From contig OX639973.1 in the NCBI GenBank assembly GCA_951828385.1, forward strand, positions 1,302,001 to 1,366,000: a stretch of DNA of 64,000 nucleotides. The letters run 5' to 3'. Both the position numbers and the translations under genes were made by a program. Below, one piece after another: positions 1 through 64,000 of the stretch (positions are counted from its first letter, which is position 1; each line of letters starts with the position of its first letter). The notes beneath the pieces were generated by a model. The model was given only the letters and a program-made list of their open reading frames with translations. It did no database searches and was not told the origin of the DNA. The DNA is from an uncultured Poribacteria bacterium. GTDB lineage: Bacteria; Poribacteria; WGA-4E; WGA-3G.

Positions 1-225
1 GATGCCCCAGGTCGTTACACCGTAATAGACGTGTGTGTGGATATCAACAAGTCCCGGTGTTACATATCTATCTTTAACAGAGACGGTCTGTGTCGCTGCG
101 TTATCAGGAATGTCGGGTTCAATTGCTGCGATAACACCGCCAGCAATTGCGACATCTCGCACGGCGTTCAAACCCTGAGCGGCATCAATGACAGTGCCAC
201 CTTTCAGCAGGATGTCATACTTCAC
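1..225 (-). CDS. Amidohydrolase family metalloenzyme, N-terminal part (runs off the window)
   Basis: Reading the minus strand from a GTG at 225-223 gives 75 codons, open to the window edge. The protein starts VKYDILLKGGTVIDAAQG and reaches TPGLVDIHTHVYYG, the N-terminal beta-sandwich and first metal-binding HxH strand of dihydroorotase, deacetylase and related amidohydrolases. A GGGAG ribosome site lies about 6 nt upstream of the GTG, which decides the start. Only the N-terminus is visible, so the substrate cannot be told; the amidohydrolase/deacetylase subgroup is my best guess. The gene is followed upstream on the same strand by queE with a 32-nt gap. Confidence 0.75.
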   Translation of the reverse strand, partial: MKYDILLKGGTVIDAAQGLNAVRDVAIAGGVIAAIEPDIPDNAATQTVSVKDRYVTPGLVDIHTHVYYGVTTWGI

Positions 226-257
226 TTCTGTCTCCCGATTCGGTTTCCGGTTAACGA

Positions 258-938
258 TCAGACCCCGCGTTTATCCCCCCAAATATCGACATGTACACGC
301 GGGGAATAGCGATAGCCGTTCTCTTTGCAGAGGTTGACCAGCCACTCCTGTTTCTGTTGTAGCACAGCAGACGTTGTGCCTTGGGGCATCAGCAGAATCG
401 TCTCAGCCGGGATACCGATTTCTGTCTGTAACGTCTGGATCTCAGTTAAATCTTCAGGTGTATCGACGACAAATTTCACTTGGCACGGATACGCATCTAA
501 AAACTGACGAATAACATCCGGACAAATGCGTTCGCGTTCGTGGCGTTTGAAAAAGCGATGATCTTCCGGCGGATTGGAGTTGCGTAACTTCGGACTCATT
601 GAGATGAGATGCGCCGCAACTTCCGCGAAAAGTGTGGCGTTCGTTTCAATCGTAATGTGGTGTCCGCGTTTATCGAGTTCATGACAGAGCGCCGTCAATT
701 CCTTGGGTTGAATAAAAGGCTCACCGCCAGTGATAACGACATGTTTACACCTGTACCGCATGATTGCAGCAACGCTTTCAGCAACAGTGATGTCCCGATC
801 TTCAGGTTCCCAAGATGTGTAAGGTGTATCACACCAAACACATCTCAGATTACAGTAACTCGTTCGGAAAAAAACAGAGGGAACACCAATGAGTTGCCCT
901 TCACCCTGAATTGTATGGAAGAGTTCGCTGAATTTCAT
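258..938 (-). CDS. queE: 7-carboxy-7-deazaguanine synthase (radical SAM)
   Basis: 226 aa. The N-terminus MKFSELFHTIQGEGQLIG followed by FFRTSYCNLRCVWCDT is the QueE signature: substrate loop, then the radical-SAM cluster CxxxCxxC at about residues 29-36. VVITGGEPF (about 68-76) is the SAM-binding GGEP motif. Family knowledge: QueE converts 6-carboxy-tetrahydropterin to CDG in the queuosine/7-deazaguanine pathway, in the cytoplasm. A GGAAG site precedes the ATG at 938. The length is normal for the family. No queC, queD or queF lies in the window. The NrdG-type activase is an alternative radical-SAM family but lacks this N-terminal block. Confidence 0.88.
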   Translation of the reverse strand: MKFSELFHTIQGEGQLIGVPSVFFRTSYCNLRCVWCDTPYTSWEPEDRDITVAESVAAIMRYRCKHVVITGGEPFIQPKELTALCHELDKRGHHITIETNATLFAEVAAHLISMSPKLRNSNPPEDHRFFKRHERERICPDVIRQFLDAYPCQVKFVVDTPEDLTEIQTLQTEIGIPAETILLMPQGTTSAVLQQKQEWLVNLCKENGYRYSPRVHVDIWGDKRGV

Positions 939-970
939 GGTACCGCTTCCGCAGCTCTATCTCGCCGACG

Positions 971-1342
971 CTAAGCCTCAATGAGCTCGATTTGAACGTT
1001 ATCGGGTCCCTTAAAGAACGCCATCATTAATCCTTGGGGTTTCAGGTCTTCAAGTTCCGCGCCTTTCGCTTGGAGTTTCGCGACCTCCGCGTCAAGATCT
1101 TCTACAGTGAAAGCGAGTTGGTAGACACCCCAGCGCGGATTGCCGCTGGTGGCTTCGACTTCCATATCCCCTAACTTCGGTGAGAGGAAAATCCGTTCGC
1201 CGCCGATTTCCATTCGGACAATTTTTAAGCCGCGGACTTCAACGGTCTCATCAACTTTCCCATCAAACATCTCTTCGTAGTAGCGAACGGCTTCCTCTAA
1301 ATCTTCACAACGAAGATGAACGTGGTGAAATGTAACTGCCAT
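971..1342 (-). CDS. VOC (glyoxalase/bleomycin-resistance fold) protein
   Basis: 123 aa, one complete vicinal-oxygen-chelate unit: MAVTFHHVHLRCEDLEEAV at the N-terminus (beta1 with the metal-ligand His, then the helix), YYEEMFDGKV, and a second half PRWGVYQLAFTVEDLDAEV ending with NVQIELIEA, where the Glu is the usual C-terminal metal ligand. These proteins are dimeric metalloenzymes such as glyoxalase I, dioxygenases or resistance proteins. The sequence does not say which, so I give no substrate. It lies on the same strand as queE, 32 nt before its start, and may be cotranscribed. Confidence 0.8.
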   Translation of the reverse strand: MAVTFHHVHLRCEDLEEAVRYYEEMFDGKVDETVEVRGLKIVRMEIGGERIFLSPKLGDMEVEATSGNPRWGVYQLAFTVEDLDAEVAKLQAKGAELEDLKPQGLMMAFFKGPDNVQIELIEA

Positions 1343-1609
1343 TTGTCAAAACTTCCTTTCTTTGAAAAAGCGCGTCGGACAAACGCGCATGGCAAAAGAT
1401 GATATAAGATATGAAATTATCGCATAATCTTTTGATTCTGTCAAATTGTTTTTTCAGATTCAGTTGAATTAGGACCTGGCACGGAACTTGCCACTATTAG
1501 CGTGATTTAATTTTATCAAATTCTTCGGTGTCAAAACCCCGTTGCTTTAGCTGGGGGATGTAGACACCGCCCTATTGAATTAGACCAAGGGTCTATATTA
1601 AAAAAAGAT

Positions 1610-1638
1610 TTGACATTCTAACATTTTTGTGGTATAAT
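1610..1638 (+). promoter_or_regulatory. Consensus sigma-70-type promoter of the IS element
   Basis: A perfect TTGACA (1610-1615) and a perfect TATAAT (1633-1638) are separated by 17 nt. Transcription would start near 1645, so the ATG at 1641 is too early and the ATG at 1671 is the better tnpA start. The same AAAAAAGATTTGACATT block occurs upstream of the second, very different tnpB at 29.3 kb. Confidence 0.85.
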
Positions 1639-1670
1639 ATATGTATAATCTAACACAAAAAGGTTTTAGA

Positions 1671-2084
1671 ATGAAATTAGAAACACCTATTTTAACATAT
1701 CAAACGACGCGGTCTGCTACATACGCCTGTGAGTACCATATCATCTGGTGTACAAAATACACAAGAAGTGTCTTGTCTTCTGACATTCAAGAACGCTTCA
1801 AAGAACTTGTCATAGAATCAGAAGAAAAACACGGATTTACGGTTCGTGCTTTAGAGACAATGACAGACCACATACATTTGTTGATTAGCATTCCTCCAAC
1901 TCAAGCCGTTGGTGTAATGATTGGCAAACTCAAAGCAATGACGGCTCAAGTTCTTCGTGAGGAGTTTCCGCACCTAAAATCAAGACTGCCGAACTTATGG
2001 ACACGTTCCTATTTTGTAGCGTCTACAGGGGGTGTAACACTACAAGTTCTAAAAGAATATGTAGAAAACCAGAAAGGTGTCTAA
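1671..2084 (+). CDS. tnpA: IS200/IS605 family HUH transposase TnpA
   Basis: 137 aa from the ATG at 1671. YHIIWCTKYTRSVL near the N-terminus and TDHIHLLISIPP are hallmarks of IS200-type Y1 transposases; HIH is the HUH metal-binding motif, and the Tyr in VLKEYVENQ near the C-terminus is the expected catalytic residue. Family knowledge: it acts as a dimer on single-stranded element ends, cutting beside the subterminal hairpins. The stop codon is directly followed by the tnpB ATG (TAAATG), so the two genes are translationally coupled. All catalytic residues look intact, so the element may still be active. Confidence 0.92.
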   Translation: MKLETPILTYQTTRSATYACEYHIIWCTKYTRSVLSSDIQERFKELVIESEEKHGFTVRALETMTDHIHLLISIPPTQAVGVMIGKLKAMTAQVLREEFPHLKSRLPNLWTRSYFVASTGGVTLQVLKEYVENQKGV

Positions 2085-3323
2085 ATGCCAAGTTTCTACC
2101 GCACCCAAACCCTGAAAATAGAAGCACAACCGATATTCTCTGAAGCCCATGCTGCGTCTGCTGCTCTTTGGAATGGTTGCTGCTTTGAAATGGATATGTA
2201 CCAGTGGCAGCGCGGGTATCCTCACGCTCACAGAGACTTCTATTTCGGTAAAGACTGCGAAGGCTGGATAGACCGAAAACTCTCTCATCCACTCTTGCAT
2301 TCCCAAAGTCGGCAAGCGGTTCGGGAGCGTTACTTCAAGTCTTGGTTGTCCTACTCTGCTGTGAAAAAATCGGGTGGCGTTAGAAAGCCGAAACCTCCTA
2401 ACAAACGAAAAAACTATATGACGACCCGTTGGAAAAAGTCTGCCATTCGTTTTGTAGAAGGTAGCCTCTTTGGTAAACGTGTTGAACTTTCTATGGCACA
2501 GGGTCAACCGAAAATAGAGATACCTTTGCCCAACAACTTTGATATGTCTAAAGCAGAACATATCGCAACGATTGATTTGTGCTATAACTACGGACACTGG
2601 ACACTCCATTTTTCGTATGTGTATCACACCGAAACACCTGAAACCGGTAAAGAAGTTGTAGGCGTTGATATAGGCGAAATACACCCGATTGTCTCTCACG
2701 ACGGTCAAGACACACATATCTACAATGGACGGTATATCCGCTCACTATACCGCTATAGAAACAAAGTGCTTGCCGATTTCAGTCAGACGATGAGTCGGTG
2801 TAAACGCCATTCCAAACGCTGGTGGCGACTCACCCGTCGGAAGTGGAAGCGTATTAGAAAGATTGATAACCAAATCAAAGACGCCCTCCACAAACAGACC
2901 ACTAAGTTCGTCAAATACTGCCAAGCAAAAGGTATTGGTACAATAATACTCGGAGACCTCACAGGTATCCGAAACAACATAGATTACGGAAAAAAGACGA
3001 ACCAGAAACTCCACCAGTGGGCTTTTGGTAAGATTGCCGAGTTGATAACCTACAAAGCGAAAGCGTTAGGTATCAAAGTCAAAGTCATTGACGAATCCTA
3101 TACCTCTCAAACTTGTCCGAAATGTGGCAACCGAAAGAAACCGAACAATCGCAACTATACCTGTAAATGTGGTTTCCAATATCACCGCGACGGTGTCGGT
3201 GCGATCAATATCAGAGAAAAGTATCTGGGTCACTTCGGTGTCCCCGTAGTGGCGGAAATGGGTTTTCCCCGTATGACACCGCCCTTGGGCTTTCGCTTGG
3301 AAGTCCCTGTTGCCTCGTCTTAG
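2085..3323 (+). CDS. tnpB: TnpB, RNA-guided nuclease of the IS605 element, with altered RuvC-II
   Basis: 412 aa. RuvC-I is VVGVDIGEIHP (Asp195); the zinc ribbon is CPKCG (344, 347) with CKCG (360, 362); RuvC-III is YHRDGVGAINI (Asp369). The RuvC-II site reads TIILGDLTGIR, so Gly290 sits where most TnpBs have the catalytic Glu. Family knowledge: TnpB uses an omega RNA from the element's right end to cut target DNA. A nearby acidic residue, Glu337 in VIDESYTSQTCP, could replace the missing Glu, since rearranged RuvC-II sites are known in some TnpB lineages; that is inference. Three hairpins follow the stop codon and may form part of the omega RNA. Confidence 0.9.
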   Translation: MPSFYRTQTLKIEAQPIFSEAHAASAALWNGCCFEMDMYQWQRGYPHAHRDFYFGKDCEGWIDRKLSHPLLHSQSRQAVRERYFKSWLSYSAVKKSGGVRKPKPPNKRKNYMTTRWKKSAIRFVEGSLFGKRVELSMAQGQPKIEIPLPNNFDMSKAEHIATIDLCYNYGHWTLHFSYVYHTETPETGKEVVGVDIGEIHPIVSHDGQDTHIYNGRYIRSLYRYRNKVLADFSQTMSRCKRHSKRWWRLTRRKWKRIRKIDNQIKDALHKQTTKFVKYCQAKGIGTIILGDLTGIRNNIDYGKKTNQKLHQWAFGKIAELITYKAKALGIKVKVIDESYTSQTCPKCGNRKKPNNRNYTCKCGFQYHRDGVGAINIREKYLGHFGVPVVAEMGFPRMTPPLGFRLEVPVASS

Positions 3324-3380
3324 ACACGAGGAATGTTCCTAAAAGGAACAAAAGAATCACCCTTGCTTTAGCTGGGTGAG
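3313..3380 (+). ncRNA. Right-end triple hairpin, candidate omega RNA 3' part
   Basis: Three stems follow each other over the tnpB stop codon: CCTCGT/ACGAGG (3313-3318 with 3326-3331), TTCC/GGAA around a TAAAA loop (3336-3348), and TCACCC/GGGTGA (3357-3379). TnpB guide RNAs in characterised IS605 elements run through the 3' end of tnpB to the right end, so this is the expected place. The extent and the guide are inferred, not observed. Confidence 0.45.
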
Positions 3381-3388
3381 TATGTCAA

Positions 3389-3703
3389 TTGAACAAAACG
3401 GCATGGAAAGTGTTAAACTTTATAGTAACGGACCCGCAGGTTGAACGGGATCTGATTTTTTTTGAAAATAATGCACCCTTTTTGCCTACAAGTTGCGTCA
3501 TTAACAATTGAAAGCAATTAGAAGGCACAAAAAAAATATGCTGGAACCGAGATAGGCATCCGTACTGAAAAAACGAACTTTTTCTGATTGTACTGGATTG
3601 TAAGGTAACAAATACTTAAATTGAACGTTTAGATAGTGTAGAAATTCAGAAAAGAAGTGGATTGATATCTTGAGTGTTTTAGCAAAAAAAGAAGGAGAAA
3701 ATT
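3389..3703. other. Gene-free spacer before the STAS cluster
   Basis: No coding sequence was found. A weak hairpin (GACCCG with CGGGATC, about 3431-3452) is followed by a run of T and could be a terminator. From about 3600 the sequence resembles the spacers before the second and third STAS genes (AAATTGAACGTTTAGATAGTGTA and variants), so this stretch belongs to the tandemly duplicated unit. Confidence 0.45.
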
Positions 3704-4045
3704 ATGGCAACTGAAATTCGCCAGCAAGATGGTATTACGATTGTGGAACCGAGTGGCAAAATAGTTGGACCCGCCGTATCCGACTTACGGAAAGTACTCG
3801 CGGCACAGATAGAGGCTTCCGATGTGCCCCGCATTCTTATCAATCTTGAGCACGTCAATATGATTGACAGTTCAGGACTCGGTTCCCTTGTGGAAGCACG
3901 TACCCTCGCATCACAAAAGAAGGGTCGTATTGGGGTCGTTAATGTCGGCAACCACATTAGAAATCTGATAGTTGTTAGCCGAATCGTCAGTCTGTTTGAA
4001 CATTTTGACAGCGAGGCTGATGGGGTTTCAGGATTATCCACCTAA
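3704..4045 (+). CDS. STAS-domain anti-sigma factor antagonist (copy 1 of 3)
   Basis: 113 aa, a single STAS domain. MIDSSGLGSLVEA (about residues 48-60) is the SpoIIAA/RsbV phosphorylation loop, where the Ser after Asp is the usual phosphorylated residue. Family knowledge: the unphosphorylated form binds an anti-sigma kinase and frees a sigma factor or other partner. An AAGGAG site lies about 8 nt before the ATG. The start MATEIRQQDGITIVEPSGKI is shared with the two following genes. No cognate HPK kinase or PP2C phosphatase is in the window, so the partner is unknown. Confidence 0.87.
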   Translation: MATEIRQQDGITIVEPSGKIVGPAVSDLRKVLAAQIEASDVPRILINLEHVNMIDSSGLGSLVEARTLASQKKGRIGVVNVGNHIRNLIVVSRIVSLFEHFDSEADGVSGLST

Positions 4046-4281
4046 AGTCCACGGTTCAGTGAAACACTAAGAAGGGATGGTCAAACCCTCCTCTCTTTTT
4101 TCAACAACACGTGACACCTACTGAACACCTATAACTGAAAACCGGATAAAAAACGAACCTTTTCTTCAGGGTATCTGACTAAAGTAACGAACGCTTAAAT
4201 CGAACCTTGAAATTGTGTAAAAATTCAAAAGAGAAGTCGATTAATATTTCAAAATAACCATCAAAAAAAAAGGAAAAAATC

Positions 4282-4623
4282 ATGACTACTAAAATTCGCC
4301 AGCAAAACGGCATCGCAATTTTGGAACCCAACGGAAAAATAATGGGACCCGCAGCATCGGAATTATGGGACGCGATCTCGCCGCAGATAGCGGCTTCCGA
4401 TACACCCCGCATCCTCATCAATTTCGAGAAAGTCAATAGAGTTGACAGTTCTGGGCTCGGTGCCCTCATGATCGCACGTGCCGCTGTAGCACGAAAGAAA
4501 GGTCGTGTTGGGGTCATCAATGTCAGTAAACAGATCAACAACCTGATTGTTCTTAGCCGACTCGCGAGCCTCTTCGAAAGATTTGACAGTGAGGCTGCTG
4601 CTGTTTCCGCATTATCCGCCTAA
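4282..4623 (+). CDS. STAS-domain anti-sigma factor antagonist (copy 2 of 3)
   Basis: 113 aa, same architecture as the gene before it, with RVDSSGLGALMIARA as the phospho-acceptor loop. It differs most around residues 25-45 (ELWDAISPQIAASDTPR), a surface that could set partner choice. An AAGGAAAAAATC stretch serves as ribosome site. The upstream spacer (4180-4280) repeats that of copy 1, which shows that duplication took in the leader as well as the gene. Its role is inferred from the family only. Confidence 0.87.
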   Translation: MTTKIRQQNGIAILEPNGKIMGPAASELWDAISPQIAASDTPRILINFEKVNRVDSSGLGALMIARAAVARKKGRVGVINVSKQINNLIVLSRLASLFERFDSEAAAVSALSA

Positions 4624-4718
4624 ACTATCAAATACGTAAATTGAATCTTCAAATAGTGTAAAAATTTAGAAAAGCGAATTGACAACTTCAATGCTTTGGA
4701 AAAATGAACAAGGAGTAA

Positions 4719-5063
4719 ATGATGATTACTAAAATCCGTCAGCAAAATGGCATCACGATTTTGGAACCCAACGGAAAAATAATCGGACCCGCCGTATCCG
4801 AATTACGGGCAGCACTCTTGCCGGAGTTAGAGGTATCTGATACACCCCGCATCCTTATCAATTTCGAGCACGTCAATAAGATCGACAGCTCAGGACTTGG
4901 GGTGCTCATGGGTGTCCGTGCCGTAACAGCACGAAAGAAAGGTCGTATCGGGGTCATCAACGTCAGTAAACAGATCAAAAATCTGGTTGTTCTCAGCCGA
5001 CTCGTTCGGGTCTTTGAACATTACGATAGCGAGGCTGCCGCGGTTTCCGCACTATCCAGCTAA
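4719..5063 (+). CDS. STAS-domain anti-sigma factor antagonist (copy 3 of 3)
   Basis: 114 aa counting from the first of two adjacent ATGs (ATGATG at 4719); the second ATG would give the same length as its paralogues. The loop KIDSSGLGVLMGVRA keeps the phospho-Ser. An AAGGAG site lies about 6 nt upstream. It is closest to copy 2 (shared KKGRxGVINVSKQI). It closes the cluster: a strong terminator follows 28 nt after the stop codon, so the three genes probably form one transcription unit, perhaps with internal promoters in the duplicated leaders. Confidence 0.87.
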   Translation: MMITKIRQQNGITILEPNGKIIGPAVSELRAALLPELEVSDTPRILINFEHVNKIDSSGLGVLMGVRAVTARKKGRIGVINVSKQIKNLVVLSRLVRVFEHYDSEAAAVSALSS

Positions 5064-5091
5064 AACCCAAAATCCTATACAAGATCAAACA

Positions 5092-5121
5092 GGGGGTGGT
5101 TTTACCACCCCCGCTTTTTTT
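5092..5121 (+). terminator. Rho-independent terminator after the STAS cluster
   Basis: GGGGGTGG (5092-5099) pairs with CCACCCCC (5105-5112) around a short TTTTA loop and is followed by GC and seven T. Confidence 0.9.
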
Positions 5122-5148
5122 AACTACACGCCTATACTTGTGGGGCGG

Positions 5149-5178
5149 TTGACAAATTACACCTAACACTGCTATCAT
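5149..5178 (+). promoter_or_regulatory. Promoter of the heparinase-like gene, inside an inverted repeat
   Basis: TTGACA (5149-5154) and TATCAT (5173-5178) are 18 nt apart. The promoter lies between the 8-bp arms GGGCGGTT (5143-5150) and AACCGCCC (5186-5193), a perfect inverted repeat that could be an operator or only a chance stem. Confidence 0.65.
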
Positions 5179-5218
5179 GTTGAAAACCGCCCATCACATT
5201 GAAATATAGAGGCACAAC

Positions 5219-7318
5219 ATGCTGTTGGAAAAATGGACGACGCTCCGAACGGAACAGATCCAATTACTGGCAGAAGAACTCGCGACGCAGCAGATACCGC
5301 TCATCGCGCAACTTGAACCGATAGCGGATTTTGAGGAGCTGCTAACCTTCTCGGAAGCGAACCCGACACCGGTTGAATTTACGCCACAACATCCGGCATG
5401 GCGGTTAGAATCCGTCGCGGCGCGTGTGATTGAAGGCATCGCAGCCGCTGCACACGAACCGCTTACCGAGTTCGGATACCGAGAACTCGCGCGTATCCTG
5501 TTAGAACATGCCGTTTATCTCTACGCCTATCCAGATGGCGACCCCCGTCCGAGACTTGAAGCCGGAAGCGCATTGGCATTGGTAGGTGGCCTCTGTGCAT
5601 CGCTGCCGCAGTCCGAACTCTGGCGAATCGCTGGATTCGGAAGGGTTTCCATAGCACTTGCTGAGGTTACTCCCGCGCCAACAGATTCGCATCTGACCCT
5701 ACCGATTGATGTCGCCTTCTCGCTTGCAAACGAACAGCACCTACCGATTCTGGCAGCTGCGATTGACCCTTATAACGCCGTGCTCAAACGGAATTTCACG
5801 TTGAAAAACCGCTTTGATTTGCCTCTCAGCGATAGCGATTTTTTTGACGTACTCAACTTGGATTTTCCCGGAATGGAAGCCGTGAAAGCCGCGGTCCTTG
5901 CAGACGATATACCCACCGCGAAAACCGCTTATACCAGATTCCGGCAGCAGTTCCTAAAAGACTTTGTAGGAGGGGTTTCTAACCCCGATGTCCCCCTATT
6001 AGAACGCTCTGAAACCTACACGACAGCCAAAACCTATCTTGAGTGTCTGCTTCGGTTGTCTATCCATCCGACCCCGGCTATCACAGCAACGACGGAAATC
6101 GGTATCGCAGCGCACCTGTTCCCAGAATTCAGGGGCAATGAACAACTCCGTAAGTTGGCACTGCAGCGTTATCAGTGGATAATCGACGCATTCTTCCATC
6201 CCGACGGCTTCCATAAGGATCGGACAGTCCGCGCACAAGCTGAGGCGGTCGCGGATTTCGCGAGATTTCTCCGTCTTCAGTCTGACGAGCAAACGAAAGA
6301 ACTACGGATGTTGCTTGAAAAACTAATAGCGACATGCATCCATTTGAGCCAACCGGATTGTTCGTTCCCACCCCTCGGTCCGCTCCCTGCGCCCAACTTC
6401 GATGCTGTTGAACTCTGCGCCATCGCTGATAGCAGTTTCAAGTATCCCGACACCACATCGCACGCGCTGCCTGAGACAGATTGTTACATCATGAGAGATA
6501 ACTGGGAGCCGGACGGACAATACCTGTTCTTTGACGCACAGCCAAAGGGACACTCTAAAAACGCCGATATATCAAGTCTGGCACTCTATGCACACGGACG
6601 ACAACTGGCAACAGGCACAGTCCGTGTGCTTGGGACGACTCCAACAGTCTCTAATGCGCTCGATATCCAATGGACAACAACACCTGCTTTTGATTTCGTC
6701 GAAAAATGGTGTCAAGCCGCAGCGGTGCATCATAAACGCGGCATCTTCTACCTTAAAGGCGAATACTTTATTTTGCATGACCTCGTGTTGGGTACGGAAG
6801 CGCAGACACTTGAACAGACTTTCCATCTCGGTGGTGGGATAGATGCTCAGATCAACACTGATACCGGACATACTTGGACCGAAGAGGCACGCCGTAGTAA
6901 CCTCTTTATTAGTGCAACCGATACGACAGACCTGACGGTAGCATTAGATGGAGACAGCGTTATCTATCGGCGTAACAGCGAATCGCCTGCAGCCCTGAAC
7001 ACGCTTCTTTTTCCGATGGAACCTGGGGTCAAAGCACATCCCACTCTTTCTGATATTGAAGTTCGTACGGATGCTGATGTCTTGGGGACAGGTTTCACCC
7101 TCGAATTGCCTAATACAACAGACACGTTCCTAATTTCTGATGACGGCTTGGCGGAGATGTCCACTGAAGATATTAGATTTGTCGGGGAATACCTCTTTTT
7201 ACGAAGAGACGCATCGGGCAGTGTTCAATTCATCATGCTGAATGGACGGTTTTTGAAGGTGGGTCCGAAAGTCCTTGCGGATTTGGTAGAACCGCGCGAA
7301 AGTTATGTAGAAATATAG
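5219..7318 (+). CDS. Heparinase II/III family protein
   Basis: 699 aa. The N-terminal two thirds are helical (alginate-lyase/heparinase-like barrel) and the C-terminal part is beta-rich. The junction YIMRDNWEPDGQYLFFDA, followed by KGHSKNADISSLALYAHG, matches the heparinase II/III pattern with the His and Asp used for metal or substrate contacts. No signal peptide is seen, so it may be cytoplasmic or the substrate imported. Family knowledge: these are uronic-acid polysaccharide lyases; the substrate cannot be told here. Residues about 250-257 (VGGVSNPD) are encoded by a GGGG-TTTCTAA-CCCC palindrome that looks like an in-frame repeat insertion. A weak GAGG precedes the ATG. Confidence 0.75.
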   Translation: MLLEKWTTLRTEQIQLLAEELATQQIPLIAQLEPIADFEELLTFSEANPTPVEFTPQHPAWRLESVAARVIEGIAAAAHEPLTEFGYRELARILLEHAVYLYAYPDGDPRPRLEAGSALALVGGLCASLPQSELWRIAGFGRVSIALAEVTPAPTDSHLTLPIDVAFSLANEQHLPILAAAIDPYNAVLKRNFTLKNRFDLPLSDSDFFDVLNLDFPGMEAVKAAVLADDIPTAKTAYTRFRQQFLKDFVGGVSNPDVPLLERSETYTTAKTYLECLLRLSIHPTPAITATTEIGIAAHLFPEFRGNEQLRKLALQRYQWIIDAFFHPDGFHKDRTVRAQAEAVADFARFLRLQSDEQTKELRMLLEKLIATCIHLSQPDCSFPPLGPLPAPNFDAVELCAIADSSFKYPDTTSHALPETDCYIMRDNWEPDGQYLFFDAQPKGHSKNADISSLALYAHGRQLATGTVRVLGTTPTVSNALDIQWTTTPAFDFVEKWCQAAAVHHKRGIFYLKGEYFILHDLVLGTEAQTLEQTFHLGGGIDAQINTDTGHTWTEEARRSNLFISATDTTDLTVALDGDSVIYRRNSESPAALNTLLFPMEPGVKAHPTLSDIEVRTDADVLGTGFTLELPNTTDTFLISDDGLAEMSTEDIRFVGEYLFLRRDASGSVQFIMLNGRFLKVGPKVLADLVEPRESYVEI
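5966..5996 (+). repeat. Degenerate palindromic element inside the heparinase-like gene
   Basis: GTAGGAGGGG, TTTCTAA, CCCC form an imperfect palindrome (perfect core 5972-5986). It begins with a GTA codon in the same frame as the clearer insertions at 45.9 and 54.5 kb. Confidence 0.5.
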
Positions 7319-7348
7319 GTAGAGGGTTGGCACGGGGCACTCAACATG

Positions 7349-7933
7349 TCAGGATGTGAGGAGATGCGATGCTGTCAAATATTCCGGTGGTATTGTGCGT
7401 TCTCTCGGTAGATAGATTGCAACAGGGATACCGATGCCGTGTAGGTATTTACACATTAGCGGTCCTACATCTTTCCAGTCTAATCCGCCTAACCCGCACC
7501 CCAATGCCGGCATCGCTAAGGATTGAATGCCTTGCTTTTTAAAATTACGCCGCACCCAGTCTAATCCACCTTCGATATCCTCTAAACGCGAATTTTCTCT
7601 CCATTTCCGCTTTGTTGCAAGAAGCAGGAACCACTTTACAGCGTTAGGCGTGGTAAGATCGGCACCAAAATCCGCTAATTCCTCATCCAATGAACCTTCG
7701 CGCTTATAGAGATATGGCTTTGTCGCCGTGATACGCCTTGATCGGCAAGCATCCTGATATGCCACGTAGACATCGGGGAATTGGTATTTGGCACGCGAGG
7801 CTAACCCCTTTCCCATTACCCCTTGAAGATTGACTGGGATTGTCAGCGTCTGAAGTCTGGAGAAAAACATATCGCCATCAATCAAGGAGAGGTTATCTCC
7901 AATCCGATTTCGGCTGTGGGGTAGAATAGGCAT
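7349..7933 (-). CDS. Macro-domain protein, DarG-like
   Basis: 194 aa, essentially one macro domain. NLQGVMGKGLASRAKYQFP (about residues 35-53) is the ADP-ribose-binding loop of the DarG/ALC1-like branch and MPALGCGLGGLDWKDVGPL (about 142-160) is the second loop. Family knowledge: such domains bind or remove ADP-ribose; DarG reverses DNA ADP-ribosylation by the toxin DarT. No DarT is visible next to it, and the C-terminal extension typical of DarG is missing, so it could be an orphan antitoxin-like or phage-like Appr-processing protein. An AAGGAAT site lies 8 nt before the ATG. It opens the defence island on its left side. Confidence 0.82.
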   Translation of the reverse strand: MPILPHSRNRIGDNLSLIDGDMFFSRLQTLTIPVNLQGVMGKGLASRAKYQFPDVYVAYQDACRSRRITATKPYLYKREGSLDEELADFGADLTTPNAVKWFLLLATKRKWRENSRLEDIEGGLDWVRRNFKKQGIQSLAMPALGCGLGGLDWKDVGPLMCKYLHGIGIPVAIYLPRERTIPPEYLTASHLLTS

Positions 7934-8003
7934 GGTAGTTATTCCTTCCCGTTAACCGCTAAACATAAGGTGTATAAGCAACCTTGGTTCGCACTTCCAT
8001 TAA

Positions 8004-8765
8004 TTAATCCTCAATGACCTCTAACGCTTGCATGCGCTCAAGGGCAAAGACGCGGGTATCTTGTCGCAATTCGCAAAACCCCTCTACACACAACGTTTCA
8101 CCGGATTCTCGGCTGTTTGGGATATTGAAGAGCCGTTCTGGTACAACGACGCGCGTCATCCATCTTTTATTACTCGGCTTCTTATAGTCAAACTGGATTT
8201 TCTGATTGTTGTCAATAGCAGACTGGATTTCGGAAAACTGTTCCGAGAATTCCGATTGTGCAGGTTTTAGCGTAGAAGTGCCAAAAATATCGCCTTCATG
8301 GTACAGACTCCTATAACATTCTGCACAGATCAGTGTGAGATTGTTCAACTCGTTTGTCCCACCTTCAAATACCGGGATATCATGCAGTAGATAGACATCC
8401 GCTTCCTCGTCACAACGTGAACAGATGGAACCGTTCCGTCGAATAAGTTGCTGTTTACGCGCATCCCAATCCGGTGGCCAACACGGCAGATAGTTATAAA
8501 GTCCGGTTAAAATGGATTCTGACTTCGCGAGTTTCGCGCGTAAGTCTTCAATCTCGGTCTCGGAGACAATGTCTTGTTGCGCTCCGTCAGTTGGCACAAA
8601 GAGCGACAACATGAGTTGTGGCTTCTGCTTCCGCAGTACGGATTCAATCTCATGTTTTCGCATTTGCAGCATGAGTATGCAGGAATAATGAAGATACTGC
8701 CCGTCAGAAAGTGCTATATCGTATTCAAAATCAATCTCTATCTTACACACGGTACAATACGGCAT
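8004..8765 (-). CDS. HNH endonuclease fused to a WYL domain
   Basis: 253 aa from the ATG at 8765 (an AAGGAGT site 6 nt upstream decides this start over a longer reading frame). Residues about 3-45 hold a small Cys pair motif (YCTVCKIEI). The middle has an HNH fold: CSRCDEEADVYLLHDIP, then NELNNLTLICAECY. The C-terminus, IQFDYKKPSNKRWMTRVVVP to DTRVFALERMQALEV, matches WYL, a ligand-sensing domain common in regulators of defence loci. The gene follows the AAA protein with one base between stop and start, so they are coupled. I infer a two-gene nuclease module; I know no named system with this pair. Confidence 0.72.
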   Translation of the reverse strand: MPYCTVCKIEIDFEYDIALSDGQYLHYSCILMLQMRKHEIESVLRKQKPQLMLSLFVPTDGAQQDIVSETEIEDLRAKLAKSESILTGLYNYLPCWPPDWDARKQQLIRRNGSICSRCDEEADVYLLHDIPVFEGGTNELNNLTLICAECYRSLYHEGDIFGTSTLKPAQSEFSEQFSEIQSAIDNNQKIQFDYKKPSNKRWMTRVVVPERLFNIPNSRESGETLCVEGFCELRQDTRVFALERMQALEVIED

Positions 8766-8766
8766 T

Positions 8767-10368
8767 TCATACTCCTTGACTTGAAGGCGGTTCCTGCACA
8801 ACAGGAATAATATAACTCCGAACGGTTACATCGTCGATGGTCTCCGTCTCTACGCGCGGTTCTGGCTCTTGACGATGGTCAAATACGATATAATATCCTT
8901 GCGTTGTGCTTTCCAACTTCAGGTATGCTACTAACTGTTTCTTACCTGCTTGATAGCGACGATCACCTTCCCAAATTTTCGTTTCAAGGATATATTTTTT
9001 CCGATTATGGTAAATAAGCAGATCCATCCGTCCGCGTCCTGTTTGGACTTCAAGATACATTACACCACCAACAAGTTGGACAAACTGGTCAAGGTATGCC
9101 AACAGTAGGTGTTGTCCAATAAATTCTTGCGGTGTATCTGGCACTTGCAAAACGCGGAACCCGGCACGAGCAATGAAAGCCTGAAAGTTATTGAGTAGCG
9201 TCACCATGTCAATATCTCCGTGGGGTGTCAGATAATCCTGAAAGCCTGAGACGTTGTCTGCGGCAAGGTATTCATTCTCAAGCCCATTCACGAAAGGTTT
9301 AAATGCTTGTAGGATGCAGTAGTGATAGATCGGATTGAGAATCTCACACATACCGTCGGTACTTTCTTTAATGACACCATACGTCGCAAGTTCATTCATG
9401 ATTTCATTACGACGTGTAAAGCGTATCCCTATATCATAAGAAACGATTTTCATTAGGAGTGTTTCAAACCGCCTATCTCTGCGGATATTGGTAAGCAAAT
9501 GCGTAAGGTTGACATTGTTTTCCTCAAGAAGTTGCGCATGTGCCGTTGCAAAGTGTGCCATCGTAATCGGTTCGGTCTTTGGAATATCTGATTCTTCCGT
9601 GAGAATCTGCGCGAATCGGTTGACAAGAACGGGTTGTCCAGCGGTCTGCTTATGAATAGATTCAATTACTTTTGGAACAAACGCTTGTCCGACTTCTTCC
9701 GTATATTGCCCAAGGAGTTCTTGCACCTGTTCGAGTGTGAAGTTCGGCAAGTCGAACTCATCCTGAATATTGAATGGGGAGATAGTTCTATCATAGTTCA
9801 GCTGCGTAATACTCTTGACACCAACAATGCCGATACTGTGTGGACAGCGAGAAATGGGGTTCGAGACGTAGATACGGCGGAGCGAATGCAGAAAGCCTTT
9901 GACGGCTTCCTTCGGGATACCGTCAAACTCGTCTATGATAAGGATAACGCGCTGGTCGTCAAGGCGACTGGAAAATTGTCTAAAGAATCTTCGCATTGAG
10001 AGATGATCGGTTATCTCTGCGTTCTCCAAAAATTCCATTAATATCTCAGACAAGACCTCTCCACGCCGCTCGAAAATATTTTCTACCTCTTCGCGAATAT
10101 CTTCGTAGAGGCTGGCGTAAAAAACTGACGGCGTGCAGCCTTCATATTCCTCAAAGTTCAACGGAATTGGGAAGTATGCCGGTTCTTCGTCTGCGAATAC
10201 GTCTAAGGCGCGTTGGAAGAAGGTAGTCTTGCCGGTCTGCCGCGGCGCGAAGATAACGATATAGCGTCCCTCTTTGACACGCATGACAAAATCCGCAAGT
10301 TCAGTCGCGCGGCTGACAACATAGTTTTTCTCTGGATGAACGGGACCTTGCGTTCCAAAGCGTCTCAT
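8767..10368 (-). CDS. AAA-like ATPase with C-terminal PD-(D/E)XK nuclease-like domain
   Basis: 533 aa. The start MRRFGTQGPVHPEKNYVVSR leads into the Walker A APRQTGKTTFF (about residues 41-51); Walker B is RVILIIDEFDGIP (about 138-150). The C-terminal part MDLLIYHNRKKYILETKIW has the D-x(n)-ExK spacing of PD-(D/E)XK nucleases. This AAA-like family is common as many paralogues in environmental bacteria and its function is not settled; a conflict or mobile-element role is likely. A GGAGAAG site precedes the ATG. It is coupled to the HNH-WYL gene. A truncated close copy of its N-terminus lies at 24.2-24.6 kb. Confidence 0.8.
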   Translation of the reverse strand: MRRFGTQGPVHPEKNYVVSRATELADFVMRVKEGRYIVIFAPRQTGKTTFFQRALDVFADEEPAYFPIPLNFEEYEGCTPSVFYASLYEDIREEVENIFERRGEVLSEILMEFLENAEITDHLSMRRFFRQFSSRLDDQRVILIIDEFDGIPKEAVKGFLHSLRRIYVSNPISRCPHSIGIVGVKSITQLNYDRTISPFNIQDEFDLPNFTLEQVQELLGQYTEEVGQAFVPKVIESIHKQTAGQPVLVNRFAQILTEESDIPKTEPITMAHFATAHAQLLEENNVNLTHLLTNIRRDRRFETLLMKIVSYDIGIRFTRRNEIMNELATYGVIKESTDGMCEILNPIYHYCILQAFKPFVNGLENEYLAADNVSGFQDYLTPHGDIDMVTLLNNFQAFIARAGFRVLQVPDTPQEFIGQHLLLAYLDQFVQLVGGVMYLEVQTGRGRMDLLIYHNRKKYILETKIWEGDRRYQAGKKQLVAYLKLESTTQGYYIVFDHRQEPEPRVETETIDDVTVRSYIIPVVQEPPSSQGV

Positions 10369-10536
10369 TTTTCTTCTCCAACCGTAGCACTAAGATTCTT
10401 ATTAGGTGCCAGTTTAGACAAGGATACCATCTGAGGCTTTGATTGTCAAGCGGTTTTGCATAGGCATTCGGTTATTAGCAGTTAGCAATTAGCATTCAGC
10501 AATGCGGAGTAGCACTCCTACAAGTGGGGTGCAGAT

Positions 10537-11361
10537 TTATACGTTCGTCTTGCTTTTTGGGGTGCCTGTCTGTTCTGTGAGTTGTTGTGTTACCTCCTTG
10601 AGTTGGTCGCTTAGGGCTTTCTGAGAATCCGCTAACGCCTTGACGCTTTGCGGTGTGATGTCCACGACATCGTGTTTCCCGCTAATGGCGTTGTGTGCGA
10701 CGGTGGTCTTTAGGATTTGGTGTGCCAATGTTATGAATTTCATCGCGTCTGCCTGTTTTTTTTCCTGAAAGATGCATTGTTTGGCGTAGCCGAGCAAGAT
10801 TTCTAATTCCCTGAGAACGTTTTCAGCGATACCGAGATTTTCGCCTCGATACTCGTTGAAGTAGTGTTCTCGGGCTTGATTGAAGAGGTCGCGATACTTA
10901 TTTGGAAACCGCGGATGGGTAATGTTAAGCCTGCGGAGTTGATTCGAGATCTCTTGCTTGGTCTCTTCAAAGTGTTCTTCCACTTCCGCTTGATGATCCA
11001 AACGATCCTCTCTGCAGAATTCCAACCAATCTCTTTTGTACCAATCTTGTCGACTTTTTTCCTGAAGTGTGTCGCGGTCTTCCTCAAATTTTGTGCTGGC
11101 ATCGGCACCATACGTCTGTCTGTAGTCTTCCTTATATTCTTCAAGGATTTTGGCGACTTCTTCATCTCTCTTGCGTTTGTCTTTCAGAGTCTCACCCTCA
11201 TAGACTTCCATAAATTCTTCTTGCGTACATTTTTCAAATTCAGGGGGTGGTGGCAGATCGTCTGCGAATTCTTCGAGGAATGCTTCAACGACTTCGGCAC
11301 GCGTCATGAATCGTGCGAAGCATTTGACTGCAAATTGTTTGTGTTTTTCATCTAATTTCAT
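10537..11361 (-). CDS. Hypothetical charged helical protein
   Basis: 274 aa from the ATG at 11361, chosen because AAGGAG lies 9 nt upstream; a longer frame to 11457 has an odd N-terminus and overlaps repeats. The protein is rich in Glu, Lys, Asp and Arg (KRKRDEEVAKILEEYKEDY), mostly helical, with no catalytic motif I recognise and no membrane segment. The C-terminal 40 residues look like a short coiled coil (ALADSQKALSDQLKEVTQQL). Three AAAGATACCA repeats lie directly upstream and may be operators. Its position between an AAA nuclease and a restriction enzyme suggests a defence link, by location only. Confidence 0.6.
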   Translation of the reverse strand: MKLDEKHKQFAVKCFARFMTRAEVVEAFLEEFADDLPPPPEFEKCTQEEFMEVYEGETLKDKRKRDEEVAKILEEYKEDYRQTYGADASTKFEEDRDTLQEKSRQDWYKRDWLEFCREDRLDHQAEVEEHFEETKQEISNQLRRLNITHPRFPNKYRDLFNQAREHYFNEYRGENLGIAENVLRELEILLGYAKQCIFQEKKQADAMKFITLAHQILKTTVAHNAISGKHDVVDITPQSVKALADSQKALSDQLKEVTQQLTEQTGTPKSKTNV

Positions 11362-11380
11362 GTGAATTTTCTCCTTAAAA

Positions 11381-11433
11381 AAAGATACCAATTTTCTTAA
11401 AAAGATACCATAAAGATACCATATGGTATCTTT
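11381..11433 (-). promoter_or_regulatory. Iterated AAAGATACCA sites upstream of the hypothetical gene
   Basis: AAAGATACCA occurs at 11381-11390, 11401-11410 and about 11412-11421, and the last copy forms a perfect 22-bp palindrome with the following ATGGTATCTTT. This spacing suits an operator for a repressor. The palindrome plus seven T could also end transcription on the plus strand. Confidence 0.5.
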
Positions 11434-11800
11434 TTTTGCTTTTTGGTAATTTTTCAAATATGGTTGATAATTTAGTCACTGTGTGGATTCATAAGCGTTT
11501 TTCTGTGATATCCGGTTTAAAAAAAATGTTACCAAGAGGTTGGTTGTCAGTTATCAGTACGATTTTTCTGCGAAAAATCTTTCAGTCCTCAGTTCTCGTT
11601 ACAGCGCAAGCTAACAGCGGACGTTACGAAAACTGTGTGAATGATACCTCCGTCAAACAATTAGCACAGGTTGTTTATTTTATATCCTTTTATATACTTA
11701 ATATATTTTACATTATTTATAATAGCATATATAATCTAAGAATGCAAATTAATTTTTTATTTCGCGTGAATAGGGTCTCTGTGGAATGTTGGAAAAAGAG
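11434..11800. other. AT-rich spacer with one arm of the GTTGTCAGT palindromic repeat
   Basis: No gene is supported here. At 11539-11600 there is one arm of the dispersed repeat (TTGTCAGTTATCAGTACG, then the GATTTTT-CTGCG-AAAAATC mini-hairpin). The rest is strongly AT-rich up to the promoter at 11.8 kb. Confidence 0.5.
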
Positions 11801-11829
11801 TTGAACTTCGGATATAGAAGGTGTATAAT
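11801..11829 (+). promoter_or_regulatory. Promoter of the restriction-modification gene
   Basis: TTGAAC (11801-11806) and TATAAT (11824-11829) are 17 nt apart. The leader to the ATG at 11928 is about 90 nt and carries a GGGGCTATC/GATAACCCC-type stem, without a clear ribosome site. Confidence 0.75.
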
Positions 11830-11927
11830 ACAGGGGCTATCTGTCTGAATCAGGATAACCCCATTTATTCCCCTTATCAGGGGCAAGATTATAGAATTTA
11901 CATAACTGTTAATCTATAAATAACATA

Positions 11928-14900
11928 ATGAACTTTCAAACACATTGTGACCACTATCTTCAGCGGATAAACCAGACGCGAACCACCGCTGAGGCGACCC
12001 CCGAACTCTCCCTATTCCCACACCTCCAAACTTTCCTTGAGGAAGTGTCTACGGACTGTTTTGACAGAGACACCATCACATTCACACAAGAACCGAGACA
12101 ACTGGATCAGATTGGAAGACCCGATTTTATTGCGATGGATGGCTTGCTGCCCATCGGCTATATTGAAGCGGAGAGATACGGCAGAGATCTGAACAGACTC
12201 ACCGGACACGCCAGAGAACAGAATGAACGTTTTATCAATAACCTCGACAACTTCATCCTCACCAATTTTATCGATTTCCAGTTGTGGCGGGATGGGCAGC
12301 TCCGTGAACAAGCGCGGATCTCGGACGGCACCGAAAGTTTAGAAACACTGTTGGAACGCTTTCTGAACGCCGGACAGATCCCAATCACCTCCCCAGAGAC
12401 ACTCGCGAGATACCTCGCCAGACGGACGCGGGAACTTCAAACGCAAATTTCCACGACACTCACGGATGAAAACAGTGAGATTTATGGGATGTTCTCGGCG
12501 TTCAAGGAACTCCTCATCTCTACGCTGACACCTACTGATTTTGCCGATATGTACGCCCAAACCCTCGCTTACGGGTTGTTCGCCGCACGCTGCACACTGC
12601 CAAACGCAACGAACTTCTCACGCCACACCGCCACCGATGCACTCCCGCGATCCAATCCGTTTCTCGTCCAACTCTTTCATCATGTCGCCTCTCCGACATT
12701 GGAGACGAACGTCACCTATATTCTGGACGACATCGCAGGGCTTCTCCGAAACGTCCCGACAGAGATGCTCCGCACGGCGTTTGTTGCAAGAAACCGCCTT
12801 GAAGATCCAGTTATCCATTTTTACGAGACCTTCCTCGCCCAATACAATCCGCAGCGACGCGTTGATCGCGGTGTCTACTACACGCCACCACAAGTTATCT
12901 CCTATATCGTCAGATCTGTGGATAGCCTGCTGAAAACGGAATTGAATAGACCTGACGGTCTCGCCGACGACAACACGCTTATCCTCGACCCTGCAACGGG
13001 GACGGGTGGTTTCCTTCTGACAGTGTTGGATCACGTCCGAGAATATGTCGCCGAGACCTACGGCGCGGGGGAGTGGACGCAGTATGTCAACGCGGAGTTG
13101 GTCAGACGGATTTTCGGGTTTGAACTACTCGTCGCGCCGTATACAATCGCGCATCTGAAGTTGAGTCTGTTCTTGCAAGCGCAAGGCTGGCGTGCAGATG
13201 AACGCCTCGGCATCTATCTCACGAATACGTTAGAGCAACCCGACGAAATGCAGCCTTCTATCCCGTTTGCGGGGTTTATCTCGGATGAAGCGAACGCAGC
13301 ATTGTCAGTAAAACGGGACGAACCGCTCCTCGTCATCCTCGGCAATCCGCCCTATCAGCGTCATTCTGCTAATCCAAGCCGAGACGCTGACAGAAACTTA
13401 AATTTTATCGGACGACTGATGGAGGATTATAGAAGCGTTGATGGAGCACCAATGACAGAGCAAAACGTGCAAGCACTTCAGGGGGACTATGTAAAGTTTG
13501 TCCGGTGGGCACAGTGGCGAATTGATCGAAATGGTGAGGGGGTTATTGGCTATATTGTAAATCACGGATTTTTGTACGGTATCATCTTTCGCGGTATGCG
13601 GCAAAGTTTGATGAATAGTTTCAACACTATCTATTGTTTTAATTTGCACGGCAGCAGCAGAGTTGGAGAAATTGTACCCGATGGTGAAACCGATGAAAAT
13701 GTCTTTGACATTCAGCAAGGTACTGCAATTCTGTTGTGTGTTAAGGAACGTGATAACGTTGCTCCAGCAAAAATCTATTATGCTGACTTGTGGGGAAGTC
13801 GGACGGAAAAATACGCGACTCTTTCAGATACTGATGTTCAGACCACGACATGGACAGAACTAACCCCTGAGTCACCGTTTTATCATTTTGTGCCACGTCA
13901 CGATCAACATATAAAAGAATACGAAACTGGCTGGGGACTAACCGACATCTTTCAAGCCAGTTCAATTGGAATAATAACAGCGCGAGACAAACTTACTATT
14001 CATAGCACCGCTGAAGCGGTACGCTCCACTGTTGCTGATTTTGTGTCGCTCTCTGAATCCGAAGCACGGCAGCAATACAGGCTGCCGAGGGATAGGCGTG
14101 ATTGGCAAATTCGTCTTGCCCAAGAAGATCTTAGCGATCATCCTGATGCAGAACAGCACATTGTGCCGATTAATTATCGCCCATTTGACACGCGCTGGAC
14201 CTACTATACAGGACAATCGCGTGGGTTTCACTGTATGCCACGACCAGCGATTATGCGGCATCTCCTTATGGGTGAGAACTTTGCCCTCTGCACGCATCGC
14301 ATCATTCGGAGTGCTACCACATGGCAGCACATCTTTGTTACCAACAGAATTACCGATGGCAATTGCGTCTCAAATAGAGATGGACCCACCCATGTTTTCC
14401 CGCTCTACTTATATCCGAATCCAGAGGAATTGGAACTCTCAACAGAGCGTTCACTGAATTTCCAATCCGCCTTTCTTACAGCACTCTCGGAGGCATTGGA
14501 GCTTCCACAAATCGCGCCGTTTGACTTACCCGAAAGCGTTTCACCAGAGGCGATTCTCGCCTATATCTATGCGGTGCTTTATAGTCCGACCTACCGCGAA
14601 CGCTATTATGACTTCCTAAGATACGATTTTCCACGCATCCCGTTACCAGAGGATATTGACCAGTTCCGTACACTCGCGGCGTTGGGGCAACGTTTGATGG
14701 ATTCGCATCTCTTGAAAGATGTCCAACGATCAGAGGGGATACCGGCATCGCATCGGTTTGAGGGTGAAGGTGACAGTGTTGTGTCAAAGCCTCGGTATGC
14801 GGACGGCAAGGTCTGGATTAACCCCACACAACATTTCACGGATGTCTCTGAGGCAGTATGGGAATATGAGATCGGCGCGTATCAGGTATGTGAGAAGTGG

Positions 14901-15020
14901 TTAAAGGATCGGAAGGGAGAGGAATTGGGGCGTGCGGAGCTGCAGCAGTATCGTGCGATTTTGGTGGCTGTTGCGGAGACGCTTGCGGTTATGGGTGAGA
15001 TTGATTCGGTTTTGTGGTAG
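11928..15020 (+). CDS. Fused restriction endonuclease-adenine methyltransferase (type IIG/ISP-like)
   Basis: 1030 aa. The N-terminal block GRPDFIAMDGLLPIGYIEAE (about residues 65-84) has PD-(D/E)XK-like spacing, though the last residue of the motif is Glu, not Lys. The central part has the N6-adenine methyltransferase motifs: DPATGTGGFLLTVLDHV (SAM binding, about 358-374) and VILGNPPYQRHS (catalytic NPPY, about 470-481). The C-terminal third is a likely target-recognition region. Family knowledge: one polypeptide both methylates and cuts DNA. No separate methylase, specificity subunit or helicase is adjacent. No clear ribosome site precedes the ATG; a strong promoter lies about 100 nt upstream. 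Confidence 0.85.
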   Translation: MNFQTHCDHYLQRINQTRTTAEATPELSLFPHLQTFLEEVSTDCFDRDTITFTQEPRQLDQIGRPDFIAMDGLLPIGYIEAERYGRDLNRLTGHAREQNERFINNLDNFILTNFIDFQLWRDGQLREQARISDGTESLETLLERFLNAGQIPITSPETLARYLARRTRELQTQISTTLTDENSEIYGMFSAFKELLISTLTPTDFADMYAQTLAYGLFAARCTLPNATNFSRHTATDALPRSNPFLVQLFHHVASPTLETNVTYILDDIAGLLRNVPTEMLRTAFVARNRLEDPVIHFYETFLAQYNPQRRVDRGVYYTPPQVISYIVRSVDSLLKTELNRPDGLADDNTLILDPATGTGGFLLTVLDHVREYVAETYGAGEWTQYVNAELVRRIFGFELLVAPYTIAHLKLSLFLQAQGWRADERLGIYLTNTLEQPDEMQPSIPFAGFISDEANAALSVKRDEPLLVILGNPPYQRHSANPSRDADRNLNFIGRLMEDYRSVDGAPMTEQNVQALQGDYVKFVRWAQWRIDRNGEGVIGYIVNHGFLYGIIFRGMRQSLMNSFNTIYCFNLHGSSRVGEIVPDGETDENVFDIQQGTAILLCVKERDNVAPAKIYYADLWGSRTEKYATLSDTDVQTTTWTELTPESPFYHFVPRHDQHIKEYETGWGLTDIFQASSIGIITARDKLTIHSTAEAVRSTVADFVSLSESEARQQYRLPRDRRDWQIRLAQEDLSDHPDAEQHIVPINYRPFDTRWTYYTGQSRGFHCMPRPAIMRHLLMGENFALCTHRIIRSATTWQHIFVTNRITDGNCVSNRDGPTHVFPLYLYPNPEELELSTERSLNFQSAFLTALSEALELPQIAPFDLPESVSPEAILAYIYAVLYSPTYRERYYDFLRYDFPRIPLPEDIDQFRTLAALGQRLMDSHLLKDVQRSEGIPASHRFEGEGDSVVSKPRYADGKVWINPTQHFTDVSEAVWEYEIGAYQVCEKWLKDRKGEELGRAELQQYRAILVAVAETLAVMGEIDSVLW

Positions 15021-15031
15021 GTTATTTGAAT

Positions 15032-15090
15032 CGCGGATTCTCGCGGATTTCACGGATTTCACGGATTTCGCGGATTTCGCGGATTTTAAG
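15032..15090. repeat. Tandem CGCGGATTT-type short repeats
   Basis: Six imperfect copies of a 9-mer (CGGATTTCG/CGGATTTCA) stand in a row just after the restriction gene. The same motif in inverse orientation (ATCCGCGAAATCCG) occurs at 22585-22632, on the other side of the Zorya genes. Confidence 0.7.
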
Positions 15091-15279
15091 TAGGTTCGTA
15101 GTAGGGCGATTCATCGCCCATCCGTTTTAAGGCATAATGAATTGTGCCAATCCCAACAAAAACATTCAATTCTGAAATCCCTTTTAGATTGTCTTGAAAT
15201 TCTGTGGTTTGATATGTTAACATTGTACGGAAGGGAAGGGGTATCTGAACTTGTAAATTACACCGTTATGGAGGTATTT

Positions 15280-15639
15280 ATGGCTGAAGGACAAGTGTTA
15301 TTTACTTTAGATTACGAACGGTTTAATGAAATTTTGAGCCAACAGAATTGGTTTAATTTACAACACGAATTTGGAACGGCAGGTGTATCTCTGTCTCACA
15401 GTTTTCTGATTTGGAAGGGAAAATCGGGAAATACATGGCTGCTAGCAGATTTTGAAACAAAAAAGACTTACGACATTAAAAGGGTAATTGAAAGGGTAGC
15501 AGAATCAATTGAAAGGATAGCAGAATCAGAAGAACTAGCAAAGGTAGAAATATCGGGCCCATCAAACCAAGAAGAACAACCGATTGAACTGACAGATACT
15601 AGTAGTCTTTCAACTTTGAATCTGAGGGTAGGTTCGTAG
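15280..15639 (+). CDS. Hypothetical protein
   Basis: 119 aa from the ATG at 15280, preceded by GGAGG at 5 nt, which is a better start than the ATGs further upstream. The N-terminal half FTLDYERFNEILSQQNWFN looks globular; the C-terminal half contains a short internal repeat (IERVAESIERIAESEE) and then low-complexity residues. I do not recognise the family. The last codons (LRVGS) are made of the GGTAGGTTCGTAGTAG repeat arm, so the natural C-terminus may have been changed by the repeat. Location suggests it belongs with the two genes that follow. Confidence 0.6.
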   Translation: MAEGQVLFTLDYERFNEILSQQNWFNLQHEFGTAGVSLSHSFLIWKGKSGNTWLLADFETKKTYDIKRVIERVAESIERIAESEELAKVEISGPSNQEEQPIELTDTSSLSTLNLRVGS

Positions 15640-15735
15640 TAGTGCGATTTATCGCACGTCAGCAACGGGCAATGAATTGCCCTACTACGAACAGGATTAC
15701 CTATAAACTCAACATTGAAGCACTACTAGTCTAAT
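15601..15735. repeat. Composite palindromic element with GTTCGTAGTAG arms
   Basis: The left arm ACTAGTAGTCTTTCAA and the right arm, read in reverse, ACTAGTAGTGCTTCAA mark the ends of an imperfect 135-bp palindrome. Inside are GTTCGTAGTAG inverted copies and two hairpins, GTGCGATTTATCGCAC and GGGCAATGAATTGCCC. Related elements occur at 15.09, 27.9 and 46.9 kb. Confidence 0.75.
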
Positions 15736-15886
15736 CCTTTCCTATCTACAACAAAGCCTCCAAGGAACAGACGATGGATTTATTGACTTTGTAAAAAAAA
15801 TTAACTTAGACAGAATCAATTTAGAAGAACTAAAACGTTCTGACTTAGCAGCGGCGGGATTTAGTTTCGAGTCCGGATATCAGAAT

Positions 15887-16828
15887 TTGTCAACCATTTA
15901 TACAATGTTTTGTGAAATTCTAACCTCCTCTCGCGAATCACTTATTGATTTATCACGCAGTAATCTTCAACAGATTATGGAGTACCTGAGACAATTTTAT
16001 GAACAAGCAGAGCAAATTAACAATTTTGAGATTAAGGGTGAAAATCCGAGTCAGACCTACGGCAGTCTTTTACAAGCAATTGCCCAATTTTGTGAGGGAA
16101 CAAAAGAATTTTTGAGGCAGCATATTGCGTATTTGAGTTCAAAGAAAGTCGAGCAATTAGAGAATCAGGTTGAAACCACTCTTGCTAGTGTTGAAGAACG
16201 GTACAATACGACAATTAGCGAGGAAACCGAGAAATTGCTAAAAATTGGTGAGGAAGCAAAGCAACAAACGGCAGAGATAGTACAGAAACTGGAACAGACC
16301 CACCTTAAGTATCAAAATCAACTGACAGAAAAACCTATTTCACAATACAAGGAAATTTTTGCGGAGCAAGCAGAACAGTACCGAAATGGATCTCGATTTT
16401 GGCTTGGAATGGCAGGTTTGGCAACTGCTGCGTTCGGTGTAACTTTTATCTTGTTATCAATATTTCTCAAATTTGAGGGAACTGAATTGACTGGAATTTT
16501 GCAAAATCTCTTTACAAAAGGATTTGTGCTTTCTCCAATTTACGTGTGGCTTAATCGTTCGATTAAAAATCACACTGCCCAGAAACATTTAGAGGTAATC
16601 AACGTTCATCGCCAGAATGCATTAGAAACCTTTGATACCTTTGTCGCCGCAGCAGAAGGAAATCGAGATACACGGGATCAAGTATTGTTAGCAGCAACCA
16701 AAGCTATCTTTGACGCAAATCAGAGCGGTTATTTGTCTACCAAAACCAGCGGCTCTGACAGCACAAGCCCAGTGCAACAAATAATCAAGGAAGTGATCCC
16801 TACTAAACCGTCTGGCAAAGATGATTGA
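15887..16828 (+). CDS. Membrane-anchored coiled-coil protein, unknown function
   Basis: 313 aa if begun at the TTG at 15887, but the frame is open from 15719 and the extra residues (for example DDGFIDFVKKINLDRIN) look like genuine protein, so the gene probably lost its 5' end to the palindromic element just before it. Residues about 95-160 are coiled coil (ENQVETTLASVEERYNTT); two membrane segments follow (FWLGMAGLATAAFGVTFILL and LFTKGFVLSPIYVWL); the tail has RDTRDQVLLAATKAIFDA. I do not recognise a named family. The layout of a coiled coil, a membrane anchor and a small tail beside an AlbA-type protein would fit a defence effector, by inference. Confidence 0.6.
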   Translation: MSTIYTMFCEILTSSRESLIDLSRSNLQQIMEYLRQFYEQAEQINNFEIKGENPSQTYGSLLQAIAQFCEGTKEFLRQHIAYLSSKKVEQLENQVETTLASVEERYNTTISEETEKLLKIGEEAKQQTAEIVQKLEQTHLKYQNQLTEKPISQYKEIFAEQAEQYRNGSRFWLGMAGLATAAFGVTFILLSIFLKFEGTELTGILQNLFTKGFVLSPIYVWLNRSIKNHTAQKHLEVINVHRQNALETFDTFVAAAEGNRDTRDQVLLAATKAIFDANQSGYLSTKTSGSDSTSPVQQIIKEVIPTKPSGKDD

Positions 16829-16879
16829 ACCTATCCTAAACAGATGAATGATACTTCAAATATCAAGCAGGAGTTTTAA

Positions 16880-18223
16880 ATGATATTTGACAACAAATCT
16901 ATTTCAGAAATCACCGATCAGGAATTAAAAAACCTCGTTGGCAATCAAGAGGAAAATCTGTGGATTGATTTCAAACAGCAGGATTATCACAGAGATTCTA
17001 CAGATCCTGATAAATACCACCGTGAAATCTGTAAGGATATTACGGCGATGGCTAACGCTGAAGGTGGATACATCCTTATTGGAATTCGGGAAGAAAACAA
17101 AATCGCACGGGATTTTTTTCATGTTGATAATGCTGCCAGTATTGCTCAAAGCATCAATGCTATTTGTCTGCAGTATATTGATCCGCGAATTCCTAATCTT
17201 GAAGTAGAACCATACTCTCTGACATGGCAAAATAGAGACATAGAATTAGTAATTATCCACATCCCAGCCAGTGGAATGCAACCTCATAGTTTCAAATGGA
17301 AAAACTCAACCAATTTTGTAAAACGATATGAGGATGTTATAAGAGAGTTTCCAGTGTCGGAACTGATTCCAGATCTTTTGGTTCGGTATCAACCGCCATT
17401 TATGGATTCAATTATAGGTCAGATAAGGCAAATTGAAAGTCAATTAGCATCTATTTTAAGGGGCACGCGGAGAGAGAGAATGAATTCAATTTCATCTGAA
17501 GATAATGCTTTAGACGCAGACGAAGCCAGTGAGCTGATTCGGATTATGGAATTACGATTTAATGAAATTATATCCGACCAACCTTATTATCGTATCCTCG
17601 CCGTTCCCAAAGAACTTAATCAGGAGGCAGTTGAGACACGGAGCGAAAACATACACAATATCTTGCAAAACCCTCCGAATATACGCCGTGTCGGTTTCGG
17701 TGTCACAGGCATCAAGAAAGAGGATATGGTTCCATCCTTTGAGGGAATTAAGGGGCGCGATATGTATGGAGAAATCATTTTACTAAAGAACGGATTTCTT
17801 GAAGTTCGATGCCCTCTTTCCAATAGCCACTTTCAATGGATGCACGAGAAGTCCAGACTTTCGACACACTGGTTATATCCACATGTGGTATGTGAATTTC
17901 CAGTGAGTTTTCTGAAATTGGTTAAGGCAATCTATGAGGCATCTGGTATTAATCCAAACGTTTTTATCCGACAAGAGTACCATAATCTCGTAGGATTTAT
18001 GTTACCGAGGATGGTACCATCGGATCCTTTTTTTCTTACTCTTGAGAACGAGAAAGATATATACATGCACTCAACCCCTATTGTTTCAGAACAAATTGTT
18101 GACTTAAATTTCATCCCCGATCATGTTGCTTATGATTTAGTGAAAGATGTGTATGACCATTTTGGGTTAGACGAACAATGGATTCCTTTCTTCGACGAAA
18201 ATCACAATTTTACTTTAGAGTAG
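16880..18223 (+). CDS. Schlafen/AlbA_2-type putative nucleic-acid or ATP-binding protein
   Basis: 447 aa. The first 130 residues match the AlbA_2 (Schlafen AlbA) fold: NLWIDFKQQDY (the conserved E/D-F-K strand), then EICKDITAMANAEGGYILIG and LVIIHIPASGMQPHSF. The rest (about 200-447) has no motif I know. In bacteria these domains occur in defence and transcription-related proteins, and the animal Schlafens are tRNA/RNA nucleases. An AGGAG site lies 6 nt before the ATG. It lies 51 nt after the membrane protein gene on the same strand, so they may share a transcript. Confidence 0.75.
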   Translation: MIFDNKSISEITDQELKNLVGNQEENLWIDFKQQDYHRDSTDPDKYHREICKDITAMANAEGGYILIGIREENKIARDFFHVDNAASIAQSINAICLQYIDPRIPNLEVEPYSLTWQNRDIELVIIHIPASGMQPHSFKWKNSTNFVKRYEDVIREFPVSELIPDLLVRYQPPFMDSIIGQIRQIESQLASILRGTRRERMNSISSEDNALDADEASELIRIMELRFNEIISDQPYYRILAVPKELNQEAVETRSENIHNILQNPPNIRRVGFGVTGIKKEDMVPSFEGIKGRDMYGEIILLKNGFLEVRCPLSNSHFQWMHEKSRLSTHWLYPHVVCEFPVSFLKLVKAIYEASGINPNVFIRQEYHNLVGFMLPRMVPSDPFFLTLENEKDIYMHSTPIVSEQIVDLNFIPDHVAYDLVKDVYDHFGLDEQWIPFFDENHNFTLE

Positions 18224-18361
18224 CCCTCTTATTTCCATAAAACAATTGTTTGGGTAAGTAGGTCTAACGATTTGAAACCGACGCGGTTAAAAAACGCGCC
18301 CATAAATATAATGGTTGAAAAATAAAAAGGCAAACATTACAATTTCGCAAAGAGTGAACAC

Positions 18362-18721
18362 ATGTCTACCCCAAAAACCAAACCTTACACAAAGATACTC
18401 AAAGAGGCAATGCACCGAAAATCAGAGATTCTCTCGAAAGCGCAGGCATTTTGGGAAGTTGGTATGACAGAAACGGCACAACCGCTTTGGCTATCTGCTG
18501 CTAATTATGAGGAACATATCGCGCCGATGCTTGATGCCTTGGGTCGTGAGTTGGAAGGAGCAATGCATCGGATTAGTGCGGCATCGTGTTATGAAAAGGC
18601 GGGGGATCCGAGTCGAGCGGTGAACCTGTATCGTGCGGCACTTTCGGGGCCGTTGCGTGATGATACACGGGAAGAGGTTGAGAACATGCTGCGTGCTTGT
18701 CTTATTGCGTTGAACACATAG
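18362..18721 (+). CDS. Small TPR-like helical protein (intact copy)
   Basis: 119 aa. The N-terminal half SKAQAFWEVGMTETAQPLWLS and the C-terminal half AASCYEKAGDPSRAVNLYRA look like paired TPR helices. The first 66 residues are nearly repeated by the truncated gene at 23.3 kb (about 90 percent identical DNA), and the two copies flank the Zorya genes in direct orientation. Function unknown. The gene converges on the HNH gene with 15 nt between stop codons. Confidence 0.65.
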   Translation: MSTPKTKPYTKILKEAMHRKSEILSKAQAFWEVGMTETAQPLWLSAANYEEHIAPMLDALGRELEGAMHRISAASCYEKAGDPSRAVNLYRAALSGPLRDDTREEVENMLRACLIALNT

Positions 18722-18736
18722 AAAATCTGTAATTTG

Positions 18737-19543
18737 CTATTTTCTGGTTAATTGTTTCCATACGTGTCCGTGTAGTTGCATGAACTCTAGGTAATCCGGC
18801 AAGTTTTTCATTTTGTCGTGCCAAAGTTGCTCTGCATGGCAGCCAATACAAAGAGCTTTTAGATCTTCGGGTTGGTTATACCGAGTTCCTCTTAAATGGT
18901 GGGCGTGAAGGAATTTACGGTTGAGCCCTAAATCTATACTACATTCCTCACATTTCCATCCTGTTTTCTCACGACACTGTAGCGAACGCAAATTCCAATC
19001 CGGCGGATAATTTGAGATTGGACCAGTTACTGGAGTAGTTTTGGGACCATAGACAGTATCTATTGGAGGGGGCTGATAACTTGGATCAATAGCATTAAAC
19101 CAGTCTGTCAAAGGAAAGGCATTGGAGGAGATATGCCATAGGTTTAGTTCTTTCCACAGACAGTTTTTACAAATGTCCAACCTATATGTCTCCGGATTGG
19201 CGCGCGAAAGGTTATCAGCAAAATTAAGGATGAACTCTCCATCTGTTCGTCTTGTCACCACGTAACGTTTATATCTTCCTGCGCTTCGCATACCTTTGAG
19301 GGTTTGACAATTTACGACATGATATTTAGGTAAACTACCCCATACATCCCGAATATAGAGAACAACCTTTCGCCCTTGATATTCAAGAGTCCCGTTCGGA
19401 GCGACTTTAACATCATCAGATTCTACCGTTATTCCTTGTGTCGTTATTGATTTTTCTATTTCCGGCCCAACAAATGGCTGGAATGGAATTCCCATTTGCT
19501 TAAGCAAATCATCTAATTTTGGAAAATTTGTCGGTAATTTCAC
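18737..19543 (-). CDS. HNH endonuclease, ZorE-like effector of the Zorya cassette
   Basis: 268 aa from a GTG that overlaps the zorB stop as GTGA, with an AGAGG site upstream. The C-terminal HNH domain is clear: WKCEECSIDLGL, FLHAHHLRGTRYNQPEDLKA, LCIGCHAEQLWHD. The N-terminal 170 residues are unlike anything I can name and have a separate Cys pair (ICKNCLW). Family knowledge: type II Zorya is ZorA, ZorB and ZorE, and ZorE is an HNH nuclease. Gene order and coupling support that role here; sequence identity to characterised ZorE could not be tested, so I leave the symbol empty. Confidence 0.78.
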   Translation of the reverse strand: MKLPTNFPKLDDLLKQMGIPFQPFVGPEIEKSITTQGITVESDDVKVAPNGTLEYQGRKVVLYIRDVWGSLPKYHVVNCQTLKGMRSAGRYKRYVVTRRTDGEFILNFADNLSRANPETYRLDICKNCLWKELNLWHISSNAFPLTDWFNAIDPSYQPPPIDTVYGPKTTPVTGPISNYPPDWNLRSLQCREKTGWKCEECSIDLGLNRKFLHAHHLRGTRYNQPEDLKALCIGCHAEQLWHDKMKNLPDYLEFMQLHGHVWKQLTRK

Positions 19544-20319
19544 TTTACTACCTCTGATTTATTGAAGCGTTTCATAAGCTGTTCAATCTCGCTGATGAGT
19601 TTTTCGGATTTTGTGACAACCCGAAATTCGACTCTGCGAGATTCTTCTCTATTCTGATTTCCATTGGGATCAAAAATTAGTTTACTGGAAGACAATCCAT
19701 TGGCTGTCAAATATTTCTTAATCCACTCTTTATTGTGAATTATTTTAGGATGTTTAATTTCAAGCACATATTGAAGTACATTTCGAGATCTATCCTGTGA
19801 TAACTTCATGTTATTATAGTAGGCTATATCTGAGCCAACTGCATCAAACCATTCGCTAGAGGTGTGTCCCTCAATGCGAATTTCAGCAACCTCATCTCTG
19901 TATTCAGGTTTGGTCAGGATTGCAATGTACCGCGGAAAAAAGTTGCGTAAGACGTTTTTAAAGGCGTTTGGAACAGTGGCATCCCCTTGCGTAAAAGGTT
20001 TCTTAAAACGAATAGATAATGTCTCTATATCCAGATGCCCACGCCATGCAGTCCTAAACTGTGTCTTTTTAGTGGGGGATCCCTCAAACTCTGTGCGTAA
20101 TTCTTTGTATAAAGCGGCCTGCAAATTTTTGTAAGCGTCAAGAAGTTTCTCAACTTCATTTTTATAGACAATAATTTCATCCGCTTTGAGGCGAACATTT
20201 AACATGTAACTAATGGCAATAAAGAGAAATATCACCATCAAGCCGGCCATCACGTCGGATATAGAAACCCAATGTTCTTCGGTTTCTTGCTCTTTCCTAC
20301 CAAATAAATTCCCTAACAC
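19540..20319 (-). CDS. zorB: ZorB-like MotB/OmpA-domain stator protein
   Basis: 259 aa from a GTG at 20319 with GGAGGG about 10 nt upstream. Near the N-terminus EEHWVSISDVMAGLMVIFLF is a single membrane helix carrying the Asp expected to move protons. The C-terminal half has the OmpA-like peptidoglycan-binding motif IRIEGHTSSEW and LSQDRSRNVLQYVL, ending in RVEFRVV. Family knowledge: ZorB pairs with ZorA to form a proton-driven motor in the inner membrane that senses phage entry and passes the signal to an effector. It lies 18 nt after zorA and overlaps the HNH gene. Confidence 0.83.
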   Translation of the reverse strand: MLGNLFGRKEQETEEHWVSISDVMAGLMVIFLFIAISYMLNVRLKADEIIVYKNEVEKLLDAYKNLQAALYKELRTEFEGSPTKKTQFRTAWRGHLDIETLSIRFKKPFTQGDATVPNAFKNVLRNFFPRYIAILTKPEYRDEVAEIRIEGHTSSEWFDAVGSDIAYYNNMKLSQDRSRNVLQYVLEIKHPKIIHNKEWIKKYLTANGLSSSKLIFDPNGNQNREESRRVEFRVVTKSEKLISEIEQLMKRFNKSEVVK

Positions 20320-20337
20320 CTATTAAGTTCCCTCCGT

Positions 20338-22185
20338 TTATCTAAGCCCTCGGTGGCTTGCCTCTACAAGTTGCTGAAGTGCTGTAAGTACTTGGGTGTA
20401 AGGCCCAACCAATTCGGTGTAATTCTTAACAAATCCGTTAGAAAGACTCTCAAAGTTCCCCGCTAGCTGCTGTAAGGAAGTCGCTAGTGCTTTCTCCAGA
20501 GATTCATTCAAAGTGTTAACCTCTTTCCGAAGAGCACTATGCAAAGTGTTGACATGATTTTCTATATCCTCCCTGTTCCTTTCAACAATGTTACCGAGTT
20601 CTCGAGTCTGCGCCTCCAAAATATTTTGCAATTCTTGGGTAAGATCTTGGGTAAAACTTGTTGTTACCCGAGTAATATGATTTGCACTCCTCTCAAACAC
20701 AGAGTCAAGATGATCTCTGATATCATTTATAGTCTGATGGACTTGCTGATTAGAGGCAATCATAGCAGTTTGTAGTTGCTGCAATTGGTTCGTTAGTGCC
20801 TCTCGTTGCTGATTCATGCTAGCCTGAGACTCATCAATGGATGTCTTGATGGTATCTGAAAAATTCTTCGTCAGTTCGATAATCTGCTGGTTTGTCTCGT
20901 TCGTGGTTTTCTGAAGTTGGTCTGATTGTGTTGCTAATGCCGTGCGTTGAGCTTCCATACTGTCATAGGAATCAGTGATTGCTGTCTTCACCACATCTGA
21001 AAAGTTTATAGTGAGGTTGTTTAAACGGCTTTCTATGAGCGGAAACGCCTCATGTGCTCTCTGACGCAACTCACTGAATGCCTCTAATTGATCATTTAAG
21101 GTATGAAGGATCGGATCCAGCTTCTCAGCAATGGAAATGAGACTCTCACTTTGATCTTCAATCGTCATCAATGACTGCGACGCAGAAGCTAATGCTGCAC
21201 GGGACTGTTCAATACTTTGTGCTGCAATCCGAAATTCTTCAGCGAGTTCACTCATCTGTTGGCGATACTGTTCTTGCCATTCTACAGTTCGCCCAACAGC
21301 TTCGTTTAACTGTTTGAAGTTTTCACCAAATTGCTCGGTGAGGTTTTTGTTGAAATCTCTGATAACTTCTCTAAGTGCCTCAATTAGTTGTCCAGTGGCA
21401 ACTTCACCGACTTTCGCGGCAATTTCGCCAACCTTTTCCGAAACAGTTGAAGTCAATTCCTGCAATTGCGCGAAGACTGTACTTTCATTTTCACCAGTAA
21501 GCGCGCCTTTAATGCTAACGATCTCAGTTTTCATACTCATTAGCATCTCGCGAGTTTCGCGATGTTCTTCTGCTTGCGATCGAATCAATTCATCATGTTT
21601 GCCAGCGAGATCAGTTTTGATGTTATCCAGTACTTCTCTGGTTTCGCTTCCTTCTTTTTTAAGTGTTTTATTCAACGTCACTAATTGTGCACGAAGATTA
21701 ACTTCTCCGGATGTCTCTATGCTTTTTAAAGCATCAATAAAATTACCGCGTTCTAATTCTATCGGATTTTTACCTTTTTGAAATGTTTGAAATAGTGGTG
21801 CCGCTATTCCTTTCAGAAGAATTGCTGATCCGATTCCGACAAGCGAGGTCAAGAAAGCAAGTTTAAGACCATCTAATAAGTCTGGAATACTCCCTTCAAT
21901 ATCCTTAATATCGAAAGCCTGAAGTCCAATGAAAATTCCCAGGAAAGTTCCAAAAACACCGATAACAGTTAAAATTGAAGCGACTGTATTGGTGTGCGTA
22001 TACCAGCCTTTGCTCTGCCATAAAACATAAAAGACACCACCCCCAACAATAATTTGGAAACAGACATATCCAAGTGTAAACTCATAGTCATGTTCAAAGG
22101 AAACAGGAATCCAAACCCAGGCCATCAAAATAAAAATAATAACAATGCCCAAAAGTGCCAAAATACCCAAGATACTTTTTCTCAT
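20338..22185 (-). CDS. zorA: ZorA-like MotA/ExbB-type motor protein with a long tail
   Basis: 615 aa. The N-terminus has about four membrane helices (LGILALLGIVIIFILMAWVW; VCFQIIVGGGVFYVLW; then the channel pair). SILTVIGVFGTFLGIFIGL and GLKLAFLTSLVGIGSAILL are the MotA/TolQ channel helices. From about residue 150 to the end it is almost pure coiled coil, the intracellular tail known from ZorA. An AAGGAG site lies 5 nt before the ATG. Family knowledge: ZorA forms the pentameric channel around a ZorB dimer, and the tail links membrane sensing to the cytoplasmic effector. MotA of flagella is excluded by tail length and context. Confidence 0.83.
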   Translation of the reverse strand: MRKSILGILALLGIVIIFILMAWVWIPVSFEHDYEFTLGYVCFQIIVGGGVFYVLWQSKGWYTHTNTVASILTVIGVFGTFLGIFIGLQAFDIKDIEGSIPDLLDGLKLAFLTSLVGIGSAILLKGIAAPLFQTFQKGKNPIELERGNFIDALKSIETSGEVNLRAQLVTLNKTLKKEGSETREVLDNIKTDLAGKHDELIRSQAEEHRETREMLMSMKTEIVSIKGALTGENESTVFAQLQELTSTVSEKVGEIAAKVGEVATGQLIEALREVIRDFNKNLTEQFGENFKQLNEAVGRTVEWQEQYRQQMSELAEEFRIAAQSIEQSRAALASASQSLMTIEDQSESLISIAEKLDPILHTLNDQLEAFSELRQRAHEAFPLIESRLNNLTINFSDVVKTAITDSYDSMEAQRTALATQSDQLQKTTNETNQQIIELTKNFSDTIKTSIDESQASMNQQREALTNQLQQLQTAMIASNQQVHQTINDIRDHLDSVFERSANHITRVTTSFTQDLTQELQNILEAQTRELGNIVERNREDIENHVNTLHSALRKEVNTLNESLEKALATSLQQLAGNFESLSNGFVKNYTELVGPYTQVLTALQQLVEASHRGLR

Positions 22186-22264
22186 AAAATCTCCTTATCG
22201 ACTTTTATGGTTTGCAAGAATAGTACGAGAGGGAAAAAAAGTCAATGGAATTTTAAGCCTCTGC

Positions 22265-22407
22265 CAGGGCCATTCAATTCTCGATTTGGATCTTGGTTTT
22301 GATTTATATATGTGAACATTCTTAGGGAAAATCGCGAGCACATCTCGCTCCTACAGGTAGAAAATATCCACATACATAAAGTGAATAGGTACAATTGAAT
22401 GGCCCTG
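22265..22407. mobile_element. MITE-like element with 15-bp terminal inverted repeats and 10-bp target duplication
   Basis: CAGGGCCATTCAATT (22265-22279) and its exact reverse complement (22393-22407) bound 143 bp without a gene. AAGCCTCTGC occurs directly outside both ends (22255-22264 and 22408-22417), a perfect 10-bp target-site duplication. This is the signature of a non-autonomous DDE element; the parent transposase is not in the window. Confidence 0.88.
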
Positions 22408-22447
22408 AAGCCTCTGCTGTCTATAACCGCACTATCTTTGCGCGCGA

Positions 22448-22640
22448 TTACAAACATGTCTCCTTTATAGGACTAGGATCTCGCTTCTATAGAGATACCG
22501 CCCTTACAGGGCTGAAATTTAAGAACAACGCATTTCTATAAACATGCCGTCCCTATGGGACTAAAGATCATCAATCGAAAAGATTCTTAAAATCCGCGAA
22601 ATCCGTGTTATCCGCGATAATCCGCGATTCAGACGGAAAT
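22448..22640. repeat. Degenerate short palindromes and CCGCG repeats upstream of zorA
   Basis: Three small palindromes, TCCTTTATAGGACT, GCCCTTACAGGGCT and GTCCCTATGGGACT, stand at about 22459, 22498 and 22548, each followed by similar AT-rich DNA with TTCTATA. The CGCGAAATCCG motif follows at 22585-22632. Nothing here codes for protein; no CRISPR-like regular spacing is present. Confidence 0.55.
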
Positions 22641-22851
22641 AACATCTATCCCAAAAATCCTATGAAGTTAGGTTTCACTGCGCCCTTGATGGCATACAAC
22701 GAGATGTACTGTTTGAGGGTTTTGGCGTTTGAGAATGTCCGTGTCCCTTTCGTTCAATCCAACCTACGCGCTGGAGGCGTTAGCACACGCGCAACTTTTA
22801 TTTGACAACCGAGAACAAATGTGATTTACTATTGCCAAAAGGAGTAAAGTC

Positions 22852-23304
22852 ATGTTAAAAGCTATTCTGTGTTTCTCTGTATGTTTGTATGCAATGGTGT
22901 TACCGTCTGATGCTGCATTGACGGATCAAGACCTTGATAAGATCCGTCTGATCATCCATGAGGCGAACGCACCGATAAAAGCCGAAATCGTGTCCGTAAA
23001 AGATGAACTTTCAGCTAAGATCGTGTCCGTAAAAGATGAACTTTCAACTAAGATCGTGTCCGTAAAAGATGAACTTTCAAAGGACATCACGTCTACAAGA
23101 GGGGAGGTCTCATGGGTGCGAGGCAAATTTGAAGGGCTTGACAAGCAGATGACTTGGATAATGGTTCTCATCGGTGCAGTTATAGGTATCCCACAAATCA
23201 TTATGATATGGCGTAGTAAGAAGGATCGGGCACAAGAAAGAGAGATTCAAGTGCTCAGAGAGGAAATAGAGGTCCTGAAACAACAGCGTATTGTAAATCC
23301 TTGA
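22852..23304 (+). CDS. Small secreted/membrane coiled-coil protein with 11-residue repeats
   Basis: 150 aa. A signal peptide (MLKAILCFSVCLYAMVLPSD then AALTD) is followed by three copies of an 11-residue unit, IVSVKDELSAK (33-bp DNA repeats at about 22984-23082), a hendecad coiled coil. One membrane helix follows (MTWIMVLIGAVIGIPQIIMIW) and a charged cytoplasmic coiled tail. An AAGGAG site precedes the ATG by 7 nt. Function unknown; such proteins recur in this type of genome. The near-identical DNA of the repeats suggests recent expansion by slippage. Confidence 0.72.
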   Translation: MLKAILCFSVCLYAMVLPSDAALTDQDLDKIRLIIHEANAPIKAEIVSVKDELSAKIVSVKDELSTKIVSVKDELSKDITSTRGEVSWVRGKFEGLDKQMTWIMVLIGAVIGIPQIIMIWRSKKDRAQEREIQVLREEIEVLKQQRIVNP

Positions 23305-23316
23305 GACAATGAGCAC

Positions 23317-23523
23317 ATGCTTACCGCAAAAATTAAACCTTACACAAAAACACTCAAAGAGACAATGCGTCGAAAGTCAGAGATTCTCTCGAAAGCGCAG
23401 GCATTGTGGGAAGTTGGTATGACAGAAACGGCACAACCGCTTTGGCTATCCGCTGCTAATTATGAGGAACATATTGCGCCGATGCTTGATGCCTTGGGTC
23501 GTGAATTGGAGAGAGCAAATTAG
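23317..23523 (+). pseudogene. Truncated copy of the small TPR-like gene
   Basis: 68 codons that match the first 66 of the gene at 18.36 kb at about 90 percent DNA identity, then a stop right after the shared GRELE block. The C-terminal TPR helices are missing. It could still be translated as a short protein, but it looks like a duplication remnant. With the intact copy it forms direct repeats around the Zorya genes. Confidence 0.7.
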
Positions 23524-23527
23524 AGGT

Positions 23528-24142
23528 CTACATATCTTCACATTCCACGACAGTCACAGCTTTGAAAACCGAATGAACCGCCCCAAAAAGCGTCGGTAAA
23601 TTCGCCAATGCAAAATCTGTTCTGTTTTGGGTAAAGATATCGCCGATAAGTCGCCCAAATTGCCACAATGTTCCGTCGGTGACAATGCCGTACACGGGAA
23701 AAGCGGCATTATCATTTATTTTTTGGGCAGCGATTAACTCCGCCAAACACTGCCCCCATCCTTGTTCAAAATCGTTTTTCTTTGCCTCAACAAGAAGTAT
23801 TAGAGGACTCCCGACAACGGTTTTGCCTAATTCAGATCGGGTAGAGATAAAGTAGTCTGGTGTCCCATTCAAGACATCATCGTAGCCGATGGATTGCTTT
23901 ATCCACAAGGCATACCGATCGGCGTAGGCTTTATAACTTTCCTTTAGAACCGGGAAGATAATCGCCTCACAACGTGCTGCTTCGGATGCGAAAACATTAA
24001 TATGTTCCCGCGTAAATTCAAAATCCTGCAGGAATTCCATTGAAGGGGCTGATGGTTCAGCTTTGACAAAATCATCTTCCGAGTATGTGATTCTGAATTT
24101 TTCCTGCACTTCAGAGATTGTCTTGAAATCGCTAAATGCCAC
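23528..24142 (-). CDS. PD-(D/E)XK nuclease-like protein
   Basis: 204 aa from a GTG at 24142, chosen because GGGAGG lies about 7 nt upstream; the frame is open a little further. The core GTPDYFIST, then SPLILLVEAKKNDFEQGWGQ, is the D-x(n)-E-x-K motif with the following helix Gln, as in restriction-type nucleases. It resembles the nuclease-like domains of uncharacterised proteins in mobile DNA regions. It lies downstream of the truncated AAA gene on the same strand. It may be a complete small nuclease or what is left of a larger protein. Confidence 0.68.
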   Translation of the reverse strand: MAFSDFKTISEVQEKFRITYSEDDFVKAEPSAPSMEFLQDFEFTREHINVFASEAARCEAIIFPVLKESYKAYADRYALWIKQSIGYDDVLNGTPDYFISTRSELGKTVVGSPLILLVEAKKNDFEQGWGQCLAELIAAQKINDNAAFPVYGIVTDGTLWQFGRLIGDIFTQNRTDFALANLPTLFGAVHSVFKAVTVVECEDM

Positions 24143-24192
24143 GGTTTTCCCTCCCGATTCAATCTTATTTGATTGTAAACAGCGTTGGCAAA

Positions 24193-24579
24193 TCAACGGA
24201 ATGTCTGTAAGTTATTATACACCATGTTAGCGATTGATGCCAACGTTTTTGGAATGCAAGAAATCGGTTTTGCGACAATCCAAAAGGTATTCTCAATTGC
24301 CTCTAAAATATCCTCGTAGAGTCCGTTGTAAAAAACCGAGGCGGTGCAATCTCCATATACCTCAAAATTCAGTTGGATTGGGAAGTCGTTTTTTTCTTCG
24401 CGGGAAAGGATATCCAAGGCGCGTTGAAAAAAGGTCGTCTTGCCTGTCTGGCGCGGTGCGAAGATGACGATATAGCGGCCTTCTTTAACGCGATGGAGGA
24501 AATCCTCAATTTTCTCGGAACGGTTGACAATATAGTTTCTATTGGGGTCCACAGGCCCTTGTGTTCCAAAGGTTCTCAT
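24193..24579 (-). pseudogene. Truncated AAA-like ATPase (N-terminal remnant)
   Basis: 128 codons starting MRTFGTQGPVDPNRNYIVNR with Walker A APRQTGKTTFF, closely matching the first 110 residues of the 533-aa AAA protein at 8.8-10.4 kb. After IENTFWIVAKPI the homology ends and the frame soon stops. Walker B, the lid and the nuclease domain are missing, so it cannot be a working ATPase. It probably arose by duplication and deletion, and it marks the right edge of the defence island as the full copy marks the left. Confidence 0.75.
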
Positions 24580-24605
24580 TTCCGTTTTCTCCTATAGCTC
24601 TGACA

Positions 24606-26060
24606 TCAATCTAACGGGAACACTGGTCTCCGGACGTTGTGATATTCAAAATGCAACGGGTTCACCGCGGTCAACCCCGGCGTGTCTACCTCAATAATCC
24701 GTCCTGCGATCGGTTCGTAGGCAGCGCGGAAAGCGACTGCCGCTTTGACGACAATCATCCGCATCTCAGTCGGCTCAATGCCGAGACTCAACAACTGCTG
24801 GAGGCTAAACGGAGTCTGCCGTCTACTCGTCAACACGACCAGAGAATCGCCTACAGCGATGACAGCCGTCAATCCCTGATTGTGGTGCCTCTGTCCACCG
24901 TGCCGTGGTTCCGTCTCCTCGTAGCGTCCGTCGTGGATGAGGCGGACTTTGCCCTGGATTGAGACAGGGTCACCATGCAAATTATCTGCTTTTCCGCCGA
25001 CATCTAATGCTACCTCAGCACCGATACCTGCCTGAACACAGGTTTGCACACCCTCTGGATCACAGAGGATAACAACAAATCCCGATGCACCTTGCCGTTG
25101 CAACTCCGCCAAAACGAAAGTGCTATCCCCCGGTGAACCGCCGCCGATATTGTCTCCCATCTCAACAAGGATAACCGGATATTGTTCAGATGCGATGGCT
25201 TGCGCGACCGCTTGCGCTGCATCGGGAAGATCGAGTGTCAGTTGCCCGTGGACATTCCACAACATATCGGATAACCGCTCGGCTTCCGTCTGTGCGAGTT
25301 GTGGGTTATCGTCCGTGACGACAACAAAGGATGGTCCCACTTCATAAACATCGGCATAAGGGTACCCGGCTGCAACGTTCGCGACAAGGACATCGGGACG
25401 CGTTTCGAGTTGTTTCGCTGCTGTGAGTATAGGTTCCATCGGTGGCACGTTGGTGTTATGATAGAGGATATTCAGGAGCATCGGCGGTTTCGCGAGTGCT
25501 TGTGTCGGTGTAACTTCGTCCCGGAGGATCCGCATCATGAGCTCGGCTGCCTGTAGCCCGCGTTGGCGTTGGTCGATATGCGGCGTTGTCTTGTAAATCA
25601 CAAGGGCGGTCGATTCAGCGACCATCTGTTCGGAGACGTTGGCGTGCTGGTCGAGTGTAACAACGATGGGTAGGTCTCGACCGAATGCCTCTCGAAGTCG
25701 GCGTAAGATTTCACCGTCTCCATCCGGGTAGCTTTCAGCGACCAATGCGCCGTGGAGTGCGAGGAGGAGTCCCTCATGTTTGGGTGCAGCTTTGAGGTGC
25801 TGGATTAACATCTCGGTGAAGCGGTCAAAAGCGTCATCTGTTACGCGTCCTGCGGGTGTTGCCGAAGTCATGAGCGTCGGGTAAGCCGTATAACCGTATT
25901 CTGTTGCGCCTTGAATAAATCCGCCCATTTCGTGATGTGTTTCGCCCCAGAGATTGAGCAAATTCCGAGCAAAGGTTTGAGAAAACGCGGCAAAGTCGGT
26001 GGGGGTCTCACTAAACGTATTGGACTCATGCATGATGCCACCAATAGCAATTGTTGTCAT
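24606..26060 (-). CDS. M81 family metallopeptidase (MlrC-like)
   Basis: 484 aa. MTTIAIGGIMHESNTFSETPTD is the M81 start, with the metal-ligand HE and STF/NTF; VTLDQHANVSEQMV (about residues 135-148) carries the D-x-H pair, and VILVEMGDNIGGGSPGDSTF belongs to the MlrC C-terminal domain. Family knowledge: MlrC from Sphingomonas finishes microcystin breakdown, but most M81 proteins in other bacteria have unknown peptide or amide substrates. The length is normal. AAGGAAAA lies before the ATG. It is set apart from its neighbours by a repeat region upstream. Confidence 0.87.
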   Translation of the reverse strand: MTTIAIGGIMHESNTFSETPTDFAAFSQTFARNLLNLWGETHHEMGGFIQGATEYGYTAYPTLMTSATPAGRVTDDAFDRFTEMLIQHLKAAPKHEGLLLALHGALVAESYPDGDGEILRRLREAFGRDLPIVVTLDQHANVSEQMVAESTALVIYKTTPHIDQRQRGLQAAELMMRILRDEVTPTQALAKPPMLLNILYHNTNVPPMEPILTAAKQLETRPDVLVANVAAGYPYADVYEVGPSFVVVTDDNPQLAQTEAERLSDMLWNVHGQLTLDLPDAAQAVAQAIASEQYPVILVEMGDNIGGGSPGDSTFVLAELQRQGASGFVVILCDPEGVQTCVQAGIGAEVALDVGGKADNLHGDPVSIQGKVRLIHDGRYEETEPRHGGQRHHNQGLTAVIAVGDSLVVLTSRRQTPFSLQQLLSLGIEPTEMRMIVVKAAVAFRAAYEPIAGRIIEVDTPGLTAVNPLHFEYHNVRRPVFPLD

Positions 26061-26084
26061 AGTGTTTTCCTTGTGAGTAGTTGT

Positions 26085-26212
26085 CAGTTTTATAGTTATC
26101 AGTTTTCAGTACGATTTTTCTGCGAAAATCTTTCAGTTCTCAGTTAAAGAGAGATTTGATTAATCAGAGTGCTTCTTAACTGATAACTGAGTACTGACAA
26201 CCGAGTACTGTT
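26085..26212. repeat. Dispersed palindromic repeat, GTTGTCAGT family
   Basis: AGTTATCAGTTTTCAGTACG, the GATTTTT-CTGCG-AAAATC mini-hairpin and AGTTAAAGAGAG lead to the centre TTTGATTAATCAGAG; the right arm CTTCTTAACTGATAACTGAG and GTACTGACAAC completes the palindrome. It is the most complete intergenic copy in the window. Confidence 0.75.
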
Positions 26213-26223
26213 ACAAAAATCTC

Positions 26224-26253
26224 TTGACGGTTACACTTAAAATAGTGTATCAT
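26224..26253 (+). promoter_or_regulatory. Promoter of the HD-domain gene
   Basis: TTGACG (26224-26229) and TATCAT (26248-26253) are 18 nt apart, 68 nt before the ATG at 26322. Confidence 0.65.
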
Positions 26254-26321
26254 TTAACAATGTTTAAGTCTCCAATTTTCTACCAAGGTTTGGTTCGTAG
26301 GACCTGTATATCTATAGAAGC

Positions 26322-26990
26322 ATGACGCAGAACGGTACTGGAAAAAATCAGATCGAAGAAGCGATAGAGATCGCCGCCGAAGCCCATCAAGGGCAATATC
26401 GGAAAGGCACCGATACGCCTTACATCACACATCCTTACGCTGTCGGACTCATCTTAATGGCAGCGGGATGTGCCGAAGCGGTGATTATTGCGGGTATCTT
26501 GCACGATACAGTCGAGGATACCGATCTGACGTTGGAATTCATTCAGGAACGTTTCGGCGATGCTATCGCTAATATCGTTGACGGTTGTTCAGAGAATAAG
26601 ACATTGCGGTGGCGCGCCCGTAAGACGGAACGGATTGAGGCGTTAAGAACCGCCAGTCCTGAAATCTGCACTGTAACATGTGCTGACAAACTCCACAACC
26701 TACGGACGATCATTTCAGAATACGATCTCATCGGTGATGAAGTGTGGGATCGGTTTCACGGTGGTGTTGAGGATCAAGCGTGGTATTATCGGAGTGTTCT
26801 CGGCGCGATCGCAGACCGAGATGCTGCTTTACAAAAAAGCGGGGTGTATGCTAAACTATCTACGCAAAATAGTAGCGCGAGTACCCAAGACATTACACCT
26901 CAGCACGCGCCAATTGAGGTTATAAACCCTCAACTCTTTGAAGAGTTCCAGCAGGCTGTAGCATATTTATTTGAAGGAGGAGTTGAATGA
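26322..26990 (+). CDS. HD-domain (p)ppGpp hydrolase-like protein
   Basis: 222 aa. AEAHQGQYRKGTDTPYITHP (about residues 16-35) and ILHDTVEDTDLTLEF (about 66-80), then CADKLHNLRTI, reproduce the hydrolase half of RelA/SpoT proteins (MESH1-like), including the HD pair and the ED motif. The synthetase, TGS and ACT domains are absent, so it is a stand-alone hydrolase-type protein. Family knowledge: Mn-dependent removal of pyrophosphate from (p)ppGpp, or of phosphate from NADPH in the animal relative. The C-terminal 60 residues are specific to this protein. The stop overlaps the next start by ATGA, so the two are coupled. Confidence 0.82.
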   Translation: MTQNGTGKNQIEEAIEIAAEAHQGQYRKGTDTPYITHPYAVGLILMAAGCAEAVIIAGILHDTVEDTDLTLEFIQERFGDAIANIVDGCSENKTLRWRARKTERIEALRTASPEICTVTCADKLHNLRTIISEYDLIGDEVWDRFHGGVEDQAWYYRSVLGAIADRDAALQKSGVYAKLSTQNSSASTQDITPQHAPIEVINPQLFEEFQQAVAYLFEGGVE

Positions 26991-27886
26991 AGATTGCGTA
27001 CGCTTTTAGACGATGTGCATCGTATCCGTATAACGGCGGTGGATTACCGACCGATACGGCAGATCGCCAACGGTTTTTGAAACATGCCAAAAAGATTGGC
27101 TTTGACGGGATTGAACTTCCTGGGATGAGTCTCTCTGACGCTGAAATCGAAACATTCCGTTCAGAACTCGAAGATGCAGGTATGCCGTGCGTCGCGATTC
27201 GCGGCGGCGGTGGTGCCGCAAGGGACCCAGAAGTCGCTGCAGCGAACAAACAACGGATGGTGGATGCCGTCCACTTCGCGGCGAAGATGGGAGCGGGTAT
27301 TGTTAATTCCACAGTTACCACACCTCCCGACGATCCGGGTGGAAAAGGCACGTATCGCGGCGAATCCGTCTCGCAGGGCTCAAGCCGTCAAGCGAATGAC
27401 GAGGACTACCAACGCACTGCCAAGGCTGTGAGTGAAGCCGCCATTATCGCAGCGGATCTCGGTGTCGAGATATCCATAGAAATCCATCAAAACTCAATAG
27501 CGGACAACAGTGCGTCAACGCTACGGCTGTTAGCGTTAATCGACGCGCCGAACGTTGGCATAAATCCAGATTTAGGTAATATCTACTGGACTTACGATAT
27601 TCCAGAGGAGACGTGCGAAGCCGCAATCGCCGCGGTTGCACCGCATGTCAACTATTGGCATTGCAAGAGCCTCTATCGCATGCATATCCCAGATTTAGAG
27701 ACAGCTATCTACGTGCAGACCCCACTGCCCGATGGTGAAATCGACTACCGTTTCGCGATTGCGGCGGTGCTGGATGCTGGCTATGACGGCTATCTGGCGA
27801 TCGAGGGTATCCGCGACGGTGACCAGTTCCATCAAGATGGACGGAGCGTGGCGTACGTAAAATCTGTCTTAGACGATCTGCAATAA
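26987..27886 (+). CDS. Sugar phosphate isomerase/epimerase-like TIM-barrel protein
   Basis: 299 aa with the xylose-isomerase-like barrel: HAKKIGFDGIELPGMSLSD, VEISIEIHQNSIADN (metal-ligand Glu and His), INPDLGNIYW and YWHCKSLYRM, ending in YDGYLAIEGIRDGDQF. The Glu/Asp/His ligands on strands 5 to 8 are in place, so it is probably an active divalent-metal isomerase, epimerase or dehydratase; the substrate is unknown. GGAGGAG lies 4 nt before the ATG, which overlaps the HD gene stop. The pairing of an alarmone hydrolase with a sugar isomerase is unusual, and I see no reason for it in the sequence. Confidence 0.82.
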   Translation: MKIAYAFRRCASYPYNGGGLPTDTADRQRFLKHAKKIGFDGIELPGMSLSDAEIETFRSELEDAGMPCVAIRGGGGAARDPEVAAANKQRMVDAVHFAAKMGAGIVNSTVTTPPDDPGGKGTYRGESVSQGSSRQANDEDYQRTAKAVSEAAIIAADLGVEISIEIHQNSIADNSASTLRLLALIDAPNVGINPDLGNIYWTYDIPEETCEAAIAAVAPHVNYWHCKSLYRMHIPDLETAIYVQTPLPDGEIDYRFAIAAVLDAGYDGYLAIEGIRDGDQFHQDGRSVAYVKSVLDDLQ

Positions 27887-27899
27887 TCTACTTTGTCCA

Positions 27900-28060
27900 T
27901 TTTCAAATTGAAGATAAATCTGGTTCGTAGTAGGGCAATTCTGCGGTGTACTCACCCAAATGCGAAGTGCATTATTGCCCGTTGTTGATCTACAGACGTG
28001 CGATGAATCGCACTACTACAAACCAACCCTAAAGTTAAAAATGGATGAACAATTTGTTGT
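27900..28060. repeat. Composite palindromic element with GGTTCGTAGTAG arms
   Basis: Left arm TCCATTTTCAAATTGAAG, then GGTTCGTAGTAGGGCAATT; right arm ACTACTACAAACCAACC and AAAAATGGA. The middle contains GCGGTGTACTCACCCAAATG, which also appears in modified form at 46.93 kb, and the hairpin GTGCGATGAATCGCAC. It lies between the isomerase and selD, so the selD promoter must be in or beside it. Confidence 0.7.
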
Positions 28061-28099
28061 GAAGGTCACTCGTCCTAAACGTAACGTATAAAGGGAAAT

Positions 28100-29143
28100 A
28101 TGACAAAACAGAAGATCCGTTTAACTGCGACCGTGAAATGCGCTGGGTGAGCGTCAAAACTCGCTCCGGGGGAGCTTGCGCACATCTTAGATAACATCCC
28201 GAAATCTACTGACCCGAACCTCCTTGTCGGTACCGAAACCTCAGATGATGCTGGAATTTATCGTATCTCTGATGACCTTGCACTCGTCAACACGGTTGAC
28301 TATTTCACACCCATCGTTGACGACCCGTATACATTCGGTGCGATCGCCGCGACGAACTCACTCAGCGATGTCTACAGTATGGGCGGCGTTCCGAAAACGG
28401 CGTTGAATATCACCTGCTGGCCCAAGGCGGACTTAGCGCTCTCAATTCTCGGTGATATTGTCAGAGGTGGCACTGAAAAAGCGATTGAAGCCGGGGCCGC
28501 GCTTGTCGGTGGGCATACGGTAGATGCCCCAGAATTGATGTACGGACTCTCTGTAACCGGTATCGTGCATCCAGAAAAATTCGTCAAGAATTACGGGGCG
28601 CGCCCGGGGGATGTGCTCATTTTAACCAAAAACCTCGGTATCGGTATCCTCACCACAGGCTTGAAATTTGATAAGATCAGCGATGCGGTGCTACCGCAAC
28701 TCGTTGAATCAATGACTCGGCTCAACGCCTCAGCATCGACGGTGATGCTGAAGTATGGCGCGAGTGCTTGCACAGATGTGACAGGATACGGGTTGTTAGG
28801 ACACGCGTCGGAGATGGCAGCGGGCAATGATGCCCATCTTAAGATAGATAGCAAAGCCGTGCCTTACTTTGAAGATGCCCCCACACTCGTCGCACAGGAT
28901 ACTTACACGCAAGCCTATCTTGCGAATATGACGTTCCTTGCCGACAAAGTCACGTTCCACACGGATAGCGAGGCGATGCGTCATATCCTGATGGAAGCGG
29001 AAACATCTGGCGGTTTGCTGTTTTCAGTTTCTGCCGAGAATGCAGATGCGGCGGTAGCAGAACTCCGTGCTGCCGATTGCCCGGAAGCCGCTATTATCGG
29101 AGAAGTCGTGGCGGGAGAAACAGCACATATTGAGGTGTTTTAA
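28100..29143 (+). CDS. selD: Selenide, water dikinase with selenocysteine at residue 17
   Basis: The true frame starts at the ATG at 28100 (GGGAAAT just upstream) and reads through an in-frame TGA at 28148-28150, giving 347 residues. The N-terminus is MTKQKIRLTATVKCAGUASK, with Sec17 and Lys20 at the positions of the catalytic Cys17 and Lys20 of E. coli SelD. After the UGA the match continues without break: PGELAHIL, TSDDAGIYRI, VDYFTPIVDDPYTFGAIAA, and GVTGYGLLGHA-like TDVTGYGLLGHASEMAAGN. Family knowledge: it makes selenophosphate from selenide and ATP for Sec and selenouridine synthesis. A gene caller that stops at TGA will report only 28379-29143. A hairpin 13 nt after the UGA fits a bacterial SECIS. 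Confidence 0.93.
28151..28183 (+). promoter_or_regulatory. SECIS-like hairpin in selD
   Basis: GCTCC (28163-28167) and GGAGC (28171-28175) form a 5-bp stem with a GGG loop, 12 nt after the UGA, where SelB needs its hairpin. Outer pairing of GCG and CGC (28151-28153 with 28179-28181) is possible. Confidence 0.6.
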
Positions 29144-29145
29144 TA

Positions 29146-29217
29146 GTTGTCAGTACTCAGTACGATTTTTCTGCGAAAAATCTTTCAGTACTCAACTCAG
29201 TTAAGAGGTACTTTGAT
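29146..29217. repeat. Left half of a GTTGTCAGT palindromic repeat cut by an IS element
   Basis: AGTTGTCAGTACTCAGTACG, the GATTTTT-CTGCG-AAAAATC mini-hairpin, and GTTAAGAGGTACTTTGAT end at the IS element. The mirrored right half resumes at 30757. Confidence 0.7.
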
Positions 29218-29322
29218 TAATCACATTTCTGTTTCACCTACGTTTCGGTTTGGAAGCCCAAGTCTTTAGACTTGGGAGGAAAAACCGCCTTAGTGAATTA
29301 GGCCCAACGGTTGAAAAAAGAT

Positions 29323-29351
29323 TTGACATTGGATTAAAAAAGTAGTATGAT
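29323..29351 (+). promoter_or_regulatory. tnpB promoter of the second IS element
   Basis: TTGACA (29323-29328) and TATGAT (29346-29351) are 17 nt apart. The AGATTTGACATT block and the ACCGCC, TGAATTAG stretch before it match the left end of the first IS element. Confidence 0.8.
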
Positions 29352-29356
29352 GATAG

Positions 29357-29443
29357 TATCAGGTTGGCAAGTCTAACAAGCGTAACCGCAAGGTTGCGGA
29401 CTTGCCTCCCACTTGTTAGGGGATAAAATCCTGATACCTGATA
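29357..29443 (+). ncRNA. Pseudoknotted RNA leader of tnpB
   Basis: The predicted transcript begins at about 29357. GGCAAGTC (29366-29373) pairs with GACTTGCC (29399-29406); CTAACAAG (29373-29380) pairs with CTTGTTAG (29412-29419) in pseudoknot fashion; CCGCA/TGCGG (29386-29390 with 29395-29399) makes an inner hairpin; TATCAGG (29357-29363) can close the whole with CCTGATA (29430-29436 or 29437-29443). The order of stems is that of HDV-like ribozymes, but the catalytic core was not established. The only SD-like run, AGGGG, is 26 nt from the ATG and inside the fold, so it may control translation. Confidence 0.55.
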
Positions 29444-29447
29444 ATCC

Positions 29448-30755
29448 ATGAATATAACTTTTAGGTGCCCTGTGTATCCGACACAAACACAGGAACAAAC
29501 ATTATTAGGGTGGTTAGACCACCTTTGTGAACTTCAGAACTCTGCTCGCCATGATCGCAAGGTTGCGTGGGAGACTGAAGGTGAACGGGTGTCTTGCTAC
29601 GCTCAGCAACAGAAGTTGACAGTGGCTCGTAAAAAATATGCCGACTTCCGTGAAGTGCCCCAAGATATGCAAGTGTGTATTTTGGAACGCACGGACAAAG
29701 CTTACGACGGTTTCTATAGCCGGTGCGAAGCCGGTGCTGCGAAAAAAGGCTATCCAAGACACCATAAACGGATTAGGTCTATGTCGTGGAAACTTCGCAA
29801 ATATCCGAAAGTTGTTCAGCGAAAGACAAAAGACAGAGAGAAAAAAGTTGTAAAAGTTCGCCAGACGCCTATCCGTGAAACAGCATGGAAACACGACCGA
29901 CTCAAAGTGCCGGGTTTAGGTGAAGTCAAGATATACATGCCCCGCCCGTTAGAAGGCGATCCGAAAGAAGTGTCGCTGGTAAAAAAAGCGAGTGGCTGGT
30001 ATGCTCATATCTCCTGTGAACTGCCCGATACACCGAAAGTTGAACCGACCCATGCGATTGCTGTTGATGTAGGCACAACGCACTATCTCACAACTTCCGA
30101 TGGTGAAAAAGAGGACAACCCGCGCTGGTATCGCCAAGCAGAAGGTCGGACCCGGAAACACGCGAGAGACCTGTCTCGTAAGAAAACAGGTAGCCACCGT
30201 AGAAAGAAACAACAACAGAAACTCGCTTTACACCATGAGCGAACCGTCAATAAACGCCAAGACTTTATCGGCAAACTCGTCTATAAACTCTACCACCACC
30301 AGAAAAACAATGTATTAGTGGCAGAGAACTTACGCGTATCTAACATGGTAAAGAACCAACACCTCAGCAAGAGTATCAGCGATGCGTCTTGGGCAACCTT
30401 CTTTAAGTGGTGTGCGGACATAGCCGAAAGAGACGGTCTGCACTTCCATCAAGTTGACCCCAAGCATACCTCGCAAACATGTTCTTGCTGTGGTCAGAAG
30501 TCGGCAAAGAAACTTTCGCTGGCGATCCGAACTTTTAGCTGTCAGTTTTGTGGCACGGTTTTAGACCGAGACCACAACGCTGCGATAAATATACTTCTTA
30601 GGGCAGCTGCTGCCCTTCGTGGAGAGCGGTGGGTTACCACCCTCGAAGAAACGAGAAACAAGAACGAAGCACGAGACAAAGGCTTGCAGAACGCAACACA
30701 GTTAACGTTGTTTGACGCTCTTAACAAGCCCAAGTCTTTAGGCTTGGGTAGTTGA
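29448..30755 (+). CDS. tnpB: TnpB, RNA-guided nuclease (second IS element)
   Basis: 435 aa. MNITFRCPVYPTQTQEQTLL is the typical N-terminus. RuvC-I is AIAVDVGTTHYLT, RuvC-II VLVAENLRVSNM keeps the catalytic Glu, the zinc ribbon is CSCCG with CQFCG, and RuvC-III is LDRDHNAAINIL. All catalytic residues are therefore present, unlike the TnpB at 2.1 kb, from which it differs greatly. Its last codons (KSLGLGS) lie inside the right-end hairpin, so the coding end and the probable omega RNA overlap. No ribosome site stands at a normal distance from the ATG. Confidence 0.9.
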   Translation: MNITFRCPVYPTQTQEQTLLGWLDHLCELQNSARHDRKVAWETEGERVSCYAQQQKLTVARKKYADFREVPQDMQVCILERTDKAYDGFYSRCEAGAAKKGYPRHHKRIRSMSWKLRKYPKVVQRKTKDREKKVVKVRQTPIRETAWKHDRLKVPGLGEVKIYMPRPLEGDPKEVSLVKKASGWYAHISCELPDTPKVEPTHAIAVDVGTTHYLTTSDGEKEDNPRWYRQAEGRTRKHARDLSRKKTGSHRRKKQQQKLALHHERTVNKRQDFIGKLVYKLYHHQKNNVLVAENLRVSNMVKNQHLSKSISDASWATFFKWCADIAERDGLHFHQVDPKHTSQTCSCCGQKSAKKLSLAIRTFSCQFCGTVLDRDHNAAINILLRAAAALRGERWVTTLEETRNKNEARDKGLQNATQLTLFDALNKPKSLGLGS

Positions 30756-30756
30756 C

Positions 30757-30838
30757 GGACTACTGATAACTGATAACCAACAACTGAGTACTGACAACTA
30801 AAAGGTTTTCGTAGAAAACCGTACTGAAAACTATCAAA
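30757..30838. repeat. Right half of the IS-interrupted GTTGTCAGT repeat
   Basis: ACTGATAACTGATAACCAAC, CTGAGTACTGACAACT, then GGTTTTCGTAGAAAACC and GTACTGAAAACT mirror the left half at 29.15 kb. It ends 2 nt before the pyrE ATG and fills the place of a ribosome site. Confidence 0.7.
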
Positions 30839-30840
30839 TA

Positions 30841-31368
30841 ATGACAAAAACAGAACTCGCAAAACAGATTCGTGAGGCTTCGTATCTCACGGGTGAATTC
30901 AAACTCCGTTCAGGGAATATTAGTAATTTCTACTGGGATAAATACCGATTCGAGAGTGACCCCGCCCTGCTTACCGCAATCGCCGAAGAGATGGCGAAAT
31001 TGCTCCCGTCGGGTTGTGATGGGTTGGCGGGTCTGGAATTAGGCGGCATCCCGCTCGCAACAGCACTTTCGCTGCAAACAGGAATCCCGTGCTTCTACGT
31101 CCGTAAAGAAGCGAAAACTTATGGCACCTGTAATCTTATAGAGGGCGGTGTTAAGACGGATAGCAGACTTGTTGTGATAGAAGATGTGATTACGACAGCG
31201 GGACAGGTCTGCACATCGATTGAGCAGATTCGCGCAGAGGGGTACACAGTGGAACATGTTGTAGCGGTCATTGATCGGCAAGCAGGCGGTGAAGCAAAAA
31301 TTAAGGAACTCGGATGTTCATTCGCATCCGTTTTCACGCTCACAGCGTTAGAAGCAATCAGGTTATAG
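30841..31368 (+). CDS. pyrE: Orotate phosphoribosyltransferase
   Basis: 175 aa. The N-terminus has FKLRSGNISNFYWDKYRFES, the orotate-side loop, then GLELGGIPLATALSLQTGIP, FYVRKEAKTYGT (flexible catalytic loop with the RKE and K residues) and VVIEDVITTAGQ, the PRPP-binding motif. Family knowledge: it transfers ribose-5-phosphate from PRPP to orotate in pyrimidine synthesis; it acts as a dimer in the cytoplasm. The ATG directly follows a palindromic repeat without a Shine-Dalgarno sequence. No other pyr gene is near, apart from the partial amidohydrolase far upstream. Confidence 0.92.
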   Translation: MTKTELAKQIREASYLTGEFKLRSGNISNFYWDKYRFESDPALLTAIAEEMAKLLPSGCDGLAGLELGGIPLATALSLQTGIPCFYVRKEAKTYGTCNLIEGGVKTDSRLVVIEDVITTAGQVCTSIEQIRAEGYTVEHVVAVIDRQAGGEAKIKELGCSFASVFTLTALEAIRL

Positions 31369-31369
31369 G

Positions 31370-31455
31370 TTGTAGGTTAAGAGGTTATAAGTTAAGAGGG
31401 GTCTCAGAACAGTTCCGTCCAACTCTTGTCGCTTATAACTTATAACTTATTTACG
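31370..31455. repeat. TTATAAGT variant of the dispersed palindrome
   Basis: GGTTATAGGTTGTAGGTTAAGAGG in two pieces and GTTATAAGTTAAGAGG on the left are mirrored by CTTATAACTTATAACTTAT on the right. A similar copy lies at 43.3 kb. Confidence 0.65.
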
Positions 31456-31471
31456 AAAGTGATAGGGGAAA

Positions 31472-32248
31472 ATGAGAATATTGTTTATCGGAGATATCGT
31501 TGGGAATCCGGGTAGAGCAGCAACAACAAAATTTCTGGAAGCGCATCGGGACAAATACGATTTCATTGTTGCTAACGGAGAGAACGCAGCAGGAGGGAAA
31601 GGGTTAACGTTTGACATTGTTGATCAACTTTTGGCATCAGGTGTCTCCGCAATTACAACAGGCAACCACGTCTGGGATAACAGAGAGATTTTCCGTTTTA
31701 TAGAAACAACACCGCAGCTGATACGGCCTGCGAACTATCCGACCGAGGTAGCCGGGCGCGGTGTGACGATTGTTGCCTCCGCAGATGGACAGACACAACT
31801 CGGTGTTATCAACCTCGCCGGACAGATTTTCATGAGTCCATACACCAATCCGTTTCACGCGCTCAACACTATTTTACCTGAAGTCAAAGCGGTGACACCG
31901 TATATCCTTCTCGACTTTCATGCAGAAGCGACCTCCGAGAAAATCGCGATGGGCTGGCACGCGGATGGTCGGGTCGGCGCGGTGGTTGGGACGCACACAC
32001 ATGTTCCAACAGCGGATGCGCGTGTGCTTCCGCAAGGCACGGCTTATATTACGGATGTTGGAATGACGGGTCCCTATGATTCGGTGATTGGCACCCGCAC
32101 GGATTTTGTGCTTGAACGGTTTTTGACGATGATGCCGACGCGCTTCACCGTCGCTAAAGGCAATGTGAAACTTTGTGGTGCTGAGATAGAACTTGACGAA
32201 AAAACAGGATTAGCAGTGAGCATCGTGCCGCTGCAAGCGCAATATTAA
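31472..32248 (+). CDS. ymdB: YmdB-family metallophosphoesterase
   Basis: 258 aa. MRILFIGDIVGNPGR, ANGENAAGGKGLTFDI, ITTGNHVWDNRE, FHAEATSEKIAMGWHADGRV and VVGTHTHVPTAD are the metal-binding blocks of the TIGR00282/YmdB family. Family knowledge: Bacillus YmdB is a cyclic-nucleotide phosphodiesterase that affects RNase Y, motility and biofilm; it is often found next to rny. Here its neighbours are pyrE and xseA instead. AGGGG lies 4 nt before the ATG. The length is normal. Confidence 0.88.
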   Translation: MRILFIGDIVGNPGRAATTKFLEAHRDKYDFIVANGENAAGGKGLTFDIVDQLLASGVSAITTGNHVWDNREIFRFIETTPQLIRPANYPTEVAGRGVTIVASADGQTQLGVINLAGQIFMSPYTNPFHALNTILPEVKAVTPYILLDFHAEATSEKIAMGWHADGRVGAVVGTHTHVPTADARVLPQGTAYITDVGMTGPYDSVIGTRTDFVLERFLTMMPTRFTVAKGNVKLCGAEIELDEKTGLAVSIVPLQAQY

Positions 32249-32254
32249 GTGAGT

Positions 32255-32414
32255 CATTAGTTGTCAGTTGTCAGTTGTCAGTTAAAGAAGGGTTGTGATG
32301 ATTTCACATCTTCTTTTAAACTGCTAACATCTCAGAAACGCTGAAGGTTTAAAAGAGGATGTTCGTCTATCAGAAACCCTAAACTGAAAACTGACAACCA
32401 ATAACTGATAACCA
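32255..32414. repeat. GTTGTCAGT palindromic repeat before xseA
   Basis: AGTTGTCAGTTGTCAGTTAAAGAAGG on the left (read in pieces) is mirrored by TCTTCTTTTAAACTG and, further on, AACTGACAACCAATAACTG. It ends 2 nt before the xseA ATG; no ribosome site is left. Confidence 0.65.
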
Positions 32415-32416
32415 TT

Positions 32417-33652
32417 ATGCAATTAGAATTTTCGATACCCACAAAAATTGTCCGTAGTGTCAGTGAAATAACGAACCTGCTGAAACAACTGATAAACCAA
32501 CAACCGGAATTTCAGAATGTAAGGGTACAAGGAGAAGTATCCAATTACAGTCGCTCCGGTGCTGGACATGTCTATTTCACGCTCAAAGAGGGTAACCATC
32601 AGATCTCCGTTGCCATTTTTCGGAGTGATGCGACCCGCCTCAGATTTTTACCGAAAGACGGCGAGGAGGTAATCGTACAAGGGCAGCTGAGTCTCTATTC
32701 CGCGAGGGGGCAATATCAGATTGTTGGTCGAAACGTGGAACCCGTTGGCATCGGGGCGTTGCAAAGAGCCTACGAGGAATTGAAGCAACGACTTGCAGAC
32801 GAAGGATTGTTTGATGACATCCACAAACAACCGTTACCAAGATACCCGCGGAAGATCGGCGTTGTCACCTCAGAAACAGGCGCAGCAATACAGGACATCC
32901 TCCGACAACTCCGTGAACGCTACCCGCTAGCTAAGGTGCTACTACATCCGACGCTTGTCCAAGGTGACGGCGCGGCACAAGGGATAGCTTTCGCGGTACA
33001 AGCGATGAATCAGCGAGATGACATAGATGTACTCATCGTCGGTCGCGGCGGCGGCTCCATTGAAGACCTCTGGGCATTCAACGAAGAACGCGTCGCACGT
33101 GCTATTTTCGATTCCAGAATCCCTGTCGTTTCCGCTGTCGGACACGAAACGGATTTCACCATCGCCGATTTCGTGGCGGACGACCGAGCCTCGACTCCCA
33201 CGCATGCGGGACATATCGTACCAGATCAGGATGAACTTTTCGCACAATTAGACGGTTTCGATGCACGGCTGCGCACCACAATTCAGAACCAATTGAATAG
33301 CAACGCGACACGGATCCAAGAACTTGAGACGCGACTTGCACCGACACAGCGTAAAGACGCTATCTACCAACGCTATCAAACAGTAGATACCTTAGATGTG
33401 GCGTGTCGATCGGCTGTAGGACGTAAATTTTCTGATAATGAAAACAGACTTCATACACTTGCCCAACGGCTTGACGCGTTGAGTCCGTTAGCCACGTTGA
33501 AACGTGGGTATAGCATCAGTCGAAAAACAGATGGCGAGGTATTAACAACAACTGAACAGGTATCCGTTGGCGATAGAATTGAGGTTCAACTGGTAGCGGG
33601 GCATCTCGCTTGTCGGGTTGAAGAATTTCTGGACGAAGACCATCAAAAGTAA
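32417..33652 (+). CDS. xseA: Exodeoxyribonuclease VII large subunit
   Basis: 411 aa. The N-terminal OB fold contains QNVRVQGEVSNYSRSGAGHV and YFTLKEG; the catalytic domain has RKIGVVTSETGAAIQDIL, DVLIVGRGGGSIEDLWAFNE and PVVSAVGHETDFTIADFVAD, then RASTPTHAG. The C-terminal helices are the long coiled region that binds XseB. Family knowledge: with XseB it degrades single-stranded DNA to short oligomers. The next gene but one spacer is xseB, 95 nt downstream, in the usual order. The start has no Shine-Dalgarno sequence and lies right after a palindromic repeat. Confidence 0.95.
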   Translation: MQLEFSIPTKIVRSVSEITNLLKQLINQQPEFQNVRVQGEVSNYSRSGAGHVYFTLKEGNHQISVAIFRSDATRLRFLPKDGEEVIVQGQLSLYSARGQYQIVGRNVEPVGIGALQRAYEELKQRLADEGLFDDIHKQPLPRYPRKIGVVTSETGAAIQDILRQLRERYPLAKVLLHPTLVQGDGAAQGIAFAVQAMNQRDDIDVLIVGRGGGSIEDLWAFNEERVARAIFDSRIPVVSAVGHETDFTIADFVADDRASTPTHAGHIVPDQDELFAQLDGFDARLRTTIQNQLNSNATRIQELETRLAPTQRKDAIYQRYQTVDTLDVACRSAVGRKFSDNENRLHTLAQRLDALSPLATLKRGYSISRKTDGEVLTTTEQVSVGDRIEVQLVAGHLACRVEEFLDEDHQK

Positions 33653-33747
33653 GAAGCTGCTGACCCCTAATTACGGATTGCCGACTGCTGACGGAAACTG
33701 GTAACTGACAACTGATAACTGACAACTTTTTTCTAATGGAGATAAAC

Positions 33748-33936
33748 ATGACCTTTGAAGAAAAACTCGCAAAACTGACTGAGATCGTTGATAAACTTGA
33801 AGCGGGCAACGAACTGCCGCTTGAGGATTCTCTCAAACTCTTTGAGGAAGGTGTCGGCTTGGTCTCATCGTGTCGGGAGATGCTCGAAAACGCTGAGCAG
33901 CGGGTAGAAAACGTTCTCAAAACAGATAACTCATAA
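33748..33936 (+). CDS. xseB: Exodeoxyribonuclease VII small subunit
   Basis: 62 aa from the ATG at 33748, chosen over one 12 nt upstream because GGAG stands 6 nt before it. MTFEEKLAKLTEIVDKLEAG and LPLEDSLKLFEEGV are the two helices of XseB. Several small subunits wrap the C-terminal helix of XseA. A repeat fragment (AACTGACAACTGATAACTG) lies between xseA and this gene. The stop codon is followed 18 nt later by dxs. Confidence 0.93.
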   Translation: MTFEEKLAKLTEIVDKLEAGNELPLEDSLKLFEEGVGLVSSCREMLENAEQRVENVLKTDNS

Positions 33937-33954
33937 ACGATAGGATTAAAAAAC

Positions 33955-35808
33955 ATGTTCTTAGAAAAAATTAATAGCCCAGCGGACCTGAAAAAACTGG
34001 AGATTAGCGAACTTGAAGCACTGGCGGAAGAGATGCGCGCCTATCTACTCACAGTTTTATCCGAGCATCCGGGTCATTTTGCGCCGAACTTCGGGACAGT
34101 TGAATTGGCAATAGCATTGCATAAAGTATTTGACACACCCCGCGATAAAGTCGTCTGGGACATCGGCCATCAGGCGTATCCGCACAAACTGCTTACTGGC
34201 AGAAGAGATGCGTTTCCAACGCTCAGGCAAAGTGGCGGCATCAGCGGTTTTCTCAGCAGAGCCGAGAGTGAATATGACGTTTTTGGTGCCGGGCATTCCA
34301 GCACCTCTATCGCCGCTGCGTTAGGTATTGCGACCGCACGAGACCTGATTAATGAGACTTACAAAGTCGTCGCTATCATCGGGGATGGCGGTTTGACGGG
34401 TGGGATGGCATTTGAAGCGTTGAACACCGCCGGCGACTTCAAGAACGATATGCTCGTTATCCTCAATGATAACAATATGTCTATCTCCGCGACTGTCGGG
34501 GCGTTCTCAAAGCACTTTCACAAGCTCACGAGTTCACCGCGATATAATCTCCTCCGCTCCCGTGTCAAAGAGTTGATGAACTTAATGCCAGCAGATGCGA
34601 AGCAGATCGCGCGTAAAATTGAGGCTTCATTGAAACCGGGGACGCTCTTTGAGGAATTCGGGTTCCGTTATTTCGGACCCCTCGACGGCAACGATTTAGA
34701 GGCACTCATTCCAGTGTTGACAGGCATCCGCAGTTTGTCCGGCCCTATCTTGCTTCACGTGGTAACCGAAAAGGGACGCGGCTATGCCCCGGCAGAAGAG
34801 GATCCGGTCGGGTTTTATAGTGTCAGCGGTCCCTTCAACCTGAAAACCGGAAAAACGATCAAACCGAAACCGCCGACACCCTCCTACACGGAGGTATTCA
34901 GCCGCACACTCATTGAATTAGCGAAACGCGATGCCCGGGTCGTCGGCGTGACGGCAGCCATGCCGGGTGGGACAGGGCTTGATAAATTTGCGAACGCGTA
35001 TCCGAGCCGATGTTTTGACATCGGATTGGCAGAGCAGTGCGCTGTTACGTTCGCAGGTGGACTCGCAGCACAAGGGATGCGTCCTGTCGCTGCTATCTAT
35101 TCTACTTTTCTCCAACGGAGTTATGACCAAGTGTTACACGATGTCTGCATCCAAAACCTCCCGGTCATCTTTGCGTTGGATAGAAGCGGACTTGTCGGGG
35201 CAGACGGTCCGACGCATCACGGTGTTTTCGATTTCGCATACCTGCGTTCTATTCCGAACATGGTCGTCATGGCACCGAAAGATGAGAACGAATTACAATC
35301 TATGGTAAAAACCGCGCTCGCCTATGAAGATGGCCCCATTGCGTTCCGCTATCCGAGAGGCACTGGGGTCGGTGTAAAGATCGCAGCGGAACCACAGGCA
35401 TTGCCTATCGGTGAAAGTGAGATTGTCAGAGAGGGTGAAGATGTGCTTGTCATCGCGATTGGTAACCGGGTTTATCCGGCACTTGAAGCCGCACAAACAT
35501 TGGGTGATATCGGAATTTCAACGGCGGTTGTCAACGCGAGATTTGTAAAACCGTTAGATACTGCAACGATTCTGCCGCTTGCGGAACGTATCGGCAAGGT
35601 AATTACGATTGAAGACGGTGTAATAATGGGCGGTTTCGGCAGTGCGGTCTTGGAAGCACTCGCCGCAGCGGGTATAGCAAACCTCCAAGTTACAAACCTC
35701 GGTATCCCTGACGAATTTATTGAACACGGTGATGTCCAGCACCTTCACGCGCTTTACCAGTGCGATGCTGACGCTGTTGTTCGCGCCGCGCAGAAAATGA
35801 TAGCGTAG
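33955..35808 (+). CDS. dxs: 1-deoxy-D-xylulose-5-phosphate synthase
   Basis: 617 aa. VVWDIGHQAYPHKLLTGR, SRAESEYDVFGAGHSSTS, VVAIIGDGGLTGGMAFEALN (thiamin-diphosphate GDG motif) and the C-terminal transketolase halves (RCFDIGLAEQCAVTFAGGLA, LDRSGLVGADGPTHHGVFD) identify Dxs. Family knowledge: first step of the MEP isoprenoid pathway, from pyruvate and glyceraldehyde 3-phosphate. The order xseA-xseB-(ispA)-dxs-tlyA is common in bacteria; ispA is missing here. The TAG stop lies inside the palindrome CGTAGGG...CCCCTACG that separates it from tlyA. Confidence 0.95.
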   Translation: MFLEKINSPADLKKLEISELEALAEEMRAYLLTVLSEHPGHFAPNFGTVELAIALHKVFDTPRDKVVWDIGHQAYPHKLLTGRRDAFPTLRQSGGISGFLSRAESEYDVFGAGHSSTSIAAALGIATARDLINETYKVVAIIGDGGLTGGMAFEALNTAGDFKNDMLVILNDNNMSISATVGAFSKHFHKLTSSPRYNLLRSRVKELMNLMPADAKQIARKIEASLKPGTLFEEFGFRYFGPLDGNDLEALIPVLTGIRSLSGPILLHVVTEKGRGYAPAEEDPVGFYSVSGPFNLKTGKTIKPKPPTPSYTEVFSRTLIELAKRDARVVGVTAAMPGGTGLDKFANAYPSRCFDIGLAEQCAVTFAGGLAAQGMRPVAAIYSTFLQRSYDQVLHDVCIQNLPVIFALDRSGLVGADGPTHHGVFDFAYLRSIPNMVVMAPKDENELQSMVKTALAYEDGPIAFRYPRGTGVGVKIAAEPQALPIGESEIVREGEDVLVIAIGNRVYPALEAAQTLGDIGISTAVVNARFVKPLDTATILPLAERIGKVITIEDGVIMGGFGSAVLEALAAAGIANLQVTNLGIPDEFIEHGDVQHLHALYQCDADAVVRAAQKMIA

Positions 35809-35855
35809 GGACGAGGGTGCCGCGTCCGCACGGGTTGGGAAACCCGACCCCTACG
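35805..35855. repeat. Palindromic element between dxs and tlyA
   Basis: CGTAGGGACGAGGG on the left and GGGTTGGGAAACCCGACC with CCCTACG on the right form an imperfect palindrome related to the 29-bp perfect copy at 52.5 kb. It supplies the dxs stop codon. Confidence 0.6.
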
Positions 35856-35864
35856 GAGAAAAAA

Positions 35865-36842
35865 ATGCAACGGATAGACATCTTTCTCGTAGAACACGGC
35901 TTAGCGGAGAGCAGAGAACAAGCGAAACGGCTTATCCTTGCCGGTGCTGTAACCGTTAACGGAAACACCCGAATTAAGCCCGGACAGCGTGTTTCTGACG
36001 ATGCGGAGGTCGTTGTTCAGGCACCACAGAGATATGTCAGTCGCGGTGGATTTAAGTTGGAGAAGGCGTTATCTCTCTTTGATGTAGATGTGGAAAATAG
36101 AGTTGCACTTGACGTAGGCGCGTCAACAGGTGGATTCACAGACTGCCTCCTCCAGCACGGCGCAAAATTCGTTTATGCCGTTGATGTCGGTTACGGGCAA
36201 CTCGCTTGGAAACTTCGGACGCATCCACAGGTTCAGTCGATCGAGAAAACGAATATCCGATATTTAACCCCAACACTTTTAAGTAGGGGCGAGGTCACCT
36301 TGAAGAAACCCCCAAGCAAAAACCCCCTACACGATAGCGATGATTTTATCTCTATCGCTGTGATTGATGTCTCTTTTATTTCTCTGCGGACGGTACTACC
36401 GAGTGTCATCAAAATTCTGACACAGCAGAATAGTTGTCAGTCGTCAGTTGTCAGTTTGCAGTTAAGAGGTGGGTTGACTGAATCAGAGTCCTCTTTAACC
36501 GATAACCGACAACCGATAACCGACAACTATAATATTATTGCCCTGCTCAAACCGCAGTTTGAAGCCGGAAAAGCTCATGTGAAAAAGGGTGGGATTGTGG
36601 CTGATAAACAGGTGCATATCCAAACAATAAACAATCTCAGTGTTTTCGTTACGGATAAACTTGGGGCTACGGTGAGAGGGTTGACCTATTCGCCGATCCA
36701 CAAAGACATCGGAAATATTGAGTATCTGCTTTGGCTCACGATTGAACCCGATATGCAAGCGCATGCACCCGAAAAGGACGTTCAACGCCAGCAAACGACT
36801 GCTGAGGTCGTCGCGGAGGCACACGAATTGTTTGACAACTGA
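35865..36842 (+). CDS. tlyA: TlyA family rRNA 2'-O-methyltransferase with two in-frame repeat insertions
   Basis: 325 aa from the ATG at 35865 (GGAGAA upstream); family members are usually about 270 aa. The S4 domain is MQRIDIFLVEHGLAESREQA; then YVSRGGFKLEKAL, ALDVGASTGGFTDCLLQHGA (SAM motif), and IDVSFISLRTVLP with LLKPQFEAGKAHVKKGGIV, which carry the K-D-K-E residues. The surplus of about 55 residues matches two insertions: SRGEVTLKKPPSKNPLHD, and a 33-codon block (NSCQSSVVSLQLRGG to NRQPITDNYN) that is encoded by a dispersed palindromic repeat. Both keep the frame. Family knowledge: methylation of rRNA nucleotides, giving capreomycin sensitivity in mycobacteria. Confidence 0.9.
   Translation: MQRIDIFLVEHGLAESREQAKRLILAGAVTVNGNTRIKPGQRVSDDAEVVVQAPQRYVSRGGFKLEKALSLFDVDVENRVALDVGASTGGFTDCLLQHGAKFVYAVDVGYGQLAWKLRTHPQVQSIEKTNIRYLTPTLLSRGEVTLKKPPSKNPLHDSDDFISIAVIDVSFISLRTVLPSVIKILTQQNSCQSSVVSLQLRGGLTESESSLTDNRQPITDNYNIIALLKPQFEAGKAHVKKGGIVADKQVHIQTINNLSVFVTDKLGATVRGLTYSPIHKDIGNIEYLLWLTIEPDMQAHAPEKDVQRQQTTAEVVAEAHELFDN
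36293..36330 (+). repeat. Degenerate GTAGGGG element inside tlyA
   Basis: GTAGGGGCGAGGTCACCTT and, 10 nt on, ACCCCCTAC look like a decayed palindrome. It encodes SRGEVTLKKP and interrupts the expected loop of the methyltransferase. Confidence 0.5.
36431..36529 (+). repeat. 99-bp GTTGTCAGT palindrome inserted in frame in tlyA
   Basis: TAGTTGTCAGTCGTCAGTTG at the left and CCGATAACCGACAACTA at the right enclose GTTAAGAGG, GACTGAATCAGAGTC and CCTCTTTAAC. The element is 99 bp, exactly 33 codons, with no stop in the tlyA frame although intergenic copies hold stops. Confidence 0.85.
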
Positions 36843-36855
36843 AAACTGAAAACCG

Positions 36856-39800
36856 ATGCGCAAAAGAATCCAAAAAATCTCCATTATTCTCGGCATATCC
36901 TTTGTCATCGTGCTATGCGGGACTTTTTTCTTTCTTCGTTCAGATGCTTTCCTGAATTGGGTAGAAACACGGCTTGCGTCAGAACTGGAAAGTCGGTTAG
37001 CAAAGGACTACACGGCAGATATTGGCGACATAAAAGGCAGTATCTTCGGGAATGTAGCCATTAGTGGCGTTAAAATATCCAAAGAAGGCGAACCGGTAAT
37101 TTCCACAGGGAGCGTTGTACTCAAATACAATTGGCTGGGGCTGCTTACACGCAAATTCGAGGTTACGGAACTGACGGTAGATGCGCCGGAAATTCATGCG
37201 AAACACGCCCCTGATGGTACCTTCAATCTGCCGAATATTCTGCAAGAGGATCCACCAAGTGGAGAGGATTCATCAAGCGACGACGCGCCACAATTCGGTT
37301 TCGCCGTTCAAAACGTTAAACTGGATGACGGGAAAATTAATTACACGGATATACAAAGAGACCTTGAGATAAGCGTTCAAGGCATCAAGCTTAGTCTGGA
37401 GGGCCCGCTTGATGCCTGGCATCACAGAGGCAATTTAAGCATCGAGGCTGGCAGTTTTAAGTTCAACGGTTCCGAAACACCGATTGATAGGTTTGAAGTT
37501 ACTTTTGAGATTTTAGCGACGCGTAGCCGATTTGATATATTCCGGTTAGACTTTGGCAACTCAAGATTGGTAGCTGCAGGGCAATTTCCGTATAGATCAA
37601 CCGGTAATTATTGGTCAATTGACCTTGATTTACAGCGATTGGATGTCGCAGATGTCGAGCAGTTTTTCGGCGAAGGTACCGAACTTGAAAGTATTGTAAA
37701 AGGTAGGATAACGGCAAACGGAAACCTTGATTCCAGCTTCGCCGCTACACTTTCTGTAGAAACCCCAACGTTTTCTATGACACAAGCGGAAAATGATAGA
37801 CGAATTGCACTGACAGACCTAAAAATTGATGCCGGTTTCAATTCACACCCCACCCCTACATTCACGCTAAAAACCTTTAGTGCACAGGTCGCTGACGGTA
37901 CGCTGACCGGCGGCGGGCGCATCGGCCTCCAAAACAGACTTGAAGGCACCGTGATAAACCAACTTCAGCAACTGACCGCGCATCCCCTGGTTTATGAAGG
38001 GCAGTGGGATGCCACAGACGTGCAACTCATACCGCTGCTGTCAATGTTCGTTCAGCTCCCGGAATTCCTTGTAGACAGCACCGGGCACCTCTCAGGAAAC
38101 GCCACGTTCAACGGAAGTAGCACGGACCCCTCAACACTCAATCTCAATAGCAAAATAGAAATAACAGAGACTGTCCTCAATACGGTAGCACTTGCGGATT
38201 CAACACTGAGTTGCATGATTGATTCGGGTGAATTGAAAGTCGATGGAAACCTTGATGCAACCGCGATTAACATCACGGGTACTTTCCCGTTAGCGGAACA
38301 AGATGCTTTGGACCTCCGGATGTCAGGCATTAACTTTGACGATTTGATGAAAATTGTTGACAGTGCGGATCTCGGCGGGATCGGAGAATACACTGCGAAG
38401 TTGTCATTGGACGGCACATTGGCGGGTTCTATGAAAATCCCGAACGCGAGTTTCAATGACATCCCGATCGGCACTTTGGTAGGTAACCTTGATTATCAAG
38501 AGGGACAGGTATTCATCGAAAACGGGCTGCTCACCAAAAACAGGAAAAAAGACATCGTGACAGCATATCAGAGCCGGACCACAATTACCGGCGTTGTGGA
38601 TGTTGAAGGCGATTTCCCTGCGGAATTTCGCATCGTCGCAGACCCCGTTTATGCCCAACACTATCCGAGGGTATTGTTAGGTGCCGAATATCCGGTAGAG
38701 GGTGAAGTTAGAGGTGAACTCAAATTAGATGGAACGCTTATCGACCTTGATGGTAGCGCAGACTTCAGCGTCACCAAAGGCGTGGCGTGGGGTATCCATT
38801 TGGATCCGGTAACGCTGCCGTTACGCATTGAGGATTACAACATCGATCTTCCCAACTTTGAGGTTACCACCCGCGGTCAGAAAGTTACGCTCAATATTTC
38901 AGTAGCCTCGAATGCCGATTACGATCTGTTGCTTGAAAGCGATGCGCCTGTGAGTTTCCAGGCACTTGCAAGCGCAGCGAACATCTCCGATTTCCCTTTT
39001 GGCGGGGAATTTGATGTTCGGGTTGTCGGCACGCTAAAAAAACCGGAAAGTGCTGACTTTCAGATCGAACTGGATTTCTCGGACATAACCTTCTTAGACA
39101 ACGGAGGTGAGACGAAGCACCCACTGGGTGATGCTTCCCTGCACGGCACACTCGTAGCACTGAAAAATGTTACGGGGGAACCGGATCGTTTTGATTTTAC
39201 GGGAAGTGGGTTTAACGGTCAGATTCAGGGGTATGTTAGTATGGATCCTGATAATTCTTATGAATTCGAGGTCGAGAGTGAAGCCCTTGAAGTTAAACCG
39301 ATTCTGCGTATCTTGCATCCCGCACTTGAGGCGGTCGCAGGGACTGCTAATGGACGCGCCGAAATCAAAGGAACGGTGGCAGATCTTGCCCCAACGGGTG
39401 AGAACAAAAGCGATGAATCTGACCAGCCAGTTTACCCTTACGATGTTGACATCAAAATTGACACCAGCCAACTTTACTACGAAAATTCAAAAGGACACAA
39501 GACCCCATTTACAAATGCCGAGCACATTCGATTGTTCCTCACAGATGACAAATGGACTATCGATGCCCTTTCCCTAAGGACATTAGAAGACGCATCACCT
39601 TTTATGGAACTGACAGGGACCTATAATGCAAAGGGCGAGGTCATGGATTTTGAAGCGAAATCTGATGGCTTCTTACTGGCACCCTTTGGCGCAGCGTTGG
39701 GACTTCCGTCTGACATACTAAAAGTTGGAAGCGGTCATTATACCTCAACAATCACTGGCACCGCCAAACAACCAGAGGTCGCGTTGGACTGGGAAATTCC

Positions 39801-42800
39801 GACATTGGATTTAAAAACAGAAGTGGGTGATATTCGCATCAGCGATGCAGGCGGCGCGATCGTATACCGAGACGACTTAATGCGCTTTGAGAAGACTGCT
39901 TTGAAACTTTTGGGTAACGCGGTAGATATAGGCGGCGAGATAAGTGTTTCCCCCGAAGATATAAACAATTCGCAGTTAAACTTCAGCGTTAACGCCCCTG
40001 AATTGGAACTCACGACGTTTAGCGACTTAATAGCAAAGGCTTCCGCAAATAGTATTAAACGTGGGGATCTCACAGGCGGCGTGTTCGCGGCTTCAATAGA
40101 CATCACAGGCACTCCGGCTGAAACTGTTATCGCTGTAAATGCGCGAACGCAAACGCAGCAACCGATTCGCCTCACGGCTAACGTAGACCCGATCACGTTG
40201 GAAAATCTGCATGCGACGGCTACTCTTAATTCGGATGCGCTACATGTCCAATCGGTAGAGGCAAACGGACAGATCGGTGATGGCAGCTACACGGTCCAAG
40301 GAGATGCCTCGTTCTCAACGCAAGACGCAGCGGCACATCAGTTTGTGATGGATGTGTCAGTATCTGAAATCGGGATTGCTGACTTTGTGACCGTGTTGTC
40401 AAGACAAGTTCCACCCTTCCGCGGCACCGTTTCTGGACATGCTAAACTCAGCGGTAAAGGGAACCTGCACCCAGACCAAGTCTCAATAACCGGTGAAGTG
40501 AGTGCGTTGAATTTTCAGGGGTATGGTATTAATTGTACCAATACAACGCCGCTCCAATTCCAATCCGAACGGGGGGATATTACTGCACATCTCCCGTTAG
40601 AACTTCGGAAGTCACGCGATCACGATCATCGTGATGGCGTGCTTCCGCAGAAATCGCCTGAAATGGTGACGACGGTAAATGTTAATATCACAGGAACTCT
40701 TGAGGCACCGGAGATCACAACAGAATGGCGCGGCGACATCAGCGAGATGGAATGGAACGGAAAAGTCGAGTACCGTGATGAACGCATAACACTCGCGGGC
40801 ATTGAGATAAAGAACCGGGCGGGTACGTCAACCCTTACGGGTGTAATTCCGTTCAATTTGGCATTCGCGGGGGTAGACCTACCGGATCGGTTTCCCGATG
40901 AACCGATTGATGTGCGTTTTCGGGGTGAGGAACTACCGCTTGACTTTTTCCCCGGCAGTGATCTCCTCTTTCCAGAAGGAGACGGTATTGTTGACATAGA
41001 TTTAGCCCTACAAGGCACAAGCCGCGATCCTCACATAACGGGGACTGTATCGCTTGAAGCGTTGGAACTTTATTTAAAGAATTTCCACGAACCGATGCGG
41101 AACATGAAGGTGAAACTTGACGCTCGCGAAGATGCGATTGATCTTAAAGAACTCAACTTTGATATGGGAACAGGTTACTGCAGGCTTCAGCAGGGGCAAT
41201 TGGCATTAGACGGATTAACGCCTGAAGACTTCACCCTGGCAGGATTGAAATTTGAGTTATTCCCACTCGGTTCAACGGTCCAGCATGCCCTACCGCCAGA
41301 AATGTTGGAAGAAGTTGAGGGACACCTGAGTACGACGCTCACTGAATTAACAGTGCCGCTTGACAGTTTTCTGACAAAAGGAGAACATACGCCGTTTCCA
41401 CAAATTCGAGAGGTCCCTTCACTCGCGGATATTATGGCAGTCGCAAACGCAACACTATCCATTAACAGTATCCGTCTCGCCTTTAGGATATTGGATCAGC
41501 CATACGACTTCCAAGATCCGCGACCTATTCAGATAGAGCTGAACGCGGGAACAATAACTTTACCGAAAGCGTTTACCCTTGAAAATCAGTACACCTTCCG
41601 AGTCGATCAGACGTTTACTGCTGAAGATGAGAAACCAGAAGATGTCGTCGGCAACGTATACACAATTGAAAACGCAAAAACAACACTCAGTATTGATGCC
41701 GAAAGTCAATGGTCGGTAAATGGAGAATTTGACGCGGCACTGCGGTTTAATAATTTTAATGTCTCAGCGTTAACCGACACTTGGCCCGCGCCTTACCGGA
41801 TTAGGGGTGCGTTGTCGGGAAGCTTACAGATGAGCGGCACCAATAAAAATCCGAAGATAACTTTACGACGACACACGTCTGCCCCAGCTGAACTCTACCT
41901 GCATGACATCCCTATTGACCTGCGCTGGCGAATTCGGTATCAGAACGGGAAATGGGAAATCTCAAAAAAACGGTATGTTGAAGCTACGTTCGGTGGAAAT
42001 CTCCTTACTTTTTCGTGGACGATGCCTTATCACCTTGAGATAATCCCGTTCCTAACGGCACTGCAACGGTCCCCAGAAGCGGTTTGGGACGAACTCCTAC
42101 AGACAAAGATGGACGGTATCTTGGATATTACAGTCGATGATCTTGACATCCTACGCTACTTAGTACCGGGGCTGGAATCTCCGACAGGGACGAGTCAAGC
42201 CTATGTCGCACTCAATGGGACGATGGAAATGCCACAAGCCGAAGGGGCTGTGCGTTTCGACGATATAGGGTTTGAACTTCCAGAAGCCGGCATTCATGTT
42301 AAAGAGACAAAAGGCAGAATTGCGTTATCAGAGCAAGGCGCGACGGTTGAACAGCTGGAGGGTGTGTTGAACGAGGGGCCTTTTTCGATAACCGGCAGTG
42401 TCAAAGCACCGCCAGATGGACGCGTCTGGGAAAACCCGCCGACGATGGATTTGCGGACCAGCATCTCATCCGCGCTTTTTGAACAACCCGGACAGTATCA
42501 AATTCAACTCGGTTCTAATCCGACGCAATTGCACCTACAAGGTGGATTTGATGATCCGTCTTTAACAGGCAACCTGAATATAAGTCAGGGGTATTATAAA
42601 CAAAATTGGGAGGCAGTTGTCAATTGGTTCGCCGGGACTTCCGTAAGCGAAGTGGATGTTATATTGGATTATCCGATCCTTCGCGATTTATATTTGAATG
42701 TTGATATTGATATCCCCGATAAGTTTCATGTGCGCTCATCTATCACGGGACCGACAGACATTGAAATTTCCAGTTCCGGCGGTAAACTCATCGGTCGGAT

Positions 42801-43287
42801 TCAAAAGCCGGTTTTCAATGGCACTGTTTCGGTGCGCAGTGGTAAAATTGGACTTGTTCCGCAGACCTTTGAATTTATTGAAGGTTCAAGAATTACCAAC
42901 GGAAGTACCAGCGTATTTGATCCAGAACTCAACATCTTTCTCCAAACACCGGATCGTATTCACGGGATTCTGCCGAGAGATCAAAGCACCGTTGACCTTG
43001 AGATTAACGCGAGTCTGACTGGCACCTTAAAGAACCCAGAATTTGTTCTGAGCGCGCCGAACGCACCTGAAACCCTCTCGCATGAGGAGATTATGACGTT
43101 TCTTATACGCAACGCTGCATTTTCGCGTGCTTTCTGGGGTTTCACGTTTAATTTTCACCGTCCGCATGATGAAGACGCACGCGCTGTCAGCGCAGAATAT
43201 CAACTCAGGAAAAACATGTCCATTAAAATTGAGAACAACGAAAAAGGCGAATATGGGGTTGGCTTTGAGATAAAGGGGCGTTTTTAA
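36856..43287 (+). CDS. TamB-like translocation/assembly module protein
   Basis: 2143 aa. An N-terminal membrane anchor (IILGISFVIVLCGTFFFL) is followed by about 2000 residues of repeating beta structure typical of AsmA/TamB bridge proteins, and the C-terminal DUF490 part: PVFNGTVSVRSGKIGLVPQT, FDPELNIFLQTPD, VFLSAPNAPE-like FVLSAPNAPETLSHEEIMT. It stands directly before a BamA/TamA-like barrel gene, the usual partner. Family knowledge: such proteins span the periplasm and carry lipids or help insert outer-membrane proteins. It begins 14 nt after tlyA, at the end of an AACTGAAAACTGAAAACC repeat piece without ribosome site. Much longer than E. coli TamB (about 1250 aa). Confidence 0.85.
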   Translation: MRKRIQKISIILGISFVIVLCGTFFFLRSDAFLNWVETRLASELESRLAKDYTADIGDIKGSIFGNVAISGVKISKEGEPVISTGSVVLKYNWLGLLTRKFEVTELTVDAPEIHAKHAPDGTFNLPNILQEDPPSGEDSSSDDAPQFGFAVQNVKLDDGKINYTDIQRDLEISVQGIKLSLEGPLDAWHHRGNLSIEAGSFKFNGSETPIDRFEVTFEILATRSRFDIFRLDFGNSRLVAAGQFPYRSTGNYWSIDLDLQRLDVADVEQFFGEGTELESIVKGRITANGNLDSSFAATLSVETPTFSMTQAENDRRIALTDLKIDAGFNSHPTPTFTLKTFSAQVADGTLTGGGRIGLQNRLEGTVINQLQQLTAHPLVYEGQWDATDVQLIPLLSMFVQLPEFLVDSTGHLSGNATFNGSSTDPSTLNLNSKIEITETVLNTVALADSTLSCMIDSGELKVDGNLDATAINITGTFPLAEQDALDLRMSGINFDDLMKIVDSADLGGIGEYTAKLSLDGTLAGSMKIPNASFNDIPIGTLVGNLDYQEGQVFIENGLLTKNRKKDIVTAYQSRTTITGVVDVEGDFPAEFRIVADPVYAQHYPRVLLGAEYPVEGEVRGELKLDGTLIDLDGSADFSVTKGVAWGIHLDPVTLPLRIEDYNIDLPNFEVTTRGQKVTLNISVASNADYDLLLESDAPVSFQALASAANISDFPFGGEFDVRVVGTLKKPESADFQIELDFSDITFLDNGGETKHPLGDASLHGTLVALKNVTGEPDRFDFTGSGFNGQIQGYVSMDPDNSYEFEVESEALEVKPILRILHPALEAVAGTANGRAEIKGTVADLAPTGENKSDESDQPVYPYDVDIKIDTSQLYYENSKGHKTPFTNAEHIRLFLTDDKWTIDALSLRTLEDASPFMELTGTYNAKGEVMDFEAKSDGFLLAPFGAALGLPSDILKVGSGHYTSTITGTAKQPEVALDWEIPTLDLKTEVGDIRISDAGGAIVYRDDLMRFEKTALKLLGNAVDIGGEISVSPEDINNSQLNFSVNAPELELTTFSDLIAKASANSIKRGDLTGGVFAASIDITGTPAETVIAVNARTQTQQPIRLTANVDPITLENLHATATLNSDALHVQSVEANGQIGDGSYTVQGDASFSTQDAAAHQFVMDVSVSEIGIADFVTVLSRQVPPFRGTVSGHAKLSGKGNLHPDQVSITGEVSALNFQGYGINCTNTTPLQFQSERGDITAHLPLELRKSRDHDHRDGVLPQKSPEMVTTVNVNITGTLEAPEITTEWRGDISEMEWNGKVEYRDERITLAGIEIKNRAGTSTLTGVIPFNLAFAGVDLPDRFPDEPIDVRFRGEELPLDFFPGSDLLFPEGDGIVDIDLALQGTSRDPHITGTVSLEALELYLKNFHEPMRNMKVKLDAREDAIDLKELNFDMGTGYCRLQQGQLALDGLTPEDFTLAGLKFELFPLGSTVQHALPPEMLEEVEGHLSTTLTELTVPLDSFLTKGEHTPFPQIREVPSLADIMAVANATLSINSIRLAFRILDQPYDFQDPRPIQIELNAGTITLPKAFTLENQYTFRVDQTFTAEDEKPEDVVGNVYTIENAKTTLSIDAESQWSVNGEFDAALRFNNFNVSALTDTWPAPYRIRGALSGSLQMSGTNKNPKITLRRHTSAPAELYLHDIPIDLRWRIRYQNGKWEISKKRYVEATFGGNLLTFSWTMPYHLEIIPFLTALQRSPEAVWDELLQTKMDGILDITVDDLDILRYLVPGLESPTGTSQAYVALNGTMEMPQAEGAVRFDDIGFELPEAGIHVKETKGRIALSEQGATVEQLEGVLNEGPFSITGSVKAPPDGRVWENPPTMDLRTSISSALFEQPGQYQIQLGSNPTQLHLQGGFDDPSLTGNLNISQGYYKQNWEAVVNWFAGTSVSEVDVILDYPILRDLYLNVDIDIPDKFHVRSSITGPTDIEISSSGGKLIGRIQKPVFNGTVSVRSGKIGLVPQTFEFIEGSRITNGSTSVFDPELNIFLQTPDRIHGILPRDQSTVDLEINASLTGTLKNPEFVLSAPNAPETLSHEEIMTFLIRNAAFSRAFWGFTFNFHRPHDEDARAVSAEYQLRKNMSIKIENNEKGEYGVGFEIKGRF

Positions 43288-43289
43288 TG

Positions 43290-43395
43290 GTTATCAGAGG
43301 GTTATAAGTGGTTGGTTATAAGTAGTTGGTTAAGACGTTAATTGTTACCGGGTGCCTCTTTCTTATAACTTATAACTTATAACTTAAAAAATACT
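43290..43395. repeat. TTATAAGT palindromic repeat before the BamA-like gene
   Basis: GGTTATAAGTGGTTGG, GGTTATAAGTAGTTGG and TTAAGACG on the left are mirrored by CTTATAACTTATAACTTATA on the right. It fills the space between the two genes and ends at the ATG. Confidence 0.65.
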
Positions 43396-43396
43396 T

Positions 43397-46300
43397 ATGG
43401 GCTCTGCAAATTACAACACATTCATAGATAGTGTGATTTGTCTTATCCTGATGTGCTGCTGTTTTTTTTCGCAATCTGTAGGCGCGAACGAACCCACGGA
43501 AACGTCAGGTGACATAAGGGCGGAAAAATTCGCGCTGCGCCAGGCGTTTGATACAACGCGCATAGACAAAATTGAGTACCATATTGATACAGAAGTCGTA
43601 GCCGAAACGACAGCACAATACGACACGCTCAGCAAGCAGACTTCGGTCCGTGTTGCTGACAGATTGTCTCCGTACGCGATTCAACAGAGTATTAAGAAAC
43701 TCTACGCGACACAGCAATATTCCCAAATCCATGTTTACGCACAGGCGCACCGCACTGGCGTTGCGCTCACCTATCAACTCACATCTTTTGATCTCATTAA
43801 AGCGGTTGTCATCGCCGGTGCCGGCATTTCGCCGAACCCATTCAGGTCGGCTATTGAAAATGTGGTAAAATCGAAGCCGGGTGGAAGATATGTCCCTGCA
43901 ATTGCCAAAGCAGATATTATCTACATCAAACGGATTTGCAGAGACCATGGCTATTTTGATGCGCAAGTTACGGTTGCCGATGTCCTTACCGAAGCTGGCG
44001 TATTAACTTATCAGATAACCCCAAATGCGCCGTCAACTATCAAACGGTTGCAAATTCAGGGGAATTCCGCTATCTCAACCAACCGCCTCAAACGTGCTTG
44101 TGGCTTCAGCATACGCTATCCGGTTTACAACAAAGTTGATGTTGACACTGATGTGGCAGCAATGAAAACCCTCTACCGTAAAAACAACTATCCGACTGCC
44201 ACCATCGTGCCGACTTTTACTTCTGAAACAGGTCTGTTGCAGTTTGACATCAATGAAGGCAAGCAGGTCCAGTTTAATTTCGTTCCGAGGACCGGTGAAC
44301 TCTCTTTATCCCAACAAGATACCTTCAGAGAAGATATAGCCGAGGTGATAAGTACGGGGGCACCTACTCTCTGGGAAGGACGGATAAAAGCCTATTTCAA
44401 AGACGAAGGGTATCATGGGACGACTGTGCAGGAGAAAGCTTCGGATGCCTTTAGCGTTCAACTTACGATTAATCCTGGGAATCGTTATAAGGTTAGGCGT
44501 GTCACTTTTTCGGGGAACCGCGCCTTTCCAGACGCGGCCTTACTCCGAGAAATGACAGTGAAACCGACAGTCGGACTTCTCGGGAGTCTGCGCATCTCCA
44601 ATCTTGTTGCCAGACTCCTATCGCGACGCGAACAGAAACGCTTTTTTTATGAAGAAGACCTTCGGAAAGATGAACATCGCCTTCATATTTTTTACGAGAG
44701 AGCGGGTTATCCGAACAGAGTCATTGAGATAAGAGATAAAAAGCTGCCCCTAAACAACCGAAACATTGGCGATGTCGAAATACATGTCTCAATTTTTGAG
44801 GACCGCAAAGAGTTGATTCACCGATGTGTCATCAGCGGTAATCGCGCGATAGATACTGCCACGCTCCTGAAACGTTTGGAAAGCGAACTTCAGTTCCCAC
44901 AACCGAATGCTGTGTTTGAAAGAACTGTCTACCAAGAGGCAGTCCGAAATGCATATCATGAACGCGGATACATCAACGCAAAGGTTACTGACACTTACAT
45001 ATCTGAAACAGAAACTGCAGTTTTTGAAGTAGAAGGTAATTTTTCGGAATCTCTTTCGGAATCTTTTTCGGAGGGTAACTTCCCCTCGGAAATCCGCAAT
45101 GAATTTAAAAGGCACAATCTGACACTCACAGGACCTTTCATAGCCACGAATGTCGGTAACCGCTGGAGCATCCAAGATATTGAGGGCAATCCACGCTATA
45201 CACTCAAACAGGAAGCGACATATCTTGAGGTCTTTGAACACGGTATCCTCAATCTTATTGTGGAGACAGAGGGTGAGCGGGTAACATTCGGTAAATTCCA
45301 TTTTGAAGGCGATACGGACGTTGTGAAACAACACGTTCTCAAACGAGAAGTCGCACATCTTGAGGGGGATCTTTGGACATCTGATAGATTAAGCCGTGCC
45401 TTGCAAAACCTCTCCGCGTTAGGGATTTTTGGTAGGGTTCAAGCAAAACCAGAACCAATCGAAACCGAAAAGATAGAAGGCGGCGATGGTGTCAAAACCA
45501 CTGACGGAGAGAACTCTCACGCTATTTCCAGAACCTATGACGTTTTAGTAACAGTCGACAAGCAGAAACCCAGAACCTATAGTTATGGCGGCGGCTACAG
45601 TTTCGCAGAAGGTTGGAACGGAACGCTGGAGTTAACGGATAGCAACTTCCTCTTTAAACGGAACATCCGAGGCTCCTTCCGCAGTACATTAGGGTGGCGA
45701 GATGAATTAGGTTACCTTGTCGATGCAAGACTGACCGAACCGTGGTTGATTGGTAGGACACGCGGCACCTTACAAGTATCTGCTAAGAAGTTAGAGATAG
45801 ATGACAATGTTCGCGCACTCCAAGGGAGTTTCACCCTCAGTCGGAAATTAGGCGAATCGCATCATTTGGATTTGCGATACAGTTACAGAGACTTGAACCA
45901 ACCGGTGCCACCACTGCGGCAAGCGACACCGACAGTAGGGGCAGGGTTACCCGGCCCCTACGAAGAACAGAACCCATTTAGCACAACCGTGAGTAGTCTA
46001 CGCTTCTCTTGGACTTACGATCGTCGTGTGCGCTATCTGAATCCGATAGGCGGTATGTGGAACGAGATGACACTCGAATACGCAGGTGGCTTCTTGCAAG
46101 GCGGCACGAGTTTTATTAAAACAACGACGGATACTCGATATTACCAAAAACTCATTGGCAGCCTTGTGTTAGTGACCGCGGTTCGATGCGGTATTACGAC
46201 CGGTTTGCGTTCAAACCGCAGCGCGGAACTTATCTCTTTTGAGCGGTTTTGGGCAGGCGGCAGCACGACGGTCAGAGGTTACGCCGAGCGTTCCCTCGGG

Positions 46301-46597
46301 CCCGAAGATATCACAGGGACCTATCGCGGTGATGTCCAATTCATTTTTAATACGGAATTACGGTTCCCAATCTATTCAGTGGTCCGCGGCGCCTTCTTTT
46401 TTGATGCTGGCAACGTCTGGGGGGCACTGGCAGATATTGAGCGTAGCTTAACGCGTTTGCCGTCCGCTGTCGGTGCTGGGCTTTATTTGGATTTTGGCGC
46501 GCTCACAGTTGGCATCGACTATGCCTTTCCGCTCGTGTCCGTTCCGAGTTCACCCGATACAAGAAGAGCACATGTCCGCCTCGGCAGTCCGTTTTAA
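43397..46597 (+). CDS. BamA/TamA family outer membrane protein
   Basis: 1066 aa. A signal peptide (VICLILMCCCFFSQSVGA, cut before NEP) is followed by about six POTRA-type repeats (for example TIKRLQIQGNSAISTNRLKR and KVRRVTFSGNRAFPDAALLR) and a C-terminal beta-barrel with the conserved FWAGGSTTVRGYAERSLG and a terminal Phe (VRLGSPF). Family knowledge: these barrels insert other outer-membrane proteins or, with TamB, move substrates across the envelope. The pairing with the TamB-like gene favours a TamA role; the POTRA count would also fit BamA. Residues 847-855 (VGAGLPGPY) come from a palindromic element in what should be a surface loop. Confidence 0.88.
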   Translation: MGSANYNTFIDSVICLILMCCCFFSQSVGANEPTETSGDIRAEKFALRQAFDTTRIDKIEYHIDTEVVAETTAQYDTLSKQTSVRVADRLSPYAIQQSIKKLYATQQYSQIHVYAQAHRTGVALTYQLTSFDLIKAVVIAGAGISPNPFRSAIENVVKSKPGGRYVPAIAKADIIYIKRICRDHGYFDAQVTVADVLTEAGVLTYQITPNAPSTIKRLQIQGNSAISTNRLKRACGFSIRYPVYNKVDVDTDVAAMKTLYRKNNYPTATIVPTFTSETGLLQFDINEGKQVQFNFVPRTGELSLSQQDTFREDIAEVISTGAPTLWEGRIKAYFKDEGYHGTTVQEKASDAFSVQLTINPGNRYKVRRVTFSGNRAFPDAALLREMTVKPTVGLLGSLRISNLVARLLSRREQKRFFYEEDLRKDEHRLHIFYERAGYPNRVIEIRDKKLPLNNRNIGDVEIHVSIFEDRKELIHRCVISGNRAIDTATLLKRLESELQFPQPNAVFERTVYQEAVRNAYHERGYINAKVTDTYISETETAVFEVEGNFSESLSESFSEGNFPSEIRNEFKRHNLTLTGPFIATNVGNRWSIQDIEGNPRYTLKQEATYLEVFEHGILNLIVETEGERVTFGKFHFEGDTDVVKQHVLKREVAHLEGDLWTSDRLSRALQNLSALGIFGRVQAKPEPIETEKIEGGDGVKTTDGENSHAISRTYDVLVTVDKQKPRTYSYGGGYSFAEGWNGTLELTDSNFLFKRNIRGSFRSTLGWRDELGYLVDARLTEPWLIGRTRGTLQVSAKKLEIDDNVRALQGSFTLSRKLGESHHLDLRYSYRDLNQPVPPLRQATPTVGAGLPGPYEEQNPFSTTVSSLRFSWTYDRRVRYLNPIGGMWNEMTLEYAGGFLQGGTSFIKTTTDTRYYQKLIGSLVLVTAVRCGITTGLRSNRSAELISFERFWAGGSTTVRGYAERSLGPEDITGTYRGDVQFIFNTELRFPIYSVVRGAFFFDAGNVWGALADIERSLTRLPSAVGAGLYLDFGALTVGIDYAFPLVSVPSSPDTRRAHVRLGSPF
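45934..45962 (+). repeat. 29-bp palindromic element in frame in the BamA-like gene
   Basis: AGTAGGGGCAGGGT-T-ACCCGGCCCCTACG, two mismatches from a perfect palindrome. It is read as VGAGLPGPY, the same frame as the copy at 54.5 kb (VWVGLPNPY). Confidence 0.85.
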
Positions 46598-46771
46598 TAG
46601 TCGTCAGAAGAATGGTTGTAAGTTAACGTAAGTTTGGACAAGTCGGATTGCGTGCAACCTGTAGCATAGGAGACCGTTAGTTCCTGTGCATCGTAGCGGC
46701 GCGCTAGGTCTATCAAGGGATTTTTTCACGAGTTTCACACCTCCCGGAACTTGGAGAAAAATAAAAAACGC

Positions 46772-46806
46772 AAAGCGGTGGATTCTCTGTCCACCGCTTT
46801 TGCCTT
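46772..46806 (+). terminator. Rho-independent terminator-like hairpin
   Basis: AAAGCGGTGGA (46772-46782) pairs perfectly with TCCACCGCTTT (46790-46800) around a 7-nt loop, followed by TGCCTTTTA. It would end the transcript of the envelope genes. The A-rich run before it would also serve the other strand. Confidence 0.75.
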
Positions 46807-46865
46807 TTAAGGGTTACCAGTTGTCAGTACGATTTTTTCTGCGAAAAAATCTTTTGGTTGTTAGT

Positions 46866-47003
46866 TATAGTAAAATCCAAAAATAAATACACACTTTCAC
46901 CCCCCGGTAGGTGCGGTTTTTGCGGCGTACACGCCCAGATGCGATCTGCATCCCTAACCGCACCGATGCTGAGTGTATAAGTAATTACAGAATCTACTAT
47001 AAG
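46866..47003. repeat. Composite palindromic element with TATAGTA arms
   Basis: Left arm TATAGTAAAATCC and ATACACACT; right arm, read in reverse, TATAGTAGATTCTG and ATACACT. Inside, GGTGCGGTT and AACCGCACC enclose GCGGCGTACACGCCCAGATG, which is related to the core of the element at 27.95 kb. Confidence 0.65.
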
Positions 47004-47082
47004 AGGTGCTAACAGTCGGGTGTGGTTCATGATGGATGCTACGCGGAAATCTTGAAGACTTCAAATTTCACTATAAATTTGT

Positions 47083-47111
47083 TTGATTTTTCCCAAAAAA
47101 TATCGTATAAT
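47083..47111 (+). promoter_or_regulatory. Promoter of the lamin-tail surface protein
   Basis: TTGATT (47083-47088) and TATAAT (47106-47111) are 17 nt apart. The leader to the ATG at 47264 is about 145 nt, and GGAGGGG lies 9 nt before the ATG. Confidence 0.72.
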
Positions 47112-47263
47112 ATTAGTTACATGCAGGACTTAGAATTTATTAATTTAAATAATAAACAATTGACGGGTTATAACCGAAAGTTGCTGGTTGTCCATCTAAG
47201 CGAAACCCAACACCTTACTTTTATCAAACGCACGTTATTTACATTTTGGAGGGGAAATAATCT

Positions 47264-48445
47264 ATGCCAAATCGGTTAACATTTTTGTTGACGAGTTTAA
47301 TTCTAATTTTCGCACTTGTGGCACTGCCAGCCATGGCGGAAACATTGAGTGCGACATGGACAGATGACTTGGATGGGGATGGAACTGCTGATGACTCGGG
47401 GTGGAACGTCACTCTTACGTATGACACTGCCCCAGCAACCGATTTTTCGTTACCTGCTATTAAGGACATTAAAAATAAGAGCTTGGGCTTGGACTATAAT
47501 AATCCACCTGATGATACGACGACGGAATTTGCTTTTGATGTACCTGTGAGTTCTTCTGCTTCAGAGGCGGATCGATATATAATTATTGGAAATTTCCGCC
47601 GAGTTACCCTCGAAAATGGACAACCTCTGGCTGAAACATCGATTGCTCTGCCGAAGTTGAAAAGCATTACCGCACCTACGTATGTGAATGGGAACTTTGA
47701 GGCTACCATTACGTTTGAGGCTGAGGCAGCCGCGGCTCCAGGCCAGCCACCAAGTACAGCTATCGGTCCTGCGGAGGGGCTCCTACCGACCGATATACTG
47801 GTATTCTCTAAGGCTTTTCTGAAAAGCTACCCCACGCTCCCGCCGTCGCCTAAGGTTGTGAGTGTCAGTGAGGGGCCGGAGGTGTATACCGTGGAAATCA
47901 ATCCTGGAGAGGTTTCTCGCGAGCCAGTGACCATAGAGTTAAATAAGAATCCACCTTTTCGAACTACTCCAAATACTGGCACTTACTTCCCACGTCACCC
48001 CCCAGTGACACTCGCTGAGCCTGATCATCCTATGGCAGTAGTGATCTATGAGGTTGTTCCGCCAATCATAACTCCTGGTTTTGCGCATGCAATTCCTGTC
48101 AACAACAAGGGACCCGAACCCTCCGCTCAATCGGGTGAAGGTCGCTTCTATATTACTTTTGAGGTTGAAGATGAAGGACAGTTCGACCATATTGCTGGTG
48201 TTGATGCTTCAAGCATCAATGCAGAATCATTTACGGATACTCTAAGTGTTTTATCCTTTAGCGATGCGCGTCGGATGGAATCCTCCAACAATCGTTTGGT
48301 AAAACAACTATCACTGCCATCTCAACAATGCCAGCGACTACAGGGGACCAGGCAGACTTTGAAGTGGTCTTTACCTTCAATAGAGCACTTCCGAACGATC
48401 TTGACCTGGCAGACTTGTCGATCGGTACGAGGGCCGGTGACATGA
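47264..48445 (+). pseudogene. Lamin-tail surface protein, 5' part upstream of a frameshift
   Basis: The ORF gives 393 residues. A signal peptide (MPNRLTFLLTSLILIFALVA, cleaved near AMAET) starts a secreted protein with beta-rich domains (WTDDLDGDGTADDSGWNVTL). The sequence makes sense up to about LSVLSFSDARRMESS (near 48285). After that the residues (QQCQRLQGTRQTLKWS) are an out-of-frame reading of a repeat that is read properly in the next ORF. A -1 shift between about 48258 and 48298 joins both into one protein of about 1400 residues. Whether the shift is a mutation, an assembly error or a programmed event cannot be told from one sequence; no classical slippery heptamer is present. Confidence 0.7.
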
Positions 48446-49059
48446 TGGATGGCGATGTCGCAAATGATACCGTGACACGTGCCACGGATCCGATGTTCTT
48501 GGGTACCCCGAGGCGCGTACCGCGAGAGCCCATGAAGTGGCAAGTCACGGTCAGTCCAAAGAGCGGGACGGATACAATCGTCGGGCTTAGTGCGGCGCGG
48601 ATGATGAAGTTTACCTACGGTCCTGATGTTAAAGCACTAACCGTTAAGCAAAGGGCTGAGCCAACTGTTGGCACTATTGGTAAAACAACTATCACTGCCA
48701 TCTCACCAATGCCAGCGACTGCGGGTGACCAGGCAGACTTTGAAGTGGTCTTTACCTTCAATAGAGCACTTCCGAACGATCTTGACCTGGCAGACTTGTC
48801 GATCGGTACGAGGGCCCGTGACATGGTGAACGGCGATGTCGCAAATGATACCGTGACACGTGCCACGGATCCGATGTTCTTGGGTACCCCGAATCGCGTA
48901 CCGGGAGAACCCATGAAGTGGCAAGTCACGGTCAGTCCGAAAAGAGGGGCGGATACAATCGTCGGGCTTAGTGCGGCGGGGATGATGAAGTTTACCTACG
49001 GTCCTGATGTTAAAGCACTAACCGTTAAGGTTAAGAAAACTGTTGGCACTATCACCGGG
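48298..49059 (+). repeat. Two tandem 381-bp repeats (127 residues each)
   Basis: GGTAAAACAACTATCACTGC recurs at 48298 and 48679, and the following 340 bp are nearly identical (only some dozen changes, for example TTGDQADF/TAGDQADF). Each unit encodes one bacterial Ig-like or Big-type domain beginning KTTITAIS. Confidence 0.85.
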
Positions 49060-51471
49060 CCAACTGTTGGCACTATCGCCGCGACGTATGACGACGCTAC
49101 CACGACGACAACCCTTTCAGGCGCGATCGCTGCAAACGGGTTTGCTGTGATTGACTACACGGATCTTCCCGATCTTGAGTTTTTCTTCTATCTCGGTGGT
49201 ACGATCACCTTAGATGATGGCGACAGTGCTGATGACAGGAACTCTCGCTCCGTTGTTATCAGTGAAATCCTGTGGGGGTTTGACCTCGGTGAAGTGCTTG
49301 CCTATGCAACGAAGCACCAGTTTATTGAGTTGTATAACACAACTGCGGCCGCTATAGATCTCACGGGTTGGAAACTCGTCTTCACGAGAGGGAACGTTCG
49401 CCCCGCTATTGATATCGATCAGGTCAGCAACCGGGGGGCCAGCGGTTGGAAAGTTAATACCGGCGATACTGGCAAGAGCGGACGTGTCACTAACACATTG
49501 GCTACCAATCCTCAGAGTAGGATTCCGCCGATCGCCATCATCTCCATGTATCGGAATATTAATTACACCCACGTTGAGACGCAAGCCGCCAAAACCATCG
49601 TCGATCGCGCGGAACTGGTCGAAGGGATACCCGACGGTACCGCTAAAGGCTCCTGGAAAAATTCTGAGCGTCTTTCGGTGACCCCATCGGTCTACGCTAC
49701 ACCCGGGGCGAAACATTACGCCACGACGGTGCGCCTGGTAGCGAGTAACGTTGCGGGTACGCCGTTCCGCATCAACGAGATCGGTAATGATACCGGTGGT
49801 GAGAACGACTGGGTCGAACTCCATAACCTTTCAAATGCCGAAGCGTCGTTGAATAACTACGCATTGTCAATGGTAACGGCGAGAGGCACCGATACCGAGC
49901 TGTTTGATTTCAAGGATCAAGATTGGAAAGTGCCTGCGAAAGGGTTTATCGTTATCTCAACGCGGCATCCGAGAAATACGGATCTCGCTACGGGTAAAGA
50001 CATCTCCATCCGAGACAATGAGGAATTGAACAGAGGTTTGAACCACCTCTACGTTGTGAAGGCTGGTTGGAATCTCCAAGATGATGGGAAATTTGCGCTC
50101 ATCCTTCGGAACGCACACGACAAAGAGGAAAAAGCCGAAAACCTCATAGATGTTGTCGCCACGCACCAAGGCGCGTTTAAAGACGATAGCATCGGCACCC
50201 GTCTCTGGCCCCTGAAAGTTACCGGTTTACCGGATGGCAATGTGATTGACGGCGGAGACGAAAACTTCGCTGCCGGTAAAGTCTATCAGCGAAATAGCGG
50301 CAATGGTAGAGGCGAGAAACACCTCGCTGTCGCTGTTTATACCGGCATCGGTTATGATGTCAAAGCGGCAAAGGGAAGTGCGAACTATGGAACGCCTGGC
50401 TACGCGAACGACGCAGCCAAAGCTAATGAAGCAGGTCTCACTGAGGGTGTCGTCACTATCAGCGAAATCATGGTGGATGTCGGTGATGCTGCGCTGCGTC
50501 GGAACCTGCCGCAGTGGATTGAACTCCACAACTCATCTGATACGGAGGGTGTCAACCTTGAGGGGTGGAAACTTTACATCGAGAACGCTGCACAAGAGAA
50601 CGGGGCGTTGGAAACGAACACGCTCAGCGCAACGGTCACGCTCACTCAGAAGTTTATCTTACCCAACCAGACGGTACTGATTGCCTCAAGATCGGGCGAT
50701 GTCTATGATCCGAATCATTTCCCACCGCATCGTGTCATCAAGCTCTGGACGACCAAGGCACATCGGGACGCGTTAGAGATGACGCGTAGCACCGATCCCG
50801 TCTTGAGCAGCAGAGGTTTCAGCATCATATTAGAGGACAAGGACGGCAACGAGATTGATACGGTGGGTAACCTTGGCGGCAACCGTCGCACGCGTGATGA
50901 ACCCGCTTGGCCGCTCCCGATGCACGAGGCGGATGACCTGAGCCGGAGTTCGTTGCTCCGCGTCTACGATCGAAAGCTTGCTCTCGATGGGACAGACGAG
51001 GATTCGTGGATATTGGCGAGTGACACTATCCTCGCTTTTGAGGGCTCTTATACCTATTATGGTAGTGCCGATGACATAGGTTCACCGGGGTACCGGACGG
51101 GGGGGCCGCTGCCTGTCAGCTTATCGAAGTTCCGTCCGGAACGGTTGGATGATGGCTCGATCCGTATCGGTTGGGTCACTGAATCTGAGTTGAACAACGC
51201 TGGATTCAATATCCTCCGGAGTGAAAAACAAGACGGTGAATTCACGCAGATTAACACGAAATTGATCGCAGGTCAAGGGACAACGAGTGAGCGTTCGACT
51301 TACACGTATACCGATCCATCTGCGAAACCCAATGTCGTCTACTATTACCAGATTCAAGATGTTTCCTTAGACGGTCAAGTCTCAACCTTGCGTCAGACCC
51401 GTCTGAAAGGTCATATCTCCCCTGCTGGTAAGTTGACTACGACATGGGGTGACATAAAAGCGTTGCAATAA
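48328..51471 (+). CDS. Lamin-tail domain surface protein, 3' part downstream of a frameshift
   Basis: 1047 residues from the first ATG in frame, which lies within a repeat and is unlikely to be the true start; the frame is open from about 48260. It has two 127-residue repeats, then three lamin-tail-like domains: SVVISEILWGFDLG with QFIELYNTTAAAIDLTGWKL, FRINEIGNDTGGENDWVELHN, and VTISEIMVDVGDAALRRN with QWIELHNSSDTEG. The C-terminus PVSLSKFRPERLDDGSIRIG, then NNAGFNILRSE, is a sorting-like or fibronectin-type tail seen on such proteins. The likely place is the cell surface or outside the cell. It continues the protein begun at 47.26 kb. Confidence 0.78.
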   Translation: MPATTGDQADFEVVFTFNRALPNDLDLADLSIGTRAGDMMDGDVANDTVTRATDPMFLGTPRRVPREPMKWQVTVSPKSGTDTIVGLSAARMMKFTYGPDVKALTVKQRAEPTVGTIGKTTITAISPMPATAGDQADFEVVFTFNRALPNDLDLADLSIGTRARDMVNGDVANDTVTRATDPMFLGTPNRVPGEPMKWQVTVSPKRGADTIVGLSAAGMMKFTYGPDVKALTVKVKKTVGTITGPTVGTIAATYDDATTTTTLSGAIAANGFAVIDYTDLPDLEFFFYLGGTITLDDGDSADDRNSRSVVISEILWGFDLGEVLAYATKHQFIELYNTTAAAIDLTGWKLVFTRGNVRPAIDIDQVSNRGASGWKVNTGDTGKSGRVTNTLATNPQSRIPPIAIISMYRNINYTHVETQAAKTIVDRAELVEGIPDGTAKGSWKNSERLSVTPSVYATPGAKHYATTVRLVASNVAGTPFRINEIGNDTGGENDWVELHNLSNAEASLNNYALSMVTARGTDTELFDFKDQDWKVPAKGFIVISTRHPRNTDLATGKDISIRDNEELNRGLNHLYVVKAGWNLQDDGKFALILRNAHDKEEKAENLIDVVATHQGAFKDDSIGTRLWPLKVTGLPDGNVIDGGDENFAAGKVYQRNSGNGRGEKHLAVAVYTGIGYDVKAAKGSANYGTPGYANDAAKANEAGLTEGVVTISEIMVDVGDAALRRNLPQWIELHNSSDTEGVNLEGWKLYIENAAQENGALETNTLSATVTLTQKFILPNQTVLIASRSGDVYDPNHFPPHRVIKLWTTKAHRDALEMTRSTDPVLSSRGFSIILEDKDGNEIDTVGNLGGNRRTRDEPAWPLPMHEADDLSRSSLLRVYDRKLALDGTDEDSWILASDTILAFEGSYTYYGSADDIGSPGYRTGGPLPVSLSKFRPERLDDGSIRIGWVTESELNNAGFNILRSEKQDGEFTQINTKLIAGQGTTSERSTYTYTDPSAKPNVVYYYQIQDVSLDGQVSTLRQTRLKGHISPAGKLTTTWGDIKALQ

Positions 51472-51514
51472 TAGCATTAACTCGGTTATTCAGGGAGAAG
51501 TCTATAACCGATAA

Positions 51515-52438
51515 CTATTCCCCGTAGGGTTTTCCTAAAGCGAGAGGTGCCTCTGCACGTCCAACAAAACCTGCCAGTACCGCTAAGCAGAGGATATAAG
51601 GCAACATCAACCACAGCTGGTATGGAATGCCCCATCCCAGTGCTTGGAACCGCGCATCGAGTGCGGAACCGAGTCCGAAGAGCAACGCAGCACCGCACGC
51701 CTTCACAGGATGCCATTTCCCAAAAATAACGATCGCCAAAGCGATGAATCCGCGCCCAACGGTCATCCCCGGTGTAAAATAGGGGACATCGGCGAGGGAG
51801 AGATACCCGCCTGCCATACCCGCCATCGCACCCGCGAAGAGTAGACAAAGCGTTCTCAAGCGGAGCACATTAGCACCGACGGTGGCTATCGCCTTCGGAT
51901 GTTCGCCACACGCACGTATCCTGAGCCCCACCTGTGTATGGTAGAGAAAGAAATAGACACACGGCATCAGCAGGAAGGTAATGAAAACGAGGATATTGTG
52001 TGAAAACAGGGCGCGTCCGAAGAAAGGGATTTGGGAGAGCAGGGGGATGTCAATCTGCTGGAACGCCGGCACGCCTTTCGCGATCCCTGTTACACCGAAA
52101 AGCCGTTGATAGATGACTTCCGTCAACCCTAACGCCAAAAGCGTCATCGCCGTGCCGATAATCACTTGGTCACCCCGGAGCCTGATGGCACATAACGCAA
52201 AGAGCGCGGCAGCGATAAGTCCACTCAGTCCGGCTATCAGCAGCCCGAACCAGGGCGCGAACATCACGAATTCCGCTGTGTAAAAGGAGCCGACCATCCC
52301 AAAAAACGCACCGATGAGCATCATCCCTTCAATGCCGATGTTCAGTACACCTGCACGTTGGGAGATGACTTCACCTAAAGCTGCCAGCAGGAGCGGTGTC
52401 GCCCCGCGAATCGTTGCCGAAAGAATTTCTTCAAACAT
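51515..52438 (-). CDS. ABC transporter permease, nucleoside/BMP type (second permease)
   Basis: 307 aa, about nine membrane helices. RGATPLLLAALGEVISQRAG, then VLNIGIEGMMLIGAFFGMVG, is the conserved N-terminal stretch of NupQ/YufQ-type permeases; YFTPGMTVGRGFIALAIVIF is the permease loop that meets the ATPase. Family knowledge: together with the other permease, the double ATPase and a BMP lipoprotein it imports nucleosides or related compounds. It ends the operon on the minus strand. A perfect palindromic element lies in the 214-bp gap before it. Confidence 0.87.
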   Translation of the reverse strand: MFEEILSATIRGATPLLLAALGEVISQRAGVLNIGIEGMMLIGAFFGMVGSFYTAEFVMFAPWFGLLIAGLSGLIAAALFALCAIRLRGDQVIIGTAMTLLALGLTEVIYQRLFGVTGIAKGVPAFQQIDIPLLSQIPFFGRALFSHNILVFITFLLMPCVYFFLYHTQVGLRIRACGEHPKAIATVGANVLRLRTLCLLFAGAMAGMAGGYLSLADVPYFTPGMTVGRGFIALAIVIFGKWHPVKACGAALLFGLGSALDARFQALGWGIPYQLWLMLPYILCLAVLAGFVGRAEAPLALGKPYGE

Positions 52439-52495
52439 GATTTTTAACTATTAAGTTTTTGCTCGTTTTTCTCCATTGTCGAAAAACGGTTTTTG

Positions 52496-52524
52496 CGTAG
52501 GGGCTGGGTTACCCAGCCCCTACG
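52496..52524. repeat. 29-bp perfect palindrome between the two permease genes
   Basis: CGTAGGGGCTGGGT-T-ACCCAGCCCCTACG, 14-bp arms without mismatch. It is the reference copy for the elements found in coding sequence at 45.93 and 54.51 kb. Confidence 0.9.
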
Positions 52525-52652
52525 AGATATTGTAAACCATTACGCTTTTGATCTTTGGCAAAGTACAATCTTTGGCTGTCAACGCGTGCCTTGATATTGA
52601 TGATATAAGAACGCTTACAACTTCAATAAACACCGCTTCAAACCACCTACTC

Positions 52653-53726
52653 CTACTCGGAATGTGAAGATGTACGCTTGCGGAACAGCTGCACAGAACT
52701 ATAACCGATAACAAAAAGCAGAATTGTCGCTTGCATCACAAACGTCACTTTGTCAGAGATGCCCACTGTTCGCTGCATACTGTATGAACCGGTCGATAGC
52801 GCGCCAAACAGCAACGCAGCAGCAACCGTTACCAACGGATTCAACTTCGCTAACAGTGCAACCGCAATCGCTGTGTAACCGTATCCGGGCGAGAAATTGA
52901 GAAAAAGTCGGCGAGTCAGTGCGGTCAGTTCAATCGCGCCGCCGAGTCCTGCAAGTGCACCGCTAATGAAAAAAACCCGGAGGGTGTTATGCATAATCGA
53001 AATCCCCGCCGCTTCCGCTGCAGCCGAGCCTTCGCCTACTGCGCGGAGTTGATACCCAAACGCTGTCCGAAAGAGGATAAACGTCAGGATAATCGCTAAT
53101 ACGACAGCGATAACGATGCCGAGATGGACCCGGTGCGGTGGGAAAAGCCGTGGTAGAAATACCCACTCGGCGATCCGATCGCTCTGCGGACCGCGTTGCG
53201 CGGTTTCTTGCAACGGACCGCCATCTATCATCATACTCACCAGATGGAGCGCGACGTAGTTCAACATAATCGTACTAATAACTTCGTTGACGCCGCGTGT
53301 TACCTTGAGGATTGCCGGAATAAGTCCCCATATTCCGCCTGCCAGCATCGCAAGACCGAGGCATATCGGCACAGCAATCCAAGGCGTTTCAGGAAAAAGT
53401 GGAGCGAGTTTCGTTCCAAACCACGTCGCTGCTAACGCACCCATCAGGAACTGTCCTTCGGCACCGATATTCCAAATCCCACACCGAAACGCCATCGCAA
53501 CCGAGAGTCCTGTCATCAGAAACGGCGTGCTTTTCACCAACGTTTCTCCGAATTTCCTACTATTCCCAAATGCGCCGCTCACCGCTGCCTGATAAGCCTC
53601 TAACGGGTTGTAGTTGCAGAGCAGCATTATAACGGCGTTTGTAACAAACGCACTCGCGAGAATTAGAACCGGGGTCACTACCCAATGAACGTTGATTCTT
53701 TTGAAGAGGTTGGTTACTTTTAACAT
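52653..53726 (-). CDS. ABC transporter permease, nucleoside/BMP type (first permease)
   Basis: 357 aa from the ATG at 53726, which is one base after the ATPase stop; the frame continues to a TTG at 53747 and another ATG at 53738, so the start is open to doubt. VTPVLILASAFVTNAVIMLL, NPLEAYQAAVSGAFG, FRCGIWNIGAEGQFLMGALA and VNEVISTIMLNYVALHLVSM are the NupP/YufP-type motifs, with about nine membrane helices. It is the partner of the permease at 51.5 kb and is coupled to the ATPase gene. Confidence 0.87.
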   Translation of the reverse strand: MLKVTNLFKRINVHWVVTPVLILASAFVTNAVIMLLCNYNPLEAYQAAVSGAFGNSRKFGETLVKSTPFLMTGLSVAMAFRCGIWNIGAEGQFLMGALAATWFGTKLAPLFPETPWIAVPICLGLAMLAGGIWGLIPAILKVTRGVNEVISTIMLNYVALHLVSMMIDGGPLQETAQRGPQSDRIAEWVFLPRLFPPHRVHLGIVIAVVLAIILTFILFRTAFGYQLRAVGEGSAAAEAAGISIMHNTLRVFFISGALAGLGGAIELTALTRRLFLNFSPGYGYTAIAVALLAKLNPLVTVAAALLFGALSTGSYSMQRTVGISDKVTFVMQATILLFVIGYSSVQLFRKRTSSHSE

Positions 53727-53727
53727 C

Positions 53728-55350
53728 CTAACAACCATTTCCTCCAAAATCTTTATGGGTTTGCCCCGTCATTAACAATCCGAGTGCTTCAATATCGTTG
53801 CGCTGCGCCGTCGCTTCGATCAACTTACCCCTCGACATCACAAAGAGCCGGTCACTCAAGAGTAGGACTTCATCTAACTCTGTTGAGATGAGCAGGACAG
53901 ACTTACTTTGATTGCGTTGTGCCAACAAATTCTCATGGACATAGCGAGCGGCGTTGACATCTAAACCGCGTGTCGGATTAACGGCAATAAGTAGATCGGG
54001 GTGAAGCGAGATTTCTCGGGCGAGGACAATTTTTTGTTGGTTGCCACCGGAGAGTGCAGCAGCAGGGATGCCACCGATAGGCGGACGGATGTCATAATCA
54101 GCGATAAGTTGTTCTGCGGTGTTCTGTTTTCTTCTTTGATTAAGGACATTCCAGCGTGCCGTGTTTTCCAAATGCGTTACATTCAACAAAAGGTTTTCCG
54201 TAACCGAGAACGACGCGATAACACCCGTCGTTTGCCTATCTTCGGGGATATAACCGACCCCGCGCTGTCGTACCGCCTTTGTCCCTTTCGGATCGGTGCC
54301 TAAGATGTTTACTGTCCCTGATTCGCTGTGCCGTAACCCCATAATCGCTTCGGCGAGTTCGCGCTGTCCGTTGCCATCAACGCCAGCGATACCGACGATT
54401 TCACCGCGACGGGTCGCCATAGAGATATCTGACACCGCGATTTCGTTACGACTGCCGAGTACGGTCAGATTTGAGAGTTGCAGCACGCTATCTGGAGGAT
54501 CACTCTCGTATGGGTTGGGTAACCCAACCCATACGGAGCGTTCAACTTCGTTGATTTCTTCGCCGATCATCTCCCGCGCGAGTCCCCGTGCGGTCAGTTC
54601 ACCCGTCGGACCGAGATAGACTTTTTTGCCGCGCCGTAAAACGGTAATCCTATCGCTGATGTTTAAAACCTCTTTCATTTTGTGGCTAATGAAGATAATC
54701 GCGCGACCATCGGCTTGGAGTTTTCGGAGGATTGTGAAGAAACCTTCTACCTCCTGCGGACTTAGAACAGCCGTCGGTTCGTCAAGAATGAGAATCCGAG
54801 CGTCAACTGCCAGTGCCTTTAGAATCTCTACGCGTTGCTTTAAGCCTACGGAGAGGGTCCGCACTAACGCACCCGGATCAACAGTCAAACCGAACTGTTC
54901 TGAAAGTGCTTCGGTAATGTGAATCGCGTCTTCTTTTTTAAAGCGGAATTTTCCCAACGCTTTCTTATAAGCACCGTTTTCAGATGGATTTCCCGCTGAG
55001 CCCCGACGCACTTGCCCAAGACTCAAAGCGATATTCTCAGCAACAGTCAGACTTTCAACCAACATAAAATGCTGATGCACCATGCCGATCCCGCTCACAA
55101 TCGCATCACGCGGAGACTTTGCCCGTAACCTACGTCGCCACCCTTCACGATCTGTAACATAGATACGTCCGTCTGACGGTTGATAAAGCCCATAGATAAG
55201 ATTCATCAGTGTGGACTTTCCGGCACCATTTTCCCCTAAAATCGCATGGATTTCACCGGCTTGAAGTTCAAAATCGACGCTGTCAACGGCGACAAAATCA
55301 CCGAAGGTTTTCGTAATATTCCGAAGTTCAAGGATGTTTTCTTTTTGCAT
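53728..55350 (-). CDS. ABC transporter ATP-binding protein with two ATPase domains (nucleoside/BMP type)
   Basis: 540 aa. The first ATPase has Walker A LGENGAGKSTLMNLIYGLYQ, signature TLSVGLKQRVEILKAL and Walker B ILILDEPTAVLSPQE. The second has GVDGNGQRELAEAIMGLR (degenerate Walker A), ALSGGNQQKIVLARE and LIAVNPTRGLDV. This is the NupO/YufO (RbsA-like) layout. The linker at about residues 270-281 reads SVWVGLPNPYES and is encoded by a perfect 29-bp palindrome, so it is probably an insertion. The gene follows the DUF6807 gene with no gap between stop and start codons. Confidence 0.9.
   Translation of the reverse strand: MQKENILELRNITKTFGDFVAVDSVDFELQAGEIHAILGENGAGKSTLMNLIYGLYQPSDGRIYVTDREGWRRRLRAKSPRDAIVSGIGMVHQHFMLVESLTVAENIALSLGQVRRGSAGNPSENGAYKKALGKFRFKKEDAIHITEALSEQFGLTVDPGALVRTLSVGLKQRVEILKALAVDARILILDEPTAVLSPQEVEGFFTILRKLQADGRAIIFISHKMKEVLNISDRITVLRRGKKVYLGPTGELTARGLAREMIGEEINEVERSVWVGLPNPYESDPPDSVLQLSNLTVLGSRNEIAVSDISMATRRGEIVGIAGVDGNGQRELAEAIMGLRHSESGTVNILGTDPKGTKAVRQRGVGYIPEDRQTTGVIASFSVTENLLLNVTHLENTARWNVLNQRRKQNTAEQLIADYDIRPPIGGIPAAALSGGNQQKIVLAREISLHPDLLIAVNPTRGLDVNAARYVHENLLAQRNQSKSVLLISTELDEVLLLSDRLFVMSRGKLIEATAQRNDIEALGLLMTGQTHKDFGGNGC
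54507..54535 (-). repeat. 29-bp perfect palindrome in frame in the ABC ATPase gene
   Basis: CGTATGGGTTGGGT-A-ACCCAACCCATACG, 14-bp arms without mismatch. On the coding (minus) strand it is read VWVGLPNPY, in the same frame as the element in the BamA-like gene. It lies in the linker before the second ATPase domain. Confidence 0.9.
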
Positions 55351-56205
55351 CTACAGCAGACACCATTTTTCCGCCCTCGCGGGTGTCAATTCTCCATCGT
55401 AGGCGATAACCCGAAGTGAGACTTTCCAACTTTCACCTTCAGGAGTTGATACGGAACCTGTCCAAGTCGGATTATAGAGTGCCATCCCGTAATCCCGAAT
55501 GAACCATGGACCGCGAATGCCTTCATTAAGAATGCTCATAAAGACACCGAACTCTCCATGCCCTGTTAGCACGTTCTGATAGGCAACGAAATCTGATTCA
55601 CCTTCGTGAACAACCTCGACACCTCCGCTGCGTCCGTTGTCGCCGAGTACAATACCACCCATCCCAGGCAGAAGTCTCGGTTCAACACGGATACCGATGC
55701 TCCCAAATTTCGTCTGTGGATACGTCGCAGCACCGTAAGTGGCGATCTTCTCACTCGTCATATCACAGATAGTGGCATCCGCAAGTGCGTGAAGATTCAC
55801 AGTACGAATTTCGTCAATCAACGGTTCTTCGTTTTCATCTCGCCAGACAACCTTCTGAACGAATTGGACACCATCAGCGTGTGGCGTAATGTCAATGTCT
55901 TTCTGTGTGTCCATCCGTCCCAATCTCTCAAAGACTTTGTCCGTCCAAGAACGGCGGGGCGGCGATGCCCAAAAACCTGCTTCCCTGGCGCCGACTTGAA
56001 CCGGTCCTTGTCCGACGAAAATACCGTTGTGGAACGGGTGATCAAAGGCAAACTCCTGAACGACGGTCTGTCCTGCCGGCGTGTAGAACGGAAAGACAAA
56101 CGGACGATAAAAGTTCGCACCAACACCGCCCAAACATCTGCTCGTGTTGCTATCAACAACCAGATGTGTTTTGGCATTTACCTTAACTTCAAAATTGTTT
56201 TCCAT
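55351..56205 (-). CDS. DUF6807/PmoA-like family protein
   Basis: 284 aa. GGVGANFYRPFVFPFYTPAG, AFDHPFHNGIFVGQGPVQVG and FWASPPRRS are the blocks of the DUF6807 (PmoA-like) family, a beta-sandwich with conserved His in DHPFHNG. The biochemical role is not known to me; genes of this family often stand with sugar oxidoreductases and transporters in bacteria that break down polysaccharides. No signal peptide is present. GGGGAATT lies before the ATG. It directly abuts the ATPase gene, so it probably belongs to the same operon and may act on the imported compound. Confidence 0.75.
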   Translation of the reverse strand: MENNFEVKVNAKTHLVVDSNTSRCLGGVGANFYRPFVFPFYTPAGQTVVQEFAFDHPFHNGIFVGQGPVQVGAREAGFWASPPRRSWTDKVFERLGRMDTQKDIDITPHADGVQFVQKVVWRDENEEPLIDEIRTVNLHALADATICDMTSEKIATYGAATYPQTKFGSIGIRVEPRLLPGMGGIVLGDNGRSGGVEVVHEGESDFVAYQNVLTGHGEFGVFMSILNEGIRGPWFIRDYGMALYNPTWTGSVSTPEGESWKVSLRVIAYDGELTPARAEKWCLL

Positions 56206-56251
56206 AATTCCCCGTTTATGTTCGGATGAGAACTCTTAACACAGATGCAGC

Positions 56252-57289
56252 TCACTTCTCATCCACTGTCCAGATTGTTGCTGCAATATGCTGTTCAGGA
56301 TTTTCAATAGTTGTGTAATAGTAGAGTGTCACCAGTTTTCCGTCTGTGCGTTGAATTGTGCGCGTATAGCCGAAATCCCAGTTTCTGCCGTCATCGCGCA
56401 GATGGATTTCATCACCCCAACGCTTTCCGTTATCCTCACTCAGCTTCGCTCGAATTCCATAAGGTGTTGATCGGTAGCCGTAGGTAACACAAAGCCTGCC
56501 ATCCTTCAAACGAACCATGCTCGGCGGATTTCCATTCCTACCAGCACCACCGTCAGTATCCGCCGCTTTGCATAGGAAAGCCCAAGTTTCCCCATTGTCC
56601 GTTGAATGACAAATCTCAATCCAGTTTTTACTCAGCCGAGTGCCATCAGTTTGTTTTGTATCGTGTCGGCGGCGGAGTGCTGTCACCAGATGTGTATCAG
56701 ATATCCGCACCGTTGAAGGCATCACGGAACGGACTTCAATGTCATCCGTTATCCAACTGACGAATTCAATACTTTTACCGCCGTTTGTGGTTCTCGCACA
56801 GAAGGCTCGATCTTGAATACCGGCTTGCACGCGTTCTTCCTTCGCTGAAAGGAAGAAGTGACAATCGTTCGTGCTGTTGACAAGATAATCGGTCCGCGAG
56901 GTCAATTTATTCCCAACATCCGGTAAATCGTAATCGCCTATCCATGTCTTTCCGCGGTCGTCCGAGATACGGAACTTGTTTCCGTTGCATTGCATCGCGA
57001 AATCTGGATGGGCAAAATCTATAGTTGTGGACTCTGGTGGACGGACTTCAATCTCTTCATGCGACCATGTTTCACCGCCATCCAGACTCCTTGCAAGGAT
57101 TTTACGACTCGGCTCCTCACGAGAAATGGCGTGTCCACCGCTGCTATCATCATGGGTGCCGATCTGGAATTGGACAAGGATTTCGTCACCCCAATGCCAG
57201 ATACCCCCGTTAGCGGGCCATCCCGCGAATCGTCCCGGTTCCTTGTAGACAAACCGATGTTGAGCTGATAACTGTGTTGAATTCGCCAT
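56252..57289 (-). CDS. Sialidase-like beta-propeller protein
   Basis: 345 aa. Several Asp-box-type repeats are visible: SLDGGETWSHEEIE, SDDRGKTWIGDYD, STDNGETWAFLCK and SEDNGKRWGDEIH, the mark of the six-bladed BNR/sialidase propeller. Residues such as RxxD near VRISDTHLVTALRR could be the Arg triad, but I cannot confirm catalysis. No signal peptide is seen, unlike secreted sialidases, so a cytoplasmic glycosidase or binding protein is possible. GGAGG lies 9 nt before the ATG. It is the first gene of the minus-strand transporter cluster. Confidence 0.75.
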   Translation of the reverse strand: MANSTQLSAQHRFVYKEPGRFAGWPANGGIWHWGDEILVQFQIGTHDDSSGGHAISREEPSRKILARSLDGGETWSHEEIEVRPPESTTIDFAHPDFAMQCNGNKFRISDDRGKTWIGDYDLPDVGNKLTSRTDYLVNSTNDCHFFLSAKEERVQAGIQDRAFCARTTNGGKSIEFVSWITDDIEVRSVMPSTVRISDTHLVTALRRRHDTKQTDGTRLSKNWIEICHSTDNGETWAFLCKAADTDGGAGRNGNPPSMVRLKDGRLCVTYGYRSTPYGIRAKLSEDNGKRWGDEIHLRDDGRNWDFGYTRTIQRTDGKLVTLYYYTTIENPEQHIAATIWTVDEK

Positions 57290-57481
57290 ACGGGTATGCC
57301 TCCCTCCAGAAGAATAACCTCAATTGAATTATCACGACATTATTCTGCACAAATGGTTCTAAAAAGTATACGCAATTTGTGTCCGCCTGTCAATGGAAAT
57401 TCCGCAAACGTCCGCGCTAAAAAATGAGTATCTGATCAATAATGTCTCACAAAAAATCTGTGAATGGTAAAATTATACCAC

Positions 57482-57511
57482 TTTACATTTTTCGCGTAAA
57501 CGTGCTATACT
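57482..57511 (+). promoter_or_regulatory. Promoter of the BMP genes
   Basis: TTTACA (57482-57487) and TATACT (57506-57511) are 18 nt apart. AAAGGAG follows about 10 nt before the GTG start at 57552. Confidence 0.65.
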
Positions 57512-57551
57512 TTTAAAGTAAACATTCCAGTGATAAAGGAGAATTTTTAAC

Positions 57552-58622
57552 GTGAAACAGTTATCTTACAAGTTACCAAACAGGGTCACAATCTACGGAC
57601 TATTCCTATGCCTTTTCGCAATCGGATTCATACTTGTTGGGAATATAGATCTCAACGCGAAAGGACACGAGAAATTCAAGGTTGCTATGCTGCTACCCGG
57701 TTCAATCAGTGATGCAGGGTGGAACGCTTTGGCGTATGAAGGGCTTAAGGAAATTGAAAAACAACTCGGTGCAGAAACCAGCCACGCTGAGACCCGAACC
57801 CCCGCGGATCAGGAAGAACAATTCCGTTCCTACGCACTTGATGGTTACGATTTGGTGTTTGGACACGGCTATGAGTTCCAAGACCCAGCGAAAGCGGTCG
57901 CAGCCGACTTTCCTGAGACGATTTTCATAACATCTTCCGGTGGCACGATCACCGATAATATCTCACCCGCGAACTTCCGCGTTGAAGAGCCTGCCTATCT
58001 TTTAGGGATGATCGCAGGCATGATGACGAAAACCAATAAACTCGGTGTGATGGGTGGACAGAATATTCCGTCTGTGAATAGCACGTTTATGGCGTTTGAA
58101 GGCGGTGCGAAAAGTGTGAACGCTGAAGTAGAAGTATCTTGGGTATACGTCGGGAATTGGGAGGACATCGGCAAAGGTAAGGAACTCGCACTCGCACAGA
58201 TTAATGAGGGCGTTGATTTTATCTTCCCGAATGCTGATGCCGCTGGACTCGGTGCTTATGAGGCGGCTGAGATTTTTAATAAATCTGAAACTGCCGAAAA
58301 AGAGGAAAGGATGGTCTATACCTTTGGGGCGAATCGCGACAAGAGTGATATTTCTCCGACCGTGATTGCGAATGCCGTGATTACACCGAACGCTTTTGTA
58401 CAGATTGCCAAACTCATCAAGGACGGCAAGTTTAAACCGCAGATCTATACCTTCAACATGCTGACGGACGAAGCCATCACCCTTACCTATAGTCCGGCTT
58501 TAAAGGATAAGGTACCGGAAAATGTACAAAAAGCCGTTGAAGCAGCAAAAGCCAAGATCCTTGCCGGTGAGTTGAAGGTACCCCAAATCGATTTCACTGA
58601 AAAGGAAAACGACAAAGATTAA
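57552..58622 (+). CDS. BMP family substrate-binding protein (copy 1)
   Basis: 356 aa from a GTG with AAGGAG upstream. An N-terminal membrane/signal segment (IYGLFLCLFAIGFILVGNI) precedes the mature protein HEKFKVAMLLPGSISDAGWN. DYDLVFGHGYEFQD, FITSSGGTITDNISPANFRV and EEPAYLLGMIAGMMTKTNKL are the Bmp/Med blocks. Family knowledge: the protein captures a nucleoside or related ligand outside the membrane for the NupOPQ-type transporter. There is no lipobox Cys; anchoring may be by the uncut N-terminal helix. The transporter genes lie on the other strand across a 262-bp gap. Confidence 0.87.
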   Translation: MKQLSYKLPNRVTIYGLFLCLFAIGFILVGNIDLNAKGHEKFKVAMLLPGSISDAGWNALAYEGLKEIEKQLGAETSHAETRTPADQEEQFRSYALDGYDLVFGHGYEFQDPAKAVAADFPETIFITSSGGTITDNISPANFRVEEPAYLLGMIAGMMTKTNKLGVMGGQNIPSVNSTFMAFEGGAKSVNAEVEVSWVYVGNWEDIGKGKELALAQINEGVDFIFPNADAAGLGAYEAAEIFNKSETAEKEERMVYTFGANRDKSDISPTVIANAVITPNAFVQIAKLIKDGKFKPQIYTFNMLTDEAITLTYSPALKDKVPENVQKAVEAAKAKILAGELKVPQIDFTEKENDKD

Positions 58623-58691
58623 CCTATCTCCCGAACCGTACGTCGCTGGCGTGTTTGCTGAGCGCGCCAGCGGATATAAAAGAGGAATTAT

Positions 58692-59735
58692 ATGAAATAT
58701 ACCGCTTGTAAATCAGGGCATAGCATTGCAACCTATGCTCTATACTTGTGCCTTTTCGCAATCGGACTCATGCTCATTGGAAATATATACGTCTACGCGA
58801 AAGGACATGAAAAATTTAAGGTTGCACTCCTGTTACCCGCTTCCATTACCGATGGTGGCTGGAATGCTTTCGCTTATGATGGCCTCAAAGCCATTGAGAA
58901 GGAGTTAGGCGCGAAAGTTAGCCACATTGAGAGTCGAACCGCGACAGATCAGGAAGCACACTTTCGCGATTACGCACTCGATGGGTATCAACTTATTTTT
59001 GGACACGGCTTTGAATATCAGGAATCTGCGAAACAAGTTGCCTCAGACTTCCCCGAAACGGTTTTTATTACATCCACCGGGAACACCATCACCGATAACA
59101 TATCTCCGATAGTTTTCGCGATTGAGGAGCCCGTTTACTTGTTAGGGGTTATAGCCGGATCAATGACCGAAACAAACAAAATCGGCATTGTCGGTGGACA
59201 AAACATCTCAGCTATCAATAGTATGTTTAGTGCGTTTGAAGAGGGCGCGAAAAGCGTTAACCCTGATGTCGTGGTGCGTCGGGCGTATGTCGGCAATTGG
59301 TCAGACATCGGGAAAGGGAAGGAACTCGCACTCGCACACATTAATGAAGACAGCGACTTTCTCTTTCCGGTTGCTGATGTCGCGGGACTCGGCGTTTTTC
59401 AAGCTGCAATGGAGGCACAATCCGATGGAAAGACCGTCTACACTTTCGGGGTATATCGAGACCAGAGCGAGTTGTCACCTACAACGATAGTCGCGAGTGC
59501 CATTGTTACACCCAAGGTCTTTGTGAACCTCGCCAAAGTTGTGAGGGAAGGCACCTTTGAACCGCAACCCTATCGTTTCACAATGGCAGAAGATGAAGCA
59601 CTTACTTTTGTCTACAATCCTGCATTGAAGGATCAGGTGCCAGAGGCAGCACAAAAAGCCGTTGAGGACGCAAAAGCCAAAATTCTCTCAGGCGAATTAA
59701 AGGTGGAGCAAACCTATCTTACTGAAAAAGAATGA
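58692..59735 (+). CDS. BMP family substrate-binding protein (copy 2)
   Basis: 347 aa, a paralogue of the preceding gene with the same layout: membrane segment YALYLCLFAIGLMLIGNIYV, then HEKFKVALLLPASITDGGWN, YQLIFGHGFEYQESAKQVA and EEPVYLLGVIAGSMTETNKI. The ligand-side residues differ (FVFAIEEP for NFRVEEP; GVYRDQSEL for GANRDKSDI), so the two may bind different ligands. GAGGA lies 5 nt before the ATG. It is 69 nt after copy 1 and 40 nt before the formate dehydrogenase gene on the same strand. Confidence 0.87.
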   Translation: MKYTACKSGHSIATYALYLCLFAIGLMLIGNIYVYAKGHEKFKVALLLPASITDGGWNAFAYDGLKAIEKELGAKVSHIESRTATDQEAHFRDYALDGYQLIFGHGFEYQESAKQVASDFPETVFITSTGNTITDNISPIVFAIEEPVYLLGVIAGSMTETNKIGIVGGQNISAINSMFSAFEEGAKSVNPDVVVRRAYVGNWSDIGKGKELALAHINEDSDFLFPVADVAGLGVFQAAMEAQSDGKTVYTFGVYRDQSELSPTTIVASAIVTPKVFVNLAKVVREGTFEPQPYRFTMAEDEALTFVYNPALKDQVPEAAQKAVEDAKAKILSGELKVEQTYLTEKE

Positions 59736-59775
59736 GAGTACCTGTCCCTGTAACTCTGTTTTTGGAGCATGCACT

Positions 59776-62484
59776 ATGACGCATACTTTTAACAGTTTCG
59801 GAGAAATTGATGGTGTTGAAGTTGCCTTCTCTGAGGGCGAAACGATTCTTGAGGTTGCGCAACGCCATGAAAAAGAGATTCCGACGCTCTGTTATGATCC
59901 GAGACTTGAGCCATTCGGTGGCTGTCGGCTCTGCATCGTCGAGTTGGAGGGTGCGCGAAATCCTGTAGCGTCCTGTACGACCAAAGCCACACCGGGGATG
60001 GTCGTGCGGACAGCGACCGATACAATAGAGGCGTACCGGAAAACGCTACTGGAGATGGTTGTTAGTGAGAACCGCGAAGTTGATGTGTCTCCGCTGCGCG
60101 GTTATGCCGCTGGCGAACTCGCGGACCTCCGCGATAAGTACGCAATAAACGGCACCCATATCACAGGTGCGAAATCGGGTACAAATAAAACCGATGAGAA
60201 TCCGTTTATCCTCAGAGATTATGAACTCTGCATTTCCTGTTATCGGTGCGTCCGCGTCTGTGCTGAACAAGAGGGTGACCACGCTATTAACGTCATGAAC
60301 CGCGGTTTCCATACACAGATTACGACGGAGTTTGATGGGCTTCTCAAGGATTCCGCCTGCACGTTTTGCGGACAGTGTATCCAGACTTGTCCGACCGGCG
60401 CGCTCGCCGACAAGAAAGCACTCCGCGCAGAGGATGAAGTCGCGGATGCTATTCCTGACAAAACCCGCACCATCTGCCCGTATTGTGGGGTCGGATGTTC
60501 CGTTGATATACTCACGCAAAATGAAAAGATCGTTGGCATCCATCCTGCCATGGACGGACCCGCGAACCAAGGCGCGCTCTGTGTTAAAGGTCAGTTTGCT
60601 TACGACTTCGTGCAGCACTCGGATCGGTTAAAGACCCCACTCATTCGTGGGGACGACGGCGAGCTCCACGCAGCCACATGGGAAGACGCGCTTGACAAAG
60701 CCGCTGAAGGTTTCCGAAAGGTCAATGCTGAACACGGTAGACACAGCATCTACGGCATCGCTTCTGGGCGCGCACCGAGTGAAGCTGCCTATCTGATGCA
60801 GAAGTTTATCCGCGTAGGGTTCGGGAGCAACTACATCGACAATTGCAGCCGTGCCTGACACGCGCCGACCGTTGCCGGTCTGGCAGCGACAATCGGACGT
60901 GGCGCGATGTCTAACCCGCTCGTCGATATGCAGAAACCGGAGGTGATTTTCTGTATCGGCACAAATATGACGGAATGTCATCCTGTCGCGGCGACCGGGC
61001 TTAAGAAGGCCATCGACCGCGGCGCGAAACTTATTGTCGCGGATCCGAGACGCATCGGGTTGGCGGATCTGTCGCATCTCTACCTACCCCTCCGCGTCGG
61101 TTCGGACACAGCATTGCTCCTCGGCATGGCACACGTGATCGCCCGCGAAGGCTTGATTGACGAAGAATTCATCGAAAACCGTACGACTGGGTTTGACGAA
61201 TTCTTTGAACATATCAGCCAATGGACACCGGAATGGGCAGAAACGATTACGGGTGTACCCGCGAAGGATATTGAGACAGCAGCGATGTGGTACGGGGGCA
61301 CGAATAAGGGTGCCATCTACTATACGCTTGGCATCACAGAACATATCTGTGGCGTTGAGAATGTCCAGAGCCTTTGCAATCTCGCCTTGATGACCGGTAA
61401 TATCGGGCGCGAGGGAACGGGTATCAACCCGATGCGGGGGCAAAACAACATCCAAGGTGCAGGCGACAGCGGCGCACTGCCAAACAATTATCCCGGCTTC
61501 CAAGCCGTCACGGATCCAGAGTATCAGGCGAAGTTCAAAGCGGAATATGGCAGAGCAGTTGATTTGGAGAAAGGTATCACTAAAGTGACTGCCTTAGAGC
61601 TTTGTGGTGACAGCATCCATGCGATGCTCATTGATGGTGAAAACACGCTTCTCTCAGATCCAGATCGGGAGCATTGTGAGCATGCCCTCCGTGCATTGGA
61701 GCACCTCGTCGTTATCGACATCTTTCTCACTGAGACTGCAGAACTTGCCGATATTGTACTACCAGCGACTGCTTGGGGTGAAACGGATGGAGTCTGCACA
61801 AATACCGAGCGTCGGGTCCAACGGATGCGCGCTGCAGTACCGCCACCGGGTGAGGCAAAACCGGATTGGTGGATTATTTGTCAGATTGCACAACGTCTCG
61901 GATTTAAAGGCTTTGATTTTAACGCACCGAAACCGATTTTCAATGAACTCTGTCGGGTCTCACCGATTTACGCTGGATTGGATTGGGAACGCATTGACAA
62001 GAGTGAATACCAATGGCCCGTGCCGCACAAGGAACATCCGGGTACGCCCCGGCTACATGAGGAATCGTTTGTCAACGGTCGTGGTATCTTTTCAAATGTA
62101 CATTACCGAGACCCTGCCGAGACAATTAGCGAAGCATTCCCGGTATGGCTCACAACAGGGAGACGCTTGCAATCCTATCACACGCGAACACAGACGGGTA
62201 GGGCACAGGGGATTGATTACCTTTTATCCGAGGAATCGCTGGAAATCAATCCAGCGGACATCGAGAAATGGGAATTAACAGATGGCGAATGGTGTAAAAT
62301 GAGTAGTGCGCGCGGCAGTATCAACATCAAAGTAAAAGCGACGAACCGTTCGCCGCGCGGCACAGTTTTCGCCAGTTTCAGTTTCGCAGATGTTCCAGTT
62401 AACCTATTGACCGGTTCAGGTTACGATCCTATCACACATACCGCTGAACTAAAAGTGTGTCCGGTCAGGTTAGAACCGCTTTAG
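59776..62484 (+). CDS. fdhF: Formate dehydrogenase alpha subunit with selenocysteine at residue 361
   Basis: The frame runs from the ATG at 59776 through an in-frame TGA at 60856-60858 to 62484, 902 residues in all. An N-terminal 2Fe-2S domain (Cys39, Cys50, Cys53, Cys67) is followed by two 4Fe-4S motifs (CISCYRCVRVCAEQEG; CTFCGQCIQTCPTG), the cluster CPYCGVGCSVDIL of the molybdopterin domain, and then NCSRAUHAPTVAGLA, where Sec binds Mo or W as in E. coli FdhF (SRVUHGPSVAGL). The rest has SNPLVDM, RGQNNIQGAGDSGALP and the C-terminal MopB domain (TGRRLQSYHTRTQTGRA). No Tat signal is present, so a cytoplasmic, probably NAD-linked enzyme is likely; beta and gamma subunits and fdhD are not in the window. 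GGAG lies 8 nt before the start. Confidence 0.95.
60859..60888 (+). promoter_or_regulatory. SECIS element of the formate dehydrogenase gene
   Basis: CGTTGCC (60870-60876) and GGCAGCG (60882-60888) form a stem around a GGTCT loop, starting 11 nt after the UGA. E. coli fdhF has the same distance and a matching GTTGC/AGGTCT core with a U near the stem base. SelB would bind here. Confidence 0.88.
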
Positions 62485-62578
62485 CTGGTTTTCGGTTATC
62501 AGTTTTCAGTTAAGAGCGGTTTAGAAGATAAAAATATAAAGTAATATCCATAGAAATCTTTTACCAAGGAGGTACATC

Positions 62579-62884
62579 ATGAATTGGAAATCACGTTGGT
62601 CTGAACAGCATGCAGATGTTGATGCTTTAAAGCAACAATTGGAAACCGAAGGCTTCAATGCCTACGAGTGGTCGGGTCGTCCTGGTGGTGCCTATCTTGA
62701 TTATATCCACACTCAAGATGAAGTTGTCTGTGTGGTATCTGGCACGGCAGATGTGAAAGTCGCTGATGAACAGGGGTCTATAGAAAGTGGCGATCGGATT
62801 GATGTTCCAGCGAATACCTATCACTCAATTACGGTCACGAGTAATGCCCCCTTAGTCGTCTTAACGGGAATGCGGAAAGCTTAA
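62579..62884 (+). CDS. Cupin-domain protein
   Basis: 101 aa. A small single cupin: YEWSGRPGGAYLDYIHTQDE, VVCVVSGTADVKVADEQGS, GDRIDVPANTYHSITV. The usual first motif G(X)5HXH is weakened (only one His, IHTQDE), so metal binding is uncertain, while motif 2 keeps the His. Function is unknown; such cupins are often small isomerases or sensors. AAGGAGGT, a perfect Shine-Dalgarno sequence, lies 5 nt before the ATG. The gap after the formate dehydrogenase gene holds a remnant of the palindromic repeat (GGTTATCAGTTTTCAGTTAA). Confidence 0.75.
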   Translation: MNWKSRWSEQHADVDALKQQLETEGFNAYEWSGRPGGAYLDYIHTQDEVVCVVSGTADVKVADEQGSIESGDRIDVPANTYHSITVTSNAPLVVLTGMRKA

Positions 62885-62928
62885 TATTGCATGGTTTGCA
62901 AAAAACATTGAAATAGAAAGGAAAATTT

Positions 62929-64000
62929 ATGAATATTACTGTCAAAACGGGTGGATTTGCACAAGAGCAGAGCGATGTGATTGCCATCGGTGTGCTGGAG
63001 AATCCGGATTTCTATAGTGCCCCGCTCCAAACTATAGATCAGGCACTCGACGGACGCATTCGCGAACGCATGAATCTCGGCGATTTCACAGGCAAACTGA
63101 AAACCACCAGTTGGCTCTACACAAACGGCGCAATAACCGCACCTCGCGTGCTACTGGTGGGTTTGGGTGAGTATCATGACCTTACTGTTGAAAAAGTCCG
63201 TCAGACAGCCGGGCACGCGGTGCGGATGATCCGAGATATGGGTTTAACGAACGCCGCTGTTCCGATCCCTATTGAAGCTACGCCTGAAATGATACAAGCC
63301 GCAGCGGAAGCCAGTCTCCTTGCACTCTATCAGTTCGATGAACACAAAACGAGCAACGGCGATGAAGACGAAAAGAAAAAACTCGAATCCGTTACGTTCT
63401 TAGCGGAAAGTGATCAGAGTCAGGCGACAGTCGAAGCGGCAGTTCAGCGCGGAGAAGTGATCGCCAACGGCACACTGCTCGCCCGCGATCTAAGTAACCG
63501 ACCCGCAAACTATCTCACACCAACGCAACTCGCAGAAAAGGCAGAAGCAGTAGCAGAAGCAACAGGACTCGGTTGCGAAATTTTTGACAAAGCCACCTTA
63601 GAAGAAAAAGGGTTCCGCACAGTCCTCGCCGTCGCGCAAGGGAGTGCTGAAGAACCACGCTTTATTATTCTCGAATACACACCGGACGGCGAAGGACAAG
63701 ATACCGTTGTGCTTGTTGGAAAAGGGATTACTTTTGATACAGGTGGGATCTCAATCAAAGGTGGAAGCGGTATGCATGAGATGAAGCATGACATGTCCGG
63801 TGCCGCCGCGGTGATAGGCGCGATGCAAGTCATCGGTCAACTCAAACCGAACGTGCGTGTCATCGGCTTGGTTGCCGCGTCCGAAAATATGCCGAGTGGC
63901 ACTGCGGTTAAGCCGGGCGATGTCGTCACCTCTTATGGCGGTAAAACCATTGAGATTCTTAACACCGATGCTGAGGGACGACTGGTGTTAGCGGATGCGC
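62929..64000 (+). CDS. pepA: Leucyl aminopeptidase, M17 family (3' end outside the window)
   Basis: 357 codons are visible and open to the edge. The N-terminal macro-like domain (MNITVKTGGFAQEQSDVIAI) leads to the catalytic part: ARDLSNRPANYLTPTQLAE, VLVGKGITFDTGGISIK (metal-ligand Lys and Asp) and EILNTDAEGRLVLADA (Asp, Glu and catalytic Arg). This is a complete M17 active site so far. Family knowledge: hexameric, two-metal aminopeptidase of the cytoplasm; in E. coli it also binds DNA. AAAGGAAAA lies before the ATG at 62929. It lies 44 nt after the cupin gene. Confidence 0.93.
   Translation, partial: MNITVKTGGFAQEQSDVIAIGVLENPDFYSAPLQTIDQALDGRIRERMNLGDFTGKLKTTSWLYTNGAITAPRVLLVGLGEYHDLTVEKVRQTAGHAVRMIRDMGLTNAAVPIPIEATPEMIQAAAEASLLALYQFDEHKTSNGDEDEKKKLESVTFLAESDQSQATVEAAVQRGEVIANGTLLARDLSNRPANYLTPTQLAEKAEAVAEATGLGCEIFDKATLEEKGFRTVLAVAQGSAEEPRFIILEYTPDGEGQDTVVLVGKGITFDTGGISIKGGSGMHEMKHDMSGAAAVIGAMQVIGQLKPNVRVIGLVAASENMPSGTAVKPGDVVTSYGGKTIEILNTDAEGRLVLADA

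Follow-up and report, generated by a model that had tools for sequence, protein, structure and literature searches.

A covarying pseudoknot domain at the predicted 5' end of solitary tnpB transcripts and of ORF-less elements in Poribacteria

Results

The tnpB element and its leader

In the window (the whole 64,000-nt stretch of DNA that was analysed), the LE and RE hairpins that enclose tnpB mark an IS200/IS605-type element, and this element has no tnpA. Based on this layout the element was assigned to the IS200/IS605 family (IS1341-type) with a solitary tnpB. The features of the locus are as follows.

29246–29287, + strand: LE hairpin of the IS200/IS605-type element, CCCAAGTC TTTA GACTTGGG within CGGTTT/AAACCG (from the sequence)
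29323–29328, + strand: −35 box TTGACA (from the sequence), conserved upstream of related leaders
29346–29351, + strand: −10 box TATGAT (TATAAT in most copies), with transcription predicted to start at 29357–29358
29357–29363, + strand: 5' strand of P0, TATCAGG, at the predicted RNA 5' end, covarying with two 3' copies
29366–29373 / 29399–29406, + strand: P1, GGCAAGTC / GACTTGCC (from the sequence and alignments A1 and A2)
29374–29380 / 29412–29418, + strand: crossing helix P2, TAACAAG / CTTGTTA, left out of the search model and covarying in A2
29381–29387 / 29392–29398, + strand: hairpin P3, CGTAACC GCAA GGTTGCG, with a tetraloop, covarying in A1 and A2
29407–29410 / 29420–29423, + strand: P4, TCCC / GGGA, around the 3' strand of P2 (A1 and A2; independently confirmed in the ORF-less class)
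29430–29436, + strand: P0' copy 1, CCTGATA, covarying in A1 and A2
29437–29443, + strand: P0' copy 2, CCTGATA, 4 nt before the start codon
29448–30755, + strand: tnpB, RNA-guided endonuclease TnpB family, 435 aa (NCBIfam NF040570, guided_TnpB, 251 bits; Pfam PF07282 and PF01385)
30729–30748, + strand: RE hairpin CCCAAGTCTTTAGGCTTGGG (from the sequence)

The LE hairpin recurs upstream of other copies, with a different sequence. The two promoter boxes are separated by 17 nt, and in 51 of 58 copies the best −10 match lay at −11 to −6 relative to the first P0 base. The pseudoknot leader spans the interval from the predicted transcription start to the tnpB start codon (ATG at 29448) and would form the first ~90 nt of the RNA. 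A tnpA-tnpB (IS605-type) element elsewhere in the window (about 1698–3218, + strand; matches G000:C1:1303698 and 1304133) served as a contrast, as its tnpA is SD-led and the pseudoknot is absent.

The initial annotation had drawn a pseudoknot at this position. Its P1 and crossing helix were recovered exactly as drawn, apart from an eighth P2 pair that would have to share C29373 with P1, and TATCAGG can indeed be closed by either of the two CCTGATA copies. The inner hairpin that it gave as CCGCA/TGCGG proved to be an out-of-register version of the conserved P3, in which 6/7 pairs change on both sides in A2. The SD-like AGGGG that it placed within the fold is present, but its 3' end lies 25 nt upstream of the ATG, and the final three G's are part of P4. 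That helix had been missed; because it flanks the 3' side of P2, the latter becomes a loop-loop interaction. A descriptor covering the P1-P2-P3-P1'-P2' topology gave the leader a score of 22, a value reached by none of 1500 dinucleotide shuffles (26 gave any match, the best 18.5), and no other place in the 64-kb window, on either strand, scored above 18.

Covariation of the helices

The leader DNA had 31 matches in its own genome. Alignment A1 comprises 12 clean leaders hand-picked from these (11 distinct rows); 99.1% of its pair cells were paired, a percentage that the selection favours, and both sides had changed in 18 of 32 pairs. Alignment A2 was built from the best-scoring loci and comprises 58 leaders (58/58 loci fetched; 54 distinct rows), of which 98.4% of the pair cells were paired and 28 of 32 pairs had changed on both sides. 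The latter number compares with 14.3 in shuffled alignments and 13 or fewer when the structure was slid along the alignment; the pair-count shuffles do not keep relatedness, and rows within one genus are not independent.

P0, P1, P3 and P4 are built into the search models, so that only P2 and copy 2 provide independent tests there. P2 was 98.7% paired in A2, with 6/7 pairs changed on both sides. P4 was 95.7% paired, with 3/3 pairs changed on both sides and variants in different copies such as UCUC/GAGA, UCCU/AGGA and ACCC/GGGU. Read on the tnpB strand, A2 held 53 G-U cells versus 5 A-C cells, which indicates that the tnpB strand is the structured one. The suggestion that the leader is a functional structured RNA was strongly borne out by this covariation among homologues, and the alignments argue strongly that the pseudoknot is real.

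Individual copies vary. The descriptor recovered the fold in 20 of a set of 30 loci; P1 was broken in L006, L012, L014, L017 and L024, no match was obtained in L015, L022, L029 or L030 either, and a weak match in L023 was spurious. In L056 (the same as L012), L059, L017, L024, L014 and L006, P1 shows a recurrent replacement of CA by AAACC, or of TG by GGTTT on the other arm, the replacements falling on one or the other strand. P1 is longer and fully paired in L057 and L060. A palindromic insert of ~26 nt, of the CCCCTTCCGAGTAACGGGCGGGG type, occupies the P3 loop of L049–L053 (also of L014, L016 and L020), and the LE of L011 holds a similar sequence.

The order of the helices, P1-P2-P3-P3'-P1'-P2', is that of HDV-like ribozymes, as had been pointed out in the initial annotation; membership beyond this topology found no support. 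HDV-like ribozymes contain a P1.1 helix between L3 and J1.1/4 and an unpaired catalytic cytosine in J4/2. Here, no P1.1 partner was found in L3, a loop with 12 different tetraloop sequences and about 26 extra nt in 5/54 rows, and the J letters pair as P4 instead. A free catalytic cytosine was not evident, as the J cytosines form P4 and covary. The long P3 (7 bp) with its variable loop, the placement of P4 around the 3' strand of P2, and the two partners of P0 also differ from those ribozymes, and the first pair of P1 is an invariant G-C in 54/54 rows. Rfam HDV models matched nothing at gathering score in the window and nothing at E≤10 in 29200–30850. Cleavage in front of GGCAAGTC would release the P0' copies beside the start codon and shorten the RNA by only ~9 nt at its predicted 5' end. 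We give self-cleavage of the HDV type almost no credence, and the pseudoknot is probably not a self-cutting ribozyme.

No known Rfam family matched the pseudoknot at gathering score. Weak matches below that threshold (Afu_190 snoRNA, HEARO on the other strand of RE, and HgcC) were set aside. IS605-orfB-I (RF03065), the Rfam family linked by name with these genes in excerpts of PMC11701678, had no match in the window.

Two alternative partners for P0

P0 has retained its complementarity to both of the tandem copies on its 3' side. In 35 of the 54 A2 rows, copy 1 and copy 2 can each pair with the full seven letters of P0, and the variable letters of P0 change jointly with both copies (TATCAGG, TATCAAG, TATCACG, TATCGTG, TATCGCA, TATCTCG and TATCCGT). 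The exceptions in copy 2 are 1–3 mismatches in several rows; leader L169 and the ORF-less copy L204 have a single P0' copy. The predicted energies of the two closures, calculated with P2 left out, were −32.8 and −33.4 kcal/mol. The doubled P0' hints at a switch, and the domain may be bistable.

One possible role is translational control: by switching P0 from one copy to the other, the pseudoknot would gate a tnpB start codon that lacks an SD, and would either keep TnpB low or respond to the binding of a factor, for example TnpB. The fold stops 4 nt before the ATG in most copies, and its two closures lie within 0.6 kcal/mol of each other. An SD-like 4-mer at −17 to −4 was found in 0/57 leaders (one row without a start codon was left out), compared with 9/9 tnpA leaders before tnpB, 19/36 window ORFs and 4/36 random places. 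In addition, L378, a locus with a differently spelled pseudoknot (descriptor score 23), has two P0' copies, one of which contains the tnpB ATG. No conserved upstream ORF was seen by eye in the leaders of two copies.

Distribution and partner genes

A covariance model built from 12 leaders with P2 left out found 41 copies in the own genome. Model R2 gave 698 matches, with rough E-values, in 51 of the 84 Candidatus Poribacteria genomes: all 38 genomes of the own genus, 8/18 of g12 and 5/6 of g5, and none in the other 18 genera (3/21 genera in all). A second class, in g5 genomes, has the same layout in quite different letters (P0 GTCTTTC with GAAAGACAGAAAGAC, P1 GTGGGAGA). Another pseudoknot spelling, with P1 TGGTAGAGA, was observed in L175, L180, L185 and L193 (genome G052) and in L378. 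Elsewhere in the own genome, a leader-like promoter and partial pseudoknot sequence (L030, G000:C1:6087115) lie shortly before a catalase/peroxidase gene, possibly as a co-opted remnant.

The descriptor was also applied to viral contigs, where 75 of 80 tnpB upstream regions were scanned (five were too near a contig end). Two matches of at least 17 in the 75 regions compared with five in 225 shuffles, so that the pseudoknot was rejected as a general tnpB feature, and these viral-contig regions gave no sign of the leader outside Poribacteria. The window TnpB, used as a query, had no relative in the viral contigs.

In the own genome, 38 of 56 tnpB matches have a class I leader upstream, nine lie behind tnpA without a leader, none has both, and nine have neither. 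The tnpA-tnpB elements have the same kind of LE and promoter, and the pseudoknot is absent from them (0/9). Five of the nine tnpB genes with neither follow an ORF with a Resolvase domain, the arrangement of IS607 elements; L381 looks alike. The others are a chimera (L354), a gene cut off from its LE (L379) and L378. Three further class I matches have no tnpB behind them.

Among the TnpB proteins encoded behind the leader, identity to that of the first row of the alignment falls to 22–28%, and tnpB of L041 is 95% identical to the window copy where its pseudoknot is only 69% identical. Together, these comparisons make the 5' part look like a module exchanged between elements.

ORF-less elements

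Loci L197–L204 and L206 consist of an LE, a promoter, a pseudoknot in a third spelling, ~270 nt without an ORF, and an RE; L205 has this body in common with them, with LE and pseudoknot missing. This class III was present in 35 of 38 genomes of the own genus. Among 30 fetched ORF-less loci the descriptor found the pseudoknot in 29, and none had a tnpB-like ORF close downstream. ORFs do lie near some of the loci; the seven proteins checked were host genes or unassigned, and none was TnpB. Many of the ORF-less elements read ACCACT where tnpB leaders read ACCATG. L330 and L333 are also ORF-less and have a different noncoding body behind the same kind of 5' pseudoknot.

Alignment A6 comprises 36 of the best-scoring ORF-less loci (L332 was left out beside L331, as were L199, at the same place as L307, and L206, a duplicate of L203). 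Of its pair cells 96.7% were paired, with P4 at 93.8%; P2, again outside the model, was 99.2% paired with 5/7 pairs changed on both sides. At least two P0' copies were present in 31/36 rows (two in 30, three in one), one in four rows and none in one. In ORF-less loci such as L324, L328 and L329, sequence directly 3' of copy 2 duplicates part of P0 and is able to pair with copy 2, which may add a fourth strand. In 34/36 rows the region 3' of copy 2 held a hairpin with at least 4 Watson-Crick pairs, a count made without a shuffled control.

In 20 of the 58 tnpB or leader loci searched, the sequence that follows the tnpB stop codon is homologous, over up to 109 nt, to the 3' end of the ORF-less body (of these 20, L083 no longer has a tnpB and the L080 match is at a contig edge). 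Based on their position and this homology, we infer that the ORF-less bodies are guide RNAs.

The ORF-less elements bear directly on translational control. There, compensatory change has preserved the fold, P4 and the doubled P0', in many cases with ACCACT in place of a start codon, and fold retention without an ORF means that control of translation alone is not enough. We consider this reading possible but doubtful.

Alternatively, the fold could act at the level of DNA, with the folded single-stranded top strand recognised in peel-and-paste transposition by a Y1 transposase, TnpA acting in trans. Such a role would agree with the restriction of the fold to elements without their own tnpA and with its retention in ORF-less mobile elements, and a folded top strand would also be expected to favour G-T over A-C. 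However, the tnpA-tnpB elements have the same kind of LE and promoter and do without the fold, which is thus probably not needed for transposition as such, and the extent of the fold is that of an RNA leader, from the predicted start of transcription, at a fixed spacing to the −10 box, up to the start codon. A DNA-level structure is in our view improbable.

A metabolite-binding riboswitch built on the P0/P1/P4 junction has in its favour some conserved unpaired letters of the tnpB class, UU before P1 and UAAA after P4. The second and ORF-less classes keep the pairing but not these letters, and there is no Rfam match. A small-molecule pocket was rejected as the junction letters differ between classes, and we hold a riboswitch to be very improbable.

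Discussion

Comparison with known systems

According to excerpts of PMC8612924, the guide RNA of ISDra2 TnpB derives from the tnpB 3' end together with the RE, and according to excerpts of PMC10278001, TnpB cuts its own mRNA to produce it. The leader would share a transcript with such a guide RNA (reRNA/omegaRNA), and the ORF-less elements join it to a 3' stretch homologous to that behind tnpB. The guide RNA described in those excerpts is 3' of and overlaps tnpB and ends in RE and flank, whereas the pseudoknot domain is 5'. The initial suggestion that the leader might be part of a guide RNA was thus wrong for the tnpB elements and nearer the mark for the ORF-less ones, in which the fold heads a transcript that would end in that 3' region.

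The nearest known parallel is the Salmonella IS200 tnpA leader (5'tnpA RNA), described in excerpts of PMC12594629 as a stable structured RNA with a hidden ribosome-binding site. Both are structured 5' parts of IS200/IS605-family transcripts. The IS200 leader of those excerpts is a long stem-loop before tnpA, while here a multi-helix pseudoknot precedes tnpB or no ORF; there is no SD to hide, and tnpA elements of the own genome have no pseudoknot. A search of the open-licence PMC literature found no paper on a tnpB leader pseudoknot, and the RNA structure is apparently undescribed. A nested leader pseudoknot beside a start codon is also present in the E. coli alpha-operon mRNA, where it is bound by ribosomal protein S4. 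The position beside the start codon is similar; in contrast, the fold described here gave no sign of a protein ligand and is also kept without a start codon.

Role of the domain

The computation established the fold, which strand forms it, where it lies, how far it has spread and that it is retained in the absence of an ORF. For its role, the explanation that we favour, tentatively and at somewhat less than even confidence, is that of a possibly bistable 5'-terminal domain that stabilises and insulates TnpA-less transcripts. Transcribed from the element's internal TTGACA/TATAAT promoter, this RNA domain would fold as the transcript emerges from the polymerase, with P0 fixing the extreme 5' end and with P1 (P3 on top) and P4 as two arms whose loops are joined through P2. 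The carriers are IS200/IS605-type elements without their own tnpA, i.e., solitary tnpB and ORF-less elements, the transcripts of which would be poorly translated, or not translated, near their start. The domain would protect and insulate their 5' ends and thereby keep the long RNA intact as a source of the 3' guide RNA. In tnpA-tnpB elements, this protection would instead come from a ribosome at the SD site beside the 5' end. The choice of P0 between copy 1 and copy 2, of near-equal predicted energy, would in addition alter access to the start codon in tnpB elements.

A protective domain fits best because the carriers share a 5' end without an SD-bound ribosome and a putative 3' guide RNA. Several observations sit uneasily with it. 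A simple hairpin would guard a 5' end, and stability alone does not explain the elaborate fold or the two P0' copies. The ORF-less elements may keep the domain for a function in trans, and the tnpA-tnpB elements presumably need a guide RNA too, yet do without the domain. P1 is broken in some copies, and L169 and L204 have one P0' copy.

A bolder proposal, which we think rather unlikely, is that the ORF-less elements are a new class of mobile RNA genes, with a 5' pseudoknot and a guide-RNA-like 3' end, that spread with TnpA and TnpB as helpers. Through the exchange of P0 between copy 1 and copy 2, the 5' domain would then be a shared bistable module steering the fate of both the tnpB mRNA and the stand-alone guide RNA.

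TnpB and its guide RNA are the ancestors of Cas12 systems, and to our knowledge little is known of RNA control in solitary tnpB elements that lack a transposase. If the protective reading is right, the RNA family that these elements carry has no Rfam 15 match and unusually clean covariation, and it ties an intricate pseudoknot to the very transcripts that would carry TnpB and its guide RNA. The ORF-less elements are a natural experiment in which the fold stays after gene loss, and the alternative partners of P0 make a switch directly testable.

Follow-up and report, generated by a model that had tools for sequence, protein, structure and literature searches.

Di Nocera et al. (2013, PMC3733652) described GTAG-tagged REPs from many phyla. 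They reported copies that lie in frame within genes and stop codons that the tag provides, and they argued that surviving copies lie in linkers or loops. Published REPs have a tag at only one of their ends, outside the stem. Bertels and Rainey (2011, PMC3116915) noted that a REPIN without its interior would be a long palindrome, and the mechanism by which REPs and REPINs insert is unresolved in that work. Rickettsia palindromic elements (RPEs) are in-frame palindromes that lie in unrelated genes and add a peptide (PMC10969869).

Here, we analysed a palindromic repeat from the 6.66 Mb Candidatus Poribacteria genome (G000), for which we found no description in Poribacteria in the open-access literature. 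We consider it likely that the repeat belongs to the mobile elements of the double-tagged GTAG-REP/REPIN kind and, very small and non-autonomous, is moved by a RAYT-type transposase, inserts with small deletions and survives in variable loops. The 64-kb stretch of DNA that was analysed, referred to here as the window, contains three 27-bp copies together with one 48-bp and one 50-bp relative. These copies and the two host genes are as follows.

35805-35854, unstranded: 50-bp form, GTAGGGACGAGGGTGCCGCGTCCGCACGGGTTGGGAAACCCGACCCCTAC, which has two hairpins between ends like those of the 27-bp copies
36283-36330, plus strand: 48-bp form, GTAGGGG-CGAGGTCACCTTG-AAGAAACCCCCAAGCAAAAA-CCCCCTAC, in frame in a TlyA-like rRNA methyltransferase/hemolysin-type ORF (35817-36842)
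43397-46597, plus strand: host gene encoding a BamA/Omp85-type outer membrane assembly protein (POTRA repeats and Omp85 barrel), 1066 aa
45935-45961, plus strand: 27-bp element, CAGGG/CCCGG variant, in the BamA-like gene; translated as V-G-A-G-L-P-G-P-Y, in place of 15 bp that are GAAATCCGTTTACCT in the closest relative
52497-52523, unstranded: perfect palindromic copy of 27 bp, with a permease gene on either side; G010 has TTAGGTTATT (10 bp) instead
53728-55350, minus strand: host gene encoding the double ATP-binding-cassette ATPase of a sugar/nucleoside-type ABC importer, 540 aa
54508-54534, minus strand: 27-bp perfect palindromic element, TATGGGTTGGG variant, in the ABC ATPase gene; translated as V-W-V-G-L-P-N-P-Y, in place of 15 bp

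A search of the window returned three matches (at two places), compared with none in 100 dinucleotide shuffles. The sequence-only reading of this DNA had described a perfect palindrome of 29 bp with a central T at 52496-52524, with copies inside the BamA-like and ABC ATPase genes that are read as VGAGLPGPY and VWVGLPNPY in the same frame. We confirmed the intergenic palindrome and the common frame in both genes. The two genic copies lie where they had been placed, but the one at 45934-45962 differs from 52496-52524 by three mismatches and has an imperfect stem, and the one at 54507-54535 is a sister sequence (CGTATGGGTTGGGTAACCCAACCCATACG), itself a perfect palindrome, that is missed when three mismatches are allowed. 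Because 45934-45962 starts with AGTAG and not with CGTAG and its stem is imperfect, we set the shared unit at 27 bp (45935-45961), which has the form GTAGGGG..CCCCTAC and the consensus GTAKGGGYNRGGTNACCYNRCCCMTAC. The 48-bp (36283-36330) and 50-bp (35805-35854) relatives were absent from the earlier list. At the former site, G020 carries an 18-bp form and G010 none, and the GTAG of the latter supplies the TAG stop codon of the dxs-like ORF upstream (33955-35808). Elsewhere in the window, the overlapping ORFs at 47264-48445 and 48328-51471 contain repeated segments (SPMPATAGDQADFEVVFTFNRALPNDLDLADLSIGTRA) and look like a single long secreted repeat protein that a frameshift has interrupted.

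Across the whole genome, 60 copies matched the consensus with at most three mismatches, compared with none for a reversed control pattern. Grouped by common ends, the size classes were 27 bp (60), 48 bp (8), 50 bp (3) and 71 bp (1), the last three being a minority beside the 27-bp form, whereas a control pair of ends gave a single chance match. The working unit has a GTAG at each end, with a single hairpin between the tags in the 27-bp form and more interior sequence in the forms of 48, 50 or ~70 bp. The 48-bp form contains the 20-nt module AAGAAACACCCAAGCAAAAA, and the 50-bp form consists of two different hairpins, as in a REPIN. Variants of the stem show complementary changes on both arms (CTGGG/CCCAG, TTGGG/CCCAA, CGAGG/CCTCG and TTAGG/CCTAA). 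Among the copies with one perfect end and a perfect core (n=33), GTAG is kept at one end in every case; by a hand count from the copy list, the other end has GTAG exactly in 19, nearly so in 6 and not at all in 8. Because the tag is exact at both ends in 19 of 33 copies, and nearly so in 6 more, the tags pair with each other. Near genome position ~1918875, the half element GTAGGGGCTGGGTTACC stands in four tandem 17-bp copies, the last of which completes the palindrome.

The number of copies in 24 genomes of the same genus ranged from 0 to 56, with 0 in G021 and 4 in G009, both single-contig genomes, and 56 in G015. Other genera had 0 to 28 copies. An exact match was present in only one viral contig, and there is therefore no sign of phage carriage. 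The element is dispersed (~60 copies) and polymorphic between related genomes, and its apparent mobility is read from this genome comparison.

At the BamA site, the palindrome is present in G000 alone and absent from 21 congeners. The nearest relative, G010, whose flanks are 95 and 97% identical, has ACACCGACA-GAAATCCGTTTACCT-GAAGAACAG, and G000 has ACACCGACA-(27 bp)-GAAGAACAG. The 15-bp piece can be aligned throughout the genus, and we therefore take it to be ancestral and to have been replaced. In the ABC ATPase gene, the element occupies the identical site in G000, G017 and G018, and the other 18 congeners have five to six residues there; the flank identities do not discriminate whether a small recombination tract lies behind this copy. 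Both genic copies are thus lineage-specific. The orthologous sites, partly filled and partly empty, agree with the spreading palindrome that the sequence-only reading had proposed, but the 9-10 extra residues that it had predicted are not seen: 27 bp replace 15 bp, and five residues become nine, a net gain of four.

The same reading had placed both genic copies where proteins tolerate insertions, and conservation in 21-residue windows bears this out, with the sites at the 3.3 (BamA) and 1.9 (ABC) percentile, in the least conserved stretch of each protein. In the predicted model, the ABC site is coil with a pLDDT <50, within a disordered linker between the two ATPase domains, as had been suggested. 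The AlphaFold model of the BamA-like protein (mean pLDDT 43) is unusable at the insert region; a barrel loop is a plausible location for that copy.

To characterize the footprint of insertion, we compared filled with empty orthologous sites, using empty sites with flanks that were 80-97% identical; the boundaries shift by 1-2 bases depending on the alignment. Host DNA (about 4-18 bp) was missing in the comparison with the empty site at 19 of 19 resolved sites. The replaced piece measured 15 bp at seven sites, 12 bp at four, 9 bp at three and 18 bp at one, 15 bp being the commonest length in genes (seven coding sites), where the net change in length is a multiple of three. At the intergenic site 52497-52523, 10 bp were replaced, and two gene-junction sites lost 5 bp and about 4-8 bp. 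Few as they are, these intergenic and junction sites show that the loss is not confined to coding sequence. At several sites, all element-free relatives have homologous bases in the replaced piece (e.g. GACTTAGTGCAG/GACTTCGTGCAG), and the host piece is therefore ancestral. We found no target-site duplication of the MITE type in the flanks, host bases being lost instead.

Insertion thus seems to remove 4-18 host bases, and we found no earlier report of such a replacement footprint. It differs from the clean join that is expected of IS200/IS605 relatives. Possibly, although we hold this only tentatively, the 27-bp element spreads by replacement as such, each insertion entailing the loss of a short target piece of fairly constant length (near 15 bp) and a few host residues being repeatedly swapped for a fixed peptide. 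To our knowledge, neither IS200/IS605 nor DDE transposases give the loss of a target piece of near 15 bp. Replaced DNA appeared enriched in TAG/CTA (10 of 16 compared with a 26% background), but this observation was post hoc and depends on the relative chosen, and we set it aside. At the intergenic positions 500523, 1415069 and 2945920, G000 has the palindrome and the relatives have another, longer repeat (TTATCAGTTATCGG..., ~50-100 bp).

Alternatively, the footprint could be a two-step artefact, in which an ordinary clean REP-like insertion was followed by separate small adjacent deletions that were selected for protein length. Most resolved sites do lie in variable gene loops, where length changes are common and a small net change would be favoured. 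However, a clean 27-bp insertion was seen at none of the resolved sites, and the flanks beyond the replaced piece are unchanged, as in the BamA-like gene with its 95/97% identity to G010. Moreover, gene-junction and intergenic sites, where protein length is irrelevant, are also without 5-10 host bp. We therefore regard a clean insertion with later deletions as unlikely.

It is also improbable that old insertions were merely shuffled among congeners by homologous recombination and randomly lost, with little or no current mobility. Such shuffling would fit the ABC site, which is filled in G000, G017 and G018 and empty in G005, G010 and G020, the nearest relatives of G000, and recombination between shared ends could yield the 18-, 27-, 48- or 70-bp forms that a single site can carry in different genomes. 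It accounts less readily for the many sites that are filled in G000 only and with an intact 27-mer (BamA, 3746601, 3918538 and 3948604), and for a copy number that runs from 0 to 56 within one genus.

We consider it very unlikely that the palindromes arose in place, by template switching or quasi-palindrome correction and with no movement. Site 4918808 points in that direction, because the element of G000 retains host-like bases (ACACCGC) within the palindrome, G010 already has GTAGG and CACCG, and the replaced DNA is similar to the element (z 2.97, p 0.004); G005 and G020 carry a 70-bp form there. Over 16 sites, however, the replaced DNA showed no overall homology to the element (combined z 1.16), and one family consensus recurs at unrelated sites.

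Using a simple ORF and hexamer caller, we placed 32 of the 60 copies (53%) in predicted genes. If insertion were random and one frame closed, 81% would be expected in genes, and the observed share is well below this (p ~1e-6), as would be the case if many genic insertions are removed. Of the 32 genic copies, ten use the GTA frame, which gives VGxGLPxPY and relatives, and 20 the NGT frame, which gives RGxVTxPL. The remaining two use the third frame; there the tag has a TAG on either strand, and only copies that no longer have this TAG are read in it. These statistics are biased, since an in-frame TAG ends the ORF and the copy is then not counted as genic. The sequence-only reading had assumed a single stop-free frame and one preferred frame among coding copies. 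Instead, stops are absent from two frames, and genic copies are read in both (10 compared with 20, p 0.10). Related coding sequence was found in congeners for all 26 protein blocks queried (27 genic sites), and most host genes are therefore real, although a few gene calls, at copies near gene starts, are doubtful.

That the inserts are kept because their peptide or RNA hairpin is useful to the host gene is scarcely credible, since the two recurring peptides (VGxGLPxPY and RGxVTxPL), although found in unrelated proteins, come from both stop-free frames in host proteins that share no relationship, and genic copies are fewer than the coding density would predict and lie in the least conserved parts of proteins. 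The encoded peptides are most likely tolerated by-products and not functional parts.

As to the transposase that may move the element, the genome has 12 matches to Y1 transposases (PF01797). Two of these exceed the cut-off of 80 bits for the curated NCBIfam model NF047646, at 137 and 93 bits, and are RAYTs. One RAYT lies at genome positions 1235057-1235527. Sister palindromes such as GTAGGAGCGAGCTGCGCTCGC stand beside the RAYT that scored 137 bits, as does a copy that contains the 20-nt module TTTTTGCTTGGGTGTTTCTT of the 48-bp form. Several RAYT loci of congeners are flanked by other GTAG hairpins, and the hairpin at the RAYT of G009 (GTAGGCGAGGTTAGAAACCTCGCC) is close to the CGAGG variant. 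No RAYT in G000 or among the congener loci was found to be flanked by the exact 27-bp palindrome, and a single query returned no RAYT from G002 (27 copies) or G005 (23 copies), both draft genomes. For these two reasons, we infer, and do not read directly from the loci, that a RAYT-type transposase probably moves the palindrome.

The second RAYT (genome positions 474600-478900) lies within tandem-like repeats together with two other GTAG hairpins (GTAGTGCGATTTATCGCAC and GTAGGGCAATTCATTGCCC). The IS200-type Y1 transposases (9-10 of the 12 PF01797 matches) were rejected as carriers, their flanks being without the palindrome. One IS200-type Y1 transposase is located at 1719-2072, at the edge of the window, and an IS200-like transposase at genome positions 3788500-3792800 is flanked by repeated CACCCCGTAGGGGTGCAATGTC units.

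In the proposed mechanism, a RAYT-type (HUH/Y1) transposase whose gene lies at another place in the genome would copy the element as single-stranded hairpin DNA. The hairpin would be joined to a target, with a few bases lost from the target ends. Selection would remove insertions that disrupt the frame or bring in an in-frame TAG. The genic survivors would be those in variable loops and linkers that are read in one of the two stop-free frames and change the net length by a number divisible by three.

With dozens of filled and empty orthologous sites in one genus, the footprint of insertion becomes directly readable, and the apparent loss of 4-18 host bases at insertion is the part worth following. 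The element also represents one way in which bacterial proteins naturally acquire short peptide replacements in frame, of which we found no report for the phylum Poribacteria.

The small dispersed repeats of Nostoc, which Elhai et al. are said to have described in 2008 as mobile hairpin sequences of 21-27 nt, are reportedly similar in size to the Poribacteria palindrome and different in sequence, and we know of no in-frame copies inside genes among them. The RPEs, to which the sequence-only reading had likened the palindrome, share its way of life as in-frame palindromic inserts in unrelated genes that are absent from orthologues. They are set apart by length and probably by sequence (~150 bp there, compared with 27 bp and the replacement of host bases here), and the resemblance is thus an analogy and not a family match, GTAG-tagged REPs being closer. 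The Poribacteria element may resemble REPINs (PMC3116915) in its two inverted REP-like ends, outer tags and variable interior, but its main form, the putative unit of mobility, is 27 bp with one hairpin and not a doublet with a spacer. The 27-bp form could be a REPIN that has lost its interior.

The closest described class is that of the GTAG-tagged REPs. In common with these (PMC3733652), the Poribacteria palindrome is a hairpin within the range of 20-40 bp with GTAG at at least one end, shows compensatory stem variants, numbers tens of copies in a genome with RAYT genes, has in-frame genic copies and supplies TAG stops from its GTAG. It differs in that most copies are tagged at both ends, with the tag inside the full palindrome and not as an unpaired one-end tag outside the stem, and in that 32 of 60 copies lie in predicted genes, whereas GTAG-tagged REPs are mostly extragenic. 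Host DNA is replaced at the insertion point, a topic absent from PMC3733652, and Poribacteria are not among the phyla listed there. Intragenic GTAG-REPs have already been published, and the Poribacteria palindrome is a new branch of that known class.
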